Origin: Psychromonas antarctica
Lineage (GTDB): Bacteria; Pseudomonadota; Gammaproteobacteria; Enterobacterales; Psychromonadaceae
DNA: 58,676 nt
Direction: 5' to 3'
NCBI RefSeq assembly: GCF_022267535.1
Contig: NZ_JAHNZV010000017.1
Span: forward strand, 1 to 58,676
This document shows positions 1 to 58,676 of this stretch, in pieces. The notes below the pieces were generated by a model, which saw only the letters and a program-made list of their open reading frames with translations, did no database searches and was not told where the DNA came from. Within the stretch, counting starts at the first letter, position 1; the number at the start of each line of letters is the position of its first letter. Position numbers and translations under genes: made by a program.

Positions 1-134
1 ACTTTTTGATATTTAATCTAATTTCGCTTCCATTATCCAGAACTGAGGTTAACTATATAGGAGAACTTCTTATCTTTTTTGATAAAGCATGACTGTCTCG
101 GGCTGCGTGATGGTTTATTCTGACTTAGAGTTCG
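1..134. other. Window edge, no gene seen
   Basis: AT-rich sequence downstream of the ligase gene. No open frame, tRNA fold or clear terminator was recognised. Confidence 0.5.
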
Positions 135-965
135 TCACATCGACTCTCTAATACGCATAAAACTGGCAAAACGTGGTACATTATTGACGGTTTTACCGAT
201 ATATTGATAAGTGATCCTTGAGCCTATTGGTGGTGGATTTTCACGTTCCGAATCAGAAAAACCACTGCCAATTTTAAAGATAATTCCCGCTTCCGTTTTT
301 ACCAATAAGGCACCGAGACGACCACTGTTTCTTCCTTTACCGGGAAGGTGCTTTAATACGATAGCCTCCGCATCTTGATATTTTTTTAATTTCATTAAAT
401 TGTTACTGCGTTTAGTTTGATAATAGGCAGTCCCTAAATGTAACATAAGTCCTTCACCGCCTTTGTTAATGACCTTATCGAGTAGTAACTGTAATTCACT
501 ATTACTGTTCAGTTGTTGCTGTTGGATCATTTTCAGGTAGGGCGAAGGATTGTTTTTTACAATTTTTCTCATCGATGTAATTCGTTCACTAAAATTAACC
601 TTTGAGCTTGGAAGATCAAAAATCATAAACAAGATTTTTTGCCATGCTTTATTATCGTCTTTATGCTGGCGTACAATACCTGATACCTGTGCGAATTGAT
701 TACGTTTTATCCATAGCTCCCCATCCAGTGGAATAGCGGGGAAATCTTTGATAAACCAGCGGGGAGCATTAAAAATATTGCCTTGCCGTGAAATTAAGTT
801 TTTACCGTCCCAATAAGCGCGTACACCATCAAGTTTCTCACTTACCCAATAAGCTTTGATATCAATATCTTGATGGTAAAGAGTGGCAAGTTGAATGGGG
901 GGGGTGGCGGATTGAGTCAGAGGAGAGAACAGCAATATAAAAAAAAGTGTTAAAATAGCTGGCAT
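135..965 (-). CDS. ligE: Secreted ATP-dependent DNA ligase (LigE/Lig B type)
   Basis: A 276-residue minimal ATP-dependent DNA ligase that seals nicks using ATP. Seen: a hydrophobic N-terminus (about residues 1-20, ending in a QSA-like cleavage site), the adenylation motif EKLDG with lysine near residue 44, DGELW near 81, GGEGLML near 169-175 and the MKLKKY motif near 191-196. It has only the nucleotidyltransferase and OB-fold core, the usual size of the family in Vibrio, Shewanella, Haemophilus and Neisseria. Known of the family: the signal peptide sends it to the periplasm, where a role in taking up or repairing extracellular DNA has been proposed. It follows nadC on the same strand with a hairpin in the 65-base gap. 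Function as ligase is sure; the periplasmic role is inference. Confidence 0.93.
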   Translation of the reverse strand: MPAILTLFFILLFSPLTQSATPPIQLATLYHQDIDIKAYWVSEKLDGVRAYWDGKNLISRQGNIFNAPRWFIKDFPAIPLDGELWIKRNQFAQVSGIVRQHKDDNKAWQKILFMIFDLPSSKVNFSERITSMRKIVKNNPSPYLKMIQQQQLNSNSELQLLLDKVINKGGEGLMLHLGTAYYQTKRSNNLMKLKKYQDAEAIVLKHLPGKGRNSGRLGALLVKTEAGIIFKIGSGFSDSERENPPPIGSRITYQYIGKTVNNVPRFASFMRIRESM

Positions 966-972
966 AAATAAT

Positions 973-1012
973 CACCCTAGAAAATAATTTGATTAAGAAT
1001 GAGTCTAGGGTG
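973..1012. terminator. Hairpin between ligE and nadC
   Basis: A perfect 9-base inverted repeat, CACCCTAGA at 973-981 and TCTAGGGTG at 1004-1012. A T-run follows it on the plus strand. On the minus strand it lies behind nadC, but its T-run there is poor and its arm carries the likely AGGGTG ribosome site of ligE. It may be a partial terminator or a translation control hairpin. Confidence 0.45.
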
Positions 1013-1030
1013 TTTTTAATTTAATACCAA

Positions 1031-1894
<864 letters not shown>

Positions 1895-2000
1895 TTAAGC
1901 AATAAAAAAACAAATATTACCTGTAATGCTTTGCTAATAGCAATGATCTCTGACGTGAACTCTTATAAAATATACAATCATTAATAAGCGAGAGGTGGTT

Positions 2001-2606
2001 ATGACATTGATAATTGGTTTAACGGGCGGCATTGGTTGTGGTAAATCAACGGTATCCTCTTTTTTCTCGGAGTTAAATATTCGCATTATAGATGCAGATC
2101 TTATTGCTCGCTTAGTGGTTGCAAAAGGGCAGCCTGCATTAAAAAAAATAGAAGCACATTTTGGTCTCGGCATATTAACCGACGGTACTTTGAATCGTGG
2201 TTTATTACGGGACTTGATTTTTCAAGATGATCATCACAAAGCGTGGCTAAATAATCTTTTACATCCGCTTATCCGCACTGAAATTAAGAGGTTATTGGCT
2301 GCCGCAGAAGGACCCTATGTTTTATTAGAAGCTCCCTTACTATTTGAAAATAATCTCGATGATTTTAGCGATTACGATCTCGTGGTCGATCTTGATCCTA
2401 AACTACAACTCCAACGCGCAAGTGTGCGTGATGGTGTATCGGTTAAAAGTATAAAAGCGATAATGGACAGTCAAATACAGCGAGAGCAACGTTTAGACAA
2501 AGCTGACTTTGTGATAAACAATAATGGTGTTTCGCTGCAGACCCTGAAAAACAGGGTTGTTGATTTAGATAAGCAGTTTAGAAGCCTGCAAAAGAAACTA
2601 AAATAA
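2001..2606 (+). CDS. coaE: Dephospho-CoA kinase
   Basis: Phosphorylates dephospho-CoA at the 3'-OH in the last step of coenzyme A synthesis. Seen: P-loop GGIGCGKST at residues 9-17, DADLIAR, the LLEAPLLFEN stretch and QIQREQRLDKADFVI near the C-terminus. The ATG at 2001 was chosen over the upstream in-frame GTG at 1995 because GAGAGG sits about 7 bases before it; this gives 201 residues, the usual length. It leads the coaE-zapD-yacG-hopJ cluster. Confidence 0.96.
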   Translation: MTLIIGLTGGIGCGKSTVSSFFSELNIRIIDADLIARLVVAKGQPALKKIEAHFGLGILTDGTLNRGLLRDLIFQDDHHKAWLNNLLHPLIRTEIKRLLAAAEGPYVLLEAPLLFENNLDDFSDYDLVVDLDPKLQLQRASVRDGVSVKSIKAIMDSQIQREQRLDKADFVINNNGVSLQTLKNRVVDLDKQFRSLQKKLK

Positions 2607-2682
2607 GCAGCATTTCTTTTCCAGTTTAGTTACTTTTGCTGTACGCTTAGTGTTTTACTCTCAGATAAATTTAATATAAAAA

Positions 2683-3414
2683 ATGATCGCTTTTGAATAC
2701 CCATTAAATGAGAAAATCCGTAGTTATTTACGTTTTGAATCGCTTTTTTTACAGATTAAAAAAAGTAAAGATCTGACCACTGAAAACGATTCAATTGCTT
2801 TTTTTAAGGCATTATTTGAATTACTCGAATTAAGTGAGCGCTGTGATATCCGCCATGATTTGGTCAAAGATTTGCGGCAGTTATCTGAGCAGATGAATAG
2901 CTGGTTAGCGCTTCCTGAAGTCGATTATCAGGCTGTTTCTAAATTAATAATTGAAATTAACGAGTTGATTGATGCTGTCTTGAATATGCCCAAACAATTG
3001 CGTTACTTTAAAACGAATCGCTTTTTAACTTCCCTGAAACAGCGATTCTCGATCCCGAGTGGCTGCTGCAATTTTGATCTACCGCAGTTTCATTTCTGGT
3101 TGGCAAGTGACTTGGAAAAGCGTCAGCAAGACAGCCAGCGCTGGTTTAGTTATTTCGTCAGTCTGGATCTTGCTTTAGCACTCTTCCTGAAAATTAAAAG
3201 ATCACAAGGCGTGAGCTCTGAGCTGAAGGCGAGCAATGGGGTTTATCAAGGTGAAGTTGAAAATTGCAGTTTTTTAATTATTAAACTGGAACAAAAACAA
3301 GCGGTTTACCCGATGATTAGTGGTCATAAAAATCGTTATTCAATTCGTTTTGTAGATGCTGAAGTTGATAATCAACTTTCAGAGAATATTGTATTTGAAC
3401 AAATTTGCTGCTAG
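2683..3414 (+). CDS. zapD: Cell division protein ZapD (YacF)
   Basis: ZapD crosslinks FtsZ protofilaments and stabilises the Z-ring in the cytoplasm. The 243 residues match the family length, with the typical N-terminal [16 protein letters not shown] signature and an alpha-helical first half. It lies between coaE and yacG, the conserved order of gammaproteobacteria. No good ribosome site precedes the ATG, only an A-rich stretch. Confidence 0.95.
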
Positions 3415-3422
3415 GAGTTTAC

Positions 3423-3593
3423 ATGAAAGTTAATTGTCCAACCTGCCAAAAAGAAGTGCAGTGGAGCAAAGAAAATAGCCACCGTCCGTTTTGTTGTAAA
3501 CGTTGCCAGCTTATAGACTTAGGTGAGTGGGCGAGTGAAGAGAAGCGTATTAAAGGTGAGCCAGTTCAAGCTGATAATATGATGCAAGATTAA
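3423..3593 (+). CDS. yacG: DNA gyrase inhibitor YacG, zinc-binding
   Basis: A 56-residue zinc-ribbon protein. In E. coli YacG binds GyrB and blocks DNA binding by gyrase. Seen: the four-cysteine zinc site, C5-P-T-C8 followed by C24 and C28, then the conserved [10 protein letters not shown] segment. The start at 3423 is set by AGGAG at 3413-3417; the longer in-frame start would overlap zapD and has no counterpart in the family. Confidence 0.95.
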
Positions 3594-3606
3594 GCAGGGA
3601 GTTATT

Positions 3607-3951
3607 ATGCTAATAACTGAATTTTTAGATAAATTATCGACACAACCAGAAAATATAGAGTTTACTGATACGATGGCGGTGATTGAACTGCATTATTCTT
3701 TTACTGACACCTCTTTTGTGAATGGTCTGCAGATAAATGCGGCGGGAGAAAATTCTGGCTCATGCAAACTGTTCTCTTTTGCACAGTTGCAAAATTTGAA
3801 CGAGTCGAAAACCCTTGCTTGTTTTGGCCGCTACTACCGAGAGGATGTATTAGACTTCCCAAATGCGCAGGATCATCAAAACATCCGACAATTTATGATT
3901 AATGGTTGGAAAGGGCTGCACTTTGAAAGTCAGGCTCTCAATCAAAAATAA
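3607..3951 (+). CDS. HopJ type III effector-like protein
   Basis: A 114-residue protein that I recognise as the HopJ family by its FTDT...F.NG start and the conserved CFGRYYREDVL segment followed by HQNIRQFM..GW. The family was named after a Pseudomonas syringae effector, but most members, including this one behind yacG in marine gammaproteobacteria, occur without a type III secretion system and have unknown function. A GCAGGGAG ribosome site precedes the ATG; the gene is 13 bases behind yacG and probably cotranscribed. Confidence 0.85.
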   Translation: MLITEFLDKLSTQPENIEFTDTMAVIELHYSFTDTSFVNGLQINAAGENSGSCKLFSFAQLQNLNESKTLACFGRYYREDVLDFPNAQDHQNIRQFMINGWKGLHFESQALNQK

Positions 3952-3955
3952 AGAA

Positions 3956-3984
3956 TTAAAGGCGGCAGCTCTGGTCGCCTTTAA
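3956..3984. terminator. Convergent terminator hopJ / yciH
   Basis: Perfect 9-base inverted repeat TTAAAGGCG (3956-3964) and CGCCTTTAA (3976-3984) between two convergent genes. The A/T-rich stem bases can serve as the U-tract in both directions. Confidence 0.6.
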
Positions 3985-4311
3985 CTAACCGCCGGCTAAT
4001 TTGACTTTATAGCCTTTAATTTCTAATAGACTCTTCACAATTTCACGCTGATCACCTTGAATCTCAATCACAAAATCTTTGACACATCCCCCCGTTCCGG
4101 TGCGTTTTTTTATCTCTTTAGCCAGTGTTTTAAGCGCTTCGGCATCAATTGCTAAGCCTTTGATTAAAGTCACACCTTTACCTTTTCGTCCTTTCGTTTC
4201 GCGATGAATGCGCACAATGCCATCAACTTCGGGCGCCTTTATTTTCGCACTAGGTTTATCGATTTTTCCACGATCAGTGGAATACACAAGATTAAGATCG
4301 TTGAAGTCCAT
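3985..4311 (-). CDS. yciH: Translation initiation factor SUI1/eIF1-like YciH
   Basis: A 108-residue single-domain SUI1/eIF1-like protein. Seen: the basic linker RIHRETKGRKGKGVTLIKG and the loop KKRTGTGGCVKDFVIEIQGD, which are diagnostic. In bacteria YciH is thought to affect start-site fidelity or repress translation under stress. Single gene, convergent to hopJ and divergent from feoA. Confidence 0.95.
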   Translation of the reverse strand: MDFNDLNLVYSTDRGKIDKPSAKIKAPEVDGIVRIHRETKGRKGKGVTLIKGLAIDAEALKTLAKEIKKRTGTGGCVKDFVIEIQGDQREIVKSLLEIKGYKVKLAGG

Positions 4312-4421
4312 ACTATTTTCCAGTAGTTATTTTTTCTTAGTTTACCAGAGCGTCATTATATATCGCTAATAAGATTGATTTAAAACATTGTATACCCCTA
4401 TTTTTTGATTTATTATCAAAT

Positions 4422-4440
4422 GCAAATGCGAATGATTTGC
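4422..4440 (+). promoter_or_regulatory. Putative Fur box upstream of feoA
   Basis: GCAAATGCGAATGATTTGC, a 19-base site with perfect 6-base inverted ends (GCAAAT/ATTTGC). It agrees with the Fur consensus at 12 of 19 positions by eye. It lies 39 bases before feoA, as expected for iron repression of ferrous iron uptake. Confidence 0.7.
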
Positions 4441-4478
4441 AATTGGGTTAGGTTGTAATTTTACAAAAGGAGCAAGCG

Positions 4479-4709
4479 ATGCTGCTATCTGAACTTAAAG
4501 TTGGACAAAGAGCGTGTATTGTTAACATGCATGATATGGAGCCTATTATGCGTAAAAAATTGCTCAATTTAGGTTTTTTACCCAAAGCTCAAATTGAAAT
4601 GCTGCGTCGAGCTCCGATGGGGGATCCCGTTGCGATCCGTTGTGCCAACAGTAGCATTGCGTTGCGCAAATCATTAGTGAGCAAAATTAAAGTGGAGTTA
4701 ATTGCATGA
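4479..4709 (+). CDS. feoA: Ferrous iron transport protein A
   Basis: A 76-residue SH3-like cytosolic accessory protein of the Feo system. Seen: the LLSELKVGQRACIV start, MRKKLLNLGFLPKAQIEMLRRAP and a C-terminal IALRKSLVSKI, as in all FeoA proteins. AAAGGAGC precedes the ATG. The last four bases overlap the start of feoB (ATGA), so translation is probably coupled. Confidence 0.96.
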   Translation: MLLSELKVGQRACIVNMHDMEPIMRKKLLNLGFLPKAQIEMLRRAPMGDPVAIRCANSSIALRKSLVSKIKVELIA

Positions 4710-6991
4710 GTTTGTCCATCGCTACCATCGGTAATCCTAATTCAGGGAAAACTACTTTATTTAATGTGCTAACGGGGGCAAATCAGCATGTTGGCAACTG
4801 GAGTGGTGTGACAGTTGAGAAAAAAACTGGCTATTTTACCTTAAGCGATAAAAGCGAAGTACAGGTTATTGATCTTCCTGGGATTTACAGTCTTGACTAT
4901 GATGCGGATGGGAGCTCGCTTGATGAGCGTGTCGCTTTTGATTATATTATGCAAAATAGCCCCGATATTATTATTAATGTCATTGATGCAAGTTGTTTAG
5001 AGCGTAGTTTATACCTGACATTACAGCTTAAAGAGCTTGGATTGCCCGTTGTCGCTGTGATTAATAAAATGGATGTGGCTGAAAAAAAACGTTTAGTCAT
5101 CAATGAAAAAGCACTCGCTAAAGGATTAGGCTGTCCTGTTATTAGCTTATCAACACATGATAAAAAATCTGTAGAAAAACTAACCTCACAGTTAACTCGA
5201 TTAACACAACAAACAATTAATGAACCGCTTATTTTAAATTACGGTGATGTTTTAACGCCTGTTATTGAAATAGGTATAAGTTTATTGGATTCTGAGAGTC
5301 ATCATTTACAAAATAGAGCGTTGGCAATTAAATTATTGGAGAATGATCAAAGCATTTTTATGCGTCTTTCTCAATCTCAACAAGCCTCTTTTTTGCAAGA
5401 AAAAAGTAAAGCCGTAGAAAAAAGTTTCGATATTGACTTGCAAATTGCCGATACTCGTTACAGTTTCATCTATCAACTGCTGCAAGATGCAGTGCGAGTG
5501 GAAGGTGTATTAGGGCGTTCAATTTCTGAAAAAATCGATGCCTTAGTAATGAACCGCTTTACTGGCATCCCTTTCTTTCTCTTCGTGATGTATTTGATGT
5601 TTATGTTTTCAATTAACATCGGCAGTGCCTTTATTGATTTTTTTGATATTGCGGGTGGGGCCATTTTTGTCGACACTAGCGCACAATTATTAGCTGCGCT
5701 ATCTGCCCCTGATTGGTTAATTAATATATTAGCCTACGGTGTTGGTAACGGTATCCAAACCGTGATGACTTTTATTCCTGTTATCGCTTGTCTCTATCTA
5801 TTTTTAGCCATATTAGAAAGTACCGGTTATTTAGCGCGCGCTGCGTTTGTTATTGATAAATCAATGCAATGGATAGGCTTGCCAGGAAAATCTTTTGTGC
5901 CAATGATCATTGGTTTTGGCTGTACTGTGCCAGCCGTAATGGCAGCAAGGACTTTAGAAAAAGAACGTGAGCGTCTATTAACGGTGGTCATGTCTCCTTT
6001 TATGTCATGTGGTGCACGTTTACCTGTATATGCATTATTCGCGAGTGCCTTTTTTCCTGAAAATGGCCAGAATATTGTGTTTTTATTGTATTTAATTGGG
6101 ATCTTTGTCGCGGTTGCGACGGGATACGTATTAAGCCGTACAATATTACCTGGAAAAAGTGAAAGTCTATTTTTAGAATTGCCTGATTATGAGTTTCCGA
6201 CACTGCGTAATACCTTATTAAAAACCTGGCAAAAGCTTAAAGGGTTTGTCGTTGGTGCTGGGCAAACGATTATATTGGTTGTTACTTTCCTTAATATTAT
6301 TAACTCGATTGGTGTTGATGGTAGTTTTGGGCATCAAAACAGTGATCAATCATTACTCAGTAAAGGGGCGCAAATTATTACACCTGTTTTATCGCCATTA
6401 GGTGTGACACAAGACAATTGGCCTGCGACAGTTGGGCTGGTTACTGGGTTGTTTGCTAAAGAGGCTGTAGTCGGTACTTTAAATAACCTCTATTCTACGC
6501 AACTGGCGGACGATGAAGTTACGTTGACGCTGCTTGATAAAATCAATACTGCGTTACAAACTATTCCAGAAAACTTATTAGGCATAAATATTAGTGACCC
6601 GTTGGGTATTAACGTAGGGGACCTTTCTGATTTAACCGTTGCCGCTGATCAGCAAGGTGTTGATTTAACGATTTACACTAATATTAAAAAAGCATTTGTG
6701 AGTCAAGAAGCTGCATTTGCTTACCTGTTATTTATTTTATTATATGCCCCTTGTGCGGCGGCCATGGGGGCGATTGTTAATGAGGTTGGTGCTAACTGGG
6801 CGCGTTTTATTGCCTTATGGACAACCGCTGTGGCTTATATCGTGTCGGTTTCCTATTATCAAATTGGTACATTCTCAGCACACCCAGCCAGCAGCATGCT
6901 CTATTTAGCTTTTTCGGCATTGACGGTGTTAGTTGTGCTATACCTATTAAAGCGTAAAGGTAATGTGTTAGCGCAGAAGGTGTCATTATGA
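4706..6991 (+). CDS. feoB: Ferrous iron transporter FeoB
   Basis: Inner-membrane Fe2+ uptake protein of 761 residues with a cytosolic G-domain. Seen: G1 GNPNSGKTT near residues 8-16, the DLPGIYSL G3 motif near 53-60, NKMD (G4) near 123, then a Gate-type membrane core with RTLEKERERLLTV and PFMSCGARLPVYA, and the second GLFAKEAVVGTL block. The length is normal for gammaproteobacteria. It overlaps feoA and feoC by four bases each, and the operon lies behind a Fur box. Confidence 0.97.
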   Translation: MSLSIATIGNPNSGKTTLFNVLTGANQHVGNWSGVTVEKKTGYFTLSDKSEVQVIDLPGIYSLDYDADGSSLDERVAFDYIMQNSPDIIINVIDASCLERSLYLTLQLKELGLPVVAVINKMDVAEKKRLVINEKALAKGLGCPVISLSTHDKKSVEKLTSQLTRLTQQTINEPLILNYGDVLTPVIEIGISLLDSESHHLQNRALAIKLLENDQSIFMRLSQSQQASFLQEKSKAVEKSFDIDLQIADTRYSFIYQLLQDAVRVEGVLGRSISEKIDALVMNRFTGIPFFLFVMYLMFMFSINIGSAFIDFFDIAGGAIFVDTSAQLLAALSAPDWLINILAYGVGNGIQTVMTFIPVIACLYLFLAILESTGYLARAAFVIDKSMQWIGLPGKSFVPMIIGFGCTVPAVMAARTLEKERERLLTVVMSPFMSCGARLPVYALFASAFFPENGQNIVFLLYLIGIFVAVATGYVLSRTILPGKSESLFLELPDYEFPTLRNTLLKTWQKLKGFVVGAGQTIILVVTFLNIINSIGVDGSFGHQNSDQSLLSKGAQIITPVLSPLGVTQDNWPATVGLVTGLFAKEAVVGTLNNLYSTQLADDEVTLTLLDKINTALQTIPENLLGINISDPLGINVGDLSDLTVAADQQGVDLTIYTNIKKAFVSQEAAFAYLLFILLYAPCAAAMGAIVNEVGANWARFIALWTTAVAYIVSVSYYQIGTFSAHPASSMLYLAFSALTVLVVLYLLKRKGNVLAQKVSL

Positions 6992-7218
6992 TTTTACAAG
7001 CTATCAGCGATTACGTTAAACAAGCTGGCCGTATAGAGGAAAAAAAACTGCTTAAACATTTCCATCTAAGCAGTGAGGGGCTGATGCCAATGATGGCGGT
7101 GTTACTAAAACGCGGTAAAATCCATAAAACGATCAATCAACGTGGTGATAAATTGCCGCCTGAAATTTATTATAGTTGGACTGAAACAGTACAAATACCC
7201 GCAGTAAGCGTTGTTTAA
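6988..7218 (+). CDS. feoC: FeoC-like winged-helix protein
   Basis: A 76-residue protein with the FeoC winged-helix pattern (ISDYVKQAGRIEEKKLLKHF...GLMPMMAVLLKRGKI). It overlaps feoB by four bases (ATGA), the standard feoABC layout. Odd: it has no cysteine at all, so it cannot bind the iron-sulfur cluster reported for enterobacterial FeoC; Vibrio-type FeoC proteins also lack those residues. Its job is probably to stabilise or gate the FeoB complex (inference). Confidence 0.88.
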   Translation: MILQAISDYVKQAGRIEEKKLLKHFHLSSEGLMPMMAVLLKRGKIHKTINQRGDKLPPEIYYSWTETVQIPAVSVV

Positions 7219-7231
7219 ATAAGCACAAGGG

Positions 7232-7251
7232 GGGTTCTTTATGGGCAACCC
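7232..7251 (+). terminator. Weak terminator after feoC
   Basis: GGGTT (7232-7236) and AACCC (7247-7251) with a 10-base loop, followed by a T-rich stretch TTTTCTTTG. The stem is short. Confidence 0.4.
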
Positions 7252-7333
7252 TTTTCTTTGACTAGCTATATACGTTTAACCTTTGTACAATCTCCCCCTA
7301 TTTTTTGCCCCCCTTTGTTGTAATGAGGCTTTC

Positions 7334-8452
7334 ATGAGTAATAAAAAAGTAAACCTATTAGATTTAAACCGAGAAGGTTTGCGCGCATTTTTTGTAGAAT
7401 TGGGTGAAAAACCGTTTCGTGCCGAGCAGGTAATGAAATGGATCTACCATTTCGGTTGTGATGATTTTGAATTAATGAGTAACATTAATAAAACCCTGCG
7501 CGAGAAATTAAAACAGCGTGCAGAGATTATCGCGCCTGAAATTAAAGTTGAGCAGCGCAGCAGTGATGGCACTATTAAGTGGGCGATGACGGTTGGCGAT
7601 CAAGAAATTGAAACAGTTTATATCCCAGAAAAAGAACGTGCAACTTTATGCATTTCATCACAGGTTGGTTGTGCTCTTGCGTGTAATTTCTGTTCGACAG
7701 CGCAGCAAGGATTTAATCGTAATCTAACGGTTTCTGAAATTATTGGGCAAGTTTGGCGAGCAGCTAAAATTATTGGTGTCAAAGGGGAAAGCGGTCAGCG
7801 CCCGATCACCAATGTCGTGTTGATGGGGATGGGAGAGCCATTATTAAATCTGAATAATGTAATTCCTGCTATGGAATTAATGTTGGACGATTTTGGTTAT
7901 GCACTTTCTAAACGCCGCGTGACTATCTCTACATCGGGTGTTGTGCCGGCTCTAGATATTTTAGGCGATCGCATCGATGTTGCCTTAGCTATTTCATTGC
8001 ATGCTGCCAATGATAAATTACGCTCTGAAATGATGCCGATTAATGATAAATATAATATTGCTGATTTCCTCGCCGGTGTGAAACGTTATATCGAAAAATC
8101 TAATGCCAATAGAGGTAAGGTAACTGTTGAGTATTTATTGCTGGATCACTACAATGATTCAACGGATCAAGCCCATGAACTTGCGCATCTTCTTAAAGAT
8201 ACACCGTGTAAAATTAACCTTATCCCTTTTAATCCCTTTCCTGGAAATGATTACGCTAAACCAAGTAACAGTCGTGTAGATCGTTTTAATAAAGTGTTAA
8301 TGGAGTATGGTTATACTGTTATTGTACGTAAAACTAGAGGTGATGATATTGATGCGGCCTGCGGTCAGTTAGTCGGCGATGTGATTGATAGAACTAAACG
8401 CACCATGAAAAAGCGAGAAAAAGGCGAAAATATCGAAATCGCTGCCGTTTAA
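7334..8452 (+). CDS. rlmN: Dual-specificity 23S rRNA/tRNA adenine-C2 methyltransferase RlmN
   Basis: Radical-SAM enzyme that methylates C2 of A2503 in 23S rRNA and A37 in some tRNAs. Seen: [15 protein letters not shown]-terminal part, the radical-SAM cluster C113-x3-C117-x2-C120 in [21 protein letters not shown] and the late conserved [14 protein letters not shown] loop that carries the second catalytic cysteine. The start at 7334 (TGAGG upstream) gives 372 residues, like E. coli (384). First gene of the conserved rlmN-pilW-rodZ-ispG run. Confidence 0.97.
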
Positions 8453-8642
8453 GAAAAAGATCAGATCTGACTCGCTACATATTAGCAGAATCTAGTTGTG
8501 CAAGTGGTTTAACACTAAAGCGAATGATCGAGGTTCAATAACCACTAAAAAACGGATGCAACTGGGGGCGATATCGTTCACAATGTGTAATACCTGTTTC
8601 ATGCGGAATTTGCGTGAACAGGCTCTGTTAATTGAGGGATTT

Positions 8643-9425
8643 ATGCGCCAACCTATTGTTATTCTGTCACTTATTTTATTGCTTTCTGCTTGCGTTTCAA
8701 CGGAAACAACGGTCACTACAAAAAATGGAGGTGCAGGCAATAAAATGGCCTTCGATCCTCAAGGTGCTGCGGATACCCGAGTTAAGCTCGCACTTCTTTA
8801 TCTGCAAAAAAACAACATGGAACAGGCCAAGCAGAATCTAGAAAAAGCCTTAGAATACCAACCTAAAGATGCCAATATCTATCGCATTTTTGCTTATTAT
8901 TATCAGAGAGTAAACGAGAATAATAAAGCAGAGGAATTGTATGAAAAATCTTTATCAATCGATAATAAAAATCCTGACACTTACAATAATTATGGTACCT
9001 TTTTATGTGGGCTTGGACGCTATGAAGAAGCGGACCGGGCTTTCTTAACTGCAGTAAAGCAAGCAACTTATACTGCTGTTGCTAATACTTATGAAAATGC
9101 AGGTGTTTGTGCTGAAAAAGCTGGGTTGGCAGAGAAAGCATTGTTTTATTACCAGTACGCTTTATCTCATAACCCTAACAAATATTATTTAAACCTCTCG
9201 TTAGCTAAGCTCAATATCAGTAAAAAAGATTATAAAACAGCACGTTTAAATCTTTTTAATTATCAAAAAAATAATAAAGCATCAGCGGAAAGCTTATGGC
9301 AATGGATCCGCTTGAGTTATGCCACTGAAAAAAATGCAAGTCTGAATAAATACGCTGGGACATTATTAGAACAATTTCCCGAATCTCAACAAGCCTTAGA
9401 TTATTTAAATCATGAATACTATTAA
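8643..9425 (+). CDS. pilW: Type IV pilus biogenesis/stability lipoprotein PilW (PilF)
   Basis: A 260-residue TPR lipoprotein. Seen: signal peptide with lipobox LLLSAC (cysteine near residue 17), then TPR-like helices such as ALLYLQKNNMEQAKQNLEKALEYQP and YNNYGTFLCGLGRYEEADRAF. In Pseudomonas, PilF/PilW pilots the PilQ secretin to the outer membrane. The start at 8643 has GAGGGA just upstream; a longer in-frame start at 8496 lacks a lipoprotein signal. It overlaps rodZ by 14 bases. The usual partner cluster pilABCD is not between nadC and coaE in this window. Confidence 0.9.
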   Translation: MRQPIVILSLILLLSACVSTETTVTTKNGGAGNKMAFDPQGAADTRVKLALLYLQKNNMEQAKQNLEKALEYQPKDANIYRIFAYYYQRVNENNKAEELYEKSLSIDNKNPDTYNNYGTFLCGLGRYEEADRAFLTAVKQATYTAVANTYENAGVCAEKAGLAEKALFYYQYALSHNPNKYYLNLSLAKLNISKKDYKTARLNLFNYQKNNKASAESLWQWIRLSYATEKNASLNKYAGTLLEQFPESQQALDYLNHEYY

Positions 9426-10362
9426 TAACGAAGAGCCAACTATCGTCGCCCCACTGGGGAAAACGCTACAAGATGCAAGATTAATTGCCTCTCTATCTGT
9501 TGAGGCGGTTGCCGAACAGTTAAATTTAGGTGTAGGAACGATACGGGATATTGAAGATAATCTTGATGAAGTGATAGAAAATCAAAAATATCCGACCATT
9601 TATTTGCGTGGTTACCTGGTAAATTATGCAAAATTAGTGAAGCTAGGTAAACTTCAACAATTTATTGAGTACCAGAAATTAACACAGAAGCAAAAAAAAC
9701 CAACTCATTTACGTTCCCCGATGATCATTCCTCCGGTCAAAAAACGCTCCAAGACTTGGTTGTTTTTATTACTTGTTATAGCAGCTGTCAGTGTTTTTTT
9801 TATGTTGGAGCAACAAAGTGTTTTGCTGGAAACAGGGAATGAAAATGCGCCAATAGAAGAAACAAAAATCGCTGTGGAAGATAATACTTCGGACTCGCCA
9901 GTGGTAATCTCTGAAACAGATCTGTTTGACTTGGAAGCTGATGACATTACACCTAGCACTGTGTTGATTGAAGAAGATGAAGCTGTGCTTGATGAATCTG
10001 CTGATACAGAGATGTTGGTTACACAAGAATCAAGTGAACAAGTAACGTCTGAGGCCGCAGAACAATTTGTTGCAGTTGAAAATGAGGCGAATGAAAACGC
10101 CGCAGTTGAGCTGGATGTTGCTATCACAGAAGCTTTACAAATGACTTTTAGTGCGGATTGTTGGACCGAAATTGTTGATGCAACAGGTAAGCGTCTCGCA
10201 TTTGATCTCTACAAAAAAGGGGCTCAACTGACGGTTAATGGTGTGCCGCCTTTTCATTTAAAATTAGGCAAGCCGAGCGCGGTTGAAATACTCTATCAAA
10301 ACAAAATAGTTGAACGTGATTTTGGGCCTGATCAAATTACACGATTTAGCATCCCGCAGTAG
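9412..10362 (+). CDS. rodZ: Cytoskeleton protein RodZ
   Basis: Bitopic membrane protein that couples MreB to the cell-wall elongation machinery. Seen in 316 residues: N-terminal Cro/HTH domain (about 14-80, TLQDARLIASLSVEAVAEQLNL), a basic juxtamembrane stretch KKRSK, one membrane segment (about 114-131), an acidic, Glu/Asp/Thr-rich periplasmic linker, and a C-terminal beta domain (FSADCWTEIVDATGKRL). It overlaps pilW. Confidence 0.95.
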   Translation: MNTINNEEPTIVAPLGKTLQDARLIASLSVEAVAEQLNLGVGTIRDIEDNLDEVIENQKYPTIYLRGYLVNYAKLVKLGKLQQFIEYQKLTQKQKKPTHLRSPMIIPPVKKRSKTWLFLLLVIAAVSVFFMLEQQSVLLETGNENAPIEETKIAVEDNTSDSPVVISETDLFDLEADDITPSTVLIEEDEAVLDESADTEMLVTQESSEQVTSEAAEQFVAVENEANENAAVELDVAITEALQMTFSADCWTEIVDATGKRLAFDLYKKGAQLTVNGVPPFHLKLGKPSAVEILYQNKIVERDFGPDQITRFSIPQ

Positions 10363-10593
10363 TGAAGCTCTGCACGGCATATCAAATTGCTACAATGTCG
10401 TTATTTTTGTGTGTTTCTGCATTAAATGTCTACCAATAGGAAAATCTTGACTCGGTTATTTTTTCGAGGCCACACAAAGCTAATAGCAAGGTATAAAAGC
10501 TGAATGATATTAAATACTATTATGCTTTCATTGTCCGAGTTGATATTATTTTTTCTACTAAATATAGATTGAATTACAAAGAGTAAAAATATT

Positions 10594-11703
10594 ATGAGTC
10601 ATTCTTCTTCAATTATCCGTCGTATCTCCAAACAAATCATGGTCGGTAATGTTCCTGTCGGCGGGGATGCACCAATCACAGTACAATCAATGACCAATAC
10701 ATTAACAACGGATGTTGCCGCAACAGTTGCGCAAATCAAACAGCTAGAATCGGTCGGAGCTGATATGGTCCGTGTTTCAGTACCCACCATGAATGCGGCT
10801 GAAGCATTTAAAGAGATTAAAGCACAGACCAATATCCCGTTGATTGCCGACATTCATTTTGATTATCGAATAGCTTTAAAAGTGGCTGAATATGGTGTTG
10901 ATTGTTTACGTATTAATCCTGGTAATATAGGTAATGAACAACGTATTCGCAGCGTTGTTGACTGTGCGCGGGATAAAAATATTCCTATCCGTATTGGTGT
11001 CAATGGCGGTTCGCTGGAAAAAGATATTCAAGAAAAATATGGCGAGCCTACCGCACAAGCACTTGTGGATTCTGCGTTACGTCATGTTGATATTTTAGAT
11101 CGCCTTAATTTCGAACAATTTAAAGTAAGTGTTAAAGCATCAGATGCACTCTTGGCCGTTGAGTCATATCAGTTACTTGCTAAACAGATAATACAACCAC
11201 TGCATTTAGGCATCACTGAGGCGGGGGGGCTGCGTAGTGGTTCGGTAAAATCAGCCGTGGGTTTAGGGCTTTTACTGGCGCAAGGGATCGGGGATACGCT
11301 GCGTGTTTCTTTAGCGGCTGATCCTGTGGAAGAGATCAAAGTTGGCTTCGATATTCTAAAGTCGTTACGAATCCGTAGCCGCGGCATTAACTTTATTGCT
11401 TGCCCAACCTGCTCTCGACAAGAGTTTGATGTTATTGCCACCGTCAACGCACTAGAAGAGCGTCTTCAAGATATTATTACGCCAATCGATGTTTCCATTA
11501 TTGGTTGTGTCGTAAATGGCCCCGGTGAGGCATTGCTTTCAGATATTGGTATAACAGGTGGTAACAGTAAAAGCGGTTACTATGAAGACGGTGTACGCCA
11601 GCGGGAGCGTTTCGATAATAATAACGTGATTGATCAGCTTGAAGCTAAAATACGCGCACGTGTGAATCGCTTAGATCAAAATCAGCTTATATTAAAAGTT
11701 TAG
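10594..11703 (+). CDS. ispG: 4-hydroxy-3-methylbut-2-en-1-yl diphosphate synthase
   Basis: IspG (GcpE), the [4Fe-4S] enzyme that reduces MEcPP to HMBPP in the MEP isoprenoid pathway. The 369 residues match E. coli (372). Seen: [15 protein letters not shown], the [11 protein letters not shown] segment, the cluster cysteines in [11 protein letters not shown] and [10 protein letters not shown] 231-base gap separates it from rodZ, so it may have its own promoter. hisS, which usually follows in relatives, is absent here; a strong terminator follows instead. Confidence 0.97.
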
Positions 11704-12341
11704 TGGTCAGTTAGTTTCTATCTAAAAAGCCAGTTATTTACTAATAACTGGCTTTTTAGTATCTATACATATCTTACTTCAATACACAATTTGTCCCATC
11801 CAGTGGTGACTCCGCTCGAAAACAAGTACGGCGCGACAGTATTTGATAAGGGAGCCATCTTCATGCCGTGCCTTATTCGGGGCTCCGATCTGAGTCTTGA
11901 GAAAGCACCTTTAGGTATCATGGGTATATAATCAGGCTATTAAAAAATAATACACAATAAAGAATATCTGTAGGTGAGCTGTTAAAAACCGCTTCTATCA
12001 GAGTAATTTAAAATACAAATCCACTTATTAAATGCTCTCTTTAAGCCTATAAAAATGCTTGGGATAAAAGTAATTATTACGCTAACAACTTGTTCTAATT
12101 AATAAATGAAAATCAATAACGCAAAAATTATGTGTGTTTAGCTAACCATCTCTTTAATATGTACAAATAAATAGTGAATTGTTGTATTTGCCATTTATTT
12201 CCTGATTTTGATTTTGTAGTTTGTTGTTCTTTGTCATGTTTTATCGCGTTTTGTCGTGTATATAACTAAAAAAATATTAATTTCAGTGTTGATCAGTTAA
12301 AATCTCGGCCAATTTTAATTTAGTTTGTCAACGAGGAAATA
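11704..12341. other. 638-base gap between ispG and amt
   Basis: It holds the ispG terminator, then a patch of about 130 bases (11795-11925) clearly richer in G+C than its surroundings, then about 400 AT-rich bases leading to amt. In the patch a frame from GTG 11803 to the stop at 11931 reads 42 residues including VFDKGAIFMPCLIRGSDLSL. The opposite strand is also open from ATG 11921 to 11763 (52 residues). Neither has a ribosome site. I see no glnK before amt and no clear sigma-54 promoter. Confidence 0.4.
11722..11759 (+). terminator. Strong terminator after ispG
   Basis: A perfect 16-base stem, 11722-11737 with 11744-11759, around the loop TTACTA. The stem ends in a run of T on the plus strand and is preceded by a run of A, so it could work both ways. 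Confidence 0.9.
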
Positions 12342-13559
12342 ATGGAGTCTATTCAAAATCACGTGACAGCGCTGGTGAGCAGCGCCGATACGCTATTTAT
12401 CTTATTAGGTGCTGTAATGGTTTTTGCTATGCACGCCGGTTTTGCTTTTTTAGAAGTGGGCACTGTGCGCCATAAAAACCAAGTTAATGCCCTAGTTAAA
12501 ATCATGTCAGATTTTGCTGTCTCGGCATTGGTCTATTTTTTCTTTGGTTACTGGTTCGCTTATGGGGTTACTTTTTTCGATAGCGCTGCCGTACTAGCAC
12601 AAAACAATGGTTATGAACTGGTAAAATTCTTTTTCTTGATGACTTTTGCTGCAGCCATTCCCGCCATTATTTCTGGCGGTGTTGCAGAGCGCGCACGTTT
12701 TAACCCGATGTTAGTCGCAGCCGCGCTATGTGTGGCTGTTGTTTATCCCTTTTTCGAAGGACTAGTATGGAACGGCAATTGGGGTTTCCAAAACTGGTTA
12801 CTGGTTAATTTTGATGCGGGTTTCCACGATTTTGCTGGCTCTATTGTTGTACATGCTGTGGGCGGTTGGATTGCGTTTGCTGCAATTGTGGTCTTAGGTA
12901 GCCGAAATGGGCGTTATCGTGGTGGTAAAGTAGTCGCTTTTGCTCCTTCTAATATACCTTTATTAGCATTAGGAGCTTGGATCCTATCTGTTGGCTGGTT
13001 CGGTTTTAATGTGATGTCGGCGCAGGCGATTGAAGGTATTAGCGGTTTGGTTGCGATGAACTCCTTAATGGCAATGGTCGGTGGTATTATTAGCGCCCTA
13101 GTGGTTGGTAGAAAAGATCCCGGCTTTATTCATAATGGCCCATTAGCGGGACTCGTCGCAGTATGTGCCGGATCTGATATAATGCATCCCATTGGCGCGC
13201 TAGCGACTGGTTTAATTGCAGGTGGATTATTTGTTTGGTTATTTACCTATGTACAAAATAAATTTACAAGCTTCGATGATGTCCTAGGTGTCTGGCCGCT
13301 ACATGGTGTCTGTGGTTTATGGGGGGGGATCGCCGCGGGTATTTTCGGTCTGCAACGTCTTGGTGGGTTAGGTGGAGTGAGTTTCACCAGTCAGCTGATT
13401 GGATCAATTGCGGGTGTATCAGTCGCGCTAATTGGTGGCTTCATTATCTATAAATCAGTAAATTACTTTATGCCTATTCGACTTACTGAAGAGCAAGAGT
13501 TTAATGGTGCGGATCTATCTATTCATCAAATTGGTGCGACCAATTTAAATAATAACTAA
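12342..13559 (+). CDS. amt: Ammonium transporter
   Basis: Inner-membrane Amt/Rh channel, 405 residues with about eleven membrane helices. Seen: AMHAGFAFLEVGTVRHKN at the start, DFAGSIVVHAVGG (first pore histidine), the HNGPLAGLVAVCAG block and PLHGVCGLWGG (second pore histidine). ACGAGGAAATA is a good ribosome site. Odd: glnK, the usual cotranscribed PII regulator, is not next to it. The C-terminal tail is short. Confidence 0.95.
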   Translation: MESIQNHVTALVSSADTLFILLGAVMVFAMHAGFAFLEVGTVRHKNQVNALVKIMSDFAVSALVYFFFGYWFAYGVTFFDSAAVLAQNNGYELVKFFFLMTFAAAIPAIISGGVAERARFNPMLVAAALCVAVVYPFFEGLVWNGNWGFQNWLLVNFDAGFHDFAGSIVVHAVGGWIAFAAIVVLGSRNGRYRGGKVVAFAPSNIPLLALGAWILSVGWFGFNVMSAQAIEGISGLVAMNSLMAMVGGIISALVVGRKDPGFIHNGPLAGLVAVCAGSDIMHPIGALATGLIAGGLFVWLFTYVQNKFTSFDDVLGVWPLHGVCGLWGGIAAGIFGLQRLGGLGGVSFTSQLIGSIAGVSVALIGGFIIYKSVNYFMPIRLTEEQEFNGADLSIHQIGATNLNNN

Positions 13560-13578
13560 AAGTATTAAATGCTGCTGT

Positions 13579-13615
13579 AAAGGGGGGTGTGGTACTAAAC
13601 TATCGCCCTTTTTTT
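13579..13615 (+). terminator. Probable terminator after amt
   Basis: AAAGGG (13579-13584) pairs with CCCTTT (13606-13611) around a long loop and is followed by a T-run. The stem is short. Confidence 0.5.
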
Positions 13616-13745
13616 ATGCCATTAATTTATAGAACATGTATTCTACGATTTTCAACATGCTGGTGAACAATAACAATCTTGGGATAAACTGCACTCTTAA
13701 AGTGTGTTGTCTGGTTTTTAAATTTGTATTAATTTGGAGAAAAAA

Positions 13746-14372
13746 ATGAAAGTAATTGAAGTGAAACATCCATTAGTTCAGCACAAACTTGGTTTAATGC
13801 GAGAAGGGGATATTAGCACTAAACGTTTCCGTGAATTAGCGCGTGAAGTCTCAAGCTTATTAACTTATGAAGCGACTAAAGATCTGGAACTTGAAGACGT
13901 TACTATCCAAGGTTGGGATGGACAGATAGTCGTACAACAACTTAAGGGTAAAAAAGCCACTGTAGTGCCCATTTTACGTGCTGGATTAGGAATGATGGAC
14001 GGTGTGCTAGAGCATATGCCAAGTGCAAAAGTGAGTGTCGTCGGGATTTACCGAGATGAAGAGACGCTTGAGCCTGTTCCTTACTTCTCCAAATTAGTTA
14101 ATCAAATTGATGAACGTCTAGCGCTTGTTGTTGATCCCATGCTGGCAACGGGTGGTTCAATGATCTCAACATTAGACTTAATTAAGAAAAATGGCTGTAC
14201 GAATATTAAAGTCCTTATTCTGGTCGCTGCACCTGAAGGATTAAAAGCACTGGAAGCCGCGCATCCAGATGTAGAGGTTTACACTGCATCAATTGATGAT
14301 CACCTCAATAAACACGGTTACATCGTCCCTGGGCTTGGTGATGCTGGTGATAAAATATTCGGCACTAAATAA
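13746..14372 (+). CDS. upp: Uracil phosphoribosyltransferase
   Basis: Makes UMP from uracil and PRPP in pyrimidine salvage. From ATG 13746 (GGAGA upstream) the protein has 208 residues, exactly the E. coli length; the upstream TTG at 13734 was rejected. Seen: [13 protein letters not shown], the PRPP-binding [12 protein letters not shown] and the C-terminal [14 protein letters not shown]. It is followed at 37 bases by uraA, so uptake and conversion of uracil form one unit. Confidence 0.97.
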
Positions 14373-14409
14373 CGCGCTTTAAATAAATAATAGATGGATG
14401 GAGAATAAT

Positions 14410-15693
14410 ATGCAGACTAATTCAGGACAAGAATTAGATTTGGATTTAAATAAACCTGTTGAAGATATCACTGCAAATTTGAATTTACCGCAACAAATTT
14501 TAGCTGGCTCACAAATGTTATTCGTGGCATTTGGTGCGTTAGTTTTAATGCCTTTAATTACAGGGTTAGATGCGAATGTTGCTCTGTTTACTGCTGGTAT
14601 TGGTACGTTGCTCTTTCACTTGGTTACAAAAGGACAGGTACCGATATTTTTAGCTTCTTCATTCGCATTTATCGCACCAATCGCTTACGGTATCCAAACT
14701 TGGGGAATCCCCGCTACCATGTCCGGTCTATTTGTTTCGGGTATAGTATATATGGTGATGGCGTATGCAGTAAAACTGCGTGGTGTAGAGTTTATTCATC
14801 GTTTATTACCGCCTGTTGTGGTAGGACCTGTCATTATGGTGATTGGTCTTGGGCTGGCTCCGCTTGCCGTCAATATGGCAATCGGTAAAGCAGGTGATGG
14901 TAGTTTTGTGATTATTGAGCAAAATACAGCGATGATCATCTCTTTTTCTGCATTGCTTACAACGTTATTGGTTTCCACCATGGCTAAAGGTATTTTCAAA
15001 TTAGTACCTATTTTTTGTGGTGTGATTGTTGGTTATCTTCTGTCTCTGTTCTTTGGTGTACTTGATTTCTCGCCAATCACAGCGGCACCTTGGTTTAGTT
15101 TGCCAAATTTTGTCGCACCAGAATGGAACTGGCATGCAGTATTATTTATGATCCCTGTTGCTATTGCCCCCGCGGTCGAGCATGTGGGCGATATATTAGC
15201 TATCAGTAATGTAACAGGCAAAGATTTCCTCAAGAAACCTGGTCTACACCGCACGCTATTTGGTGATGGGCTTGCAACTAGTGTTTCGTCCTTATTTGGT
15301 GGGCCACCAAACACCACCTATAGCGAAGTCACAGGGGCGGTCATGTTAACGCGTAATTTTAATCCTAAAATTATGATGTGGGCAGCTGTGATTGCAATCT
15401 GTCTTGCATTTGTCGGTAAATTTGGCGCTATATTACAAACCATTCCAACTGCCGTGATGGGGGGCATTATGATTTTGCTCTTTGGTACAATTGCATCAGT
15501 TGGATTAAATACCTTAATTCGTCATCAGGTCGATCTTTCAAATGCGCGTAACTTATGTATCGTGTCCGTGACATTAGTATTTGGTATTGGTGGCATGGCA
15601 TTTGGCTTTGGTGCATTTAGTTTACAAGGTGTCAGTCTATGTGGTCTGGTGGCCATTAGCTTAAATCTACTGTTACCAAAAATGAAGAGATAG
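14410..15693 (+). CDS. uraA: Uracil:proton symporter
   Basis: NCS2-family inner-membrane permease, 427 residues from ATG 14410, whose GGATGGAG site lies just upstream; an in-frame ATG at 14398 overlaps that site. Seen: LPVFLASSFAFIAP-like GQVPIFLASSFAFIAPI, PAVEHVGDILAISNVTGKDF with the substrate glutamate, and GGPPNTTYSEVTGAV. The last 81 bases including the stop codon are repeated 119 bases downstream (see the repeat entry). Confidence 0.95.
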   Translation: MQTNSGQELDLDLNKPVEDITANLNLPQQILAGSQMLFVAFGALVLMPLITGLDANVALFTAGIGTLLFHLVTKGQVPIFLASSFAFIAPIAYGIQTWGIPATMSGLFVSGIVYMVMAYAVKLRGVEFIHRLLPPVVVGPVIMVIGLGLAPLAVNMAIGKAGDGSFVIIEQNTAMIISFSALLTTLLVSTMAKGIFKLVPIFCGVIVGYLLSLFFGVLDFSPITAAPWFSLPNFVAPEWNWHAVLFMIPVAIAPAVEHVGDILAISNVTGKDFLKKPGLHRTLFGDGLATSVSSLFGGPPNTTYSEVTGAVMLTRNFNPKIMMWAAVIAICLAFVGKFGAILQTIPTAVMGGIMILLFGTIASVGLNTLIRHQVDLSNARNLCIVSVTLVFGIGGMAFGFGAFSLQGVSLCGLVAISLNLLLPKMKR

Positions 15694-15817
15694 TTTTTGT
15701 AAATTGTAAAATAGCCGTTGGTTTTGGTCATCATTATAGTTTACAAGGTGTCAGTCTATGTGGTCTGGTGGCCATTAGCTTAAATCTACTGTTAGCAAAA
15801 ATGAAAAGATAGTTTTT
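15618..15817 (+). repeat. Tandem duplication of the uraA 3' end
   Basis: 15618-15698 (end of uraA and its stop) recurs at 15737-15817 with only two mismatches, an offset of 119 bases. Some weaker similarity continues upstream of both copies. The second copy has no start and is a dead gene fragment encoding the last 25 or so residues of UraA. Confidence 0.9.
15737..15812 (+). pseudogene. uraA C-terminal fragment
   Basis: The downstream copy of the uraA tail, reading SLQGVSLCGLVAIS and on to KR-stop. It is not preceded by a start or ribosome site. It sits between uraA and the operon terminator, so it is transcribed but not translated as a separate gene. Confidence 0.75.
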
Positions 15818-15847
15818 TGGAGGCATTTTATTCAATTAAAATATAGC

Positions 15848-15889
15848 ACGCACTGTTTTGTTTATTCGGACAGTGCGTTTTTGTTTTTG
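15848..15889 (+). terminator. Terminator of upp-uraA
   Basis: ACGCACTGT (15848-15856) pairs perfectly with ACAGTGCGT (15870-15878), followed by TTTTGTTTTT. Confidence 0.9.
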
Positions 15890-15947
15890 GGGAGAGGTAA
15901 AACTGTACTATGCTTAAATAATAGACAGGATTTGTGGAGGGCTGTTA

Positions 15948-17303
15948 ATGAAAAATTTAGCTGTCTGTTTACTGTTCATTTCCGTTTTTTTTTCTTCTAC
16001 AAGTATCGCCAAAGAGGTATGGGTTATCCCTGTACAGGGGGCGATTGGCCCTGCATCTTCTGATTATATAAGCCGTGAACTGATACTAGCCAAGCAACAA
16101 AATGTTGGTTTAGTGATCCTTAAAATGGATACCCCGGGCGGATTAGATTCGTCGATGCGAAAAATAATTCAGGCTATTACAACCTCTTCTGTACCTGTTG
16201 CGACTTGGGTGGGACCTTCTGGCGCTCGTGCTGCCAGTGCAGGCACCTATATTTTACTGGCGAGCCATCTTGCAGTAATGGCCAATGCAACAAATTTAGG
16301 GGCGGCAACGCCGGTTGCAATCGGAATGCAAGAAAGTGAACCTGAGCCTGAAAAAGAAGCGGGCGCAAAACAAGAACAATCAAGCCACGATTCAGCCGTC
16401 AATAGTAAAAACGTCACAGCTAATACAACCCATGAGAAAAAAGCGATCAATGATGCGACAGCTTATATTAAAGGGCTGGCAAAGTTGCATGGTCGTAATG
16501 AAAAGTGGGCAGAAACTGCAGTGACAGAAGCCGCTAGTCTGGACGCACAAGAGGCATTAGCAAAAAATGTCATTGATTTTATTGCTGACGATCTAGATCA
16601 ACTGATCAGATTTTCTGATCAGCGACAAATAAAACTCAACGGGGAACTCACTGTACTGGCATTGACGGATGTTGAAATTGTAACACGTGTACCCGATTGG
16701 CGTTTTTCCTTTTTGGCTACCATTACCAACCCTAATATTGCTTATATTCTAATGTTAATTGGCATCTATGGACTATTACTTGAATTTTATAATCCGGGTA
16801 TTGGTTTACCGGGGGTGCTAGGGGGGATTTGTCTCTTGCTCGGCATGTATGCACTGCAGATGTTACCGTTAAATTATGCTGGATTAGCGCTTATCCTACT
16901 GGGCATCGCATTATTTATAGCGGAAGTATTTAGTCCCAGTTTTGGTATTTTAGGCTTTGGTGGGATTGTCTCATTTATTTTTGGATCAATTTTTCTAATG
17001 GACAGTGATCTCCCCGCTTTTCAAATAGCAAGACCACTTATTGCAAGCTTTGCCGTTGTTTCTATCTTCTTTACTTTTGTTATTCTCACTTTGCTATTGA
17101 AGATTCAGGGCAAAAAGGCCAGTACGGGCGTTGATTGCATGGTTGGGAAATATGCTATCGCGATTGATGATTTTGATTCGGGGCGGGGATGGGTGCGTGT
17201 TAGTGGCGAAATCTGGCAGGCAAGTAGTAGCGAAAAGATTGAGGCTGGGCACCAAGTTACGATTCAAAAGGTATCTGGTTTATGCCTGCAGGTGCACTCT
17301 TAA
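15948..17303 (+). CDS. NfeD1b membrane serine protease
   Basis: Long-form NfeD protein of 451 residues. Seen: signal peptide (about 1-21), a ClpP-like protease domain with MDTPGGL near 60-66 and GARAASAGTY carrying the likely nucleophile Ser97, a charged Glu/Lys/Ser/Asn insert near 130-165, four or five membrane helices (about 235-390) and a C-terminal OB-fold NfeD domain. In Pyrococcus the homologous protease cleaves the hydrophobic tail of its stomatin partner. The slipin gene follows at 35 bases, the conserved pairing. Native target here is inference. Confidence 0.9.
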   Translation: MKNLAVCLLFISVFFSSTSIAKEVWVIPVQGAIGPASSDYISRELILAKQQNVGLVILKMDTPGGLDSSMRKIIQAITTSSVPVATWVGPSGARAASAGTYILLASHLAVMANATNLGAATPVAIGMQESEPEPEKEAGAKQEQSSHDSAVNSKNVTANTTHEKKAINDATAYIKGLAKLHGRNEKWAETAVTEAASLDAQEALAKNVIDFIADDLDQLIRFSDQRQIKLNGELTVLALTDVEIVTRVPDWRFSFLATITNPNIAYILMLIGIYGLLLEFYNPGIGLPGVLGGICLLLGMYALQMLPLNYAGLALILLGIALFIAEVFSPSFGILGFGGIVSFIFGSIFLMDSDLPAFQIARPLIASFAVVSIFFTFVILTLLLKIQGKKASTGVDCMVGKYAIAIDDFDSGRGWVRVSGEIWQASSSEKIEAGHQVTIQKVSGLCLQVHS

Positions 17304-17338
17304 GCTGATCAGAATATAAACTTATAAGGAGTAAAAAA

Positions 17339-18106
17339 ATGATGATTTATAGCGTGATAAGTGTGCTTATTCTTATTGTTGCACTGTTGATGAGTATGCT
17401 TAGAGTATTGCGTGAATATGAACGTGGTGTGGTGTTTTTTCTGGGCCGCTTTGAGCGCGTGAAAGGTCCTGGTTTAGTTATTCTAATCCCAGTTATTCAG
17501 CAGATGGTTAGAGTTGATTTGCGTACCATCGTCTTAGATGTACCGACTCAGGACTTGATCACGCGTGATAATGTCTCAGTGAAAGTTAATGCTGTTGTCT
17601 ATTTTAGAGTGGTGGATCCGCAAATGGCCATCATCAATGTGGAAAGCTATTTTGAAGCAACTAGTCAGTTATCGCAAACCACACTACGGTCTGTATTAGG
17701 GCAGCATGAGCTTGATGAATTGTTGTCCGAACGGGATCGATTAAATAAAGATATTCAAGTTATTTTAGATAAGCAGACCGATAACTGGGGGATAAAAATA
17801 GCCACGGTTGAAGTCAAACATGTTGATCTGGATGAAAGCATGGTCCGTGCATTGGCAAAACAAGCTGAAGCGGAGAGGGTTAGACGAGCGAAAGTTATCC
17901 ATGCAACAGGAGAATTGGAAGCCTCTGAAAAATTAAAACAGGCGGCGTTGGTATTAAATCAGGCTCCTAATGCACTACAACTAAGATATATGCAAACACT
18001 AACAGAAATAACTAATGACAAAACATCAACTATCATATTCCCGATGCCGATCGATCTGTTAGATAATATGAAAGGGTTAGTGCAAGAGAAAATTACCCCC
18101 AAATAG
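17339..18106 (+). CDS. Slipin / stomatin-like SPFH protein
   Basis: A 255-residue SPFH-domain membrane protein. Seen: one N-terminal hydrophobic segment (about 4-20), the [21 protein letters not shown] start of the SPFH domain, [25 protein letters not shown], a charged coiled-coil ending in [13 protein letters not shown], and a hydrophobic tail ([12 protein letters not shown]) resembling the site cut by NfeD partners. AAGGAG lies 7 bases before the ATG. Probably organises membrane microdomains with the NfeD protease encoded upstream. Confidence 0.92.
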
Positions 18107-18181
18107 TGATACTGCGTGGAGAATAAAAAGTTTAGCTACAGATGCCTGTAAATCACTTTATAAAAGAGTAGGCAAAGTATA

Positions 18182-19219
18182 ATGACATTACTCGTTATCT
18201 ATATCATGATTGCTATTGGTGTGTCGTTTGTATGTTCGGTATTAGAGGCGGTTTTATTGTCTGTCACGGCAACCTTTATTGTGCAAACTCGACAAAAAAA
18301 TCCCCGAGCAGGTGAGTTGTTAGCTAAGACCAAGCTGAATCTTGATCAATCCATCTCCAGCATTCTTATTTTAAATACGATTGCACATACCATGGGGGCC
18401 GCTGGGGTAGGGGCTCAAGCTGTTCGTGTTTATGGTGAGCAATGGGAAACTTTAATTGCTTTTTCGCTGACTCTGGCTATTTTGTATTTTTCTGAAATTA
18501 TCCCAAAAACACTCGGTGTAACATTTTGGCGGCAACTTGCGCTACCCTCTGCCTACTGTATCTCTTTCTTAGTTAAAATAACCTTTCCGTTGGTTTGGTT
18601 AGCTACGCGTGTCACATCGCTATTTCGCCGCAATAAAAATGAAACCATTAGTCGAGAAGAAATCTTGGCATTTACCGCCCTGAGTTATAAAGAGGGGGGG
18701 ATAGTGACTCAAGAGAACCTATTAATAGAAAATATTTTTAAATTACGAGATACCAAAGTAGAAGATATTTTAACCCCGCGCACGGTAATGCATGCCTTGC
18801 CTGAAACAATGACGGTGGAGGAAGCATTAAGCGCCGCGCAAACCGCAATTTTCACCCGCATACCTGTCTATAGTGAGAGTATTGATAGAATTACTGGCAT
18901 GATAATTAAAGGGCAATTATATGAATGTGAACGACATGGGCAAGGTGATAAACAACTGCAAGATATCAAGCAGCCTTTTTATCGTATCTCAAAAGAATTC
19001 CCTGTATTAAATGCGTTAGATCTATTTATTAAACGCCATGAGCAGCTTTTCTTGGTGGACGATCGTTTTGGTCAAACAGTAGGGGTTGTTACTTTAGAAG
19101 ATGTCATGGAAACCCTGCTCGGGCGTGAAATTATTGATGAAAGTGATCAAGTTGCCGATATGCAAAAACTTGCAAAAGAGCATTACCGAGAGCGTTTGCG
19201 CAAGCAGACTAAATTATAG
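18182..19219 (+). CDS. CNNM-domain (DUF21) and CBS-pair membrane protein
   Basis: A 345-residue protein of the hemolysin-III-unrelated HlyC/CorC-type CNNM group. Seen: N-terminal DUF21 with four membrane segments (SVLEAVLLSVTATFI; NTIAHTMGAAGVGAQA; FSEIIPKTLG), then two CBS motifs (VEDILTPRTVMHALP and EQLFLVDDRFGQTVGVVTLEDVMETLLGREIIDE). No C-terminal CorC_HlyC domain is present. Family members affect Mg2+ or Na+ export. It lies 75 bases behind the slipin gene, same strand. Confidence 0.9.
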   Translation: MTLLVIYIMIAIGVSFVCSVLEAVLLSVTATFIVQTRQKNPRAGELLAKTKLNLDQSISSILILNTIAHTMGAAGVGAQAVRVYGEQWETLIAFSLTLAILYFSEIIPKTLGVTFWRQLALPSAYCISFLVKITFPLVWLATRVTSLFRRNKNETISREEILAFTALSYKEGGIVTQENLLIENIFKLRDTKVEDILTPRTVMHALPETMTVEEALSAAQTAIFTRIPVYSESIDRITGMIIKGQLYECERHGQGDKQLQDIKQPFYRISKEFPVLNALDLFIKRHEQLFLVDDRFGQTVGVVTLEDVMETLLGREIIDESDQVADMQKLAKEHYRERLRKQTKL

Positions 19220-19567
19220 ATTTTAACTAGCGAACATTATTAGCCGTGTATTTTCTATTAAAAATAGCGCTATATAAATTGCTCTATGATGACAAAATAA
19301 ATTTCTAAGCTTAGCTATATTGGCCATTTCCAAGGATATAAAGGTTAGCTTGTATAGGTTCGTCGCTTTTTGTCTCTTGCTTAGTTCATTCTGAGACTAA
19401 GTCCGCACCTTCTGCTTCCTTTATTTAAAATAATCTGGATCTGTCACAAAGACTATAATTTGACTATTTTGGTATGGCTATTGTTGATGTAAATATATAA
19501 TCTATATGTATTGCTTTAGTCAACAAAAAAAACAACAGCAGCAGCATCTGAAGAACGGAGCGACGAC
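19220..19567. other. 348-base gap before the orphan gene
   Basis: AT-rich sequence with no convincing frame and no terminator for the CNNM gene. The last 80 bases probably hold the promoter of the orphan gene, but I could not fix -35 and -10 boxes. Confidence 0.4.
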
Positions 19568-19618
19568 ATGGATGTAAACGTTTCGCTTTTGTCATTGAAA
19601 TTAGAGGAGACATTGATA

Positions 19619-19987
19619 ATGTCTAACATTCATACTACTAATATTTTACCAAACCAGAAAACGATCAACTCGTTAGCCGCACTGAGCGCTACATTTAAAG
19701 CTAAACAATCAGATACAACTGCGCTACTGACGCATTTAAAAGAGACTATTTTAGAAACCAAATTTATGGATACACATGATGATCCCATATGGATGGCGAC
19801 GTGCGGATGTGATTTTATCGCCAATCCCAAGCTATTTGCAGTGGCACCACTGACCTATATCTGCGTATTTTTAGGTGAGTTATTTAATAACTTAGAAATC
19901 GACGAGATCCAAGAAAGGGTTTCATTTCAAGTGATTGAACAAGCTTTATTACGGTTAACCGCTTTCAAAATGAATGAAATAAATTAA
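19619..19987 (+). CDS. Orphan protein of unknown function
   Basis: I do not recognise this protein of 122 residues (139 if the in-frame ATG at 19568 is used). The inner ATG has the strong site AGAGGAGA 9 bases ahead; the outer has GGAG, so both are possible. It is mixed alpha-helical, with a short DPIWMATCGCDFIANP segment holding two close cysteines and a hydrophobic FAVAPLTYICVFLGELF stretch too short to be a sure membrane span. It is a single gene with its own terminator and no neighbour hinting at a role. Confidence 0.75.
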   Translation: MSNIHTTNILPNQKTINSLAALSATFKAKQSDTTALLTHLKETILETKFMDTHDDPIWMATCGCDFIANPKLFAVAPLTYICVFLGELFNNLEIDEIQERVSFQVIEQALLRLTAFKMNEIN

Positions 19988-19997
19988 GCGATTGTAG

Positions 19998-20029
19998 ATC
20001 TCCATATCCGCATATGGAGATAATATTTT
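19998..20029 (+). terminator. Terminator of the orphan gene
   Basis: ATCTCCATAT (19998-20007) and ATATGGAGAT (20012-20021), a perfect 10-base stem with loop CCGC, followed by AATATTTTTT. Confidence 0.9.
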
Positions 20030-20412
20030 TTCGCTTATTTACGGCCTAATCTATTCCTCTTTTCATTCCCTTAGTATTAATCTTATTTAATCATTCTCAC
20101 ATAGCGATTATTTACAGGTGATGGCCATTTTTGATTTGCCAAAAATAGCGATAAATAGAAAAGCAAACGCATTTTTTAGAGCAAGAATAAGAGGATAATA
20201 AGTGTGCTGGGGATATAGATTGTGTCCAGGTAGAAAGGGGAATTATGGCAATAAAAAATGTCCGCGTGTAGTGGTACAGAGATACTCGAAAAATTATGGT
20301 TTCACCTTAATATTCAAGACGTAATGAAACCTCTAGTCGAATCAGGCAAAGTTATTTGTATTGCGATTTTAATGCCATTTATCGATAGTCTATTTATGCC
20401 ATATGCAAGCGC

Positions 20413-20589
20413 TGACTCGCTGCATATATTACCAATAGAGATGCTTTTATTGGTTGTTTTGTATACGTTCCTGAAGATTGTGCATTTACCGTTGAATACT
20501 CTGTGGACACTGCGAAAAACGCAGTTTATGGACTATTTGCAAGTGAGATCGGAGATGAAGACTTTTTCAATAAGTTTGAGTTACCTTAA
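20413..20589 (+). pseudogene. Decayed coding remnant
   Basis: Within the 593-base gap after the orphan gene, one frame is open between a TGA at 20413 and the TAA at 20587-20589. It reads a protein-like tail containing CFVYVPEDCAFTVEYSVDT and ending EDFFNKFELP. It has no start codon before the middle, and upstream frames are broken, so it looks like the end of a lost gene, convergent to the HD-domain gene. I do not recognise the family. The rest of the gap (20030-20412) shows only scattered broken frames. Confidence 0.4.
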
Positions 20590-21909
20590 ACTGTTTTGCA
20601 GTAGATCAATCTTAGTCCGTAGAGTAATTAATTCCTCACTGGATGCTTTCACCTCAATTGCAATGGCTTTAAATATTTTAAGAAGTTGCTCAAATTGCCA
20701 TGAAATTTCATTTAGCATCAACTCCGACTTTTGTATTTCTAATGCATCCTGTATGTTGAGATGGCTTAAATCTAAAGATCTCAACCAGTCGAGGAATAGA
20801 GCATCACATATTCCTGAGCGTGATAACATTTCTTGTTGCCGTTCAAAAAATTTTGTGGTGCTTTGTAAATTACAATTGGGATGCTTAGTTGCTAGTAGTT
20901 TATGAAACTGTAATGCATTCTCAAACCACCTGCTGATTTTAGGTTGTCGTTGCAATAGACTTTTTCCTAATTGAATTGTTTTAGCATCAATTTTCATTGT
21001 ATTTGTTGGCGTTGAATAGGCGCTAATTAAACGCAATGCGGCCTGCGTGTTTTGATGCAAATTTACGCCGGAATTTATCTGTAAAATAGGTATCAAATCA
21101 CTGATAGAACGACCATATTGAAATATATGCTTTTGAAAAAGAGCGACAAAAGTATCTGCAAAAGCAACGATTTGCCCTTCCAATGATAGTTTGTTTTCAA
21201 TTTTAGAAAGAGGATAACCAAAACCATCAGTGGTCTCATGGTGTTCTAGCACTGCCCTAGCGACTTCTTTAGCAAGTCCTGGAATTAATTTTGCGACATT
21301 GTAACCAATAGGAACATGCCCTTGTAGTAACTTCCATGACTGTGCACTTAATTTCCCTTTTTCATCGACCACCATGGCATCAATATGCAATAACCCTAAG
21401 TCTCTAAATAATGCAGCAAGAAAAGTATTATTGCTGATGTCATAGGATAATTTTTGTTCGTAACAAAGGCACAGTGAAAATAAAGCGCCATAGATGGTTT
21501 TGCGGTAGTGAGTAGGAAAACGAGCTTGCAGTACAGTTAACTTTTGTAAAAGCAATGGGTATTCTTGTAGTTGCTGGCAGTGAACCATAAATTTATCAAT
21601 ATTCATTTTGTTACAAAGAATACTTTTTAGTTCGGAAGATAACGTTAAGGTTGTAAACTGCAAATAAATTTTGTCTGGAGTGAGCGTGTTATCAAGCTGT
21701 ATGCTGTTTTCAATTGGCTTTTGTAATTTATGCTTAATTATTATTTGATATGCATGAGCCGAAATTTCAGTGCCTTTGGCTACTATTAAGACGCCTAAAT
21801 TATTGTAAATATTTTCAGTCGTTGTCACTGTATTTACTTTGTTGATGACGGCTAAGTTGGTCGCATAGTGATCCGGTTCGTTTGCTGTTTGATTGGTTGC
21901 CCTATTCAT
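20581..21909 (-). CDS. Degenerate HD-GYP-like regulatory protein
   Basis: A 442-residue soluble protein whose middle (about 165-275) follows the HD-GYP pattern: ALFRDLGLLHID, GHVPIGYNVAKLIPG, VLEHHETTDGFGYP and VAFADTFVAL. HD-GYP enzymes hydrolyse cyclic di-GMP. Here the metal-binding HD of HDxGK has become RDLGL, so the histidine and lysine are missing although the later HHE..DG.GYP is kept. The N- and C-terminal parts match no domain I know; the C-terminus is helical. It may be a catalytically dead c-di-GMP sensor (inference). Single gene, divergent from ydiJ. Confidence 0.75.
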   Translation of the reverse strand: MNRATNQTANEPDHYATNLAVINKVNTVTTTENIYNNLGVLIVAKGTEISAHAYQIIIKHKLQKPIENSIQLDNTLTPDKIYLQFTTLTLSSELKSILCNKMNIDKFMVHCQQLQEYPLLLQKLTVLQARFPTHYRKTIYGALFSLCLCYEQKLSYDISNNTFLAALFRDLGLLHIDAMVVDEKGKLSAQSWKLLQGHVPIGYNVAKLIPGLAKEVARAVLEHHETTDGFGYPLSKIENKLSLEGQIVAFADTFVALFQKHIFQYGRSISDLIPILQINSGVNLHQNTQAALRLISAYSTPTNTMKIDAKTIQLGKSLLQRQPKISRWFENALQFHKLLATKHPNCNLQSTTKFFERQQEMLSRSGICDALFLDWLRSLDLSHLNIQDALEIQKSELMLNEISWQFEQLLKIFKAIAIEVKASSEELITLRTKIDLLQNSLR

Positions 21910-22201
21910 CTATATTACTATTCCTTTATTTGAAATATCCTTTGGGATGCATCATCACTTATAGCTTATTAATTTGATAATGAGCGGTTAGAATCAGTTG
22001 CCTAAGGCATTATGTTCTAACCCTAAATCATTTCAATTACTTTTATTGATATTCATGATCTTTATCGACTGTTTTTATAGCGAATATCAAGCTGTAACCG
22101 TAAAAATTTTTCTCGCAAACCTTTATTTAAATTGTGCTATTATTCACCGCTATTTTTAGTGGCAAATTTCACCTTCAACAATGGACCAGGATGCTTTAGA
22201 G

Positions 22202-25200
22202 ATGATTCCAAAATTAACTCACCAAGAAAATATTAAGCAAGATTACTTTGAATTTTTAAACGCCTTAAGCGAAAGTGATTATTGCGGTGAAATCGAAAAA
22301 AGTTATGCCGGCCGTTTAGCGGTAGCTACAGATAACAGTGTTTATCAATGCTTACCACAAGCGGTTATTTTTCCTAAATCGACTCAAGATATTGTTGCAA
22401 TTTGCAAGTTGGCACAATTAGAAAAATTTTCTGAAATTCGTTTCTCTCCGCGCGGTGGCGGTACGGGCACTAATGGGCAGTCTTTAAGCAATGATCTTGT
22501 TTTAGATCTTTCTCGCCATATGAATAACATTCTCGAACTAAATGAAAAAGAGGGATGGGTACGAGTACAGACGGGGGTGATTAAAGATCAGCTAAATGAT
22601 TATTTACGTCCTTATAATCTATTCTTTTCGCCAGAGTTATCGACCAGTAACCGGGCAACAATTGGCGGTATGATTAGTTGTGATGCATCTGGTCAGGGGT
22701 CTCTTGTTTATGGTAAAACCAGCGATCATGTTTTAGCTTTGAAATCGGTATTAGTTGATGGGGTGGTTTTAGACAGTACGCCGATTAGAGGTGCTGAATT
22801 AGTTGAACAACGAGGACGTCAAGATAGTATTGGTAAAATATATCGGCAAATCCTAGAAACTTGCTCACTTAAACAACAACAGATTGAAGATGGTTTTCCA
22901 AAATTAAACCGTTTTTTGACCGGTTACGATTTAAAACATGTTTATGATGCAGAAACAGGTACCGTTGATTTAACGCGTATTTTATGTGGCGCAGAAGGCT
23001 CATTAGCCATTATTACCGAAGCTAAATTACATATCCAAAAAATTCCGACTTATCGTACGTTATTTAATATTAAATACGATAGTTTCCAATCAGCCCTGCA
23101 AAATGCGCCATTTTTAGTGAAAGCAAATGCTTTATCTGTGGAAACGGTTGATTCGACTGTCTTGAACTTGGCCAAAGAAGATATTATCTGGCATAGCATT
23201 AAATCATTGATTAGTGATGTACCAGGGCAAGTTGTTGATGGTTTGAATATTGTTGAATTTTCTGATGATGACGTGGATATTCAAGCTAAAAAAATAGCGG
23301 CATTAGCTAAAAATTTAGATGCCTTAATTGCCAATAAAGAAGCCGGTGTCATTGGCTACCAGATTTGTGATCAACTTGCGGACATTAATAAAGTTTATGC
23401 TATGCGTAAAAAAGCGGTTGGTTTATTAGGCAAAACATCAAGTAAAGCTAAACCCATACCGTTTACTGAAGATACTTGTGTGCCACCAGAAAACTTAGCG
23501 GCTTACATTATTGAATTTCGTCAGTTATTAGATGATAAAGGCTTGTATTACGGCATGTTTGGTCATGTTGATACCGGCGTATTACATGTGCGTCCTGCAT
23601 TAGATCTGTGTGATCCAAGTCAGGAGAAACTGATGCGGGAGATCTCAGACAAGGTGGTGGCGCTAACCTCTAAATATAAAGGCTTAATGTGGGGAGAGCA
23701 TGGTAAAGGCTTCCGCAGTGAATATAGCCCGGAATTTTTTGGTGAGGAACTATTTGCCGAATTACGCAAAATTAAAGCCGCATTTGATCCCTTTAACCGA
23801 GTTAACCCAGGCAAAATTTGCACGCCAATGGGATCGAATGAATCATTAGTTAGTGTCGATGCAGTTAAGCGTGGAACATTTGACCGACAAATCCCCATCC
23901 AAGTGCGAGAAAGTTACAGCGAAGCATTGGACTGTAATGGCAATGGTTTGTGCTTTAACTATGATACAACATCGCCTATGTGTCCTTCGGTTAAGTTAAC
24001 GAGCAATCGTATTCATTCGCCAAAAGGGCGTGCTGGATTAATGCGTGAATGGCTGCGTCAATTAGCCAATAATGAGATTGATGTGTTGCAGTTGGAAAAT
24101 GATCTGTATGCCGGGAAAAATGCCGGTGTATTTAAAAAATTCTTTAATACGCAGAGCAAGCGTAAAGGAGAATATGATTTTTCAGATGAGGTGATGGAGG
24201 CAATGCAAGGCTGCTTGGCATGTAAAGCGTGTGCGAGCCAATGTCCAATTCAAGTTGATGTATCAAGCTTCCGTTCGCGCTTTATGCATATTTATTACAG
24301 TAGCTATCTACGTCCTATTAAAGATTATTTCGTGGCTTATGTTGAGCAATATGCACCGTTAATGGGTAAGTCACCACGTTTCTTTAACTTTTTTTTGAAG
24401 ATGAAACTAACCGCTACGCTGACTGAAAAGTTTGTTGGTATGGTCGATATTCCTCTTCTATCTTTCCCAACTTTAAAATCGGCAATGCACAGAGAAGATA
24501 TCAGCGAGTTTGATCTTGGCAAGCTGCAATCTTTAACGGATAAAGAACGAGAATCTTATGTGCTGATTGTACAAGATCCTTTTACTACTTTTTATGACGC
24601 GGATGTGGTGCGTGATTTAATGCTATGTGTTAGAAAGCTGGGTTATAAACCCGTATTATTACCCTTTAAACCCAATGGGAAACCACAGCATATTAAGGGG
24701 TTCTTAACCGAATTTGCAAAAACGGCCTCTAGCAGTGCTGAGTTTTTAAATCAGATGAACGAGCTTAATATTGCGATGATCGGGAGTGATCCTGCGATGG
24801 TGCTTTGTTATCGAGATGAATATAAACGTGCTTTAGATGATAAACGTGGTGATTTCAAGGTATTACAAGTTCAAGAATGGTTAGCTCCACGTTTACAAGG
24901 TGAAGCTAAAACGGTTGCCGGAAAAGAGTACTTTTTGTTTGGCCACTGTACAGAAAAAACAGCTGAGCCACGATCGGCTGGTGACTGGGCGAGTATCTTT
25001 AAACATTATGGTGCTACGTTGACTGATGTTGCTGTTGGTTGTTGTGGTATGGCGGGGACTTATGGCCATGACGCAGGACATCTTGCCGATTCAAAAGCGA
25101 TTTACAGTCTTAGCTGGGAAGAAGAAATCGCTAAGCGTGACCGCGCGGACTGTTTAGCCACAGGTTATTCATGCCGTAGCCAAGTTAAACGCATGGAAGG

Positions 25201-25246
25201 ACAGACATTAAAACATCCAATACAAGCTTTATTAGAGATTTTATAG
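22202..25246 (+). CDS. ydiJ: D-2-hydroxyglutarate dehydrogenase YdiJ (FAD/Fe-S)
   Basis: A 1014-residue fused flavin and iron-sulfur oxidoreductase that oxidises D-2-hydroxyglutarate. Seen: FAD-binding PCMH domain with SPRGGGTGTNGQSL and SNRATIGGMISCDASGQGS, FAD-oxidase C domain, MWGEHGKGFRSEY, a 4Fe-4S motif CLACKACASQCP, and a CCG-type domain with VGCCGMAGTYGHDAGH near the end. The ATG at 22202 aligns with the E. coli MIPQ start; the in-frame ATG at 22181 lacks a ribosome site. menI starts directly after the stop codon, as in E. coli. Confidence 0.93.
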   Translation: MIPKLTHQENIKQDYFEFLNALSESDYCGEIEKSYAGRLAVATDNSVYQCLPQAVIFPKSTQDIVAICKLAQLEKFSEIRFSPRGGGTGTNGQSLSNDLVLDLSRHMNNILELNEKEGWVRVQTGVIKDQLNDYLRPYNLFFSPELSTSNRATIGGMISCDASGQGSLVYGKTSDHVLALKSVLVDGVVLDSTPIRGAELVEQRGRQDSIGKIYRQILETCSLKQQQIEDGFPKLNRFLTGYDLKHVYDAETGTVDLTRILCGAEGSLAIITEAKLHIQKIPTYRTLFNIKYDSFQSALQNAPFLVKANALSVETVDSTVLNLAKEDIIWHSIKSLISDVPGQVVDGLNIVEFSDDDVDIQAKKIAALAKNLDALIANKEAGVIGYQICDQLADINKVYAMRKKAVGLLGKTSSKAKPIPFTEDTCVPPENLAAYIIEFRQLLDDKGLYYGMFGHVDTGVLHVRPALDLCDPSQEKLMREISDKVVALTSKYKGLMWGEHGKGFRSEYSPEFFGEELFAELRKIKAAFDPFNRVNPGKICTPMGSNESLVSVDAVKRGTFDRQIPIQVRESYSEALDCNGNGLCFNYDTTSPMCPSVKLTSNRIHSPKGRAGLMREWLRQLANNEIDVLQLENDLYAGKNAGVFKKFFNTQSKRKGEYDFSDEVMEAMQGCLACKACASQCPIQVDVSSFRSRFMHIYYSSYLRPIKDYFVAYVEQYAPLMGKSPRFFNFFLKMKLTATLTEKFVGMVDIPLLSFPTLKSAMHREDISEFDLGKLQSLTDKERESYVLIVQDPFTTFYDADVVRDLMLCVRKLGYKPVLLPFKPNGKPQHIKGFLTEFAKTASSSAEFLNQMNELNIAMIGSDPAMVLCYRDEYKRALDDKRGDFKVLQVQEWLAPRLQGEAKTVAGKEYFLFGHCTEKTAEPRSAGDWASIFKHYGATLTDVAVGCCGMAGTYGHDAGHLADSKAIYSLSWEEEIAKRDRADCLATGYSCRSQVKRMEGQTLKHPIQALLEIL

Positions 25247-25675
25247 ATGTCGATTTGGAAAAAAGATACCAACTTAGCGCGTTTAAATACCTTTAGTGAG
25301 AATACTCTTATCTCTCATTTGGGGATTGAATATACTGAAATTGGTGATAATTATCTACAAGGAACAATGCCTGTAGATCAATATACAAAACAGCCCTATG
25401 GCATATTACATGGCGGCGCATCGCTTGTTTTAGCCGAAACGCTGGGTAGTGTTGCAGCTAATTTAGTTGTGGCACAGGATAAAATTTGCGTCGGGTTAGA
25501 AATAAATGCTAGCCATTTACGCAGTGTAAAAAAAGGCGTGGTGACCGGTAAAGCGACAGCAGTGCGCATAGGGTTAAGCGCACAGGTTTGGCAAATAGAT
25601 ATTAGCGATGAACGGCAACAGCTCATTTGTACATCGCGTTTGACCGTCGCCGTGATTGATAGACCCAAAGATTAA
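25247..25675 (+). CDS. menI: Hotdog thioesterase MenI/YdiI (DHNA-CoA thioesterase)
   Basis: A 142-residue hotdog-fold acyl-CoA thioesterase. Seen: HLGIEYTEIGDNYLQGTMPVD, the catalytic region YGILHGGASLVLAETLGS with Glu in the hotdog helix, GLEINASHLRSVKKGVVTG, and the LICTSRLTVAVI strand. In E. coli MenI hydrolyses DHNA-CoA for menaquinone synthesis. It begins immediately behind ydiJ, an arrangement shared with E. coli, so the two are cotranscribed. Confidence 0.9.
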   Translation: MSIWKKDTNLARLNTFSENTLISHLGIEYTEIGDNYLQGTMPVDQYTKQPYGILHGGASLVLAETLGSVAANLVVAQDKICVGLEINASHLRSVKKGVVTGKATAVRIGLSAQVWQIDISDERQQLICTSRLTVAVIDRPKD

Positions 25676-25735
25676 AAAACAGATCGTTTTAAGATTAAAA
25701 AACATAAATAAGAATTTAAAATAAAGAGAAATCAT

Positions 25736-26569
25736 ATGATTAAAATTGGTGCTTATAATGAGCTGACTATCGTGAAAGAAGTAGACTTTGGTCTCTATCT
25801 TGACGGTATCGAAGAAGGCGAAATATTGCTACCACGTCGTTATGTAACAGACGATATGTTGATTGGCGATAAAGTAACTGTTTTTCTTTATTTTGACTCG
25901 GAAGACCGATTAATTGCAACAACACAAAGAGCTAAAGCCGAAGCGGGTGAATTTACATCGCTTAAAGTGATTGATACTAATCAGGCCGGTGCATTTTTAG
26001 ATTGGGGCTTGCCAAAAGATTTACTGGTTCCCTTTAACCAGCAAAAAATTCCTATGAAGTTGGGTTATGGGTATGTCGTTTATGTTTATCAGGACGATAT
26101 CAGTGACCGCTTAGTCGCATCTTCTAAGCTGGATCGATTTTTAGATAGAGAGCCCGTTAACTATCGAGCAGGTGAAAAAGTAGATCTATTGATTGCAGAT
26201 AAAACAGATCTTGGCTTTAAAGCAATTATTAATAACAAGCACTGGGGTGTTTTATTTGAAAGTGAAGTGTTTGGTGAAATGGGCATTGGTAAAAAATGTA
26301 AAGGTTACATTCGTCGAGTGCGTGATGATGGCAAAATCGATTTAAGTATGACCGAAGTTGGTTACAGTAAAATTGATGGCATGGCAGATCGTATTTTGCA
26401 GGCGCTTAATCAGCATCAAGGATATCTGCAACTTTCAGATAAAAGTGCGCCAGATAAAATTGCCAAGATTTTAAAAATGAGTAAAGGGAATTTTAAAAAA
26501 GCAATTGGTCAGTTATACCGTAAAAGCCTGATTGATATTGAAGACAACGGTATCCGCCTAAAAGAGTAG
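25736..26569 (+). CDS. CvfB-like S1 RNA-binding protein
   Basis: A 277-residue protein with tandem S1-type beta domains and a C-terminal winged helix. Seen: VDFGLYLDGIEEGEILLPRRYV (first domain), NQAGAFLDWGLPKDLLVPF (second), LGFKAIINNKHWGVLFESEVF (third) and the tail KMSKGNFKKAIGQLYRKSLI. The family (CvfB/YitL) binds RNA and affects virulence gene expression in Staphylococcus; its role in gammaproteobacteria is unknown. A strong terminator follows. Confidence 0.9.
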   Translation: MIKIGAYNELTIVKEVDFGLYLDGIEEGEILLPRRYVTDDMLIGDKVTVFLYFDSEDRLIATTQRAKAEAGEFTSLKVIDTNQAGAFLDWGLPKDLLVPFNQQKIPMKLGYGYVVYVYQDDISDRLVASSKLDRFLDREPVNYRAGEKVDLLIADKTDLGFKAIINNKHWGVLFESEVFGEMGIGKKCKGYIRRVRDDGKIDLSMTEVGYSKIDGMADRILQALNQHQGYLQLSDKSAPDKIAKILKMSKGNFKKAIGQLYRKSLIDIEDNGIRLKE

Positions 26570-26871
26570 TCTCTTTGTGGTGAGTAAATAAATATATAAA
26601 AGATGGCTTTCTAATAAATTAGATAGCCATTTTTTTTGGCTTGCTGATAGCAATTTCATTGATTATTTAACCTGCGGTAGAAAAGTCACATATTCACCCC
26701 TTTAAGTTTCAATTCAGTAACTCTTAAGTGTTTCTTAAGTTTAAGTTGCTGTAATAGGTAAACGTTATTTTAGACTGAATCTTGTGATTCCCAGTGATAA
26801 AAAAATGTAACCTGAATGAGTTAGACTCCGAAATGCTTATTCCATAACATGATACTTGAGGACATTTGAAT
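26570..26871. other. Gap before the glycosyltransferase gene
   Basis: Besides the terminator it holds AT-rich sequence with a small palindrome CTTAAG-N5-CTTAAG near 26726-26742, which could be an operator. No gene seen. Confidence 0.35.
26603..26638 (+). terminator. Terminator after cvfB-like gene
   Basis: ATGGCT (26603-26608) pairs with AGCCAT (26625-26630), extended by TCTAA/TTAGA after one mismatch, followed by eight T. Confidence 0.85.
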
Positions 26872-28014
26872 ATGATTTTTTTTGTTAAAAATAAACTAAG
26901 AAATTTTGACAAAATGCGTCGCCAAAAATTGCATTTACTCGAAAACTTGATGTATAGATTAATTAAAAACGATTCTGCATTAGAAACAGCACTGGTACCT
27001 AATGATCAAGTTAAGCGAATTTTACTGATGCGCAATAATAAACGCATCGGCAATATTTTATTTTTTATTCCTCTTGTCCGGCAAGTAAGGCATGCCTACC
27101 CAAACGCCACAATTGATTTGCTATTATCCCAGCCTTGGCAGGGGCAATTTTTTGATGGTCTAGGAATGGATCGTATTTACTATTCTCATTTTTCATTTAT
27201 GGGCATTTTAAAATGGCTAAAGGCCATTGAACACCTTAATCAAGTCAAATATGATTTGATCTTGGCTCCCAATTGCTGTGCAAGCGATGCAACGACAGCG
27301 GCTATGATTGCTGCTAAAAACAAAGTTTCTTCTTACAAAGAAAGGCGTATTTTAGCTTTTCCTCATTCACTCAAGATCTCTTTATGCAGGCCACATGCAG
27401 CTTATGGTTGTTTATCGTTATTAGAAGCGCTAGGGCATCCGCTAGATAAGCCATTGAATCATAATCTCGCTTTTAGTAATGATGAGCTTAGTCAAGGAAT
27501 AATAGCGAGTCGTAAATATACCACCCAGGATGACTCAATAGATTTGGTTTTTTTCAGAGGAGCACGGGGCGCTAAACATTTACCGCCGGCAATATGGGAA
27601 GCAATTCTTAAAAAATTTGAGGTTGGAATTGATAAAAAAATAAATTGGATAGAAGTGTTAAGCCCGGATGTAAACGAAACACTAAGAAAAAATACAGCAA
27701 TATTCGAGACTAAAAACCTGCGCTTATTAGGGGCCTTTTTAAGGAACTTTGATGGTTTTATATGTTGTGACACTGGCCCTTTGCACTTGGCGGATGCATC
27801 TGGAGTGCCTTGTGTTGGATTATATACACATACCACCCCAGGTAGTTTCGGGCTTTTAGGAGAAAAAAGTGTTCATGTTACAGACATCAATAATTTTAAC
27901 GCCAGTGAAGTCGTTCGTAAATTAGGATTAGTTATTAAGCAACGATTAACATTGAAGAAAGATTATAAGCGCTCTCCTGCTTTACTTCATGATGTATACC
28001 CTGCTGCAGTGTGA
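26872..28014 (+). CDS. Glycosyltransferase family 9 (heptosyltransferase-like)
   Basis: A 380-residue GT-B enzyme of the LPS heptosyltransferase family. Seen: the N-terminal RILLMRNNKRIGNILFFIPLVRQVRHAYPNA motif region (acceptor side) and the C-terminal CDTGPLHLADASGVPCVGLY, the ADP-heptose binding signature. The start at 26872 is set by GAGGA 9 bases upstream. It stands alone rather than in an LPS operon, so donor and acceptor are unknown. Probably transfers heptose to lipopolysaccharide core or another surface glycan. Confidence 0.88.
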   Translation: MIFFVKNKLRNFDKMRRQKLHLLENLMYRLIKNDSALETALVPNDQVKRILLMRNNKRIGNILFFIPLVRQVRHAYPNATIDLLLSQPWQGQFFDGLGMDRIYYSHFSFMGILKWLKAIEHLNQVKYDLILAPNCCASDATTAAMIAAKNKVSSYKERRILAFPHSLKISLCRPHAAYGCLSLLEALGHPLDKPLNHNLAFSNDELSQGIIASRKYTTQDDSIDLVFFRGARGAKHLPPAIWEAILKKFEVGIDKKINWIEVLSPDVNETLRKNTAIFETKNLRLLGAFLRNFDGFICCDTGPLHLADASGVPCVGLYTHTTPGSFGLLGEKSVHVTDINNFNASEVVRKLGLVIKQRLTLKKDYKRSPALLHDVYPAAV

Positions 28015-28102
28015 AAATTTAGCTTCGTTATCAAGTTTCATATCCGTAACTGAGTGTGCTTTAGGTGGTTTTATTGACGTTGATTGATACGGGGGAAGGG
28101 AT

Positions 28103-28145
28103 AAAAAAGCCTTTGCGGGTAAATAATACTCGTAAAGGCTTTTTT
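28103..28145. terminator. Bidirectional terminator
   Basis: A 15-base stem with one G-T pair, 28103-28117 with 28131-28145. It begins in six A and ends in six T, fitting both convergent genes. Confidence 0.9.
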
Positions 28146-28150
28146 GACGT

Positions 28151-29527
28151 TTAGTTTTGTGGCTGTGCTTCCCGCTCATCCCCAATGCTCTGTTCACCAT
28201 TAAAGTATTGCTTGGTTTCGGCAATAACAATATGGCGTAAAGCGATTAAGCCGATCAGGTTTGGTACTGCCATTAGGCCATTAACAATATCGGCGATAAC
28301 CCAGATCATATCCAGCTTTAAAAATGCGCCAGATGCCACCAATGCGACGAAAATGAATTTGTAGGGCAAGATTCCTTTTGTGCCAAAGAGGTATACCACA
28401 CAACGCTCACCATAATAGTTCCAGCCTAAAATGGTTGTAAATGCAAAGAAAATCAAACCAATAGATACCATCAATGGACCTAGGGTGGCAGAGTCAAGAC
28501 CAATAGCAAAAGCATGTGTGGTCATTTCCGCGCCCGCTAAATCGGTTTGCCAAGCGCCCGTCAAAATAAGCGTCAATCCTGTCATTGTACAAATAATAAT
28601 GGTGTCGAAGAAAGTCCCTGTCATAGAGATAAGGCCTTGTCTTACACAGGAATGGGTCTTCGCTGCGGCCGCCGCCATTGGTGCACTGCCTAGACCTGAC
28701 TCATTAGAAAATACGCCGCGTGCGACACCCGATTGAATTGCGAGCATGATCCCCGCCCCTAAGAATCCACCAGTTGCAGCAGTGGGGGTGAAAGCTGAAG
28801 TGATCACCAGCTCAAGTGCACTACCGAGGTGCTGCGCATTGGCAATAAGCACACTTAGACAGGCTAATATATAAAATAACGCCATAGTTGGCACTACTTT
28901 CCCCGCAACATTAGCAATAGATTTAATGCCGCCAAGGGTAATAATAGCAACCAGTAGCGTGAGTAGAGTCGCCGAAATTTCGCGTGGTATACCAAAGGAA
29001 ATTTGTGAGGCATCTAAAATGGCATTAACTTGCGGGAACGTACCTATACCAAAGCAGGCGACTCCAAGTGCTGAAACGGCAAACATTATCGCTAACCATT
29101 TAGAGCCGACGCCGTCTTGCAGATAATACATTGGGCCGCCGACCATCTCGCCTTTCTCATCGGTTTTACGATATTTAACGGCCAATAAGCATTCTGCATA
29201 TTTGGTTGCCATACCAAAGACCGCGGCTAACCACATCCAAAATAGTGCGCCAGGACCGCCAACTTTAATCGCCGTAGCAACACCTACAATATTACCTGTG
29301 CCAATGGTTGCCGAGAGGGCGGTACACAATGCAGCAAAACTAGAAATATCACCACTACCTGTGCTGCCTTTGCTAAATACCATTTTAAGTGCCGTTGGCA
29401 GGTAACGAAATTGCGGTAAACCTAAGCGAAGAGTGTAATAAGCACCTGTGCCGACTAATAAGATAAGAAGTGGTGGGCCCCAGACAAAATTGTCTATAGC
29501 TTGTAATAAAGATTGAATGTCGTTCAT
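28151..29527 (-). CDS. Alanine/glycine:cation symporter (AGCS family)
   Basis: A 458-residue inner-membrane Na+/H+ symporter for alanine or glycine. Seen: the N-terminal VWGPPLLILLVGTGAYYTLRLG, SSFAALCTALSATIGTGNIVGVATA with the substrate-binding GTGNI, GGPMYYLQDG, SGVARGVFSNESGLGSAPMAAAAA, and GWNYYGERC near the end. The start follows a GGGGAAA site. A tandem glycine riboswitch precedes it, so glycine is the likely substrate and inducer. Confidence 0.95.
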   Translation of the reverse strand: MNDIQSLLQAIDNFVWGPPLLILLVGTGAYYTLRLGLPQFRYLPTALKMVFSKGSTGSGDISSFAALCTALSATIGTGNIVGVATAIKVGGPGALFWMWLAAVFGMATKYAECLLAVKYRKTDEKGEMVGGPMYYLQDGVGSKWLAIMFAVSALGVACFGIGTFPQVNAILDASQISFGIPREISATLLTLLVAIITLGGIKSIANVAGKVVPTMALFYILACLSVLIANAQHLGSALELVITSAFTPTAATGGFLGAGIMLAIQSGVARGVFSNESGLGSAPMAAAAAKTHSCVRQGLISMTGTFFDTIIICTMTGLTLILTGAWQTDLAGAEMTTHAFAIGLDSATLGPLMVSIGLIFFAFTTILGWNYYGERCVVYLFGTKGILPYKFIFVALVASGAFLKLDMIWVIADIVNGLMAVPNLIGLIALRHIVIAETKQYFNGEQSIGDEREAQPQN

Positions 29528-29642
29528 GGTTTCCCCTTTAATAATAAAATTTAAGGAGAAGAGCGAAAGGGCAATAGATCCATAGAAAAATTCTATAAAT
29601 GATAGCTAAGCTTATAAAAAGAGCATTAGTTTTTGTAGCTTT

Positions 29643-29872
29643 CCACTCCTCTGTCCTTTTACCTGAGAGTTTCACCCTAATTATCTAGGGTTTGCTCCTT
29701 CGGCGGCCGATTTAACGGCTCTCTCCAGAGGTTCCTCCAACTACAGTCCTCGCTTTATTCATTACGTTTTAACGTTATTTGATATGAATAAAAGCACCTG
29801 AAAGTTTTACTTCTTCGGCGGGCTTTGTTTATTAAGGTATAAACCTAATATAAACACCACTCTCCTGCAGTC
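29643..29872 (-). promoter_or_regulatory. Tandem glycine riboswitch
   Basis: Read on the minus strand, two aptamers follow each other. The first (about 29745-29872) has GCAGGAGAGTG, GCCCGCCGAAGAAG and AAACTTTCAGGTGC. The second (about 29643-29744) has CTGGAGAGAGCCG, GGCCGCCGAAGGAGCAA and GAAACTCTCAGGTAAAAGGAC, closing with AGAGGAGTGG. These are the conserved core elements of the gcvT/glycine class. It lies about 115 bases ahead of the AGCS symporter start. Such switches ahead of this symporter family respond to glycine; on or off cannot be told from the sequence. Confidence 0.92.
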
Positions 29873-29919
29873 TTCATCGGAACAAACATTTAGCACGGCT
29901 AAACATTCTGTCGCGTGCA

Positions 29920-30225
29920 TCTTAATGGAAAAAAATAGTGCTGTCAGTAATGAAAATTCTATTTAAGTATGTTTCAGGCTCATTAGTACAGTATTGAATT
30001 TTATAATTAATATTTTAATTACAAATATCTGCTGGTAGTGCGTTTTTAAAATAAAGACAAATTATTGATTTTTTTCTGTGTTTTCTGTTTTGTTTATAGA
30101 GCCCGTTACACGGGAGAGATAGAGCACAAATACTTTATTTATGCGGATGGTAAATTAATTTACCTAAATACTCAGACCCGCAATCTTAATGGAAAAATAG
30201 TGCTGTTAGTAATGGAACCTATTTT
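29920..30225. repeat. Imperfect direct repeat, two copies
   Basis: TCTTAATGGAAAAA..TAGTGCTGT.AGTAATG occurs at about 29920-29960 and again at 30184-30222. The gap 29873-30336 is otherwise AT-rich without a convincing gene; it must hold the promoters of the riboswitch transcript and of the U32 gene. Confidence 0.6.
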
Positions 30226-30336
30226 ATAAATGCGTGCAGCCATCAAGCTTAACTGTTTAAATGCCAATTACATAGACAGTCAGCAAGGGTGTCGGGTAAA
30301 ATCCGCGTCTTATAAACTAAAAGCGGTCAGTCGACG

Positions 30337-32580
30337 ATGAAACAGCAATTTGAATTATTAGCACCGGGTGGCGATCTGGATTCTATTAAAGCGGCAATTG
30401 CAGCTGGTGCCGATGCAGTTTATTGTGGGCTAGATAGTTTTAATGCGAGAAAACGTGCTGTCAATCTCAGCTTTGATGAATTAAGCGGGGTCATAAGACT
30501 TGCCCATCAACACCGCTGCCAAGTTTTTCTTACACTTAATATTATTATCTTAGAAAATGAGCTACCGGCGTTGTTGCGTTTACTTAATCAGCTGGTCAAC
30601 AGCAAGATTGATGGACTGATTGTGCAAGATTTGGGGCTCTTTTATCTGTTATCTAAGCACTTTACAAGCCTTGAAATACACGCATCGACTCAGGTGACAA
30701 CACATAATGAAGGGCAAATATTATTTTTAAATAAGCTCGGTGTTTCGCGTGTTAATTTATCCAGAGAGTTAAATATAAAAGAGATAAAAACCTTAACGAT
30801 GTTAGGTCATCAACACAATATTTTATCGGAAGTGTTTGTCCATGGATCTTACTGTATCAGTTTTTCGGGGCTCTGTTATTTTAGCTCTGTAGAGAGCGGA
30901 AATTCGGGCAACCGTGGTCGATGCAGCCAACCTTGCCGTGACAAATATGAAAAAACGGCGACAGGCTTTGACCATCCGCTTAATCTTAAAGATAATTCTG
31001 CTTTTTTCGATCTAGCCACCCTCGCAGATGCAGGCGTGGACTCCTTAAAGATTGAAGGACGGATAAAAGGCGCTAGTTATGTACATACCGTGATTAATAG
31101 TTGGCGAAAACAGTTAAATAATTTTTACAACCAAGGACGTGTGTTAGATGATAACAGTGACCTTTATAAAGTATTTAATCGTGATTTTTCAAATGGATTT
31201 TTAAAAGGGGATATTAATAAGCTGATGTTTATTGATAACCCCCGTGATAATACGCTTAAACATATTGAACAACAAAATGCCGAGGCTGGCGCTGAAGAAA
31301 TAGAACAAGCAAAACAAACGCTTTATAATGAAAAAATAGCCATGGTGAGAACAGTTGAAGAGAATATAAAAGATCTCACTATCGCTAAAACTCCTTTGAT
31401 CATTGCCATATCTGGTGAACTTAATCAAAAATTAGTCGTATCTGTTAGCTCCCCGAAGGAAAGTTTTGTGGTGCATTCACAAAGCGTATTGATGCAGGCT
31501 GATCAAGCAACGATTAATCTCAGTGCATTACAAAAACGATTTAAAAGTTTAAATGATGGACAATTTGTGATTGAAAAGCTGCTTGTAGATGATCTGCAAA
31601 GTGATCTATGCATCCCTTTTAATGAGTTAACCCGTATAAAAAATAGTATTGCATTTTTGCTTAACGGCGCTGTCGAGCTGGTTAAGCCCGTGCTGATGCC
31701 TATTTTAAAAAAAGCGGCTGACAATAAGACTGATCCGCGACTTGCTGTACTGATCGCGAGTGAAACTGACCTGCATCTTTGTCAGTTAAGTTCGGTCGAT
31801 ATCTATTATAAATTGCCCGACAGCTTTAAAAAGGGATCTTCTCAGCTTGTCGATCTGTTTTTAAATAACGGCAAGTTGATCCCTTGGTTCCCCTCGATTT
31901 TAATTGCCGAGGACTATCTCGCTGCCGCTGAATTTCTTAAACAGTTGCAACCCAAACTGATTGTAACCAACAATACTGGTATCGCCTATTTGGCTTCAGA
32001 GCTTGGCATAAATTGGGTAGCCGGACCCTACCTTAATATTAGTAACTCTTTAAGTTTGCTTGCGCTGAAAGAAACGTTCAATTGCAGTGGTGCTTTTATT
32101 TCCAATGAGCTTAATAAAGCGCAGATAAGAAAGATTGTCCGCCCAGATCGTTTTAAACTGTTTTACAGTCTTTATCACCCCATCTTACTGATGGCTAGTC
32201 GGCAATGTTTCTTTCAGCAAACAGTCGGTTGCAAGAAACTGAGTATAGATGCGCAGTGCATACAAAAATGTAAAAAGTCCGCCTCTATTATCAATCTTAA
32301 AGGGATCGCCTTTAGCATCGATAAACAAAAAGGGGGATACCCCAGTATCTATAGCAGTCAGCCTTTTTTAAATACTGAGATTGTTAATGAGCTGCCAGAT
32401 ATGTTTACCCATTTCCTCATCGATTTAACGGATATTGGTGGGGGCAGGCATATTACAAGGGATAAAAGACGACTGATTGAATTGTTTACTGATCTTGTCA
32501 ATGGCTGCACAGATGCGGGCTCAGCTTTGAAAGAGGTGATCACGTGCTCGAGTAATGAGCAATATAAAAAGGGCTTATAG
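30337..32580 (+). CDS. U32 family protein (RlhA-like)
   Basis: A 747-residue member of peptidase family U32. Seen: FELLAPGGDLDSIKAAIAAGADAVYCGL, a TIM-barrel-like core, IHASTQVTTHNEGQ, and the U32 signature EVFVHGSYCISFSGLCYFSS followed by GNRGRCSQPCRDKYE, whose four cysteines fit the proposed Fe-S site. SLKIEGRIKG follows, then a long C-terminal region with further Cys (CKKLSIDAQCIQKC). E. coli relatives RlhA, TrhP and UbiU/V hydroxylate RNA or ubiquinone precursors. Length fits RlhA-type proteins best, but the substrate is not certain. Confidence 0.85.
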   Translation: MKQQFELLAPGGDLDSIKAAIAAGADAVYCGLDSFNARKRAVNLSFDELSGVIRLAHQHRCQVFLTLNIIILENELPALLRLLNQLVNSKIDGLIVQDLGLFYLLSKHFTSLEIHASTQVTTHNEGQILFLNKLGVSRVNLSRELNIKEIKTLTMLGHQHNILSEVFVHGSYCISFSGLCYFSSVESGNSGNRGRCSQPCRDKYEKTATGFDHPLNLKDNSAFFDLATLADAGVDSLKIEGRIKGASYVHTVINSWRKQLNNFYNQGRVLDDNSDLYKVFNRDFSNGFLKGDINKLMFIDNPRDNTLKHIEQQNAEAGAEEIEQAKQTLYNEKIAMVRTVEENIKDLTIAKTPLIIAISGELNQKLVVSVSSPKESFVVHSQSVLMQADQATINLSALQKRFKSLNDGQFVIEKLLVDDLQSDLCIPFNELTRIKNSIAFLLNGAVELVKPVLMPILKKAADNKTDPRLAVLIASETDLHLCQLSSVDIYYKLPDSFKKGSSQLVDLFLNNGKLIPWFPSILIAEDYLAAAEFLKQLQPKLIVTNNTGIAYLASELGINWVAGPYLNISNSLSLLALKETFNCSGAFISNELNKAQIRKIVRPDRFKLFYSLYHPILLMASRQCFFQQTVGCKKLSIDAQCIQKCKKSASIINLKGIAFSIDKQKGGYPSIYSSQPFLNTEIVNELPDMFTHFLIDLTDIGGGRHITRDKRRLIELFTDLVNGCTDAGSALKEVITCSSNEQYKKGL

Positions 32581-32664
32581 GCGAGTAATAAACTTGAAAA
32601 GCTAATGGAACTGCCTACAATGTCCCGTTCTTATTAAAGATAATATTAAGGCCATTCGCTTGTT

Positions 32665-33432
32665 ATGAACAAAAAACATTTTATATTAGGCGGTGATATA
32701 AAAAAATCACTGACCGAAGGTTACCGACTTGATTTGAAATCAATTTTAAAGGATGCATTTGTTATTAGCAAAAAGCATTATCTCACGTTGATCCTTGCCT
32801 GTTTGCTTACCTTCGTTATTTTAGCTAGTAGTTATACGCTTATGACACAAGCATTCTCTGGCCTTGGTGACAACGGGGCAATGATTGTTAATTATATTAT
32901 TACGCTGCTAGTTGCACCGCCACTGTTAACTGCTTTGCAGATGATGGGCGTTCATCATGCTATCGGCTTGAAAAGCAAATCAAACGATCTGTTTCATTAC
33001 CTCAATATGACCTTAAAGCTATCATTAGCGACTATGATGATCAGTTTAATCACTAATGTTATCAGTGTTATTTTGACGCAGACCCTAGGCGATTTGGGGT
33101 TTAAGTTGTCAATTGTTGTATTACTGTATCTGAATATGACCTTTAGTTTGGTGTATCCCCTCATTGCAGAGAAAAAAGTGCCACCGCAAATGGCTCTAAA
33201 ACTGTCCTTTAAATTGGTGAACAAAAATCTCGGCCAATTTACGCTGTTGTTTATAATCTTAGTTTTGCTTGCGGTTATTGCGCTTGTTCCCTACGGGCTA
33301 GGGATGATCTTTTATATTCCATTTTATTTTAATTTAATGGGTATCGTATACCGTCAAATTTGTGGTGTAGGCGTAGTTGCGACTGAAGTTTCGGATAAGG
33401 ATGATACGCCCAGTGATGAATTTGAAGCTTAG
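32665..33432 (+). CDS. Six-helix inner-membrane protein of unknown function
   Basis: I do not recognise a family with confidence. The 255 residues hold about six hydrophobic helices (near 41-62, 72-95, 114-136, 141-163, 185-210 and 210-230), a short cytosolic N-terminus and an acidic C-terminal tail (DKDDTPSDEFEA). The layout resembles small YciC-like integral proteins. It is followed at 24 bases by the DUF2987-like gene, probably in one operon. Confidence 0.8.
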   Translation: MNKKHFILGGDIKKSLTEGYRLDLKSILKDAFVISKKHYLTLILACLLTFVILASSYTLMTQAFSGLGDNGAMIVNYIITLLVAPPLLTALQMMGVHHAIGLKSKSNDLFHYLNMTLKLSLATMMISLITNVISVILTQTLGDLGFKLSIVVLLYLNMTFSLVYPLIAEKKVPPQMALKLSFKLVNKNLGQFTLLFIILVLLAVIALVPYGLGMIFYIPFYFNLMGIVYRQICGVGVVATEVSDKDDTPSDEFEA

Positions 33433-33456
33433 CTCAGTCGACAACAGGGCCTTATA

Positions 33457-34113
33457 ATGAGACGTTTTTCTGTACTGCTAATTTTATTATTGAGTGTAAA
33501 TAGTGTGTTTGCATCTCCGTTGAAATTAAACTATTCACTATTTTTTGGTTATATGAAAACCTTAAAAAAGCTGCAATATGGGCATGTCACCAGTGCTTTT
33601 TATCTGCGTGATAAAAACACTGGTTCGGCGTGTTTAATTAAGCAGGCTGACATGGTTGTTGATCAAAAACGTGAGCCTATAAATTTTGAGAAAACCGGGC
33701 GTTTGTTACCTTTTTATTCAGATCAGCACCGTAAAGATGGGGCCATGATTGAAGTTGACCTGCTTGCTGGGCAAGCGAATTACCAGTGTGATTTACAGGT
33801 AACAGTGATGGCGAAAGAGTCTGAGCTGGACAGTTTATCATCGCAAAAATTAGTTTTGATCAGCGAGCAACTTGAAGGTCTGTTAAAAAAAAATGCCGGT
33901 ATGATAGGGAAATATTTTTTACCTGATTTCTCCGGTGTGCATCTACACCTAGCTGCACCTTTAAACTCATTACAACTAAATGCTATAGACAAGCAAATTC
34001 TCATCGCACAAAATGGTGATTTATTGATTAGTAAAAAACTACTTGCTAGCCTTGATTTTACATCGCTTAGTCAATTCAATATTGTACGGGTTAGTCCTTG
34101 GTTGAGTAAATAA
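33457..34113 (+). CDS. DUF2987-like exported protein
   Basis: A 218-residue protein with a clear signal peptide (MRRFSVLLILLLSVNSVFA). The mature part starts KLNYSLFFGYMKTLKKL, which I match to DUF2987, a periplasmic family of Vibrio and relatives with no known function. A second half with LSEQLEGLLKKNAGMIGKYFLPDF follows. It is tightly linked to the kinase-like gene, whose TTG start directly follows its stop codon. Confidence 0.8.
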   Translation: MRRFSVLLILLLSVNSVFASPLKLNYSLFFGYMKTLKKLQYGHVTSAFYLRDKNTGSACLIKQADMVVDQKREPINFEKTGRLLPFYSDQHRKDGAMIEVDLLAGQANYQCDLQVTVMAKESELDSLSSQKLVLISEQLEGLLKKNAGMIGKYFLPDFSGVHLHLAAPLNSLQLNAIDKQILIAQNGDLLISKKLLASLDFTSLSQFNIVRVSPWLSK

Positions 34114-34905
34114 TTGCAGTTATTAAAGATAGATGAGTTAAGTTGGTTGGCGGAACAGCATATTGGTGAAATTGTTACAGTACAAGAATTTATCGATAGC
34201 CGGACGAATCAAGTTTTTTTATTAGAAACAGACAATCAGCAACATCATTATATTTTTAAACGGTTAAATAGAAAAGCGCGCGATCGCCGTGATCGGCAAA
34301 GTGAATTATTGGTGCAAAAATTAGCGAGTGATAGAGACTTAAGCCCGAAGATACTGGCTAGCTGTGATGACTACCGCTTGCAGGAATACTTTCAAGGGGA
34401 AACCATAGACTGCAGTGCCACTGAACATTGCACTGAGTTGCTCGCTTCGCAATTGCATCGTATCCATCAATTACCCGCTTTGCATGCACAGCGGCAGCAT
34501 TTAGCCATTGAATTACAAAAATTAAAAGATCAATTAACACAGGCTATCGATGAGCCAAGGTTTGAGCGTTTTTTACAACAGGCAAAACAATTAGATAAAA
34601 GCTGTTGCGCTGATGTCTTATGCCATGGGGATTTGTCCTTTAACAATCTCTTGCAGAATAAGAATCAACAAATCAAAATTTTAGATTGGGAGTATGTGGT
34701 GCTTGCCTGTTCCGCTTACGATCTCGCGGCTTGTAGCAGCATCAATGGACTTAACCAAGCACTGCAGATGCAGTTAATTGAGCACTACTACCTACTAAAC
34801 CAAGAAAAGTTGTCACTTTCATTATCACAACTTAAACAGCAATATGCTTTATACCTTTCCCTATTTACCTATCTTAATGAATTATGGTTGCTTGTTTTTC
34901 CGTGA
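34114..34905 (+). CDS. Choline/thiamine kinase-like phosphotransferase
   Basis: A 263-residue small-molecule kinase of the APH/choline kinase superfamily. Seen: QHHYIFKRLNRKARDRRDRQSELLVQKL (ATP lysine region), the catalytic CHGDLSFNNLL (HGD..FNN Brenner motif) and ILDWEYVVLACSAYDLAA with the metal-binding aspartate. It resembles thiamine kinase ThiK or a similar sugar-alcohol kinase; substrate unknown. The frame has no ATG near its start: TTG at 34114 directly after the TAA of the previous gene is the best start, implying coupled translation. Confidence 0.82.
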   Translation: MQLLKIDELSWLAEQHIGEIVTVQEFIDSRTNQVFLLETDNQQHHYIFKRLNRKARDRRDRQSELLVQKLASDRDLSPKILASCDDYRLQEYFQGETIDCSATEHCTELLASQLHRIHQLPALHAQRQHLAIELQKLKDQLTQAIDEPRFERFLQQAKQLDKSCCADVLCHGDLSFNNLLQNKNQQIKILDWEYVVLACSAYDLAACSSINGLNQALQMQLIEHYYLLNQEKLSLSLSQLKQQYALYLSLFTYLNELWLLVFP

Positions 34906-34944
34906 AACTGCGGAGTGCTGAAATGTTGTCGGCATAAGGGGTCT

Positions 34945-35100
34945 TTAATTGGCCCTGCACGGATTCAGCCAGAAAACGACTTTGTGGCAGCCCTCAAGAT
35001 AGAAACCATCATCCCCTTCATAGTGCGGATTATTATGGCCTCTGTACGCTGTGGGACGTATAGAGGCTGTACTAACGTCAATGTTATTACACAGAGCCAT
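34945..35100 (-). CDS. Candidate small protein behind the deacetylase
   Basis: A 51-residue frame whose ATG lies two bases after the stop of the polysaccharide deacetylase gene on the same strand, so it could be translated by coupling. It reads MALCNNIDVSTAS..., with RPTAYRGHNNPHYEGDDGF and ending VVFWLNPCRAN. The composition is protein-like and the patch is richer in G+C than its surroundings. There is no ribosome site of its own. A 11-base stem GCCTCTGTACG/CGTATAGAGGC (35039-35069) lies inside. It may instead be a remnant. I recognise no family. Confidence 0.3.
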   Translation of the reverse strand: MALCNNIDVSTASIRPTAYRGHNNPHYEGDDGFYLEGCHKVVFWLNPCRAN

Positions 35101-35102
35101 GT

Positions 35103-36122
35103 TTATGCATTTTTAAGGTGTTTAAGATCTTGATAGGTGATGCATTTTAATTCTTTATGGGCTTTGATAAAACTTTCTAACTTTATCAAAGAGTAGGGGG
35201 ATAAACTTTTGGGGTGGCCCATTACATTAAAAATGCGGCCTTCACCTGCTAGTTTTAAGTGCTCTTTAAACGCACTTTCTAACTGTCCTGCTTTTGAACC
35301 ATCAATCATCACAGGACCGTATGTTGTTTTGGTTAAACGTTCAATATAATAACTGCGACTAGCAACCATTGCCTGCCCATCACTGAAAGGAGTGAATAGC
35401 TTGGTGGCAAATTTCTTACGTAATGCGAGTTTCCAAAAAAACCAAGGTGATGTTTTAGTGGCGCTGATCGGCAGCTCCGTAAAATAGCCATTTTCTTGCG
35501 CTATTAGTGGATCCTCATTAAAATGCCAGTAAGCCTTGTCTGGCGTGGTATTAAAATCAAACCAGCGGGTTGGATCATCGGAATGGCCTTGTGAAAAAAC
35601 CGTGCTATCTAACCAAATATCATTCTCTTTGAGTGCTCTTTCAATTTTTTCGAAGGGTTGCAGACACCATCCGCCAGCTCGAAAGGCAAATATGGCTTGC
35701 TTACTGCATGATTCAAGCTCTTGTTTATAACTTTTGACTATTGCGCTGATTTCTTGCGGATTGAAATCGTGGAGTCGATAGCGTTGTGTATTAATCACCC
35801 AAGTCCGCCCATCATAATAACTATCTTGCCAATGCGGGTGAATATGTAGTTGTATATCATGGCCTTGTTCGGAAAGTGATTTTAGTTGTTGTTTAATCGC
35901 CGTATATTGTTTGCCCAAAATTGGAAATTTATGTGATTCTTGTTTTAGTTTAACAAGAAATCCGGCATCAACAAACAAACAGACTTTATAGTTGTACTTG
36001 TCTAATAGTGTTAATAATAGTTGCGTTGGCTGGATCACACAGTTTTCAACACTGCCGCAATAGTCACCAAAAAAGAGCTCGTAATCCAAGCTGAGCAATA
36101 ATTTTACTTTATTGTTTTTCAT
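35103..36122 (-). CDS. Polysaccharide deacetylase-like protein
   Basis: A 339-residue protein of the NodB-like carbohydrate esterase superfamily without a signal peptide, so cytosolic. Seen: LLLSLDYELFFGDYCGS at the N-terminus (metal aspartate), the metal-binding HIHPHW in HDIQLHIHPHWQDS, FRAGGWCLQPF and a late NVMGHPKSLS. It differs from classical NodB (HSxxH). It probably deacetylates a sugar of the exopolysaccharide made by the neighbouring cluster (inference from position). Confidence 0.8.
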   Translation of the reverse strand: MKNNKVKLLLSLDYELFFGDYCGSVENCVIQPTQLLLTLLDKYNYKVCLFVDAGFLVKLKQESHKFPILGKQYTAIKQQLKSLSEQGHDIQLHIHPHWQDSYYDGRTWVINTQRYRLHDFNPQEISAIVKSYKQELESCSKQAIFAFRAGGWCLQPFEKIERALKENDIWLDSTVFSQGHSDDPTRWFDFNTTPDKAYWHFNEDPLIAQENGYFTELPISATKTSPWFFWKLALRKKFATKLFTPFSDGQAMVASRSYYIERLTKTTYGPVMIDGSKAGQLESAFKEHLKLAGEGRIFNVMGHPKSLSPYSLIKLESFIKAHKELKCITYQDLKHLKNA

Positions 36123-36226
36123 TCACTCATTCCGATTAAAGAGGGGGCTTGATTATCATAACGTATTTTATATTACTGAGTAAGCAACGATTTATACGAG
36201 TGTGCAGAGAATTTTGCTTGGCGCAT

Positions 36227-36263
36227 AAAAAAGCCCATGAGCAGTAAGTGTACTTATGGGCTT
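36227..36263 (-). terminator. Terminator of the PEP-CTERM gene
   Basis: On the minus strand AAGCCCAT and ATGGGCTT form the outer stem (36256-36263 with 36231-36238), with extra inner pairing, followed by TTTTTTATG. Confidence 0.85.
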
Positions 36264-36296
36264 GTAGGGTGAAAATAGTAAAAGTCTTGCTTGTTA

Positions 36297-36854
36297 CTAT
36301 GCTTGTTTGTTACGACGAGCAAAACCGAAACCTAAAAGAGCTAAGCCTAGTAGTGCAGTCCCTGCAGGTGAAGGAACTGCTGTTGATGAGAAAGACATTT
36401 CATCTGAATTACCATTCGCAGTGATTGTCCACGTACCTTGGGTATCTTCGAAGGCCGAGTTAGTACTACTGATAATACCGTTACCACCAAGCAGCGCAAA
36501 ATTTAACCCTAGACCAGGAATAGATCCAAATGAATTTTGAATGATGCTTGTAATCTGAAATGTAAACCCACCTATAGTCCAAAGACTATATGGAGTTGGG
36601 GCTGCAACATTTATGTCGGTAAATGATGCGGCTACGCCTTCTAAACCATTAAAATCTCCTGTTACTAGTGTGTCAGAAAGATTCGCAAATGTATTATTAA
36701 AAGCCACTGCGGTTACTTCAGTGGGTGTGTGTGTCACAGTTGCACCGCCAGTAAAATTAATTACTCCCGTAATAGGTATTGCAGAAGCATTACTGGTAGC
36801 TAGTATAAGCACAAGTGATGTGGCTAACAGTGATATAAATTTTTTCATTTTCAT
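36297..36854 (-). CDS. PEP-CTERM-type exosortase substrate (PSP variant)
   Basis: A 185-residue secreted protein. Seen: N-terminal signal peptide (MKMKKFISLLATSLVLILATSNASA), a Thr/Asn/Gly-rich beta-type middle with no recognised domain and no cysteine, and a C-terminal sorting tail from about residue 160: VPSPAG, a hydrophobic stretch TALLGLALLGFGF, then ARRNKQA. This is the PEP-CTERM architecture recognised by exosortase, with P-S-P in place of P-E-P. It is the only such substrate in the window. A sigma-54 promoter lies about 80 bases upstream. It probably ends up in the exopolysaccharide matrix or at the surface. Confidence 0.9.
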   Translation of the reverse strand: MKMKKFISLLATSLVLILATSNASAIPITGVINFTGGATVTHTPTEVTAVAFNNTFANLSDTLVTGDFNGLEGVAASFTDINVAAPTPYSLWTIGGFTFQITSIIQNSFGSIPGLGLNFALLGGNGIISSTNSAFEDTQGTWTITANGNSDEMSFSSTAVPSPAGTALLGLALLGFGFARRNKQA

Positions 36855-37551
36855 TTCCTTATCATCAATAAAACTGAGTATCTAAAACAAAGCTAAACGC
36901 ACAATCAAACTGAGCGACGTTCATGTATGGTTATAAGCATATTATATGCCAAAGAATATTAACCATTCTTTTCAGTAAGTTACCATCGTTACTGGTGAGA
37001 TGTTTTATTTCCCCTGTAAGATTTTTCGGCACTAAATAATTTTTTTTAGGTTTTAAATGATCTTTGGTTGCTTATTATTTCACTATTTTAATTGCTGGGG
37101 GGGCAAAATAAAAGTGCTAACTCTCTGATATAATTATAAATTCGGAAGAAATTCGCATATACGTTAAGGTTTTATGTCAATGCGCTGGCAATCGTATATC
37201 CCAGTCATTTAAAAAAGTGGTTTTCGATCTGCTCTGATAGTCTAACTTACAGTGTAAATTATTTCGACGTTACTAGATTTATTGCGCGTTATATTACCTT
37301 TCTGGCATTTACTAACCAACATGACTTGGATTGTAAGCGGCTATAGGAAAGTGCAGTAAAAAAATTAGCTTCTTTATAAATAACGGCAAGCGTTAGACTA
37401 CTATACCAATGTTACTATTCAAGCGTAGGGGGAATGGAGGAAAGCAATGAGTTGATTTGTTGTTCTTTCTGATGCAATTTATCTTGCGTTATCGGACTAG
37501 CTCGAAAGGCCTTTATTATAGACCCCGAGCTAGCTTATTGAAGCTATAACT
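36855..37551. other. 697-base gap between PEP-CTERM gene and prsT
   Basis: Apart from the sigma-54 promoter I see no gene. Bases 36955-37500 are AT-rich and could carry the PrsR enhancer sites. CTAGCTCG (37497-37504) and CGAGCTAG (37526-37533) form an 8-base inverted repeat behind prsT, but no T-run follows. Confidence 0.45.
36937..36951 (-). promoter_or_regulatory. Sigma-54 (RpoN) promoter of the PEP-CTERM gene
   Basis: Minus strand TGGCATATAATATGC. GG and GC have exactly the -24/-12 spacing, and 8 of the 10 consensus bases of TGGCAC-N5-TTGC match. It lies 83 bases before the start codon, leaving a leader of about 70 bases. PrsR, the likely activator, is encoded 3.4 kb away. Confidence 0.75.
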
Positions 37552-40194
37552 TTAAGTTTCATTAACAATATTAAAATGATCATTAATGCTAGCATCTTCA
37601 GGTGATAATTTTATTGCTTGCTCAATAAGCGCTTTACCACGCTTTTTATCACCTTGATTAAATAATATCCAACCATATGTATCTGCAATAGCCGCATTAT
37701 TTGGCATTAATCTATATGCTTTCTCTGCCAGACCAGCCGCGCGCTCATCGCCTTGCTCGAAATACAGCCAGGCTGCATTATTTAAGCTGATGATATCATT
37801 CGGAGCTCGTTTTAGTAGCGTTTCATAGATTACTAAAGCTTGTTGTTTATTCCCTTTATTTTGTTGATAAATCGCTTGATAACGCTGCGCTGCTAAACTG
37901 CTGGGTAATGCTTTTTGCCATTCATTAAGAAAAGTGACTGCTTTCTCTGAATCGCCCATTTTCAATTGTTGATATAGCTGTTCAGCAACACCTTCATCTT
38001 TTGTTTTTTGCCAGTATGAATCTAATAGATTGATCGCTTGTTTTTGTTTTCCTTGTGCAATTAAGATATCTGAATTCAATTGTGTGGCTAACGAGCTCTT
38101 TGGCAATAGCCGACTTATTTGTTCGGTTATTTTTTGAGCTTCATTATATTGTCCAGAAGCTATTTCTATCCGTGTTAATAAGCTTAAAAGGCGAATATCT
38201 TTTGTGGCTTTTTTAATTGCAGGCATGAGAATCCCCCTTGCTTTGGGATAATCTTTTTCTACCATTGCGGTAGATGCTTTTGCCAGATTAAGTCGCAATA
38301 TTATTTCGTCAAGGCTCGCTTGGTACTTTTGTGGTAGTTCATTTTCTGCTTCTTTCGCATAACCCGTTGCTAAGTCGATTTTATTCTGTTGTAGGGTTAA
38401 ATTAGCCAAGGTTAGTGCTAAGACGCTAGCTTCGTAATTTTTAGGGAGATAATCAGCTGCATTCAACGGATCTTGTTGCAGCTGTATCATGGCCAGCACA
38501 ATGCCACGATAAGCAACAATTTCAGAAGGGTAAAAGCTAATTATTTTTTTATAGTCAGTCAGGGTGAGTTGCCAGTTTTTGTTTATTATATCGATTTTAG
38601 CTACGCTATAAAGTGCTTGGATATTGTTGTTCTCTAATGTCAAAATGTTTTTTAGTATTTTTTCTGCTGCATCCAACTTCCCCTGATAGATATAATAATT
38701 TGCAACAATTAATTGTGTATCAGTACTCTCGCTGTATGTTTTCTCTAAACTGGCAACATAGTTATTTACTTCTATTTTTTTATTGAGACTGAGAAGTTGG
38801 CGAATATGGAGTATCTGTAATTTTTGGTTTTCGGGATTGGCAGCCAAAGCGGCAGAAACTGATTGTAGCGCCATTTCTGGTTGTGGATCCGGTAAGTTGT
38901 TGTAATAAAAGTTTTCAAGTAGTGCAACCCCCACTGAATTGGGGGCTAAGGATGCTGCTTTATCAAGGGCTGTTTTAGCTTTCGAAAATTCTTTTTGCTG
39001 AATTGCGGCACTGGCATAAAGAATCCATGTTTCAGCATTTCGGCTTGCTTCTGGCACATATTCAAGTAAGGCTAAAACCTCTTCTGATTTGTTCTGTTGC
39101 AGCTGTGTTGCTACGTAAAGCTCAGTAAGTTTGAGCGGGGATATTTCAGGATCAATTACATCTGCAAGATATTTTCCAGCATTTTTAGGATCACCTTCCT
39201 TATAAAGGATGAGTCCTAATAAAGTCGCTGACTTTTTGTGCCCCGGAGTGCTATCTAGAATCTCAAATAACAGTTTTTTGGCAGCAGCAAACTGCTGATT
39301 TTCAAATAATTCAAGTGCACGAGTATATTGCAGAGAAAGCGATTCTGTCCCAGGGAATTCATCGGATAAAATATGTGTGTAGATCATCGCTTCTGCAACG
39401 CGACCCTGCTGCGTTAATACATTTGCTAAGCTCTGAATAATTTGAATACGTTGGGTGGTAAAAATATCAGCAGAGGGCAAGGTCGTTAATGCCAGTGAAA
39501 GAGATTTTTCAGCTTTATCAAGTTCACCCATGTTGATATAAATTAAGCTTTTTAAGAAGATACTTTCAGTATTTGTAGCATCAAGTTCGATGATTTCATC
39601 AATAATATTAATTGCACCATCTGCATTGCCGGAGGCTGCTTCAATTTTTGCAAGGGCGAGCTTACTGTCAATTTTAAAATCTGAATTTTTTAGTAATTCA
39701 TTAAAAGCGGTTTTGGCTTGTGGCAATTGACTGTTATAAAATAATTGCTGTGCAATTGCTAGCTGCAAACGTGGTGCTTGAGTGGATAGCAATACCCTCT
39801 GTTGATCAATCATTTTTTGTGCGGAAATAAACTTTCCTGACTTTTGATAAGCTTCAAGAAGTGCAAAATAGTACTCGGCATTTTTAGTACCAGTAAATGC
39901 TTCAAGCACTTTAATGCTATTTTGAGGTTGCCCCGATTGTTGATGTATTGCCGCCAAAATGAGGTATCCATCAACGTTAGCAGGGGCGGCTTTAATTGCT
40001 TCGCTAGCTGCGTTAAAAGCGGCTTTAAATTGATGCATATCGAGGTATGCTTGCCCTTGTTGAATGTGTATAGCAGGATCGTTGCTGATTGCCGAATCTG
40101 CGGAATCACTGCAAGCTGACAGTAACATCGCGCCAGTAAGCGTGATTGCTGAAAGTATATCTTTTATTTTAATATTAAAGCATGCTGTTTTCAT
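37552..40194 (-). CDS. prsT: PEP-CTERM system TPR-repeat lipoprotein PrsT
   Basis: An 880-residue lipoprotein: signal peptide with lipobox MLLSAC (Cys28), then TPR helices to the end, for example AIHIQQGQAYLDMHQFKAAFNAASEAIKAAP (near 41) and NDIISLNNAAWLYFEQGDERAAGLAEKAYRL (near 805). Length and layout are those of the TPR lipoprotein always found near PrsK/PrsR and exosortase. It probably helps polysaccharide or protein export at the envelope; the exact role is unknown. It follows prsR by 54 bases. Confidence 0.93.
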   Translation of the reverse strand: MKTACFNIKIKDILSAITLTGAMLLSACSDSADSAISNDPAIHIQQGQAYLDMHQFKAAFNAASEAIKAAPANVDGYLILAAIHQQSGQPQNSIKVLEAFTGTKNAEYYFALLEAYQKSGKFISAQKMIDQQRVLLSTQAPRLQLAIAQQLFYNSQLPQAKTAFNELLKNSDFKIDSKLALAKIEAASGNADGAINIIDEIIELDATNTESIFLKSLIYINMGELDKAEKSLSLALTTLPSADIFTTQRIQIIQSLANVLTQQGRVAEAMIYTHILSDEFPGTESLSLQYTRALELFENQQFAAAKKLLFEILDSTPGHKKSATLLGLILYKEGDPKNAGKYLADVIDPEISPLKLTELYVATQLQQNKSEEVLALLEYVPEASRNAETWILYASAAIQQKEFSKAKTALDKAASLAPNSVGVALLENFYYNNLPDPQPEMALQSVSAALAANPENQKLQILHIRQLLSLNKKIEVNNYVASLEKTYSESTDTQLIVANYYIYQGKLDAAEKILKNILTLENNNIQALYSVAKIDIINKNWQLTLTDYKKIISFYPSEIVAYRGIVLAMIQLQQDPLNAADYLPKNYEASVLALTLANLTLQQNKIDLATGYAKEAENELPQKYQASLDEIILRLNLAKASTAMVEKDYPKARGILMPAIKKATKDIRLLSLLTRIEIASGQYNEAQKITEQISRLLPKSSLATQLNSDILIAQGKQKQAINLLDSYWQKTKDEGVAEQLYQQLKMGDSEKAVTFLNEWQKALPSSLAAQRYQAIYQQNKGNKQQALVIYETLLKRAPNDIISLNNAAWLYFEQGDERAAGLAEKAYRLMPNNAAIADTYGWILFNQGDKKRGKALIEQAIKLSPEDASINDHFNIVNET

Positions 40195-40248
40195 CGATAT
40201 TTCCTTGCTTAAAATTACCTTTAAGGCACTGAGTATCCGCTTTCTTAC

Positions 40249-41601
40249 TTAATTGATACTTAAATTATGTTTTTTCATTAAATCGTACAAAGTAGGTCTG
40301 GTTACACCGAGCAATTTTGCCGCCGCAGATATATTGTTACCTGTCGCATTTAGGGTTGTTTTTAGTGCATTTAGCTCTGCACCTTCACGAATAACTTTAA
40401 GATTTAGTGGTATTGGATCAACGGATTTTAAACCCAAGTCTTCAGCCGATATATATTTCTGCTCGCACATAATTGCTGCACGAGTGACTTTATTGCCAAG
40501 TTCACGAATATTGCCTGGCCATGAATATTCCTCTATGGCGCTGATAGCATCTTCAGTAAAACCGACTATTTTTAAATTCTCTTCCTGAGCATATTTTTTT
40601 AATAAGTAACGGGCCAGCAGAATTTTATCTGAACTCCTGTCTCTTAAAGGCGGAATATCAATCTGTATTTCTGCAATCCGGTAATAGAGGTCTTCCCTGA
40701 ATTCACCTTTTGCCATCATTTCTTCGAGGTTTCTATTGGTTGCGCAAACAATTCTGGTATCCAAGTAGATTAACTTCCTACCGCCAACGCGTTCTATCAC
40801 TTTCTCTTGTAAAAAGCGTAGTAATTTAGCTTGTAATTGGAGAGGCATTTCCCCTATTTCATCAAGAAAGACTGTACCGCCATCAGCAAGCTCAAATTTT
40901 CCGGGGGTACTTTTTACCGCGCCAGTAAATGCACCTCTTTCGTAGCCAAATAGCTCACTTTCAAATAGGTTTTCAGGTAGAGCGGCGCAATTAATCGCAA
41001 CAAAGGGCGCATCACTACGCGCGCTTAGCGAATGCAGTGATGTTGCTAAAACTTCTTTGCCCGTACCGCTTTCACCAAGCAGTAAGCAAGCTGCATTAGT
41101 CGGGGCGACTCTTTCTATCAACTTGCATACCTTTAACATTTTATCATCGCCAGTGATCAATCCTTTAAGATTGCTACTTTTAGATAAATTAAAAGCTCTG
41201 TTTTTTGCCTCCAGCTGATGCATGTGAAATGCGCGCTGGACGATAAGTTCTAATGTATCGGGATTGACTGGTTTGCTGTAAAAATCATAAGCGCCTAGGC
41301 TGACCGCTTTGATCGCATGCTCATTACAATCATTACCGGTCATAACAATGAGTTTCATGTGCGGATTTATTTCCAGGGCTTGCTGCACTAAAGCAAAACC
41401 TTGCGTCACCCCATCTGGATCTGGTGGCAAGCCAAGATCTTGTACCATGACTTGTGGCTCATGCAAGCGTATTGCGATAATCGCATCATTTAAATTAGAT
41501 GCCACGACAACATTATAATCGGAAAAATGCCATTTAAGCTGAGTCAGCAGTCCTACGTCGTCTTCGACAATTAATAAAGTTTGAGCGTTATTTTTCTGCA
41601 A
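40249..41601 (-). CDS. prsR: PEP-CTERM-box response regulator PrsR
   Basis: A 450-residue NtrC-type activator. Seen: receiver domain (about 1-125) with the acceptor aspartate in VMVQDLGLPPD and the conserved lysine in FYSKPVN; sigma-54 AAA+ domain (about 150-380) with Walker A GESGTGKE, the RpoN contact loop GAFTGA and Walker B GTVFLDEIGEM; and a Fis-type HTH (NNISAAAKLLGVTRPTLYDLMKKH). It should activate RpoN-dependent PEP-CTERM genes when phosphorylated by PrsK. Its own promoter is not evident; it lies 26 bases behind the outer-membrane protein gene. Confidence 0.95.
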   Translation of the reverse strand: MQKNNAQTLLIVEDDVGLLTQLKWHFSDYNVVVASNLNDAIIAIRLHEPQVMVQDLGLPPDPDGVTQGFALVQQALEINPHMKLIVMTGNDCNEHAIKAVSLGAYDFYSKPVNPDTLELIVQRAFHMHQLEAKNRAFNLSKSSNLKGLITGDDKMLKVCKLIERVAPTNAACLLLGESGTGKEVLATSLHSLSARSDAPFVAINCAALPENLFESELFGYERGAFTGAVKSTPGKFELADGGTVFLDEIGEMPLQLQAKLLRFLQEKVIERVGGRKLIYLDTRIVCATNRNLEEMMAKGEFREDLYYRIAEIQIDIPPLRDRSSDKILLARYLLKKYAQEENLKIVGFTEDAISAIEEYSWPGNIRELGNKVTRAAIMCEQKYISAEDLGLKSVDPIPLNLKVIREGAELNALKTTLNATGNNISAAAKLLGVTRPTLYDLMKKHNLSIN

Positions 41602-41627
41602 AAGATCCCCTTAAATTTAATAACACT

Positions 41628-42941
41628 TCAATACCTGAAAGCGATTCTGGTCGAATAGTGTTGTTCTTGATAACCTGGTGTGACCTGAATATCTGTTTGT
41701 TTTTCAAAAGTAGCGGAGCACTGTATATATAATGAATCATTTATATTATATCTTCCATATACTTTCGCTTCTGTATACTTCTTATTGTCTCCACTATTGA
41801 GCTCTTCCTTGTAATAGTCTGCAGAGATACCGGAACTGAATTTTTTGGTTACCGACCATACCAGTTCACCGTAGGTACCATATCTATTTTTGTCCTCAGT
41901 GGCGCCACTGTTTATCATCAATATATTATCATCATTACTAAAATATAAGCGTGCTTTACTTACTAACCGCCCGTCGAGCATAGTGTATTGATAGTCTAAT
42001 GAAATTTTAGAACGCCAAAATACGCTATTTCCAGAGAAGTCCAATTCATCAGGTTCACCAACTTGTTGCGCTGAGTTTAGAAGTGTTCTGGACGCACTGA
42101 GCTGCAACAGATGTGCTCGCATTAGCGCGTTAATACTTAGACCGTAATGCTGGCCATTGTAGTCATAATCTGAACCTTGAATCCAAGTTTCACCCATGCT
42201 TAGTAAATAAGTCCCTAATCTATATTGTCCTGTTATCTGTGCATCTAAATTATGCTGCCGATAATCACTATCTAGACCATCAAATTTATGTTCACTGCCC
42301 ATATAGCTTAATTGTAGTTGCATTGTCTTACTTAGCGCATACTGCCAGCTTGTTTGCCCTGTATTTGAATTGCTATCATTGTTATTGCTGTTGTCAAACC
42401 AGATCTCCTCGTGCGCAACGGCAAACACAAACGTTGTGCGTTGCGAAAAGGGGAGCAACCATTTTAAACCTAAATCGACAACATCTCTTTCATCTTGATT
42501 TCCAGCGAGGTTTGTTTTGTTTTCATCAATAATATATCTTTGCCGGCTATGCGCGAGGTTAAACAATATGTTTTTACTAAATAGCTCCTGTGTGAGGGCT
42601 GATTTACCTATCCAATAGCTACTGTTTTCAAGTGCATTTTCACTTTGACCTTCATATTTTGTATAATAATTAAGTACTATTGTGTTGCTGGCCGACTGCT
42701 GTTCGTAGCCCAGTTCAACATCGCCTATAAGGGTAGAGCCACTTTGCTCATCGTTGGCAATTTTATAGATATTGTCGCTATATTCATATTCAGCACCCAC
42801 CTCTATAAACTTGCTCCTACTAAACTGCTCATCGTCGTTATTATCGACAGCTTTAACACACGTCACAGATGACAGCGTTGTTATTAAAATGGCAGAGTAT
42901 ATTTGCTTACATAGATTACTAATATTCATAAGAGTTATCAC
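41628..42941 (-). CDS. Exosortase-cluster outer-membrane beta-barrel protein
   Basis: A 437-residue exported protein: signal segment (to about residue 30), then many alternating beta-strands rich in Tyr, Ser and Asn, such as FIEVGAEYEYSDNIY and GDVELGYEQQSASNTIVLNYY, and a C-terminal aromatic residue (STRIAFRY) typical of BAM-inserted barrels. It fits the PEP-CTERM system-associated barrel family (TIGR03016-like; EpsL-like is the alternative). It probably forms part of the polysaccharide secretion route. It overlaps the preceding gene by four bases. Confidence 0.8.
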   Translation of the reverse strand: MITLMNISNLCKQIYSAILITTLSSVTCVKAVDNNDDEQFSRSKFIEVGAEYEYSDNIYKIANDEQSGSTLIGDVELGYEQQSASNTIVLNYYTKYEGQSENALENSSYWIGKSALTQELFSKNILFNLAHSRQRYIIDENKTNLAGNQDERDVVDLGLKWLLPFSQRTTFVFAVAHEEIWFDNSNNNDSNSNTGQTSWQYALSKTMQLQLSYMGSEHKFDGLDSDYRQHNLDAQITGQYRLGTYLLSMGETWIQGSDYDYNGQHYGLSINALMRAHLLQLSASRTLLNSAQQVGEPDELDFSGNSVFWRSKISLDYQYTMLDGRLVSKARLYFSNDDNILMINSGATEDKNRYGTYGELVWSVTKKFSSGISADYYKEELNSGDNKKYTEAKVYGRYNINDSLYIQCSATFEKQTDIQVTPGYQEQHYSTRIAFRY

Positions 42942-43699
42942 TTATCATTAAGAATGATGCCTGCAAGTTTTCCGTTACCGATCAAATCAATACCCACCTG
43001 CACTTGTGATGGGGTTGTTTTACCATAACGAACGACTAAAATTGTCATATCACAAATTGATGCTAAAATTTGACTTTCTGCATAACGGCCAATGGGTGGG
43101 GTATCCAGAATGATAAAACGATCTGGGTAGCGTATCTTCACCATCGAGATGAAGTGTTCCATTTTCTCTGATGAAAAATTCTCAGCTGCATGCTGTGTGC
43201 GAATACCTGAAGGAATAATTCTTAAGCGAGGAATGCCCGATGAATAGATAATATCTTCTATTTTTTCTGTGTCTCCCTCCAGAAAGTGTGACAAACCAAA
43301 TTTGGGAGGGTGGTTGAGATAGTTATCTAAACATGATGTATAGCTATTACAATCAATAACGAGGGCTGTTTTACTATGATCTAGGGCAATGCTTGCAGCC
43401 AGGTTCATGGCGATATGACTGGTGCCTGCTTGAGGAGTCAGGCTGGAAATCATGCAAACAAAATTTTCATTATTTGCCGCTTTTAATATCTTGGTACGTA
43501 GTTCACGGTAATCATTAAGTGATTTATCATCTTGGCAGCCAGGATAAATAATTTTAAGTTCGTCGAGTTCCTGAGCTGTTAGCAAATATTCATCGTTCAT
43601 ATTACGAATTTGTTTACGTGCGTCAATGTCGATATCAGCAGCACTCAGATGAGTATTTTTATTCACATCTACAGGATAATTCAAATTGCTTTGTGTCAT
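42938..43699 (-). CDS. CapB/CpsD-like ATPase of the exosortase cluster, P-loop lysine missing
   Basis: A 253-residue P-loop protein of the bacterial tyrosine kinase (BY-kinase) type encoded behind its Wzz-like partner. Seen: a fold-typical ISSLTPQAGTSHIAMNLAASIA where the Walker A GK[ST] reads GTS, so the lysine is lost; ALVIDCNSYTSCLDN as Walker A'; and FIILDTPPI as Walker B. There is no C-terminal tyrosine cluster. It is therefore probably not an active autokinase but a nucleotide-free or weak partner of chain-length control. It overlaps the genes on both sides by four bases. Confidence 0.8.
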   Translation of the reverse strand: MTQSNLNYPVDVNKNTHLSAADIDIDARKQIRNMNDEYLLTAQELDELKIIYPGCQDDKSLNDYRELRTKILKAANNENFVCMISSLTPQAGTSHIAMNLAASIALDHSKTALVIDCNSYTSCLDNYLNHPPKFGLSHFLEGDTEKIEDIIYSSGIPRLRIIPSGIRTQHAAENFSSEKMEHFISMVKIRYPDRFIILDTPPIGRYAESQILASICDMTILVVRYGKTTPSQVQVGIDLIGNGKLAGIILNDK

Positions 43700-45261
43700 T
43701 TCAATAACTCCATTAGCCGTGAATGCAAGGGAGTATACACTTCCAGTATGGGGGTTTCATATTTATGGGCTAGCGCAATCGCCATATAAAGAGTTACTGC
43801 ACAGAACAGAAATAAAGTTAATACGATATTGCTCAGACGTCGTTTTTTTCTTTCTGAGCGATTCATATTATGGTTAATTCTGACCAGAAGTGGCACTTGG
43901 GAGAAGGCACTTAATTGCGAAGCAAATCTGATTTTATTATCCAACATTATTTTAGCTGTCGCCACTCCAAGTAAAAAGAGCAATCCGATAATCGGTCCTG
44001 CGATGAAAAAGTGCAGTAATCTTGGTCCCGAGGGCACTGTTGGATATACCGCCGGTTCCTGGACTTTATAATTTACTCCTTGTCCTTCGATATCGAGTAC
44101 CATCGAAAGCCGCGCTTTTTCTTTATTCGCAAGCATATCTTCATAGAGCTTTTTAATAACACTGTTATCACGGTTTAACTCCGAAAGCTCTGCTTGGTTA
44201 TTGGCTATTCGTTTACGTCGCTGATAAGCTTTTTCGAGCAAATCATCGAAGGCATTAAGCCTGTTTTTGATGGTGTTATGCTCTATCTGAGCTGTTGATA
44301 ATTTACTGCTAAGCTCTGTATAGAGAGGATTAAATTCGTTAGCAAAGCCCTCTTTCTCATTTTTTCTGTTTCCTAAGTCCGCGATGCTTTTTTTGGTATC
44401 ACTAATCTGATATTTTACTTCAACTACTTCAGGATAGTCACTTTTATAAGACAGTAGCAAATTATTAAGTTGTTGTTGTAACTGGTTTAGGCGAGTGTAG
44501 TAAAGCGCCGCTTCGTAATCATTTGACGAGAATTTATCTTGTGAGCGCAGTTGGTTTTTGAGTGATGAAATTCGTGTTTGACTCTCCATTTCTTGAATTT
44601 TCATATCTTCAATATCATTACGTAATGTCGAAATTCGTGACTCCACCTCGGTTTCTGTGCCGTCTAAGTGCGTTGACTTAAAGCTCTTTAATTTGTTTTC
44701 TGCTAGTAGTAATTGCTCTTTATAGCTGGAAACCTGTTGTTCAATAAAATTAAATGCACCACGGCTTTCATCTCTTTTTGTATTGGCGCTATCTTCAATG
44801 AATAAACGTACTACTTCATTTAATAGTCTAAATGTCAGATCCGCATCGTTATCCTGGTAGGAAATTTTTAAATAGTTGCCATTCAGTCCTTCAACTTGCA
44901 ATGCTTGACGTAATTCGGCAATTTTTTTATCGCGACTTGAGGGCGCTAGAAAAGCTGTTTTCCCGTAAATACGGACAATGACTTTGTTTAACTGTCGAGG
45001 TGAGTAGATAATATCTCGCACTTGCGACGTCCGACTTTCTTTTACCTTAGTGACCGCTGTCTGATCACCCAGCAGCGGTTTAATAATATTTTGGGTATCG
45101 GCATAAATAGTCACTTCACTATTAAACACTGAAGGTTTCATAATCCCTATTGCTAAAATACCAAAGCTGACTAACGTTGCAAGTAATGCCGATTTTAATT
45201 TGCGCAGAGATATTTCATGCCAGACGGCAATGATATATTTATAAATTTCATTAAGTTCCAT
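43696..45261 (-). CDS. Exopolysaccharide chain-length determinant (Wzz/GNVR)
   Basis: A 521-residue polysaccharide co-polymerase: N-terminal membrane segment (about 24-41), Wzz domain (PSVFNSEVTIYADTQNI), a long coiled coil (about 170-385) and a membrane segment near 415-435 followed by another near 480-500. It matches the PEP-CTERM chain-length family. It forms a translationally coupled pair with the CapB-like protein, and acts in the inner membrane/periplasm to set polymer length. Confidence 0.9.
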   Translation of the reverse strand: MELNEIYKYIIAVWHEISLRKLKSALLATLVSFGILAIGIMKPSVFNSEVTIYADTQNIIKPLLGDQTAVTKVKESRTSQVRDIIYSPRQLNKVIVRIYGKTAFLAPSSRDKKIAELRQALQVEGLNGNYLKISYQDNDADLTFRLLNEVVRLFIEDSANTKRDESRGAFNFIEQQVSSYKEQLLLAENKLKSFKSTHLDGTETEVESRISTLRNDIEDMKIQEMESQTRISSLKNQLRSQDKFSSNDYEAALYYTRLNQLQQQLNNLLLSYKSDYPEVVEVKYQISDTKKSIADLGNRKNEKEGFANEFNPLYTELSSKLSTAQIEHNTIKNRLNAFDDLLEKAYQRRKRIANNQAELSELNRDNSVIKKLYEDMLANKEKARLSMVLDIEGQGVNYKVQEPAVYPTVPSGPRLLHFFIAGPIIGLLFLLGVATAKIMLDNKIRFASQLSAFSQVPLLVRINHNMNRSERKKRRLSNIVLTLFLFCAVTLYMAIALAHKYETPILEVYTPLHSRLMELLK

Positions 45262-45263
45262 AT

Positions 45264-45869
45264 TTAAAAAACACTCTCTGGGACTATTAGGGTATCGGAT
45301 GGGCGTAACTCATAGTCAGTCGCTATGTCACCCTCTTTCATTATACTATCGAGTCTTACTGGGTAACGTTTTGTACCTTCATTTGTTTTACGGTATAAAA
45401 TGGCGTTATCGCCATCGGCAAAAACGCTTAATCCACCCGCCTGAAGAACTAAATCAAGTATAGTCATGCCCTGACGATAGGGAATAGTCTGTGGTAATTG
45501 TACTGCACCGGTGATACGCACACGGGTTAAAAATTCAGAGCTAATGGCTGAAGTTACGATGACGGTGACTTCGGGATTACGGATGAATTTATCGAGCTGA
45601 TCGCTGAGGTTGGCTGCCAAGTCTTCAGCTGTTGAGCCAACAGCTTTAGCATCACCTATTAAAGGAACTGAAATTTTTCCATCCGGCCGAACTGCGACAC
45701 TTAGAGATAAGTCAGGGTTTTGCCAAACATTAATATACAACTGATCGCCCGCGCCTATTTTGTATTCCGGGATCTCTTGTATTGCGATCCCTTGCTCAGG
45801 GCTATCAAGTGGTGTGGAACAGCTGGTTAGAAGACCAAAGCTTAACGCCAATAGTATTAATTTTCCCAT
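45264..45869 (-). CDS. Polysaccharide export lipoprotein (Wza-like)
   Basis: A 201-residue outer-membrane export protein of the exosortase locus. Seen: lipobox LLTSC (Cys17), the polysaccharide export domain EYKIGAGDQLYINVWQNPDLSLSVAVRPDGKISVPLIGD, then an SLBB domain with VRITGAVQLPQTIPYRQGMTILDLVLQAGG. It sits two bases ahead of the chain-length gene and 54 bases behind the prsK remnant. GAGAGGG precedes the ATG. Confidence 0.92.
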   Translation of the reverse strand: MGKLILLALSFGLLTSCSTPLDSPEQGIAIQEIPEYKIGAGDQLYINVWQNPDLSLSVAVRPDGKISVPLIGDAKAVGSTAEDLAANLSDQLDKFIRNPEVTVIVTSAISSEFLTRVRITGAVQLPQTIPYRQGMTILDLVLQAGGLSVFADGDNAILYRKTNEGTKRYPVRLDSIMKEGDIATDYELRPSDTLIVPESVF

Positions 45870-45923
45870 ATTACCCTCTCAGTTAGTTATATTAATATAT
45901 TCTGATAGTGATTCGGACTCTTT

Positions 45924-46175
45924 TTATGATGGTACCACATGAGCTAATTTTTCTTCGCCATTCAAAGGCAAATAAACAGAAAATTTAGTCCCTTTCCCGA
46001 TCCAACTCTCAACAAAAACTTCGCCTTGTAATGAATGTATTAGCTCTCTTATTTGGTACGCGCCGATCCCCATTCCCTTATTTTTTTTTGTACTGGAAAA
46101 GGGGGCAAACAATTGTTCATTAATAAAAGATTTATCCATCCCACAGCCTGTATCTTTGACTTCTAGCCACAATGC
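45924..46175 (-). pseudogene. prsK: prsK 3' part, cut off by the IS110 element
   Basis: About 84 codons encoding the end of the PrsK histidine kinase: ALWLEVKDTGCGMD (G1 box), LFAPFSSTK (F box), GMGIGAYQIRELI (G2 box) and GTKFSVYLPL. These ATP-binding boxes are essential and belong to the frame ending at 47384 on the far side of the insertion. No start codon with ribosome site is present, so it is unlikely to be made. Confidence 0.93.
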
Positions 46176-46224
46176 CTTGTATGGATAATAAACCCATTAA
46201 TTAATAATAATTAAACCAAGTTCG

Positions 46225-46400
46225 GGTAAAGTGAGGCCCAAGCTTTGGCTGCAACCAAAGCCTTCTTATACAACAGTTCGATAAATGCCAGGCTCCTCAT
46301 TTGAGAGACCGTTAACAAGAAAGAACGTTGTATAGGACTCCAAGCATTAAACTCGGATAGTCAACTGGGCCTCGAGCCCGAATAGCAAGGCGGAGTCAGC
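46225..46400 (+). ncRNA. Predicted bridge RNA of the IS110 element
   Basis: Three stem-loops in the order known for bridge RNAs. (1) GCTTTGG/CCAAAGC at 46242-46248 and 46255-46261. (2) A stem of TATACAAC plus GTTC (46267-46279) with GAAC plus GTTGTATA (46323-46334), enclosing a loop with AATGCC (46284-46289) and TAACAAG (46313-46319). (3) GACTCC/GGAGTC (46336-46341, 46392-46397) enclosing ATAGTCA (46357-46363), a GGGC/GCCC hairpin and CAAG (46386-46389). Loop 2 matches the prsK target (AATGCC-TTGTTA), loop 3 the joined element ends (ATAGTCA-CTTG). Ends of the RNA are approximate. Confidence 0.7.
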
Positions 46401-46405
46401 TTATT

Positions 46406-47365
46406 ATGAATTGCACAATTAATCAAAAAGAAATCACCATTGGTGTCGACACAGGCAAGCTTCAACTCGACATTTATATCAGACCGCTCGATATTTACTT
46501 CACGGTCACTAATGATGAAAAAGGCATTAAAGAAGCCATTAAAATAATCAAACCTCATAAACCAACACGTATTGTCATTGAAGCAACGGGTCGACTCGAA
46601 CATGCATTTATCATGGCATGCTCAGAGGCTAATTTACCCTTTACAGTCGCAAACCCAGCTCATGTCAAAAAGTTTGCTGGCGCGATTGGACGTAAAGCTA
46701 AAACCGATAAACTTGATGCTCAACTGATTGCTCATTATGGTGAGGCCATCAAACCTACATTATCCACATTAAAGCCCGAAAGCATGCAGTTAATGAGTGA
46801 TTTATTGTCCCGAAGAAGACAACTCATGACCATGCAAACCATGGAGAAGAACCGCCTTCAAATTATGCCAAAAGAAATATCGGGCATCATAAAACCTATC
46901 TTAACGGCGATTAAAAATCAGATAGAAAAAGTCGATGGAAAACTCAGTAAACTGATTGAAAGATGTGATGAATACAAAGCCAAAAACACGATCATTCAGA
47001 GTATGCCTGGCATCGGCCCAGTCGTTGCTTTCAACTTACTCAGTGATATGCCAGAGCTCGGTTATTTAACCAATAAAGAAGCAGCTTCGTTAATTGGAGT
47101 AGCACCATTTAATAAAGAAAGTGGCAGTTATGAAGGTCAAAGAAATATACGTGGTGGTCGTCACAAGATACGAACAGTAATGTACATGGCAATGATGTCA
47201 GCGATGCAATGTAATCCAGTTTTTAAAGCAACATATCAACGATTAGTAGCAGCAGGAAAACCAAAGAAAACAGCCATTATTGCCTGCGTTCGTAAGATGA
47301 TTATTATATTAAATTCAATGGTTAGAGATGGTGTCACGTGGGATCCTGAAATGAATCAGAATTAG
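46406..47365 (+). CDS. IS110-family DEDD transposase (bridge-RNA recombinase)
   Basis: A 319-residue recombinase. Seen: N-terminal RuvC-like DEDD domain with ITIGVDTGKLQLDIYI (Asp), VIEATGRLE (Glu) and KTDKLDAQLIAHYG (Asp-x2-Asp), a coiled-coil middle with RRRQLMTMQTMEKNRLQ, and a C-terminal Transposase_20 domain with MPGIGPVVAFNLLSDMPELG, EAASLIGVAPFNKESGSYEGQ and RGGRHKIRTVMYMA holding the likely catalytic serine region. No frameshift or stop. It cuts and rejoins DNA under RNA guidance in the characterised relative IS621. Confidence 0.95.
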   Translation: MNCTINQKEITIGVDTGKLQLDIYIRPLDIYFTVTNDEKGIKEAIKIIKPHKPTRIVIEATGRLEHAFIMACSEANLPFTVANPAHVKKFAGAIGRKAKTDKLDAQLIAHYGEAIKPTLSTLKPESMQLMSDLLSRRRQLMTMQTMEKNRLQIMPKEISGIIKPILTAIKNQIEKVDGKLSKLIERCDEYKAKNTIIQSMPGIGPVVAFNLLSDMPELGYLTNKEAASLIGVAPFNKESGSYEGQRNIRGGRHKIRTVMYMAMMSAMQCNPVFKATYQRLVAAGKPKKTAIIACVRKMIIILNSMVRDGVTWDPEMNQN

Positions 47366-47380
47366 TAATTGACACCATAG

Positions 47381-49210
47381 TCACTTGTTATCTGAGGTCA
47401 ATTTTATTGACACTCGGCCATTATCTTCTGTGGCGTCCTGTGCATTTTTGATTAAATGATAAAGTGCCATCTGTAATTTATCTTTATCGGCTACGACAAA
47501 GGCATTATCACCTTGCATGGATAATGTTGGAACTGGAAAACTAGACGCATTCATTTCAAGCGCATTTACTAGAAGCTCGTTCACATTGACAGGCTCTAGT
47601 TTACCATGAGGATTCCCTTGCAGCTTGACTAATAGTTGATCCATTTTTTCAACTGAATTAGTGATAGTCAATATTACATCATTGACAAATTCAGGCTTGT
47701 GCTTGAATTTTTCGGCATTGTTAACCATTAAACTCTGTTGTGCAATGAGGTTTTTGATATCGTGTATGGCGAACGCTGTGATCTTATTAAATAGATCAAA
47801 CTGTTGATTTTGAATTAGTTTTTTTGATGCCTGATAATGACTCAGATAACTGCCTATTTGCCTACCAGTTAGCTTTAATATGTCCAAATCTTCCCAGTTA
47901 ATGGCTGTATTGATTGATTCTTTGCAGAGAACCACAAAACCAATTAATCCTTGGTGATCATTTAATGGGACTATGGTCCATGCATTAGGTGTGTTAATAA
48001 ACCACTTAGGTAAGTATTTGTTGTTCTTTTTATCATGAACGCCGCTATATTTTGGCGCTTGAAATATCCATTCGTTTTCTGCCATAAGTTGTATAAAGTG
48101 GCTGTCATTTACTTCAATTGCGCGTGAGGGGGGTAATGTAAAGTTTTTTAAAGCCACGGGGGAATAAAACTGCTGGCCTTTAAGCCAAATACCGCCGCTA
48201 TGACAATTAAATAAAGTGGTGGCAGCTGAAAGTGCTATTTCATAGCCGTTATTATCTTTACGTTTTTGTGAAAGGAGGGCATCTAAATTTATCCATTGTT
48301 TTTGGTAATCGTATTTATTGCTAAAGAAGTTTTTGCTAATCCAAACAGTCACATATTGGCGATATCTCTCAACAAAGGAGAGTGCTGTTATGGCAAAGAT
48401 GGACATGACATAAATAAGTATTTGTGACACTTCTACCCATTCAATATGGAAAGAATTAACCACTACGCCCAAGAGGGCCATGCATATTAGGAATATTCCC
48501 GCCAATATAAAGCTGGCATTAAAAATAATGATTGAATGAGATAGTTTGAATTTACTCTCTTGTCGTTGCAGAAAGGGATAAATAATAATTCCCAATGCTA
48601 ATATTAACGAGGTTGCAGTGCTAATAATGCCTCGTGCATACCAAAGGTGACTGCTTTCGCTGCTAAATAATAACAGATTAGAAAAAACAAACATGTCATA
48701 ACCCAGTTGCGTAAGTGCAACGAGTGCCACTAATTTACTGACGCGGTTTGATTGGTCATGCCTAAGCAGCTGTTCGGCTATTACAATAGCAACTAAGCAC
48801 GCTCCGATTTTTATATAGAGCCATGATTTTGGCTGTATAAACTGAGCTAAGGCACTATTTAACCCTAACACCCAGATAGTTACGACGACAGTAATACTGA
48901 CGTATATAAGCGTTGACCAACGCATCGGCAGTCTGGTTGACTGCGAATACATTAGTAAGTAAACAAGCACTAAGCACCAACCCATATAACGTAATATTTC
49001 AAGCAATTGGAATTGATAACTTGATGATATATTGTAAAAAGGACTAGGTGTTAACGTAATATGCCAGAGGGCCGCGAACAAAGCTAAAAAACATAAACTA
49101 ATCTTTATTTTAACGTCTTTTATTTTAACCAATGCGGTCAACGCGAGTGCAATCTCGACACTCCCGATTAAATAATCAAACAGGGTTAGTTTTGAGTAAT
49201 AATCCATCAT
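47381..49210 (-). pseudogene. prsK: prsK 5' part: sensor kinase lacking its ATP-binding boxes
   Basis: The first 609 codons of the PEP-CTERM histidine kinase PrsK; its TGA stop comes from the IS110 end. Seen: about nine membrane helices (5-290), a GAF-like domain (about 315-460), the H-box FAIHDIKNLIAQQS, and the N-box LYHLIKNAQDATE near the end. The G1, F and G2 boxes lie beyond the insertion. The product can still sit in the membrane and perhaps dimerise but cannot bind ATP normally. Together with the 3' part the gene had about 690 codons, the family length. Confidence 0.93.
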
Positions 49211-49262
49211 CGATGTTTCACTATCCTTATCTGTGCATATGCAATATTTACGTATCGAGGTT

Positions 49263-50513
49263 CTATAATATTCCGCGTGTATCGATCACCACTTTTGTTG
49301 AAAACTGGGTTTTATCTGCCATTTTAAATTGTTTATGATCTACAAGTATGACAATCACATTAGCAATCGCTAAGGCGGTTTCTAAGCTTGTAAACTCAAC
49401 ACCTAATTGTGTTAAATGTGCAGGGTATGATTTCACATTTGGTTCTACTGCAATTAGTCTTCCTATTTTTTTACTGGCAAGGTGCTCAACAATGTGCAGT
49501 GCAGGGCTTTCTCGAAGATCGTCAATATCAGCTTTAAATGCAAGCCCTAAGCAAGCAATAACGGGACGCTTAAACTCATCAGCGGCGTGCATTATTTGTT
49601 CAATTACGTGGAAAGGTTTGTGATCATTGATCAAACGGGCTTGCTTGATAAGTTGTGCTTCTTTAGGACAACTATCAACAATAAACCAGGGGTCAACTGC
49701 AATACAATGTCCACCAACACCAGGGCCTGGATTTAAAATATTGACGCGGGGGTGACGGTTGGATAATTTTATTAATTCCCAGACATTTATTTGCAATTTA
49801 TCGCAAATGATAGAGATCTCATTTGCAAATGCAATATTTACATCACGAAATGAATTTTCAGTGAGTTTAGACATTTCAGCAGTACGTGCATTAGTCACTA
49901 TGCATTCACCGTGCACAAAAGTACGGTACAGCTCAACAGCTTTAGTACTGCAGCTTTTGCTCATCCCACCAATCACGCGATCATTTGAGACCAACTCTCT
50001 TAATACATATCCAGGTAACACACGCTCTGGGCAATATGCGACATTGATATCTGCCGCATCGCCTCTATTCTGTGGAAAGGAGAGATCTGGGCGTGCTTTT
50101 GCTAGCCAAGTAGCTAATTTTTCAGTCGTGCCAACAGGCGATGTCGACTCAAGAATGACGAGGTTACCCTTTGCAAGTACGGGGGCTATTGTGTTGGCTG
50201 CTGATTCAATATAACTGAGATCTGGTTGGTGGCTATCATCATCACTATGAATAAAAGGGGTTGGCACAGCAATTATAAATACGTCAGCGGGTTCAGCCGT
50301 GGTTACTGCGCGCAAATTGCCAGTAGAAACAACACTGCGAACAACAATATCGAGATCTGGCTCGACAATATGAATTTTCCCAGCATTAACAATATCAACT
50401 GCATTTTGATTCACTTCGACCCCAACCACATTCATACCACGAGAAGCAATAATTGCAGCTGTAGGGAGCCCTATATAACCGAGGCCAATCACTGATACTT
50501 TTTTCAACGTCAT
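49263..50513 (-). CDS. wecC: UDP-N-acetyl-D-mannosamine dehydrogenase
   Basis: Oxidises UDP-ManNAc twice at C6 to UDP-ManNAcA with NAD+. The 416 residues hold the NAD-binding VIGLGYIGLPTAA (about 8-20), EVNQNAVDIVNAG, AVPTPF, the SPVGTTEKLA loop, the catalytic-cysteine motif GPGVGGHCIAVDPWF, and CLGLAFKADIDDLRESPAL. Closely follows wecB (28 bases), so the cluster supplies ManNAcA, a likely acidic sugar of the exopolysaccharide. Confidence 0.95.
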   Translation of the reverse strand: MTLKKVSVIGLGYIGLPTAAIIASRGMNVVGVEVNQNAVDIVNAGKIHIVEPDLDIVVRSVVSTGNLRAVTTAEPADVFIIAVPTPFIHSDDDSHQPDLSYIESAANTIAPVLAKGNLVILESTSPVGTTEKLATWLAKARPDLSFPQNRGDAADINVAYCPERVLPGYVLRELVSNDRVIGGMSKSCSTKAVELYRTFVHGECIVTNARTAEMSKLTENSFRDVNIAFANEISIICDKLQINVWELIKLSNRHPRVNILNPGPGVGGHCIAVDPWFIVDSCPKEAQLIKQARLINDHKPFHVIEQIMHAADEFKRPVIACLGLAFKADIDDLRESPALHIVEHLASKKIGRLIAVEPNVKSYPAHLTQLGVEFTSLETALAIANVIVILVDHKQFKMADKTQFSTKVVIDTRGIL

Positions 50514-50541
50514 AATTATTCCCTTTGAATTTTATTAAACC

Positions 50542-51678
50542 TTAGTTATGCGCTAAATAATGCTTTATTTTCCTAATTATTTTCTGACAAGCTTGGCCGT
50601 CTCCATAGGGGTTATGCGCGCGACTCATTTGATTATAGAGTGTCTTATCTTGTAATAAACTTTCTATTGCATTAATAATTTTACTTTTATTCGTACCAAC
50701 AAGCAGAACAGTTCCTGCGTTTACAGCTTCAGGCCGCTCAGTCACATCGCGCATTACTAAAACGGGTTTACCTAAACTTGGTGCCTCTTCTTGGACGCCG
50801 CCCGAATCAGTTAAAATAATGTATGCTTTATTCATTAAATACACAAAAGGAAGGTAATCTTGTGGTTTTATTAAAAATACATTATTAAGACCAGATAATA
50901 TGCGATTAACGGGCTCTCGCACATTGGGGTTTAGATGCACAGGATAAACTATCTGAATATCTGGATATTTAGTCGCGATCTCTGCGAGTGCTTCGCAGAT
51001 TCGTTCAAACCCATCGCCAAAACTTTCGCGGCGATGCCCTGTTACCAAAATTAATTTTTTATTAGCATCTAGTTGAGGGAATTGATCTGCCAATGCCGAA
51101 GATAGTTGGCTGTTATTTTTTAATTTACTGGTTACCTGCATCAATGCATCAATAACAGTATTACCTGTTACTTCAATATCCTCAGACGGAATTCCCTCAT
51201 TGAGTAAATTCATTTGAGAACAGGTAGTTGGAGCAAAATGGATCTTTGCAATCGCGCTAGTTAATTTTCGATTGCCTTCTTCTGGCCAAGGCGAATTTAG
51301 GTTGCCAGTGCGTAAACCAGCTTCGATATGTCCTATTGGGATTTGTTGGTAAAATGCGGCTAAACTAGCTGATAATGTAGTCGATGTGTCCCCATGAACT
51401 AACACCAGATGTGGCTTGAACTCTTTGAGGATAGGCTCTAATCCTAGTAATATGCTCGTGGTTACCTGGGAAAGGGATTGCCCTGGTTTCATTATGTTAA
51501 GATCATAATCGGGAGTGATAGCAAATAACTCCAGCACTTGATCAAGCATTTCTCTGTGTTGTGCGGTAACGCAGACTTTTGCATTAATGCCTGTTTGATT
51601 ATTCAGAGCGTCAACAAGAGGGGCCATTTTAATAGCTTCCGGTCTGGTACCAAAAACAGTTAATATTTTAATAGGCAT
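50542..51678 (-). CDS. wecB: UDP-N-acetylglucosamine 2-epimerase (non-hydrolysing)
   Basis: Interconverts UDP-GlcNAc and UDP-ManNAc. Seen in 378 residues: [19 protein letters not shown] at the N-terminus, [60 protein letters not shown] and [27 protein letters not shown]. The next gene is wecC. Start at 51678 has no strong ribosome site (GGGAAATG region). Confidence 0.95.
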
Positions 51679-52926
51679 AATTATTTCAACATTTCCCTAT
51701 GAATTATAAAATTTAATAACAAGTGCATTGAAGATGATATCTTGCAGTGCATAGACAAATTTAACCTTAACAAGGTATGGGTCACAGGGGGTAGTTATTC
51801 TACGTTCAAAACTCATTATACGGAGGTGCTGAGTTTGACCTGCAAGGCTGATTGGCCACTGATGTTTTTTAATATAGTTTAAATACATTGTGTTAGCGAT
51901 ACTGAATGAGTGATTTCTGAATAATAATTGGAAAATCAGCCTTTTTAACATGAATAATTCCCACTTGTTTCACACTTTTTCTATGTTTATAGAACTTAGG
52001 TTCAAATTATAAGGCTTATAACTTATAACTTATAAATTTAGAAAAGTAGCCACCTGCATCTATGCTAATCGCATCTTTTCAAAAAAATCTAACAATAAAC
52101 AACTAACCGATGAACCATGAAGCTTCGACTAAGACAGTTAAGCGATATTTAGCTGCTTATAACGCCATTACAACGATAAAAACTATGATTGATGTAATTG
52201 ACTCAAAATTAAAGAAATAGAGTCTAAACTTGTTATTGGAGGGCTTAGGGCAGATCAACGCAATGTTATTAGCTAATAAACTATTTGTCAGCGCATGTGC
52301 TTTAAAAGTCAATTTTTTGGGTAATTAGCCAATACTTGTGTAGAAAAGGATGCGTTTATCAATTACACAGCAAGGATAAACAAGCCCTTAGATAGTTTGT
52401 TAATGAGCCAGTAAGTGTTGACGGGCGCCTTAAGTTGCTGATTACTAGGCATAATTTATTGATTCTCAATTGATCTAATTGGTTGTGGCTAGTACAGTGA
52501 AGCGTGGGGTAAACAGGAAATCAGTTTTACCGTTTTGAAGCGAGTAGATGATCAATCAGCCCAAAAAACAGCGACAGCAGTAATGATTGCTTCACTAACG
52601 TATTCAGCAGGCGTAATAACGATACCAGCAGTCAATCGTTTCTTTACAATTGACTACTGACTTGAAAGTGATGTTTATTTTTCATTTCTCTATTTTTTGT
52701 TGCAATCGGGATTGGATGAAAAATGCTCTTTTTACGTAAACATTGATCGAAATCAAAAAAACATAGTAATTAGACTTTCAATGTGTAATAGTAGATTTTA
52801 TTCAAAGAAAAAACAAAACTAGGCACCAAAATGTTAGCCAAATTAATGGCTACATATTTAGCATCATTATTCATTCAGTAGTCATTAAATTTAAATTTCT
52901 CAGTGTAAATATTTATGAATTATTCA
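51679..52926. other. 1.25 kb gap with decayed coding traces
   Basis: Between wecB and the FN3 lipoprotein no intact gene is convincing. A short plus-strand frame from ATG 52110 to 52220 reads 36 residues (MNHEASTKTVKRYLAAYNAI...). It seems to continue one frame over as IKEIESKLVIGGLRADQRNV up to about 52273, as after a frameshift. Further right, short protein-like runs are broken by stops. An 84-codon minus-strand frame (51697-51951) has no recognisable content. The region looks like eroded accessory genes. Confidence 0.5.
52110..52275 (+). pseudogene. Frameshifted small gene remnant
   Basis: ATG 52110 opens 36 codons ending in TAG 52218; a second frame running through the same point continues with IKEIESKLVIGGLRADQRNVIS and two stops. 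Joined, they would give a helical, Lys-rich peptide of about 55 residues. The family is unknown to me. Confidence 0.35.
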
Positions 52927-53586
52927 TTACAGAATAATATCGACAATACCACTAGCTTGGCTTTCCTGCCCAGAGTCGTTATAAGCGGTTACACAGAAAT
53001 AGTAATGGTGATCTGGATCTAGTTTCTTAATATCATAAGAGGTTTGCGTCGGATCACTAACTACGATTAACGTATTAAGATCTGCTTCAGACTCTCCATA
53101 GTATATATTATAGCCAGCTAAATTAGTTATTGACGAACCATCTTCATTGATTGTAGGTGCTGTCCAACTTAGCTGAGCAGTATATTGCGTACTTTCTGCT
53201 AATACGGTTATCGCTATTGAATCAGTATATTCTATACCTTGGCCGTCAGTTACGATAAGTTGAAATTCTAATGAATCATTTTCAGTTGCTATAAACGATA
53301 TGTATGGTTTGTCATCTTCTCTTAGTGAGATAGTATTTCCTGATGTTTGTATCCATTGATATGTCGCTAAATCCATATCTTTTAGATTGATCTGTGCAGT
53401 TAATTCAACGCTATCACCGAGACTGATGCTTAAATCATCTCCCAAGTTAAGATTAACGGCGTTGTTTGTTTTTATATCAGAAGATGAGTTCTGATTACAT
53501 GCCGTTAAAAGTAATAGGCACAAACAACAGATTACAGTAATCGGATGGAACTTATTAGAAATAGCTTTTGATGTTAAATTAATCAT
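52927..53586 (-). CDS. Lipoprotein with PKD-like and fibronectin III domains
   Basis: A 219-residue surface lipoprotein: hydrophobic signal ending in lipobox LLLTAC (Cys30), a PKD/cadherin-like beta domain (about 50-130, with YQWIQTSGNTISLR and FQLIVTDGQGIEYTDSIAITV), and a C-terminal fibronectin type III domain (about 135-219, with LSWTAPTINEDGSSITNLAGYNIYYG and YYFCVTAYNDSGQES). Such FN3 lipoproteins often accompany exosortase clusters. It may bind polysaccharide or mature PEP-CTERM protein (inference). Confidence 0.85.
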   Translation of the reverse strand: MINLTSKAISNKFHPITVICCLCLLLLTACNQNSSSDIKTNNAVNLNLGDDLSISLGDSVELTAQINLKDMDLATYQWIQTSGNTISLREDDKPYISFIATENDSLEFQLIVTDGQGIEYTDSIAITVLAESTQYTAQLSWTAPTINEDGSSITNLAGYNIYYGESEADLNTLIVVSDPTQTSYDIKKLDPDHHYYFCVTAYNDSGQESQASGIVDIIL

Positions 53587-53829
53587 TTTCGTCAGTTAGT
53601 AAATATATTGATTTTGGATTTTATTCAATCTTTATTGAAATTGAAAATCAAATTTAAATCGATAAGAATGATTTGCTTTTACGGGTTATTGATGGTAAAT
53701 GTTTTGTTTTCTCAATGATGCAACCAGCGAAGTTTTTTTTGCAATGCAGGCATTTATTAGCGGGCTAAATTATTTTTCATGATAATATATTAACTTTTAA
53801 AAGATGTTTACGACATTGAGATTCTGGTC

Positions 53830-54960
53830 ATGCGAATTGAAATAAAACAATCAGCTAGCGTTAAAGTGATTCGAGAATGGGATGATTTTAAAGTGCTGAA
53901 GGTTGTGTGGGAGAAGCTCCTAAAACAATCAGATGCCGATAACATTTTTCTGACATGGGAGTGGATTAATTGTTGGCGGAAAACACAAAAAAAATCAATT
54001 AAACCTCATATACTGGTCATTTTGAATGGTAATAAAATTATTGCCATAGCCCCTTTTTATATCCAAACGTATCGTCTTGTGAATTTTATTCCTTATCAGG
54101 CATTGCGAATTCTTGGCGATCAGGGATCCGGTTCTGAATACGCCAACTTTATTGTTGAAGCGGCGGATAGTTTGGCCCTTAAACGCATGTTGTGGCAGCA
54201 CTTGCTTTCTACTGCGGTTAAACCTATTTGGGATTTTATCTGGTTTACCAATATATCGGCATGGACGGAAGGGGGGAACTCTTTACTGCAAGCATTGGCC
54301 GCAGAAAAGCGACTGAACTGTAATCAGCGCACGGTAGAATTTGCTCAGACCTCTTTAACTACATTGACTGCAGATATATTGCCGAGTTTATCAAAAAGTT
54401 TACGCACTAATATTCGTCAAACTAGTCGCCGTCTCGATAAGCTTGGACCGTGGCATATTGAAATGTGTGATAACCACTCTCGCATTACAGAACATATCGA
54501 AACATTGTTTTCGTTACATAATAAGCATTGGATAGATGCCGGTCTCGGAACCTTTGAGCGACGTCCGGAACTGGCCGATTTTTACCGAACATTTGTGCCA
54601 ATAGCCTTACAAAAAGGTTGGCTCCGATTGCTCCGATTGGAAAGCAATGGTGAAACTCAGGCAATGCAACTTGGTTATGTTTACAACAATGAATTTTTTG
54701 CTATTCAAGAAGGTTATAACCCTGATTTTTTAGGTGGAACAGGGCAAGTATTACGTCATTATTCATTTCTAAATTGCCGTTCTGAGGGGCTAAAGTGCTA
54801 TGATTTTTTGGGGGGCTATACCGATCATAAAAGGCGTTGGCTTGCTGACAAAAAATTAGGTGCCAACCTTTTTATTTGGCATAACAAGCCTAAAAACATT
54901 CTCTTTAGTTTCAAAAAAATTTGGCCGACGGGGCGCTACCTTAAACCGCTATCCAAGTAA
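53830..54960 (+). CDS. CelD/BcsL-like (FemAB/GNAT) acetyltransferase
   Basis: A 376-residue protein with a GNAT-fold Acetyltransf_6 domain. Seen: an N-terminal part with WEKLLKQSDADNIFLTWEWINCWRK and FYIQTYRL, a central conserved segment LHNKHWIDAGLGTFERRPELADFYRTF, then LQLG-like MQLGYVYNNEFFAIQEGYNP and YDFLGGYTDHKRRWL. Such proteins occur in exopolysaccharide and exosortase clusters and probably modify sugars or peptides with acyl or aminoacyl groups. It is the one plus-strand gene of the cluster apart from the IS transposase. Confidence 0.85.
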   Translation: MRIEIKQSASVKVIREWDDFKVLKVVWEKLLKQSDADNIFLTWEWINCWRKTQKKSIKPHILVILNGNKIIAIAPFYIQTYRLVNFIPYQALRILGDQGSGSEYANFIVEAADSLALKRMLWQHLLSTAVKPIWDFIWFTNISAWTEGGNSLLQALAAEKRLNCNQRTVEFAQTSLTTLTADILPSLSKSLRTNIRQTSRRLDKLGPWHIEMCDNHSRITEHIETLFSLHNKHWIDAGLGTFERRPELADFYRTFVPIALQKGWLRLLRLESNGETQAMQLGYVYNNEFFAIQEGYNPDFLGGTGQVLRHYSFLNCRSEGLKCYDFLGGYTDHKRRWLADKKLGANLFIWHNKPKNILFSFKKIWPTGRYLKPLSK

Positions 54961-54989
54961 CGTGCACTGTAGGCCGCGTGCGGGTTTTA

Positions 54990-56996
54990 TTAAACCCAGT
55001 CAATTGACGTAGTAAATAGTTGCTCTCTAGACACGCTTCCCTTCACGATTAAAGTGGTAATGGCTGTGCGTTGATGATAGCCACGACTTATCCAACCTAA
55101 TGAGGGGTGGTCTGGATCTTTATGCCATTCACCGTGAATGCTTTCTAGTGTTAAATTATCAGGGAAAGAAATAACTACCTGGTTTTCACCTAAATTTAGC
55201 CGACAAATTTGACCATCAATCTTTATATCAGAGCAATATTCAGACAGATGAAAATAAAGTGCGATATCATGATCGCCTTGCGTTAAAATTTGATCGCTAA
55301 TTTGTAAGCGTCTTTTTTGTGAATCCAGCGCCAGTGATCGTTGATGTACGAGTGGTGAGCTGAGTCTTTTATATCCGCTATGCTGGCCTATGACCTCTCC
55401 ACCAATATCAGAGGCATGCCATTTTAGACACTGCGCCTTAGCATGCTGTTCCCACATAAAGGGGCCAGTCATAACCGATTGATCTCGTCCATCTACTTCT
55501 AATGTATTATGTGCTTGTGTTTTTCTAAACTGATCTCGCCAATTTGGGAAACTATAATAATCGTATGTGCCACTGTCGACCAATAAATCTAGACCATTAA
55601 TTCGCATCACCAAACTCAGTGCATCTGCATGGCCATGAGCTGCAATTGCGGTATATCCAAGCTCCGCACAATCGAATAAAACACTCACTTGATCCTGCTT
55701 TTCTAAACTTCCCGCCTGTAGTAAATAATAACCTGAAGCACTGAACTTATGCGAACTTAAAGAGACTGTGGATTGTGAGGTAGTTTGCTGGCGGCGTTCA
55801 ATACGTTGATTAAAAAGCCAAAAGGCCGACTCACTTGGCCTCTGAGTGCTGCTATTGAATATGTGATCGTCATAAAGATGCGCAGCCAGATCGCAAAGTG
55901 CATTAATGTTATGTACATGATCGCCTAGATCCAGTGCGTAACCATCATCTTGATCGCCCAACATAGGGTAATCGTCACCTCCTTGCGCGATTAAGGCGAT
56001 GAATTCTGCTATTTTATTGAGTGTGTGCTGATAAGCAGGTGAAAAAACATCTCCTTGCCAGTGCGCAATCTGTGATGAAAAAAGGTAAAACTGCCAAACA
56101 AAAAATTGATAGCTAAAACCGTGCTCTCTGCTGCAGCCATCAGAAAATGTTTGCGCCTGTATTTCTGTTTCTAACACTGCTTTGCTTTTCTGGCGCCAGT
56201 GTTGCGCATCTTTTAACATTGAAAAGTAACTGGCTGCAATATAAACACCAGCAGCTTCCCCCACTAGATGATTGTTAGCGGATGAGCCTTGTGAAAATTT
56301 TCCACTGACATCACGACAATGTAAATAAACGCTGTTTAATAGGCGCGCCTTAAAATCGCCAATAAATAGTCCCGAAGCGAGAATGAGATCAATAGCCCAT
56401 ACCCAGTTAATTATTCTTATACCCAATTCAAGTGGGTTGCGCCAGTTCATCCCATAACCGTATGGATTGGCATCTAGCCAACTGGTAAGTTGATTGACAA
56501 CGCCCTGTGCATATTTCATTTGCCCCGTCACCTGATAAGCTCGGGCTAATACAACCAACTGGTGATGCCGGTTTGGTTCCCAAACTAATTTGCAATCCCC
56601 ATTGATGCGAATATCACGGTAATTCACAGACATAATGGCGGCCAGACTTGTTGGCTGCCCCGTTGCATGATCTTTGTGCCAGTTTATCGGTGTTTCTAAA
56701 TCGTGATCTTGAAGATCAAAAAAACTGAGCTTATGTTGCAGGATTTTATCGGCTTTGCTCAGTAGTGCAGGTTTCCATGCGGGATTGAATTTTCCGATAT
56801 CCCCAACAAATACAGAAAATGCGGGAGAAAATTTTGCATTTTCTTGATAACTGGGAATAAATTTCGCCTTGGGCAAAAAATTTGTTTTTACCCGTAGATG
56901 CTCAATAAGTGATTTAGAAAGTGACGTAATACGCCAAATTATCTCTTTTGCTGACATCGTTTTAATACGTTTTACATACCAAGATAGTGCTTGCAT
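54990..56996 (-). CDS. Heparinase II/III-like polysaccharide lyase
   Basis: A 668-residue protein with an (alpha/alpha)-toroid N-terminal domain (about 100-370: NWHKDHATGQPT, WRNPLELGIRIINWVWAI, SSANNHLVGEAAGVYIAA, REHGFSYQFFVWQFYL) and a beta-sandwich heparinase II/III C-terminal domain (about 400-660: AHGHADALSLVMRINGLDLLVDSGTYDYY, RKTQAHNTLEVDG). No signal peptide was seen. In exosortase and other EPS clusters these proteins probably trim or edit the uronic-acid polymer. It lies 9 bases behind the exosortase gene. Confidence 0.88.
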   Translation of the reverse strand: MQALSWYVKRIKTMSAKEIIWRITSLSKSLIEHLRVKTNFLPKAKFIPSYQENAKFSPAFSVFVGDIGKFNPAWKPALLSKADKILQHKLSFFDLQDHDLETPINWHKDHATGQPTSLAAIMSVNYRDIRINGDCKLVWEPNRHHQLVVLARAYQVTGQMKYAQGVVNQLTSWLDANPYGYGMNWRNPLELGIRIINWVWAIDLILASGLFIGDFKARLLNSVYLHCRDVSGKFSQGSSANNHLVGEAAGVYIAASYFSMLKDAQHWRQKSKAVLETEIQAQTFSDGCSREHGFSYQFFVWQFYLFSSQIAHWQGDVFSPAYQHTLNKIAEFIALIAQGGDDYPMLGDQDDGYALDLGDHVHNINALCDLAAHLYDDHIFNSSTQRPSESAFWLFNQRIERRQQTTSQSTVSLSSHKFSASGYYLLQAGSLEKQDQVSVLFDCAELGYTAIAAHGHADALSLVMRINGLDLLVDSGTYDYYSFPNWRDQFRKTQAHNTLEVDGRDQSVMTGPFMWEQHAKAQCLKWHASDIGGEVIGQHSGYKRLSSPLVHQRSLALDSQKRRLQISDQILTQGDHDIALYFHLSEYCSDIKIDGQICRLNLGENQVVISFPDNLTLESIHGEWHKDPDHPSLGWISRGYHQRTAITTLIVKGSVSREQLFTTSIDWV

Positions 56997-57005
56997 AAAC
57001 TCTTC

Positions 57006-58493
57006 TTATATCGCTCTGTTGATGCTGATAGGTTGTAAGGTAAAGGCGGTGGCAAAGTCAGCAATAGTTTTTAACGCGAACGTCTCATTTTCATTTTTGT
57101 AATCAAATGCAATTGCAATTAGCGTAGCGCCAGGCTGACCTTTAATTGCCGCTTGAATTTCATGCCATTTAGTCGTTTTTTTATCAGCACTAAACTGACC
57201 ATCAACCAAGTACCAGTAAGCAATTAAACGGGAACGATGGCCATCCCGACGGAGCCTTATCAAATTAATCTGCTCCAGAAAAGGCGAATTTAACTGGATA
57301 GTCTGCTGTCTGACATCGAACCAGCGGTTTTCATCAAACAAGTGATTTTCAATAAAGATCATCTCTTCTCCCTGCCGCTGACGAATGTAATTTGCCAAGT
57401 AAACTTGGAGTAATTCCTTGCCTTGTAAAAAATAGTTAAACTCCTCGCTGCTGGCGCCATGTGAAACAGGATGCCAATTTGGGCTGGATGCATTATTTTG
57501 TGTCAATTGTGTATAAAGTGGGATAGTCGGCAGTATGAATTTATATTTTGAATCAAAACGAGAGGGAAGCAATACTGTCATTAGCGCAAAAAATAGCGTG
57601 ATTGCTGATACTGCGAACAAATACCTGAGGCGAATTTGCGGTGTTTTTCTTATCGCCTTTGGGAGTTCGTTGTTATCGGGAGTTTGTTCGCCGAAGTAGA
57701 TATTCCCTATAATGATGACGGATACAAAGCAAGCGGCAAAAACCATCCAGCCAAAGGTTAAGTGATCCTGAACAATAAAATGTTGCATCGCAGTTTGGCT
57801 GCCGACGATCACTATCACAGTGATGCGAATCCAGTTAGCGACAATTGCGACGGCCACGGCGAAAGCGAAAAAAACGAGCGTTGCTTGACGAGATAGATGA
57901 TTAATTTGCGCAACAAAAACTGCATATAACGCAGATGCCAAAAAGAAGCTTAGGCCGGAACAGGCCTCTTCAACTATAAAGGTTCCGCCGGGGGTGATTA
58001 GCTTGTATCCCTGCCTAATTATTTCAAAGCCAAGTAGATCAACGCTATGAAAACTTACCCAAGTTGATATCTCTCTTAAGGGGATTTGCAGCACATTCCA
58101 AATTGGCAGTACCAAAAGTATCATCACTAAAGGCAGCAATAACTTATTGATAGATTGAAAACCATAAAAAGAAACTAATAAAGTTATTATCACCAGAAAT
58201 AAGCTTAACATTTGTAATTGGCCAATGCTGGCTAGGCTGGCTAGCAGCAGCAACAAACTGGTCGCACTCAGCAACAGTAGGGCAAGTATATTACCTTGCG
58301 GGGACGCAAACACCTCTCTTTTCGTCCAAATAACATACAATGCAAGGGCTAAACCCAGTAGTCCGTGATTATAAGACCCCGTACTCCACCATTCATCAAA
58401 GAGATCAGCAAGCACCGCTGAATTGACTGTTAAGACAAATAAAAAATTAAACAAGAGAAAAGCGCTCAGTACTTTTCGATTATAAACCCACAT
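57006..58493 (-). CDS. xrtA: Exosortase A fused to an EpsI domain
   Basis: A 495-residue inner-membrane transpeptidase that sorts PEP-CTERM proteins. Seen: about eight membrane helices in residues 10-270 with the catalytic triad of the family: Cys178 in IVEEACSGLS, Arg223 in NWIRIT and His244 in DHLTFGW. The C-terminal part (about 290-495) is an EpsI-like periplasmic domain (LPTIPLYTQLTQNNASSPNWHPVSHGAS). It is the first gene of the minus-strand run. Its expected substrate in the window is the PSP-type protein at 36297-36854. Confidence 0.93.
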   Translation of the reverse strand: MWVYNRKVLSAFLLFNFLFVLTVNSAVLADLFDEWWSTGSYNHGLLGLALALYVIWTKREVFASPQGNILALLLLSATSLLLLLASLASIGQLQMLSLFLVIITLLVSFYGFQSINKLLLPLVMILLVLPIWNVLQIPLREISTWVSFHSVDLLGFEIIRQGYKLITPGGTFIVEEACSGLSFFLASALYAVFVAQINHLSRQATLVFFAFAVAVAIVANWIRITVIVIVGSQTAMQHFIVQDHLTFGWMVFAACFVSVIIIGNIYFGEQTPDNNELPKAIRKTPQIRLRYLFAVSAITLFFALMTVLLPSRFDSKYKFILPTIPLYTQLTQNNASSPNWHPVSHGASSEEFNYFLQGKELLQVYLANYIRQRQGEEMIFIENHLFDENRWFDVRQQTIQLNSPFLEQINLIRLRRDGHRSRLIAYWYLVDGQFSADKKTTKWHEIQAAIKGQPGATLIAIAFDYKNENETFALKTIADFATAFTLQPISINRAI

Positions 58494-58676
58494 AGAGTTG
58501 CCCTTAATGTAATTTAAACAATATGTTATTTAGTCAGTGAATAAATATACGCCAGAATACTCATTCGAAGGGGGCCGTTAGCACTGGCTTGTATATCTAG
58601 CTTTATAGTCAATGAGGTGGCCGCCTTTACTTTGCTCGATATTGATTCTATTTTTCATGTTAAGTATGTACGTTAC
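58494..58676 (-). other. Window edge upstream of xrtA
   Basis: An open minus-strand frame runs in from the window edge to a TAA at 58578-58580, reading an end ...GGHLIDYKARYTSQC. It could be the C-terminus of a gene beyond the window, but 32 codons are too few to tell. The remaining 84 bases before xrtA are AT-rich. Confidence 0.25.

Follow-up and report, generated by a model that had tools for sequence, protein, structure and literature searches.

An IS110-group insertion sequence in prsK of Psychromonas antarctica carries a predicted bridge RNA, and guides of its lineage appear to be aimed at integron attC sites

Bridge RNAs have been predicted for 85.7% of IS110 elements (PMC11208160), and promoters formed at the circle junction have been described for the element family (PMC11208160, PMC11187229). 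In IS621, serine 241 of the recombinase is catalytic (PMC11208158). ISKpn4 and ISPst6, both of the IS1111 group, are known to target integron attC sites (PMC11187229), and such elements are recognized by an RNA region downstream of the transposase and by subterminal inverted repeats of 7–17 bp (PMC11187229, PMC11208160). IS110 elements have been listed in Shewanella integrons, where no IS was found to interrupt attC (PMC9229058), an IS110 in attC is mentioned but the element, ISPa21, belongs to the IS1111 group (PMC11616780), and IS110 elements of the IS1111 group are mentioned in integrons (PMC11089894). A search of the open-access literature, as far as its text was available, returned no account of an IS110-type element that has its bridge RNA upstream and targets attC. 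Here, we analyzed a 58,676-nt stretch of Psychromonas antarctica DNA (the window) that contains one such candidate. With a probability of roughly 0.86, we read it as an IS110-group, IS621-type element with a left-end bridge RNA whose guides are directed to the attC sites of integrons, the copy in prsK lying on a look-alike. The attC aim of the lineage and the look-alike nature of prsK were not visible to the first-pass annotation, a single-sequence reading of the window that had proposed a bridge RNA at this locus.

The element and its site comprise the following features.

46176..47385, + strand: IS110-group insertion sequence, core to core including both CT copies, 1210 bp; ends agree with those of relatives
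46406..47365, + strand: IS110 recombinase, 319 aa (NCBIfam NF033542, Pfam DEDD_Tnp_IS110 and Transposase_20)
45924..49210, − strand: prsK, split by the element into ORF pieces 47381–49210 and 45924–46172 (TIGR02916)
46169..46175, + strand: left target half ACAATGC, host prsK
47386..47392, + strand: right target half TGTTATC, host prsK
47377..47385, + strand: left donor half ATAGTCA plus core CT

The left junction passes from CACAATGC into CTTGTATGG and the right junction from ATAGTCA into CTTGTTATC; joined as a circle, the ends read TTGACACCATAGTCACTTGTATGGATAAT. The two prsK pieces matched positions 16–607 and 614–679 of the TIGR02916 profile. In intact prsK homologues of the genus, which run across the site, the aligned ends are separated by one to a few codons, so that no long stretch of target has been lost, yet these homologues have diverged at the insertion site (identity 72% at best). 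Through the insertion, prsK loses roughly its last 70 residues. PrsK is the sensor kinase belonging to the XrtA/PEP-CTERM exopolysaccharide system, whose export and chain-length proteins have matches among the adjoining genes. A second, partial copy of the element, likewise ending CTTGTTAG, was found on another contig of the same genome (C262).

The recombinase scored 200.7 bits against the model for IS110 family RNA-guided transposases (NF033542; cut-off 140), its closest relatives in the genome-collection scan occurred in Psychromonas records, and the only solved relatives found by sequence were IS621 and ISCro4. Residues D15, E59, D101, D104, and S239 line up with the IS621 motifs, and we take them to be the catalytic residues of the DEDD recombinase and its serine. 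The element thus combines a DEDD recombinase bearing a C-terminal Transposase_20 domain, its serine aligned to the IS621 motif, with a longer non-coding region upstream (approximately 230 bp 5′ of the gene, compared with 20 bp or so 3′ of it) and short or no subterminal inverted repeats, as in the IS110 group. The longest inverted match between the terminal 70 bases was 5 bp (CCATA/TATGG).

Within the upstream region, the predicted bridge RNA is laid out as follows.

46242..46261, + strand: 5′ stem-loop; 6 of 7 pairs changed on both sides among relatives
46267..46334, + strand: target-binding loop with a 12-pair stem; 8 of 12 stem pairs changed on both sides
46282..46290, + strand: putative left target guide TAAATGCCA, a 6/9 match to ACAATGCCT
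46313..46319, + strand: putative right target guide TAACAAG, complement of CTTGTTA; the least variable segment
46351..46396, + strand: donor-binding loop; closing stem ACTC 46351–46354 / GAGT 46393–46396
46357..46363, + strand: putative left donor guide ATAGTCA, same as the right end 47377–47383
46381..46389, + strand: putative right donor guide AATAGCAAG, with discontiguous pairing to donor CTTGTAT

All strings quoted by the first-pass annotation were present, among them AATGCC (46284–46289), the GGGC/GCCC hairpin (46367–46379), GCAAG (46385–46389), and ATAGTCA, which occurs in the RNA (46357–46363) and again at the right end (47377–47383). The target stem joins TATACAACaGTTC (46267–46279) to GAACGTTGTATA (46323–46334) in 12 pairs with one bulged A, exactly as had been described. 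The 225-nt left end folded with a z score of −4.06, and equal stability was reached in 0 of 200 shuffles. Of the three stem-loops read from the single sequence, the 5′ stem-loop and the target stem formed in the minimum-energy fold; the donor loop as drawn was absent from it, and support for this loop comes from the alignment of relatives instead. A donor loop does lie at the proposed third stem, but its closing stem is probably ACTC/GAGT, paired in 95.2% of cells across 47 aligned sequences versus 80.5% for the GACTCC/GGAGTC originally suggested; RNAalifold picks CTC/GAG there. With ACTC/GAGT, the donor guide begins two bases (GG) beyond the stem, as it does in IS621, whose linker has been published as G121–G122 (PMC11208158).

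When the guides of the window copy were compared with random sites, chance probabilities were approximately 0.012 for the left-target run of 6 and 0.0016 for the right-target run of 7, and the claim that AATGCC and TAACAAG match the rebuilt prsK target held. The match of ATAGTCA to the left donor half (a run of 7, p ~0.0017) was borne out as well. The proposed CAAG/CTTG donor pairing is present, but a right-donor run of 4 (p ~0.18) is uninformative by itself. The annotation had also named CTTG(T) as the shared core; CTTG is there, and homology with IS621 makes CT, within this string, the most likely core dinucleotide. The two bases that follow GCAAG (GC) could pair with the GC of the target in the manner of a handshake guide. 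The handshake base of the target loop fitted the donor in 18 of 34 copies compared with 11.0 under permutation (81 of 10,000 permutations as high), and the window copy is without this pairing. An Rfam search of 44000–50000 at E <= 10 returned no curated family and two sub-threshold snoRNA matches, both outside the element.

The element ends also supply the two halves of a predicted promoter.

46184..46189, + strand: predicted −10 box GATAAT, left end; part of a joined-end motif in relatives
47369..47374, + strand: predicted −35 box TTGACA, right end

Joining the right end of the window copy to its left end yields TTGACA-N17-GATAAT, and TTGAC[AG]-N17-[GT]ATA[AG]T was found at the joined ends of 34 of the 35 copies in which both ends could be parsed. 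None of those copies had TTGAC[AG] at the same spacing in its integrated left flank. This pattern suggests a sigma-70-like promoter that would arise only at the circle junction and from which transcription could start.

To compare relatives, we drew on 20 loci from one genome-collection scan, 24 genomes of the genus (own genome included; 13 with a match), 394 genomes of the order, of which 36 matched at E <= 1e-60, and additional regions. Copies that shared an RNA but occupied other sites (e.g., L074, L079, and L080) were merged, leaving 49 distinct RNA bodies, of which the window copy is L001. The RNA alignment consisted of the window copy and 46 relatives (47 sequences; L016 and L059 excluded). 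For the left-guide test, 35 of the 49 were usable; L004, L005, L011, L013, L016, L052, L053, L059, L064, L065, L066, L067, L068, and L069 were set aside because the left end was truncated or irregular or the guide anchor was missing.

Across the 47 sequences, 95.9% of the cells in the named structure were paired, and 17 of 30 pairs had changed on both sides. None of 500 shuffles reached the observed score on any of five measures and slid controls were all lower; since the aligned sequences are related and not independent, the figures from these controls are no probabilities. The target and donor loops were thus kept with compensatory changes in homologous left ends, where a lack of conserved structure would have spoken against the original proposal. 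The covariation sits mostly in the 5′ stem-loop and the target stem; the donor-loop stem is nearly invariant, and its structure is therefore weakly tested. Column entropy over 13 RNA segments was highest in the left guide (mean 1.39 bits) and lowest in the right guide (0.11). One relative (L060:776-972) has approximately 15 additional bases in the donor-loop hairpin and retains the guides.

We then scored the nine left-guide bases of each copy against its own left flank, with offsets of 0 to 2 permitted in the permuted pairs just as in the true ones. The 35 copies matched at a mean of 6.6 of 9 bases compared with 4.77 for permuted pairs (0 of 50,000 as high). Permutations and shuffles disregard relatedness, for which the merging of identical guides compensates in part only; among the 23 unique guide–flank pairs the means were 6.70 and 4.45, and among the 11 unique pairs outside the common TTRA guide class 7.0 and 4.29 (0 of 50,000 each). 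Held to the strict register, the 23 pairs averaged 4.70 versus 3.38 (0 of 20,000), with 9/9 matches in L007 and L055 and 8/9 in L003, L009, L010, and L070. Poor matches (best 3 to 5 of 9) were found in L006, L037, L008, L028, L050, and L062, and the window copy itself matched at only 6 of 9. The flanks of other copies, to which the first-pass annotation had pointed as a check, were accordingly matched better by their own guides than by the guides of other copies. In many Vibrio-type copies (L012, L049, L058, L075, and L076), the best left-guide fit lies one base farther from the core, leaving one core-adjacent target base unpaired. A sub-lineage of three copies (L055, L070, and L072) carries the left guide [TC]ATCCTTAT and occupies sites close to ATCC[TC]TAT. 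These sites differ from the usual attC box, and the sub-lineage may have been retargeted naturally.

The donor side behaved similarly. Donor base 7 equaled base 7 of the left donor guide in 32 of 34 copies, spread over four bases (T 13, A 11, G 7, and C 1), and the last base of the right target guide fitted the donor core in 32 of 34. Donor class and guide class disagreed in L053 and L058 (base 7) and in L016 and L058 (core); these mismatches look like an exchange of ends or RNA among related elements. Guides therefore fit target and donor and vary along with them, which, together with the structural covariation, supports the IS621-type bridge RNA proposed from the single sequence.

The relatives shared a characteristic setting. 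Among 58 distinct right flanks, including that of L102, which is probably a chance match, host DNA after CTTG or TTTG started with TTA in 54. An opposite-strand open frame of at least 60 codons ended at most 12 nt away in 31 of 58 flanks, and in 17 it stopped exactly at that TTA (stop codon TAA); the corresponding control values were 78 of 4000 random positions (2.0%) and 57 of 372 other TTGTTA sites in the same loci (15%). Of 31 rejoined sites, 11 repeated within their own loci (mostly 2–5 kb) at E <= 2e-4, a count from which near-identical matches of L015, L055, and L063 were left out as the sites themselves; one locus (L051) held four more stretches of ~95–105 nt resembling its rejoined site. 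In four genomes (G222, G123, G288, and G360), the distance between a copy and an integron integrase gene was 2.7, 5.6, 8.6, and 8.8 kb, respectively. In a hand-picked set of 10 copy-bearing genomes, an integrase above the model's cut-off was detected in seven and not in G369, G245, and G043; none of 14 control genomes had one. On a Vibrio alginolyticus plasmid, copies are interleaved with small genes that we read as cassettes. The same plasmid (L113:3937-11737) shows a tandem unit of ~3.05 kb in which a gene trio recurs three times and the IS110 gene twice, reflecting either true amplification or an assembly effect.

Tests for inverted attC arms gave p <= 0.05 at 2 of 31 sites and, in a second version, at 8 of 30 (five of them at p <= 0.01). 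The arm spacer probably weakens these tests, and we relied instead on stop-codon position, repeats, and integrase distance. By these measures, many relatives occupy a fixed place in attC, a statement that does not extend to the window copy and for which the inverted-arm tests are weak. The pattern suggests that the guides of the lineage are directed to the end of integron attC that adjoins the cassette gene, and that they drive the choice of site.

The window copy lies outside an integron, in prsK. Its genome encodes an integron integrase (intI, C13:70832-71770; 405.9 bits, cut-off 265), and a repeat scan of 13 kb around this gene revealed no clear attC array. On a 4.6-kb contig of the same genome (C69, locus L137), several attC-like sites follow one another at intervals of a few hundred bases. 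One of these, CAATGCCTTGTTAT, is unoccupied and lies directly behind the stop of a 146-codon open frame, and its 14 bases are common to the prsK target. Since 14 bases are shared with an attC-like site, it looks as if the element landed in prsK at an attC look-alike that its guides match. Genome-wide, AATGCCTTGTTA had two exact sites (C69 and C284) and 47 with one mismatch, while the pattern read backwards had 14 in all; no attC-like array was found around the exact site on C284.

Could the element have reached these places without any aim of its own? Many copies do sit within cassette-like arrays, as expected if the integron integrase moved the element along with cassettes and the RNA did not aim at attC. 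Such a passenger would hardly have its ends placed uniformly between CTTG or TTTG and a following TTA in nearly all right flanks (54/58) across many genomes, nor would its left guide track the individual flank, and the window copy lies outside an integron yet on an attC-like 14-mer; we therefore reject this reading as highly improbable. We consider it just as implausible that the left end is merely a structured mRNA leader, with the recombinase itself picking the site and the guide matches reflecting chance and shared ancestry. It is true that the sequences are related, that the role of the RNA is read from sequence, and that some copies match poorly. Left-guide matches are copy-specific, however, donor base 7 co-varies across four bases, and the layout is that of IS621, for which a bridge RNA has been experimentally proven (PMC11208160), and on these grounds the leader-only reading was also rejected.

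Somewhat more weight, though still little, goes to the view that the element has no specificity for attC and recognizes short targets of the TTGTTA type, whose abundance in integrons would be a coincidence. The window copy and L055, L070, and L072 are at sites without recognized attC features, and the arm-pairing tests were weak, both of which would fit this view. Yet an opposite-strand stop lies close by in 31 of 58 flanks, as against 15% of the remaining TTGTTA sites of these loci, the sites repeat and have an integrase nearby, and TTRA-type left guides match the attC box, making a lack of attC specificity unlikely.

We return to the preferred reading, an IS621-type element with a guiding bridge RNA. 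The anatomy, structural covariation, guide agreement with flanks and donor ends, and junction promoter sequence shown here, along with the position of many relatives relative to stop codons, repeats, and integrase, are consistent with the following course, in which we infer transcription, RNA binding, strand exchange, and the guides as the cause of site choice. Circularization would join the ends and bring the −35 box from the right end to the −10 box from the left end, and the resulting promoter would transcribe the bridge RNA and the recombinase. The donor loop would then pair with the joined element ends and the recombinase swap strands at the CT core. On the target, the fixed right guide would read the stop codon and CAAG, whereas the fast-changing left guide would track the adjoining box; in the window copy, the same program may have been applied to the prsK look-alike.

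Going further, we find it reasonably plausible, with appreciable room for doubt, that this IS110/IS621-type lineage is an integron specialist that arose separately from the IS1111-attC elements. It would hold a fixed 7-nt right guide at the boundary between cassette stop and attC and a fast-evolving left guide on the adjoining box, forming dozens of natural guide–target pairs, probably freezing cassettes, and occasionally spilling over to look-alikes such as prsK. The lineage would offer a natural, replicated test of bridge-RNA targeting, in which left guides differ with the sites and the right guide is fixed, and would link integrons to a second, differently built family of RNA-guided elements. 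It also supplies a recombinase whose right guide is naturally 7 nt long; in published assays, extension of the right guide raised the efficiency of IS621 with non-CT cores (PMC11208160).

Among known systems, IS621 is alike in its left-end RNA with a 5′ stem-loop, target loop, and donor loop, a 9-nt left guide, the order of left guide 5′ and right guide 3′ within each loop, and a junction promoter (PMC11208160, PMC11208158); its recombinase aligned over nearly the full length, and the left end of the IS621 copy that we retrieved starts CT-TGTAT, like that of the window copy. The IS621 right donor guide ATTTGCAAG was identical in 14 of the 47 aligned RNAs, the window form ATAGCAAG occurred in 15, and the other 18 were variants. 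These counts come from reading the shared donor-guide string directly, as a whole-RNA alignment with IS621 was not meaningful. The two differ in that the right target guide is 4 nt in IS621 and 7 nt here, the target is ATCAGGCCTAC there and attC-like here, the target-loop hairpins are unlike, and the window copy has ATAGCAAG instead of ATTTGCAAG and the 5-bp subterminal repeat CCATA/TATGG. ISEc32, an IS110 of enterobacterial plasmids, was the nearest named IS110 element among the matches listed, at 37% identity. The IS1111-attC elements ISKpn4 and ISPst6, guided by a seekRNA, resemble the present lineage as RNA-guided DEDD elements targeting one attC end, and differ in having the RNA region downstream of the transposase, longer subterminal inverted repeats, and the two target-matching stretches in reverse order (PMC11187229). 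With its RNA region upstream and a subterminal inverted repeat of at most 5 bp, the element was rejected as a member of that group. The first-pass annotation had called the bridge RNA apparently undescribed, which stands for this particular element within the literature searched and not for the class, given that 85.7% of IS110 elements have such predictions in print. What appears to be new here, judging from the loci compared, is the presence of many IS110-type bridge-RNA relatives at attC sites, behind opposite-strand stop codons.
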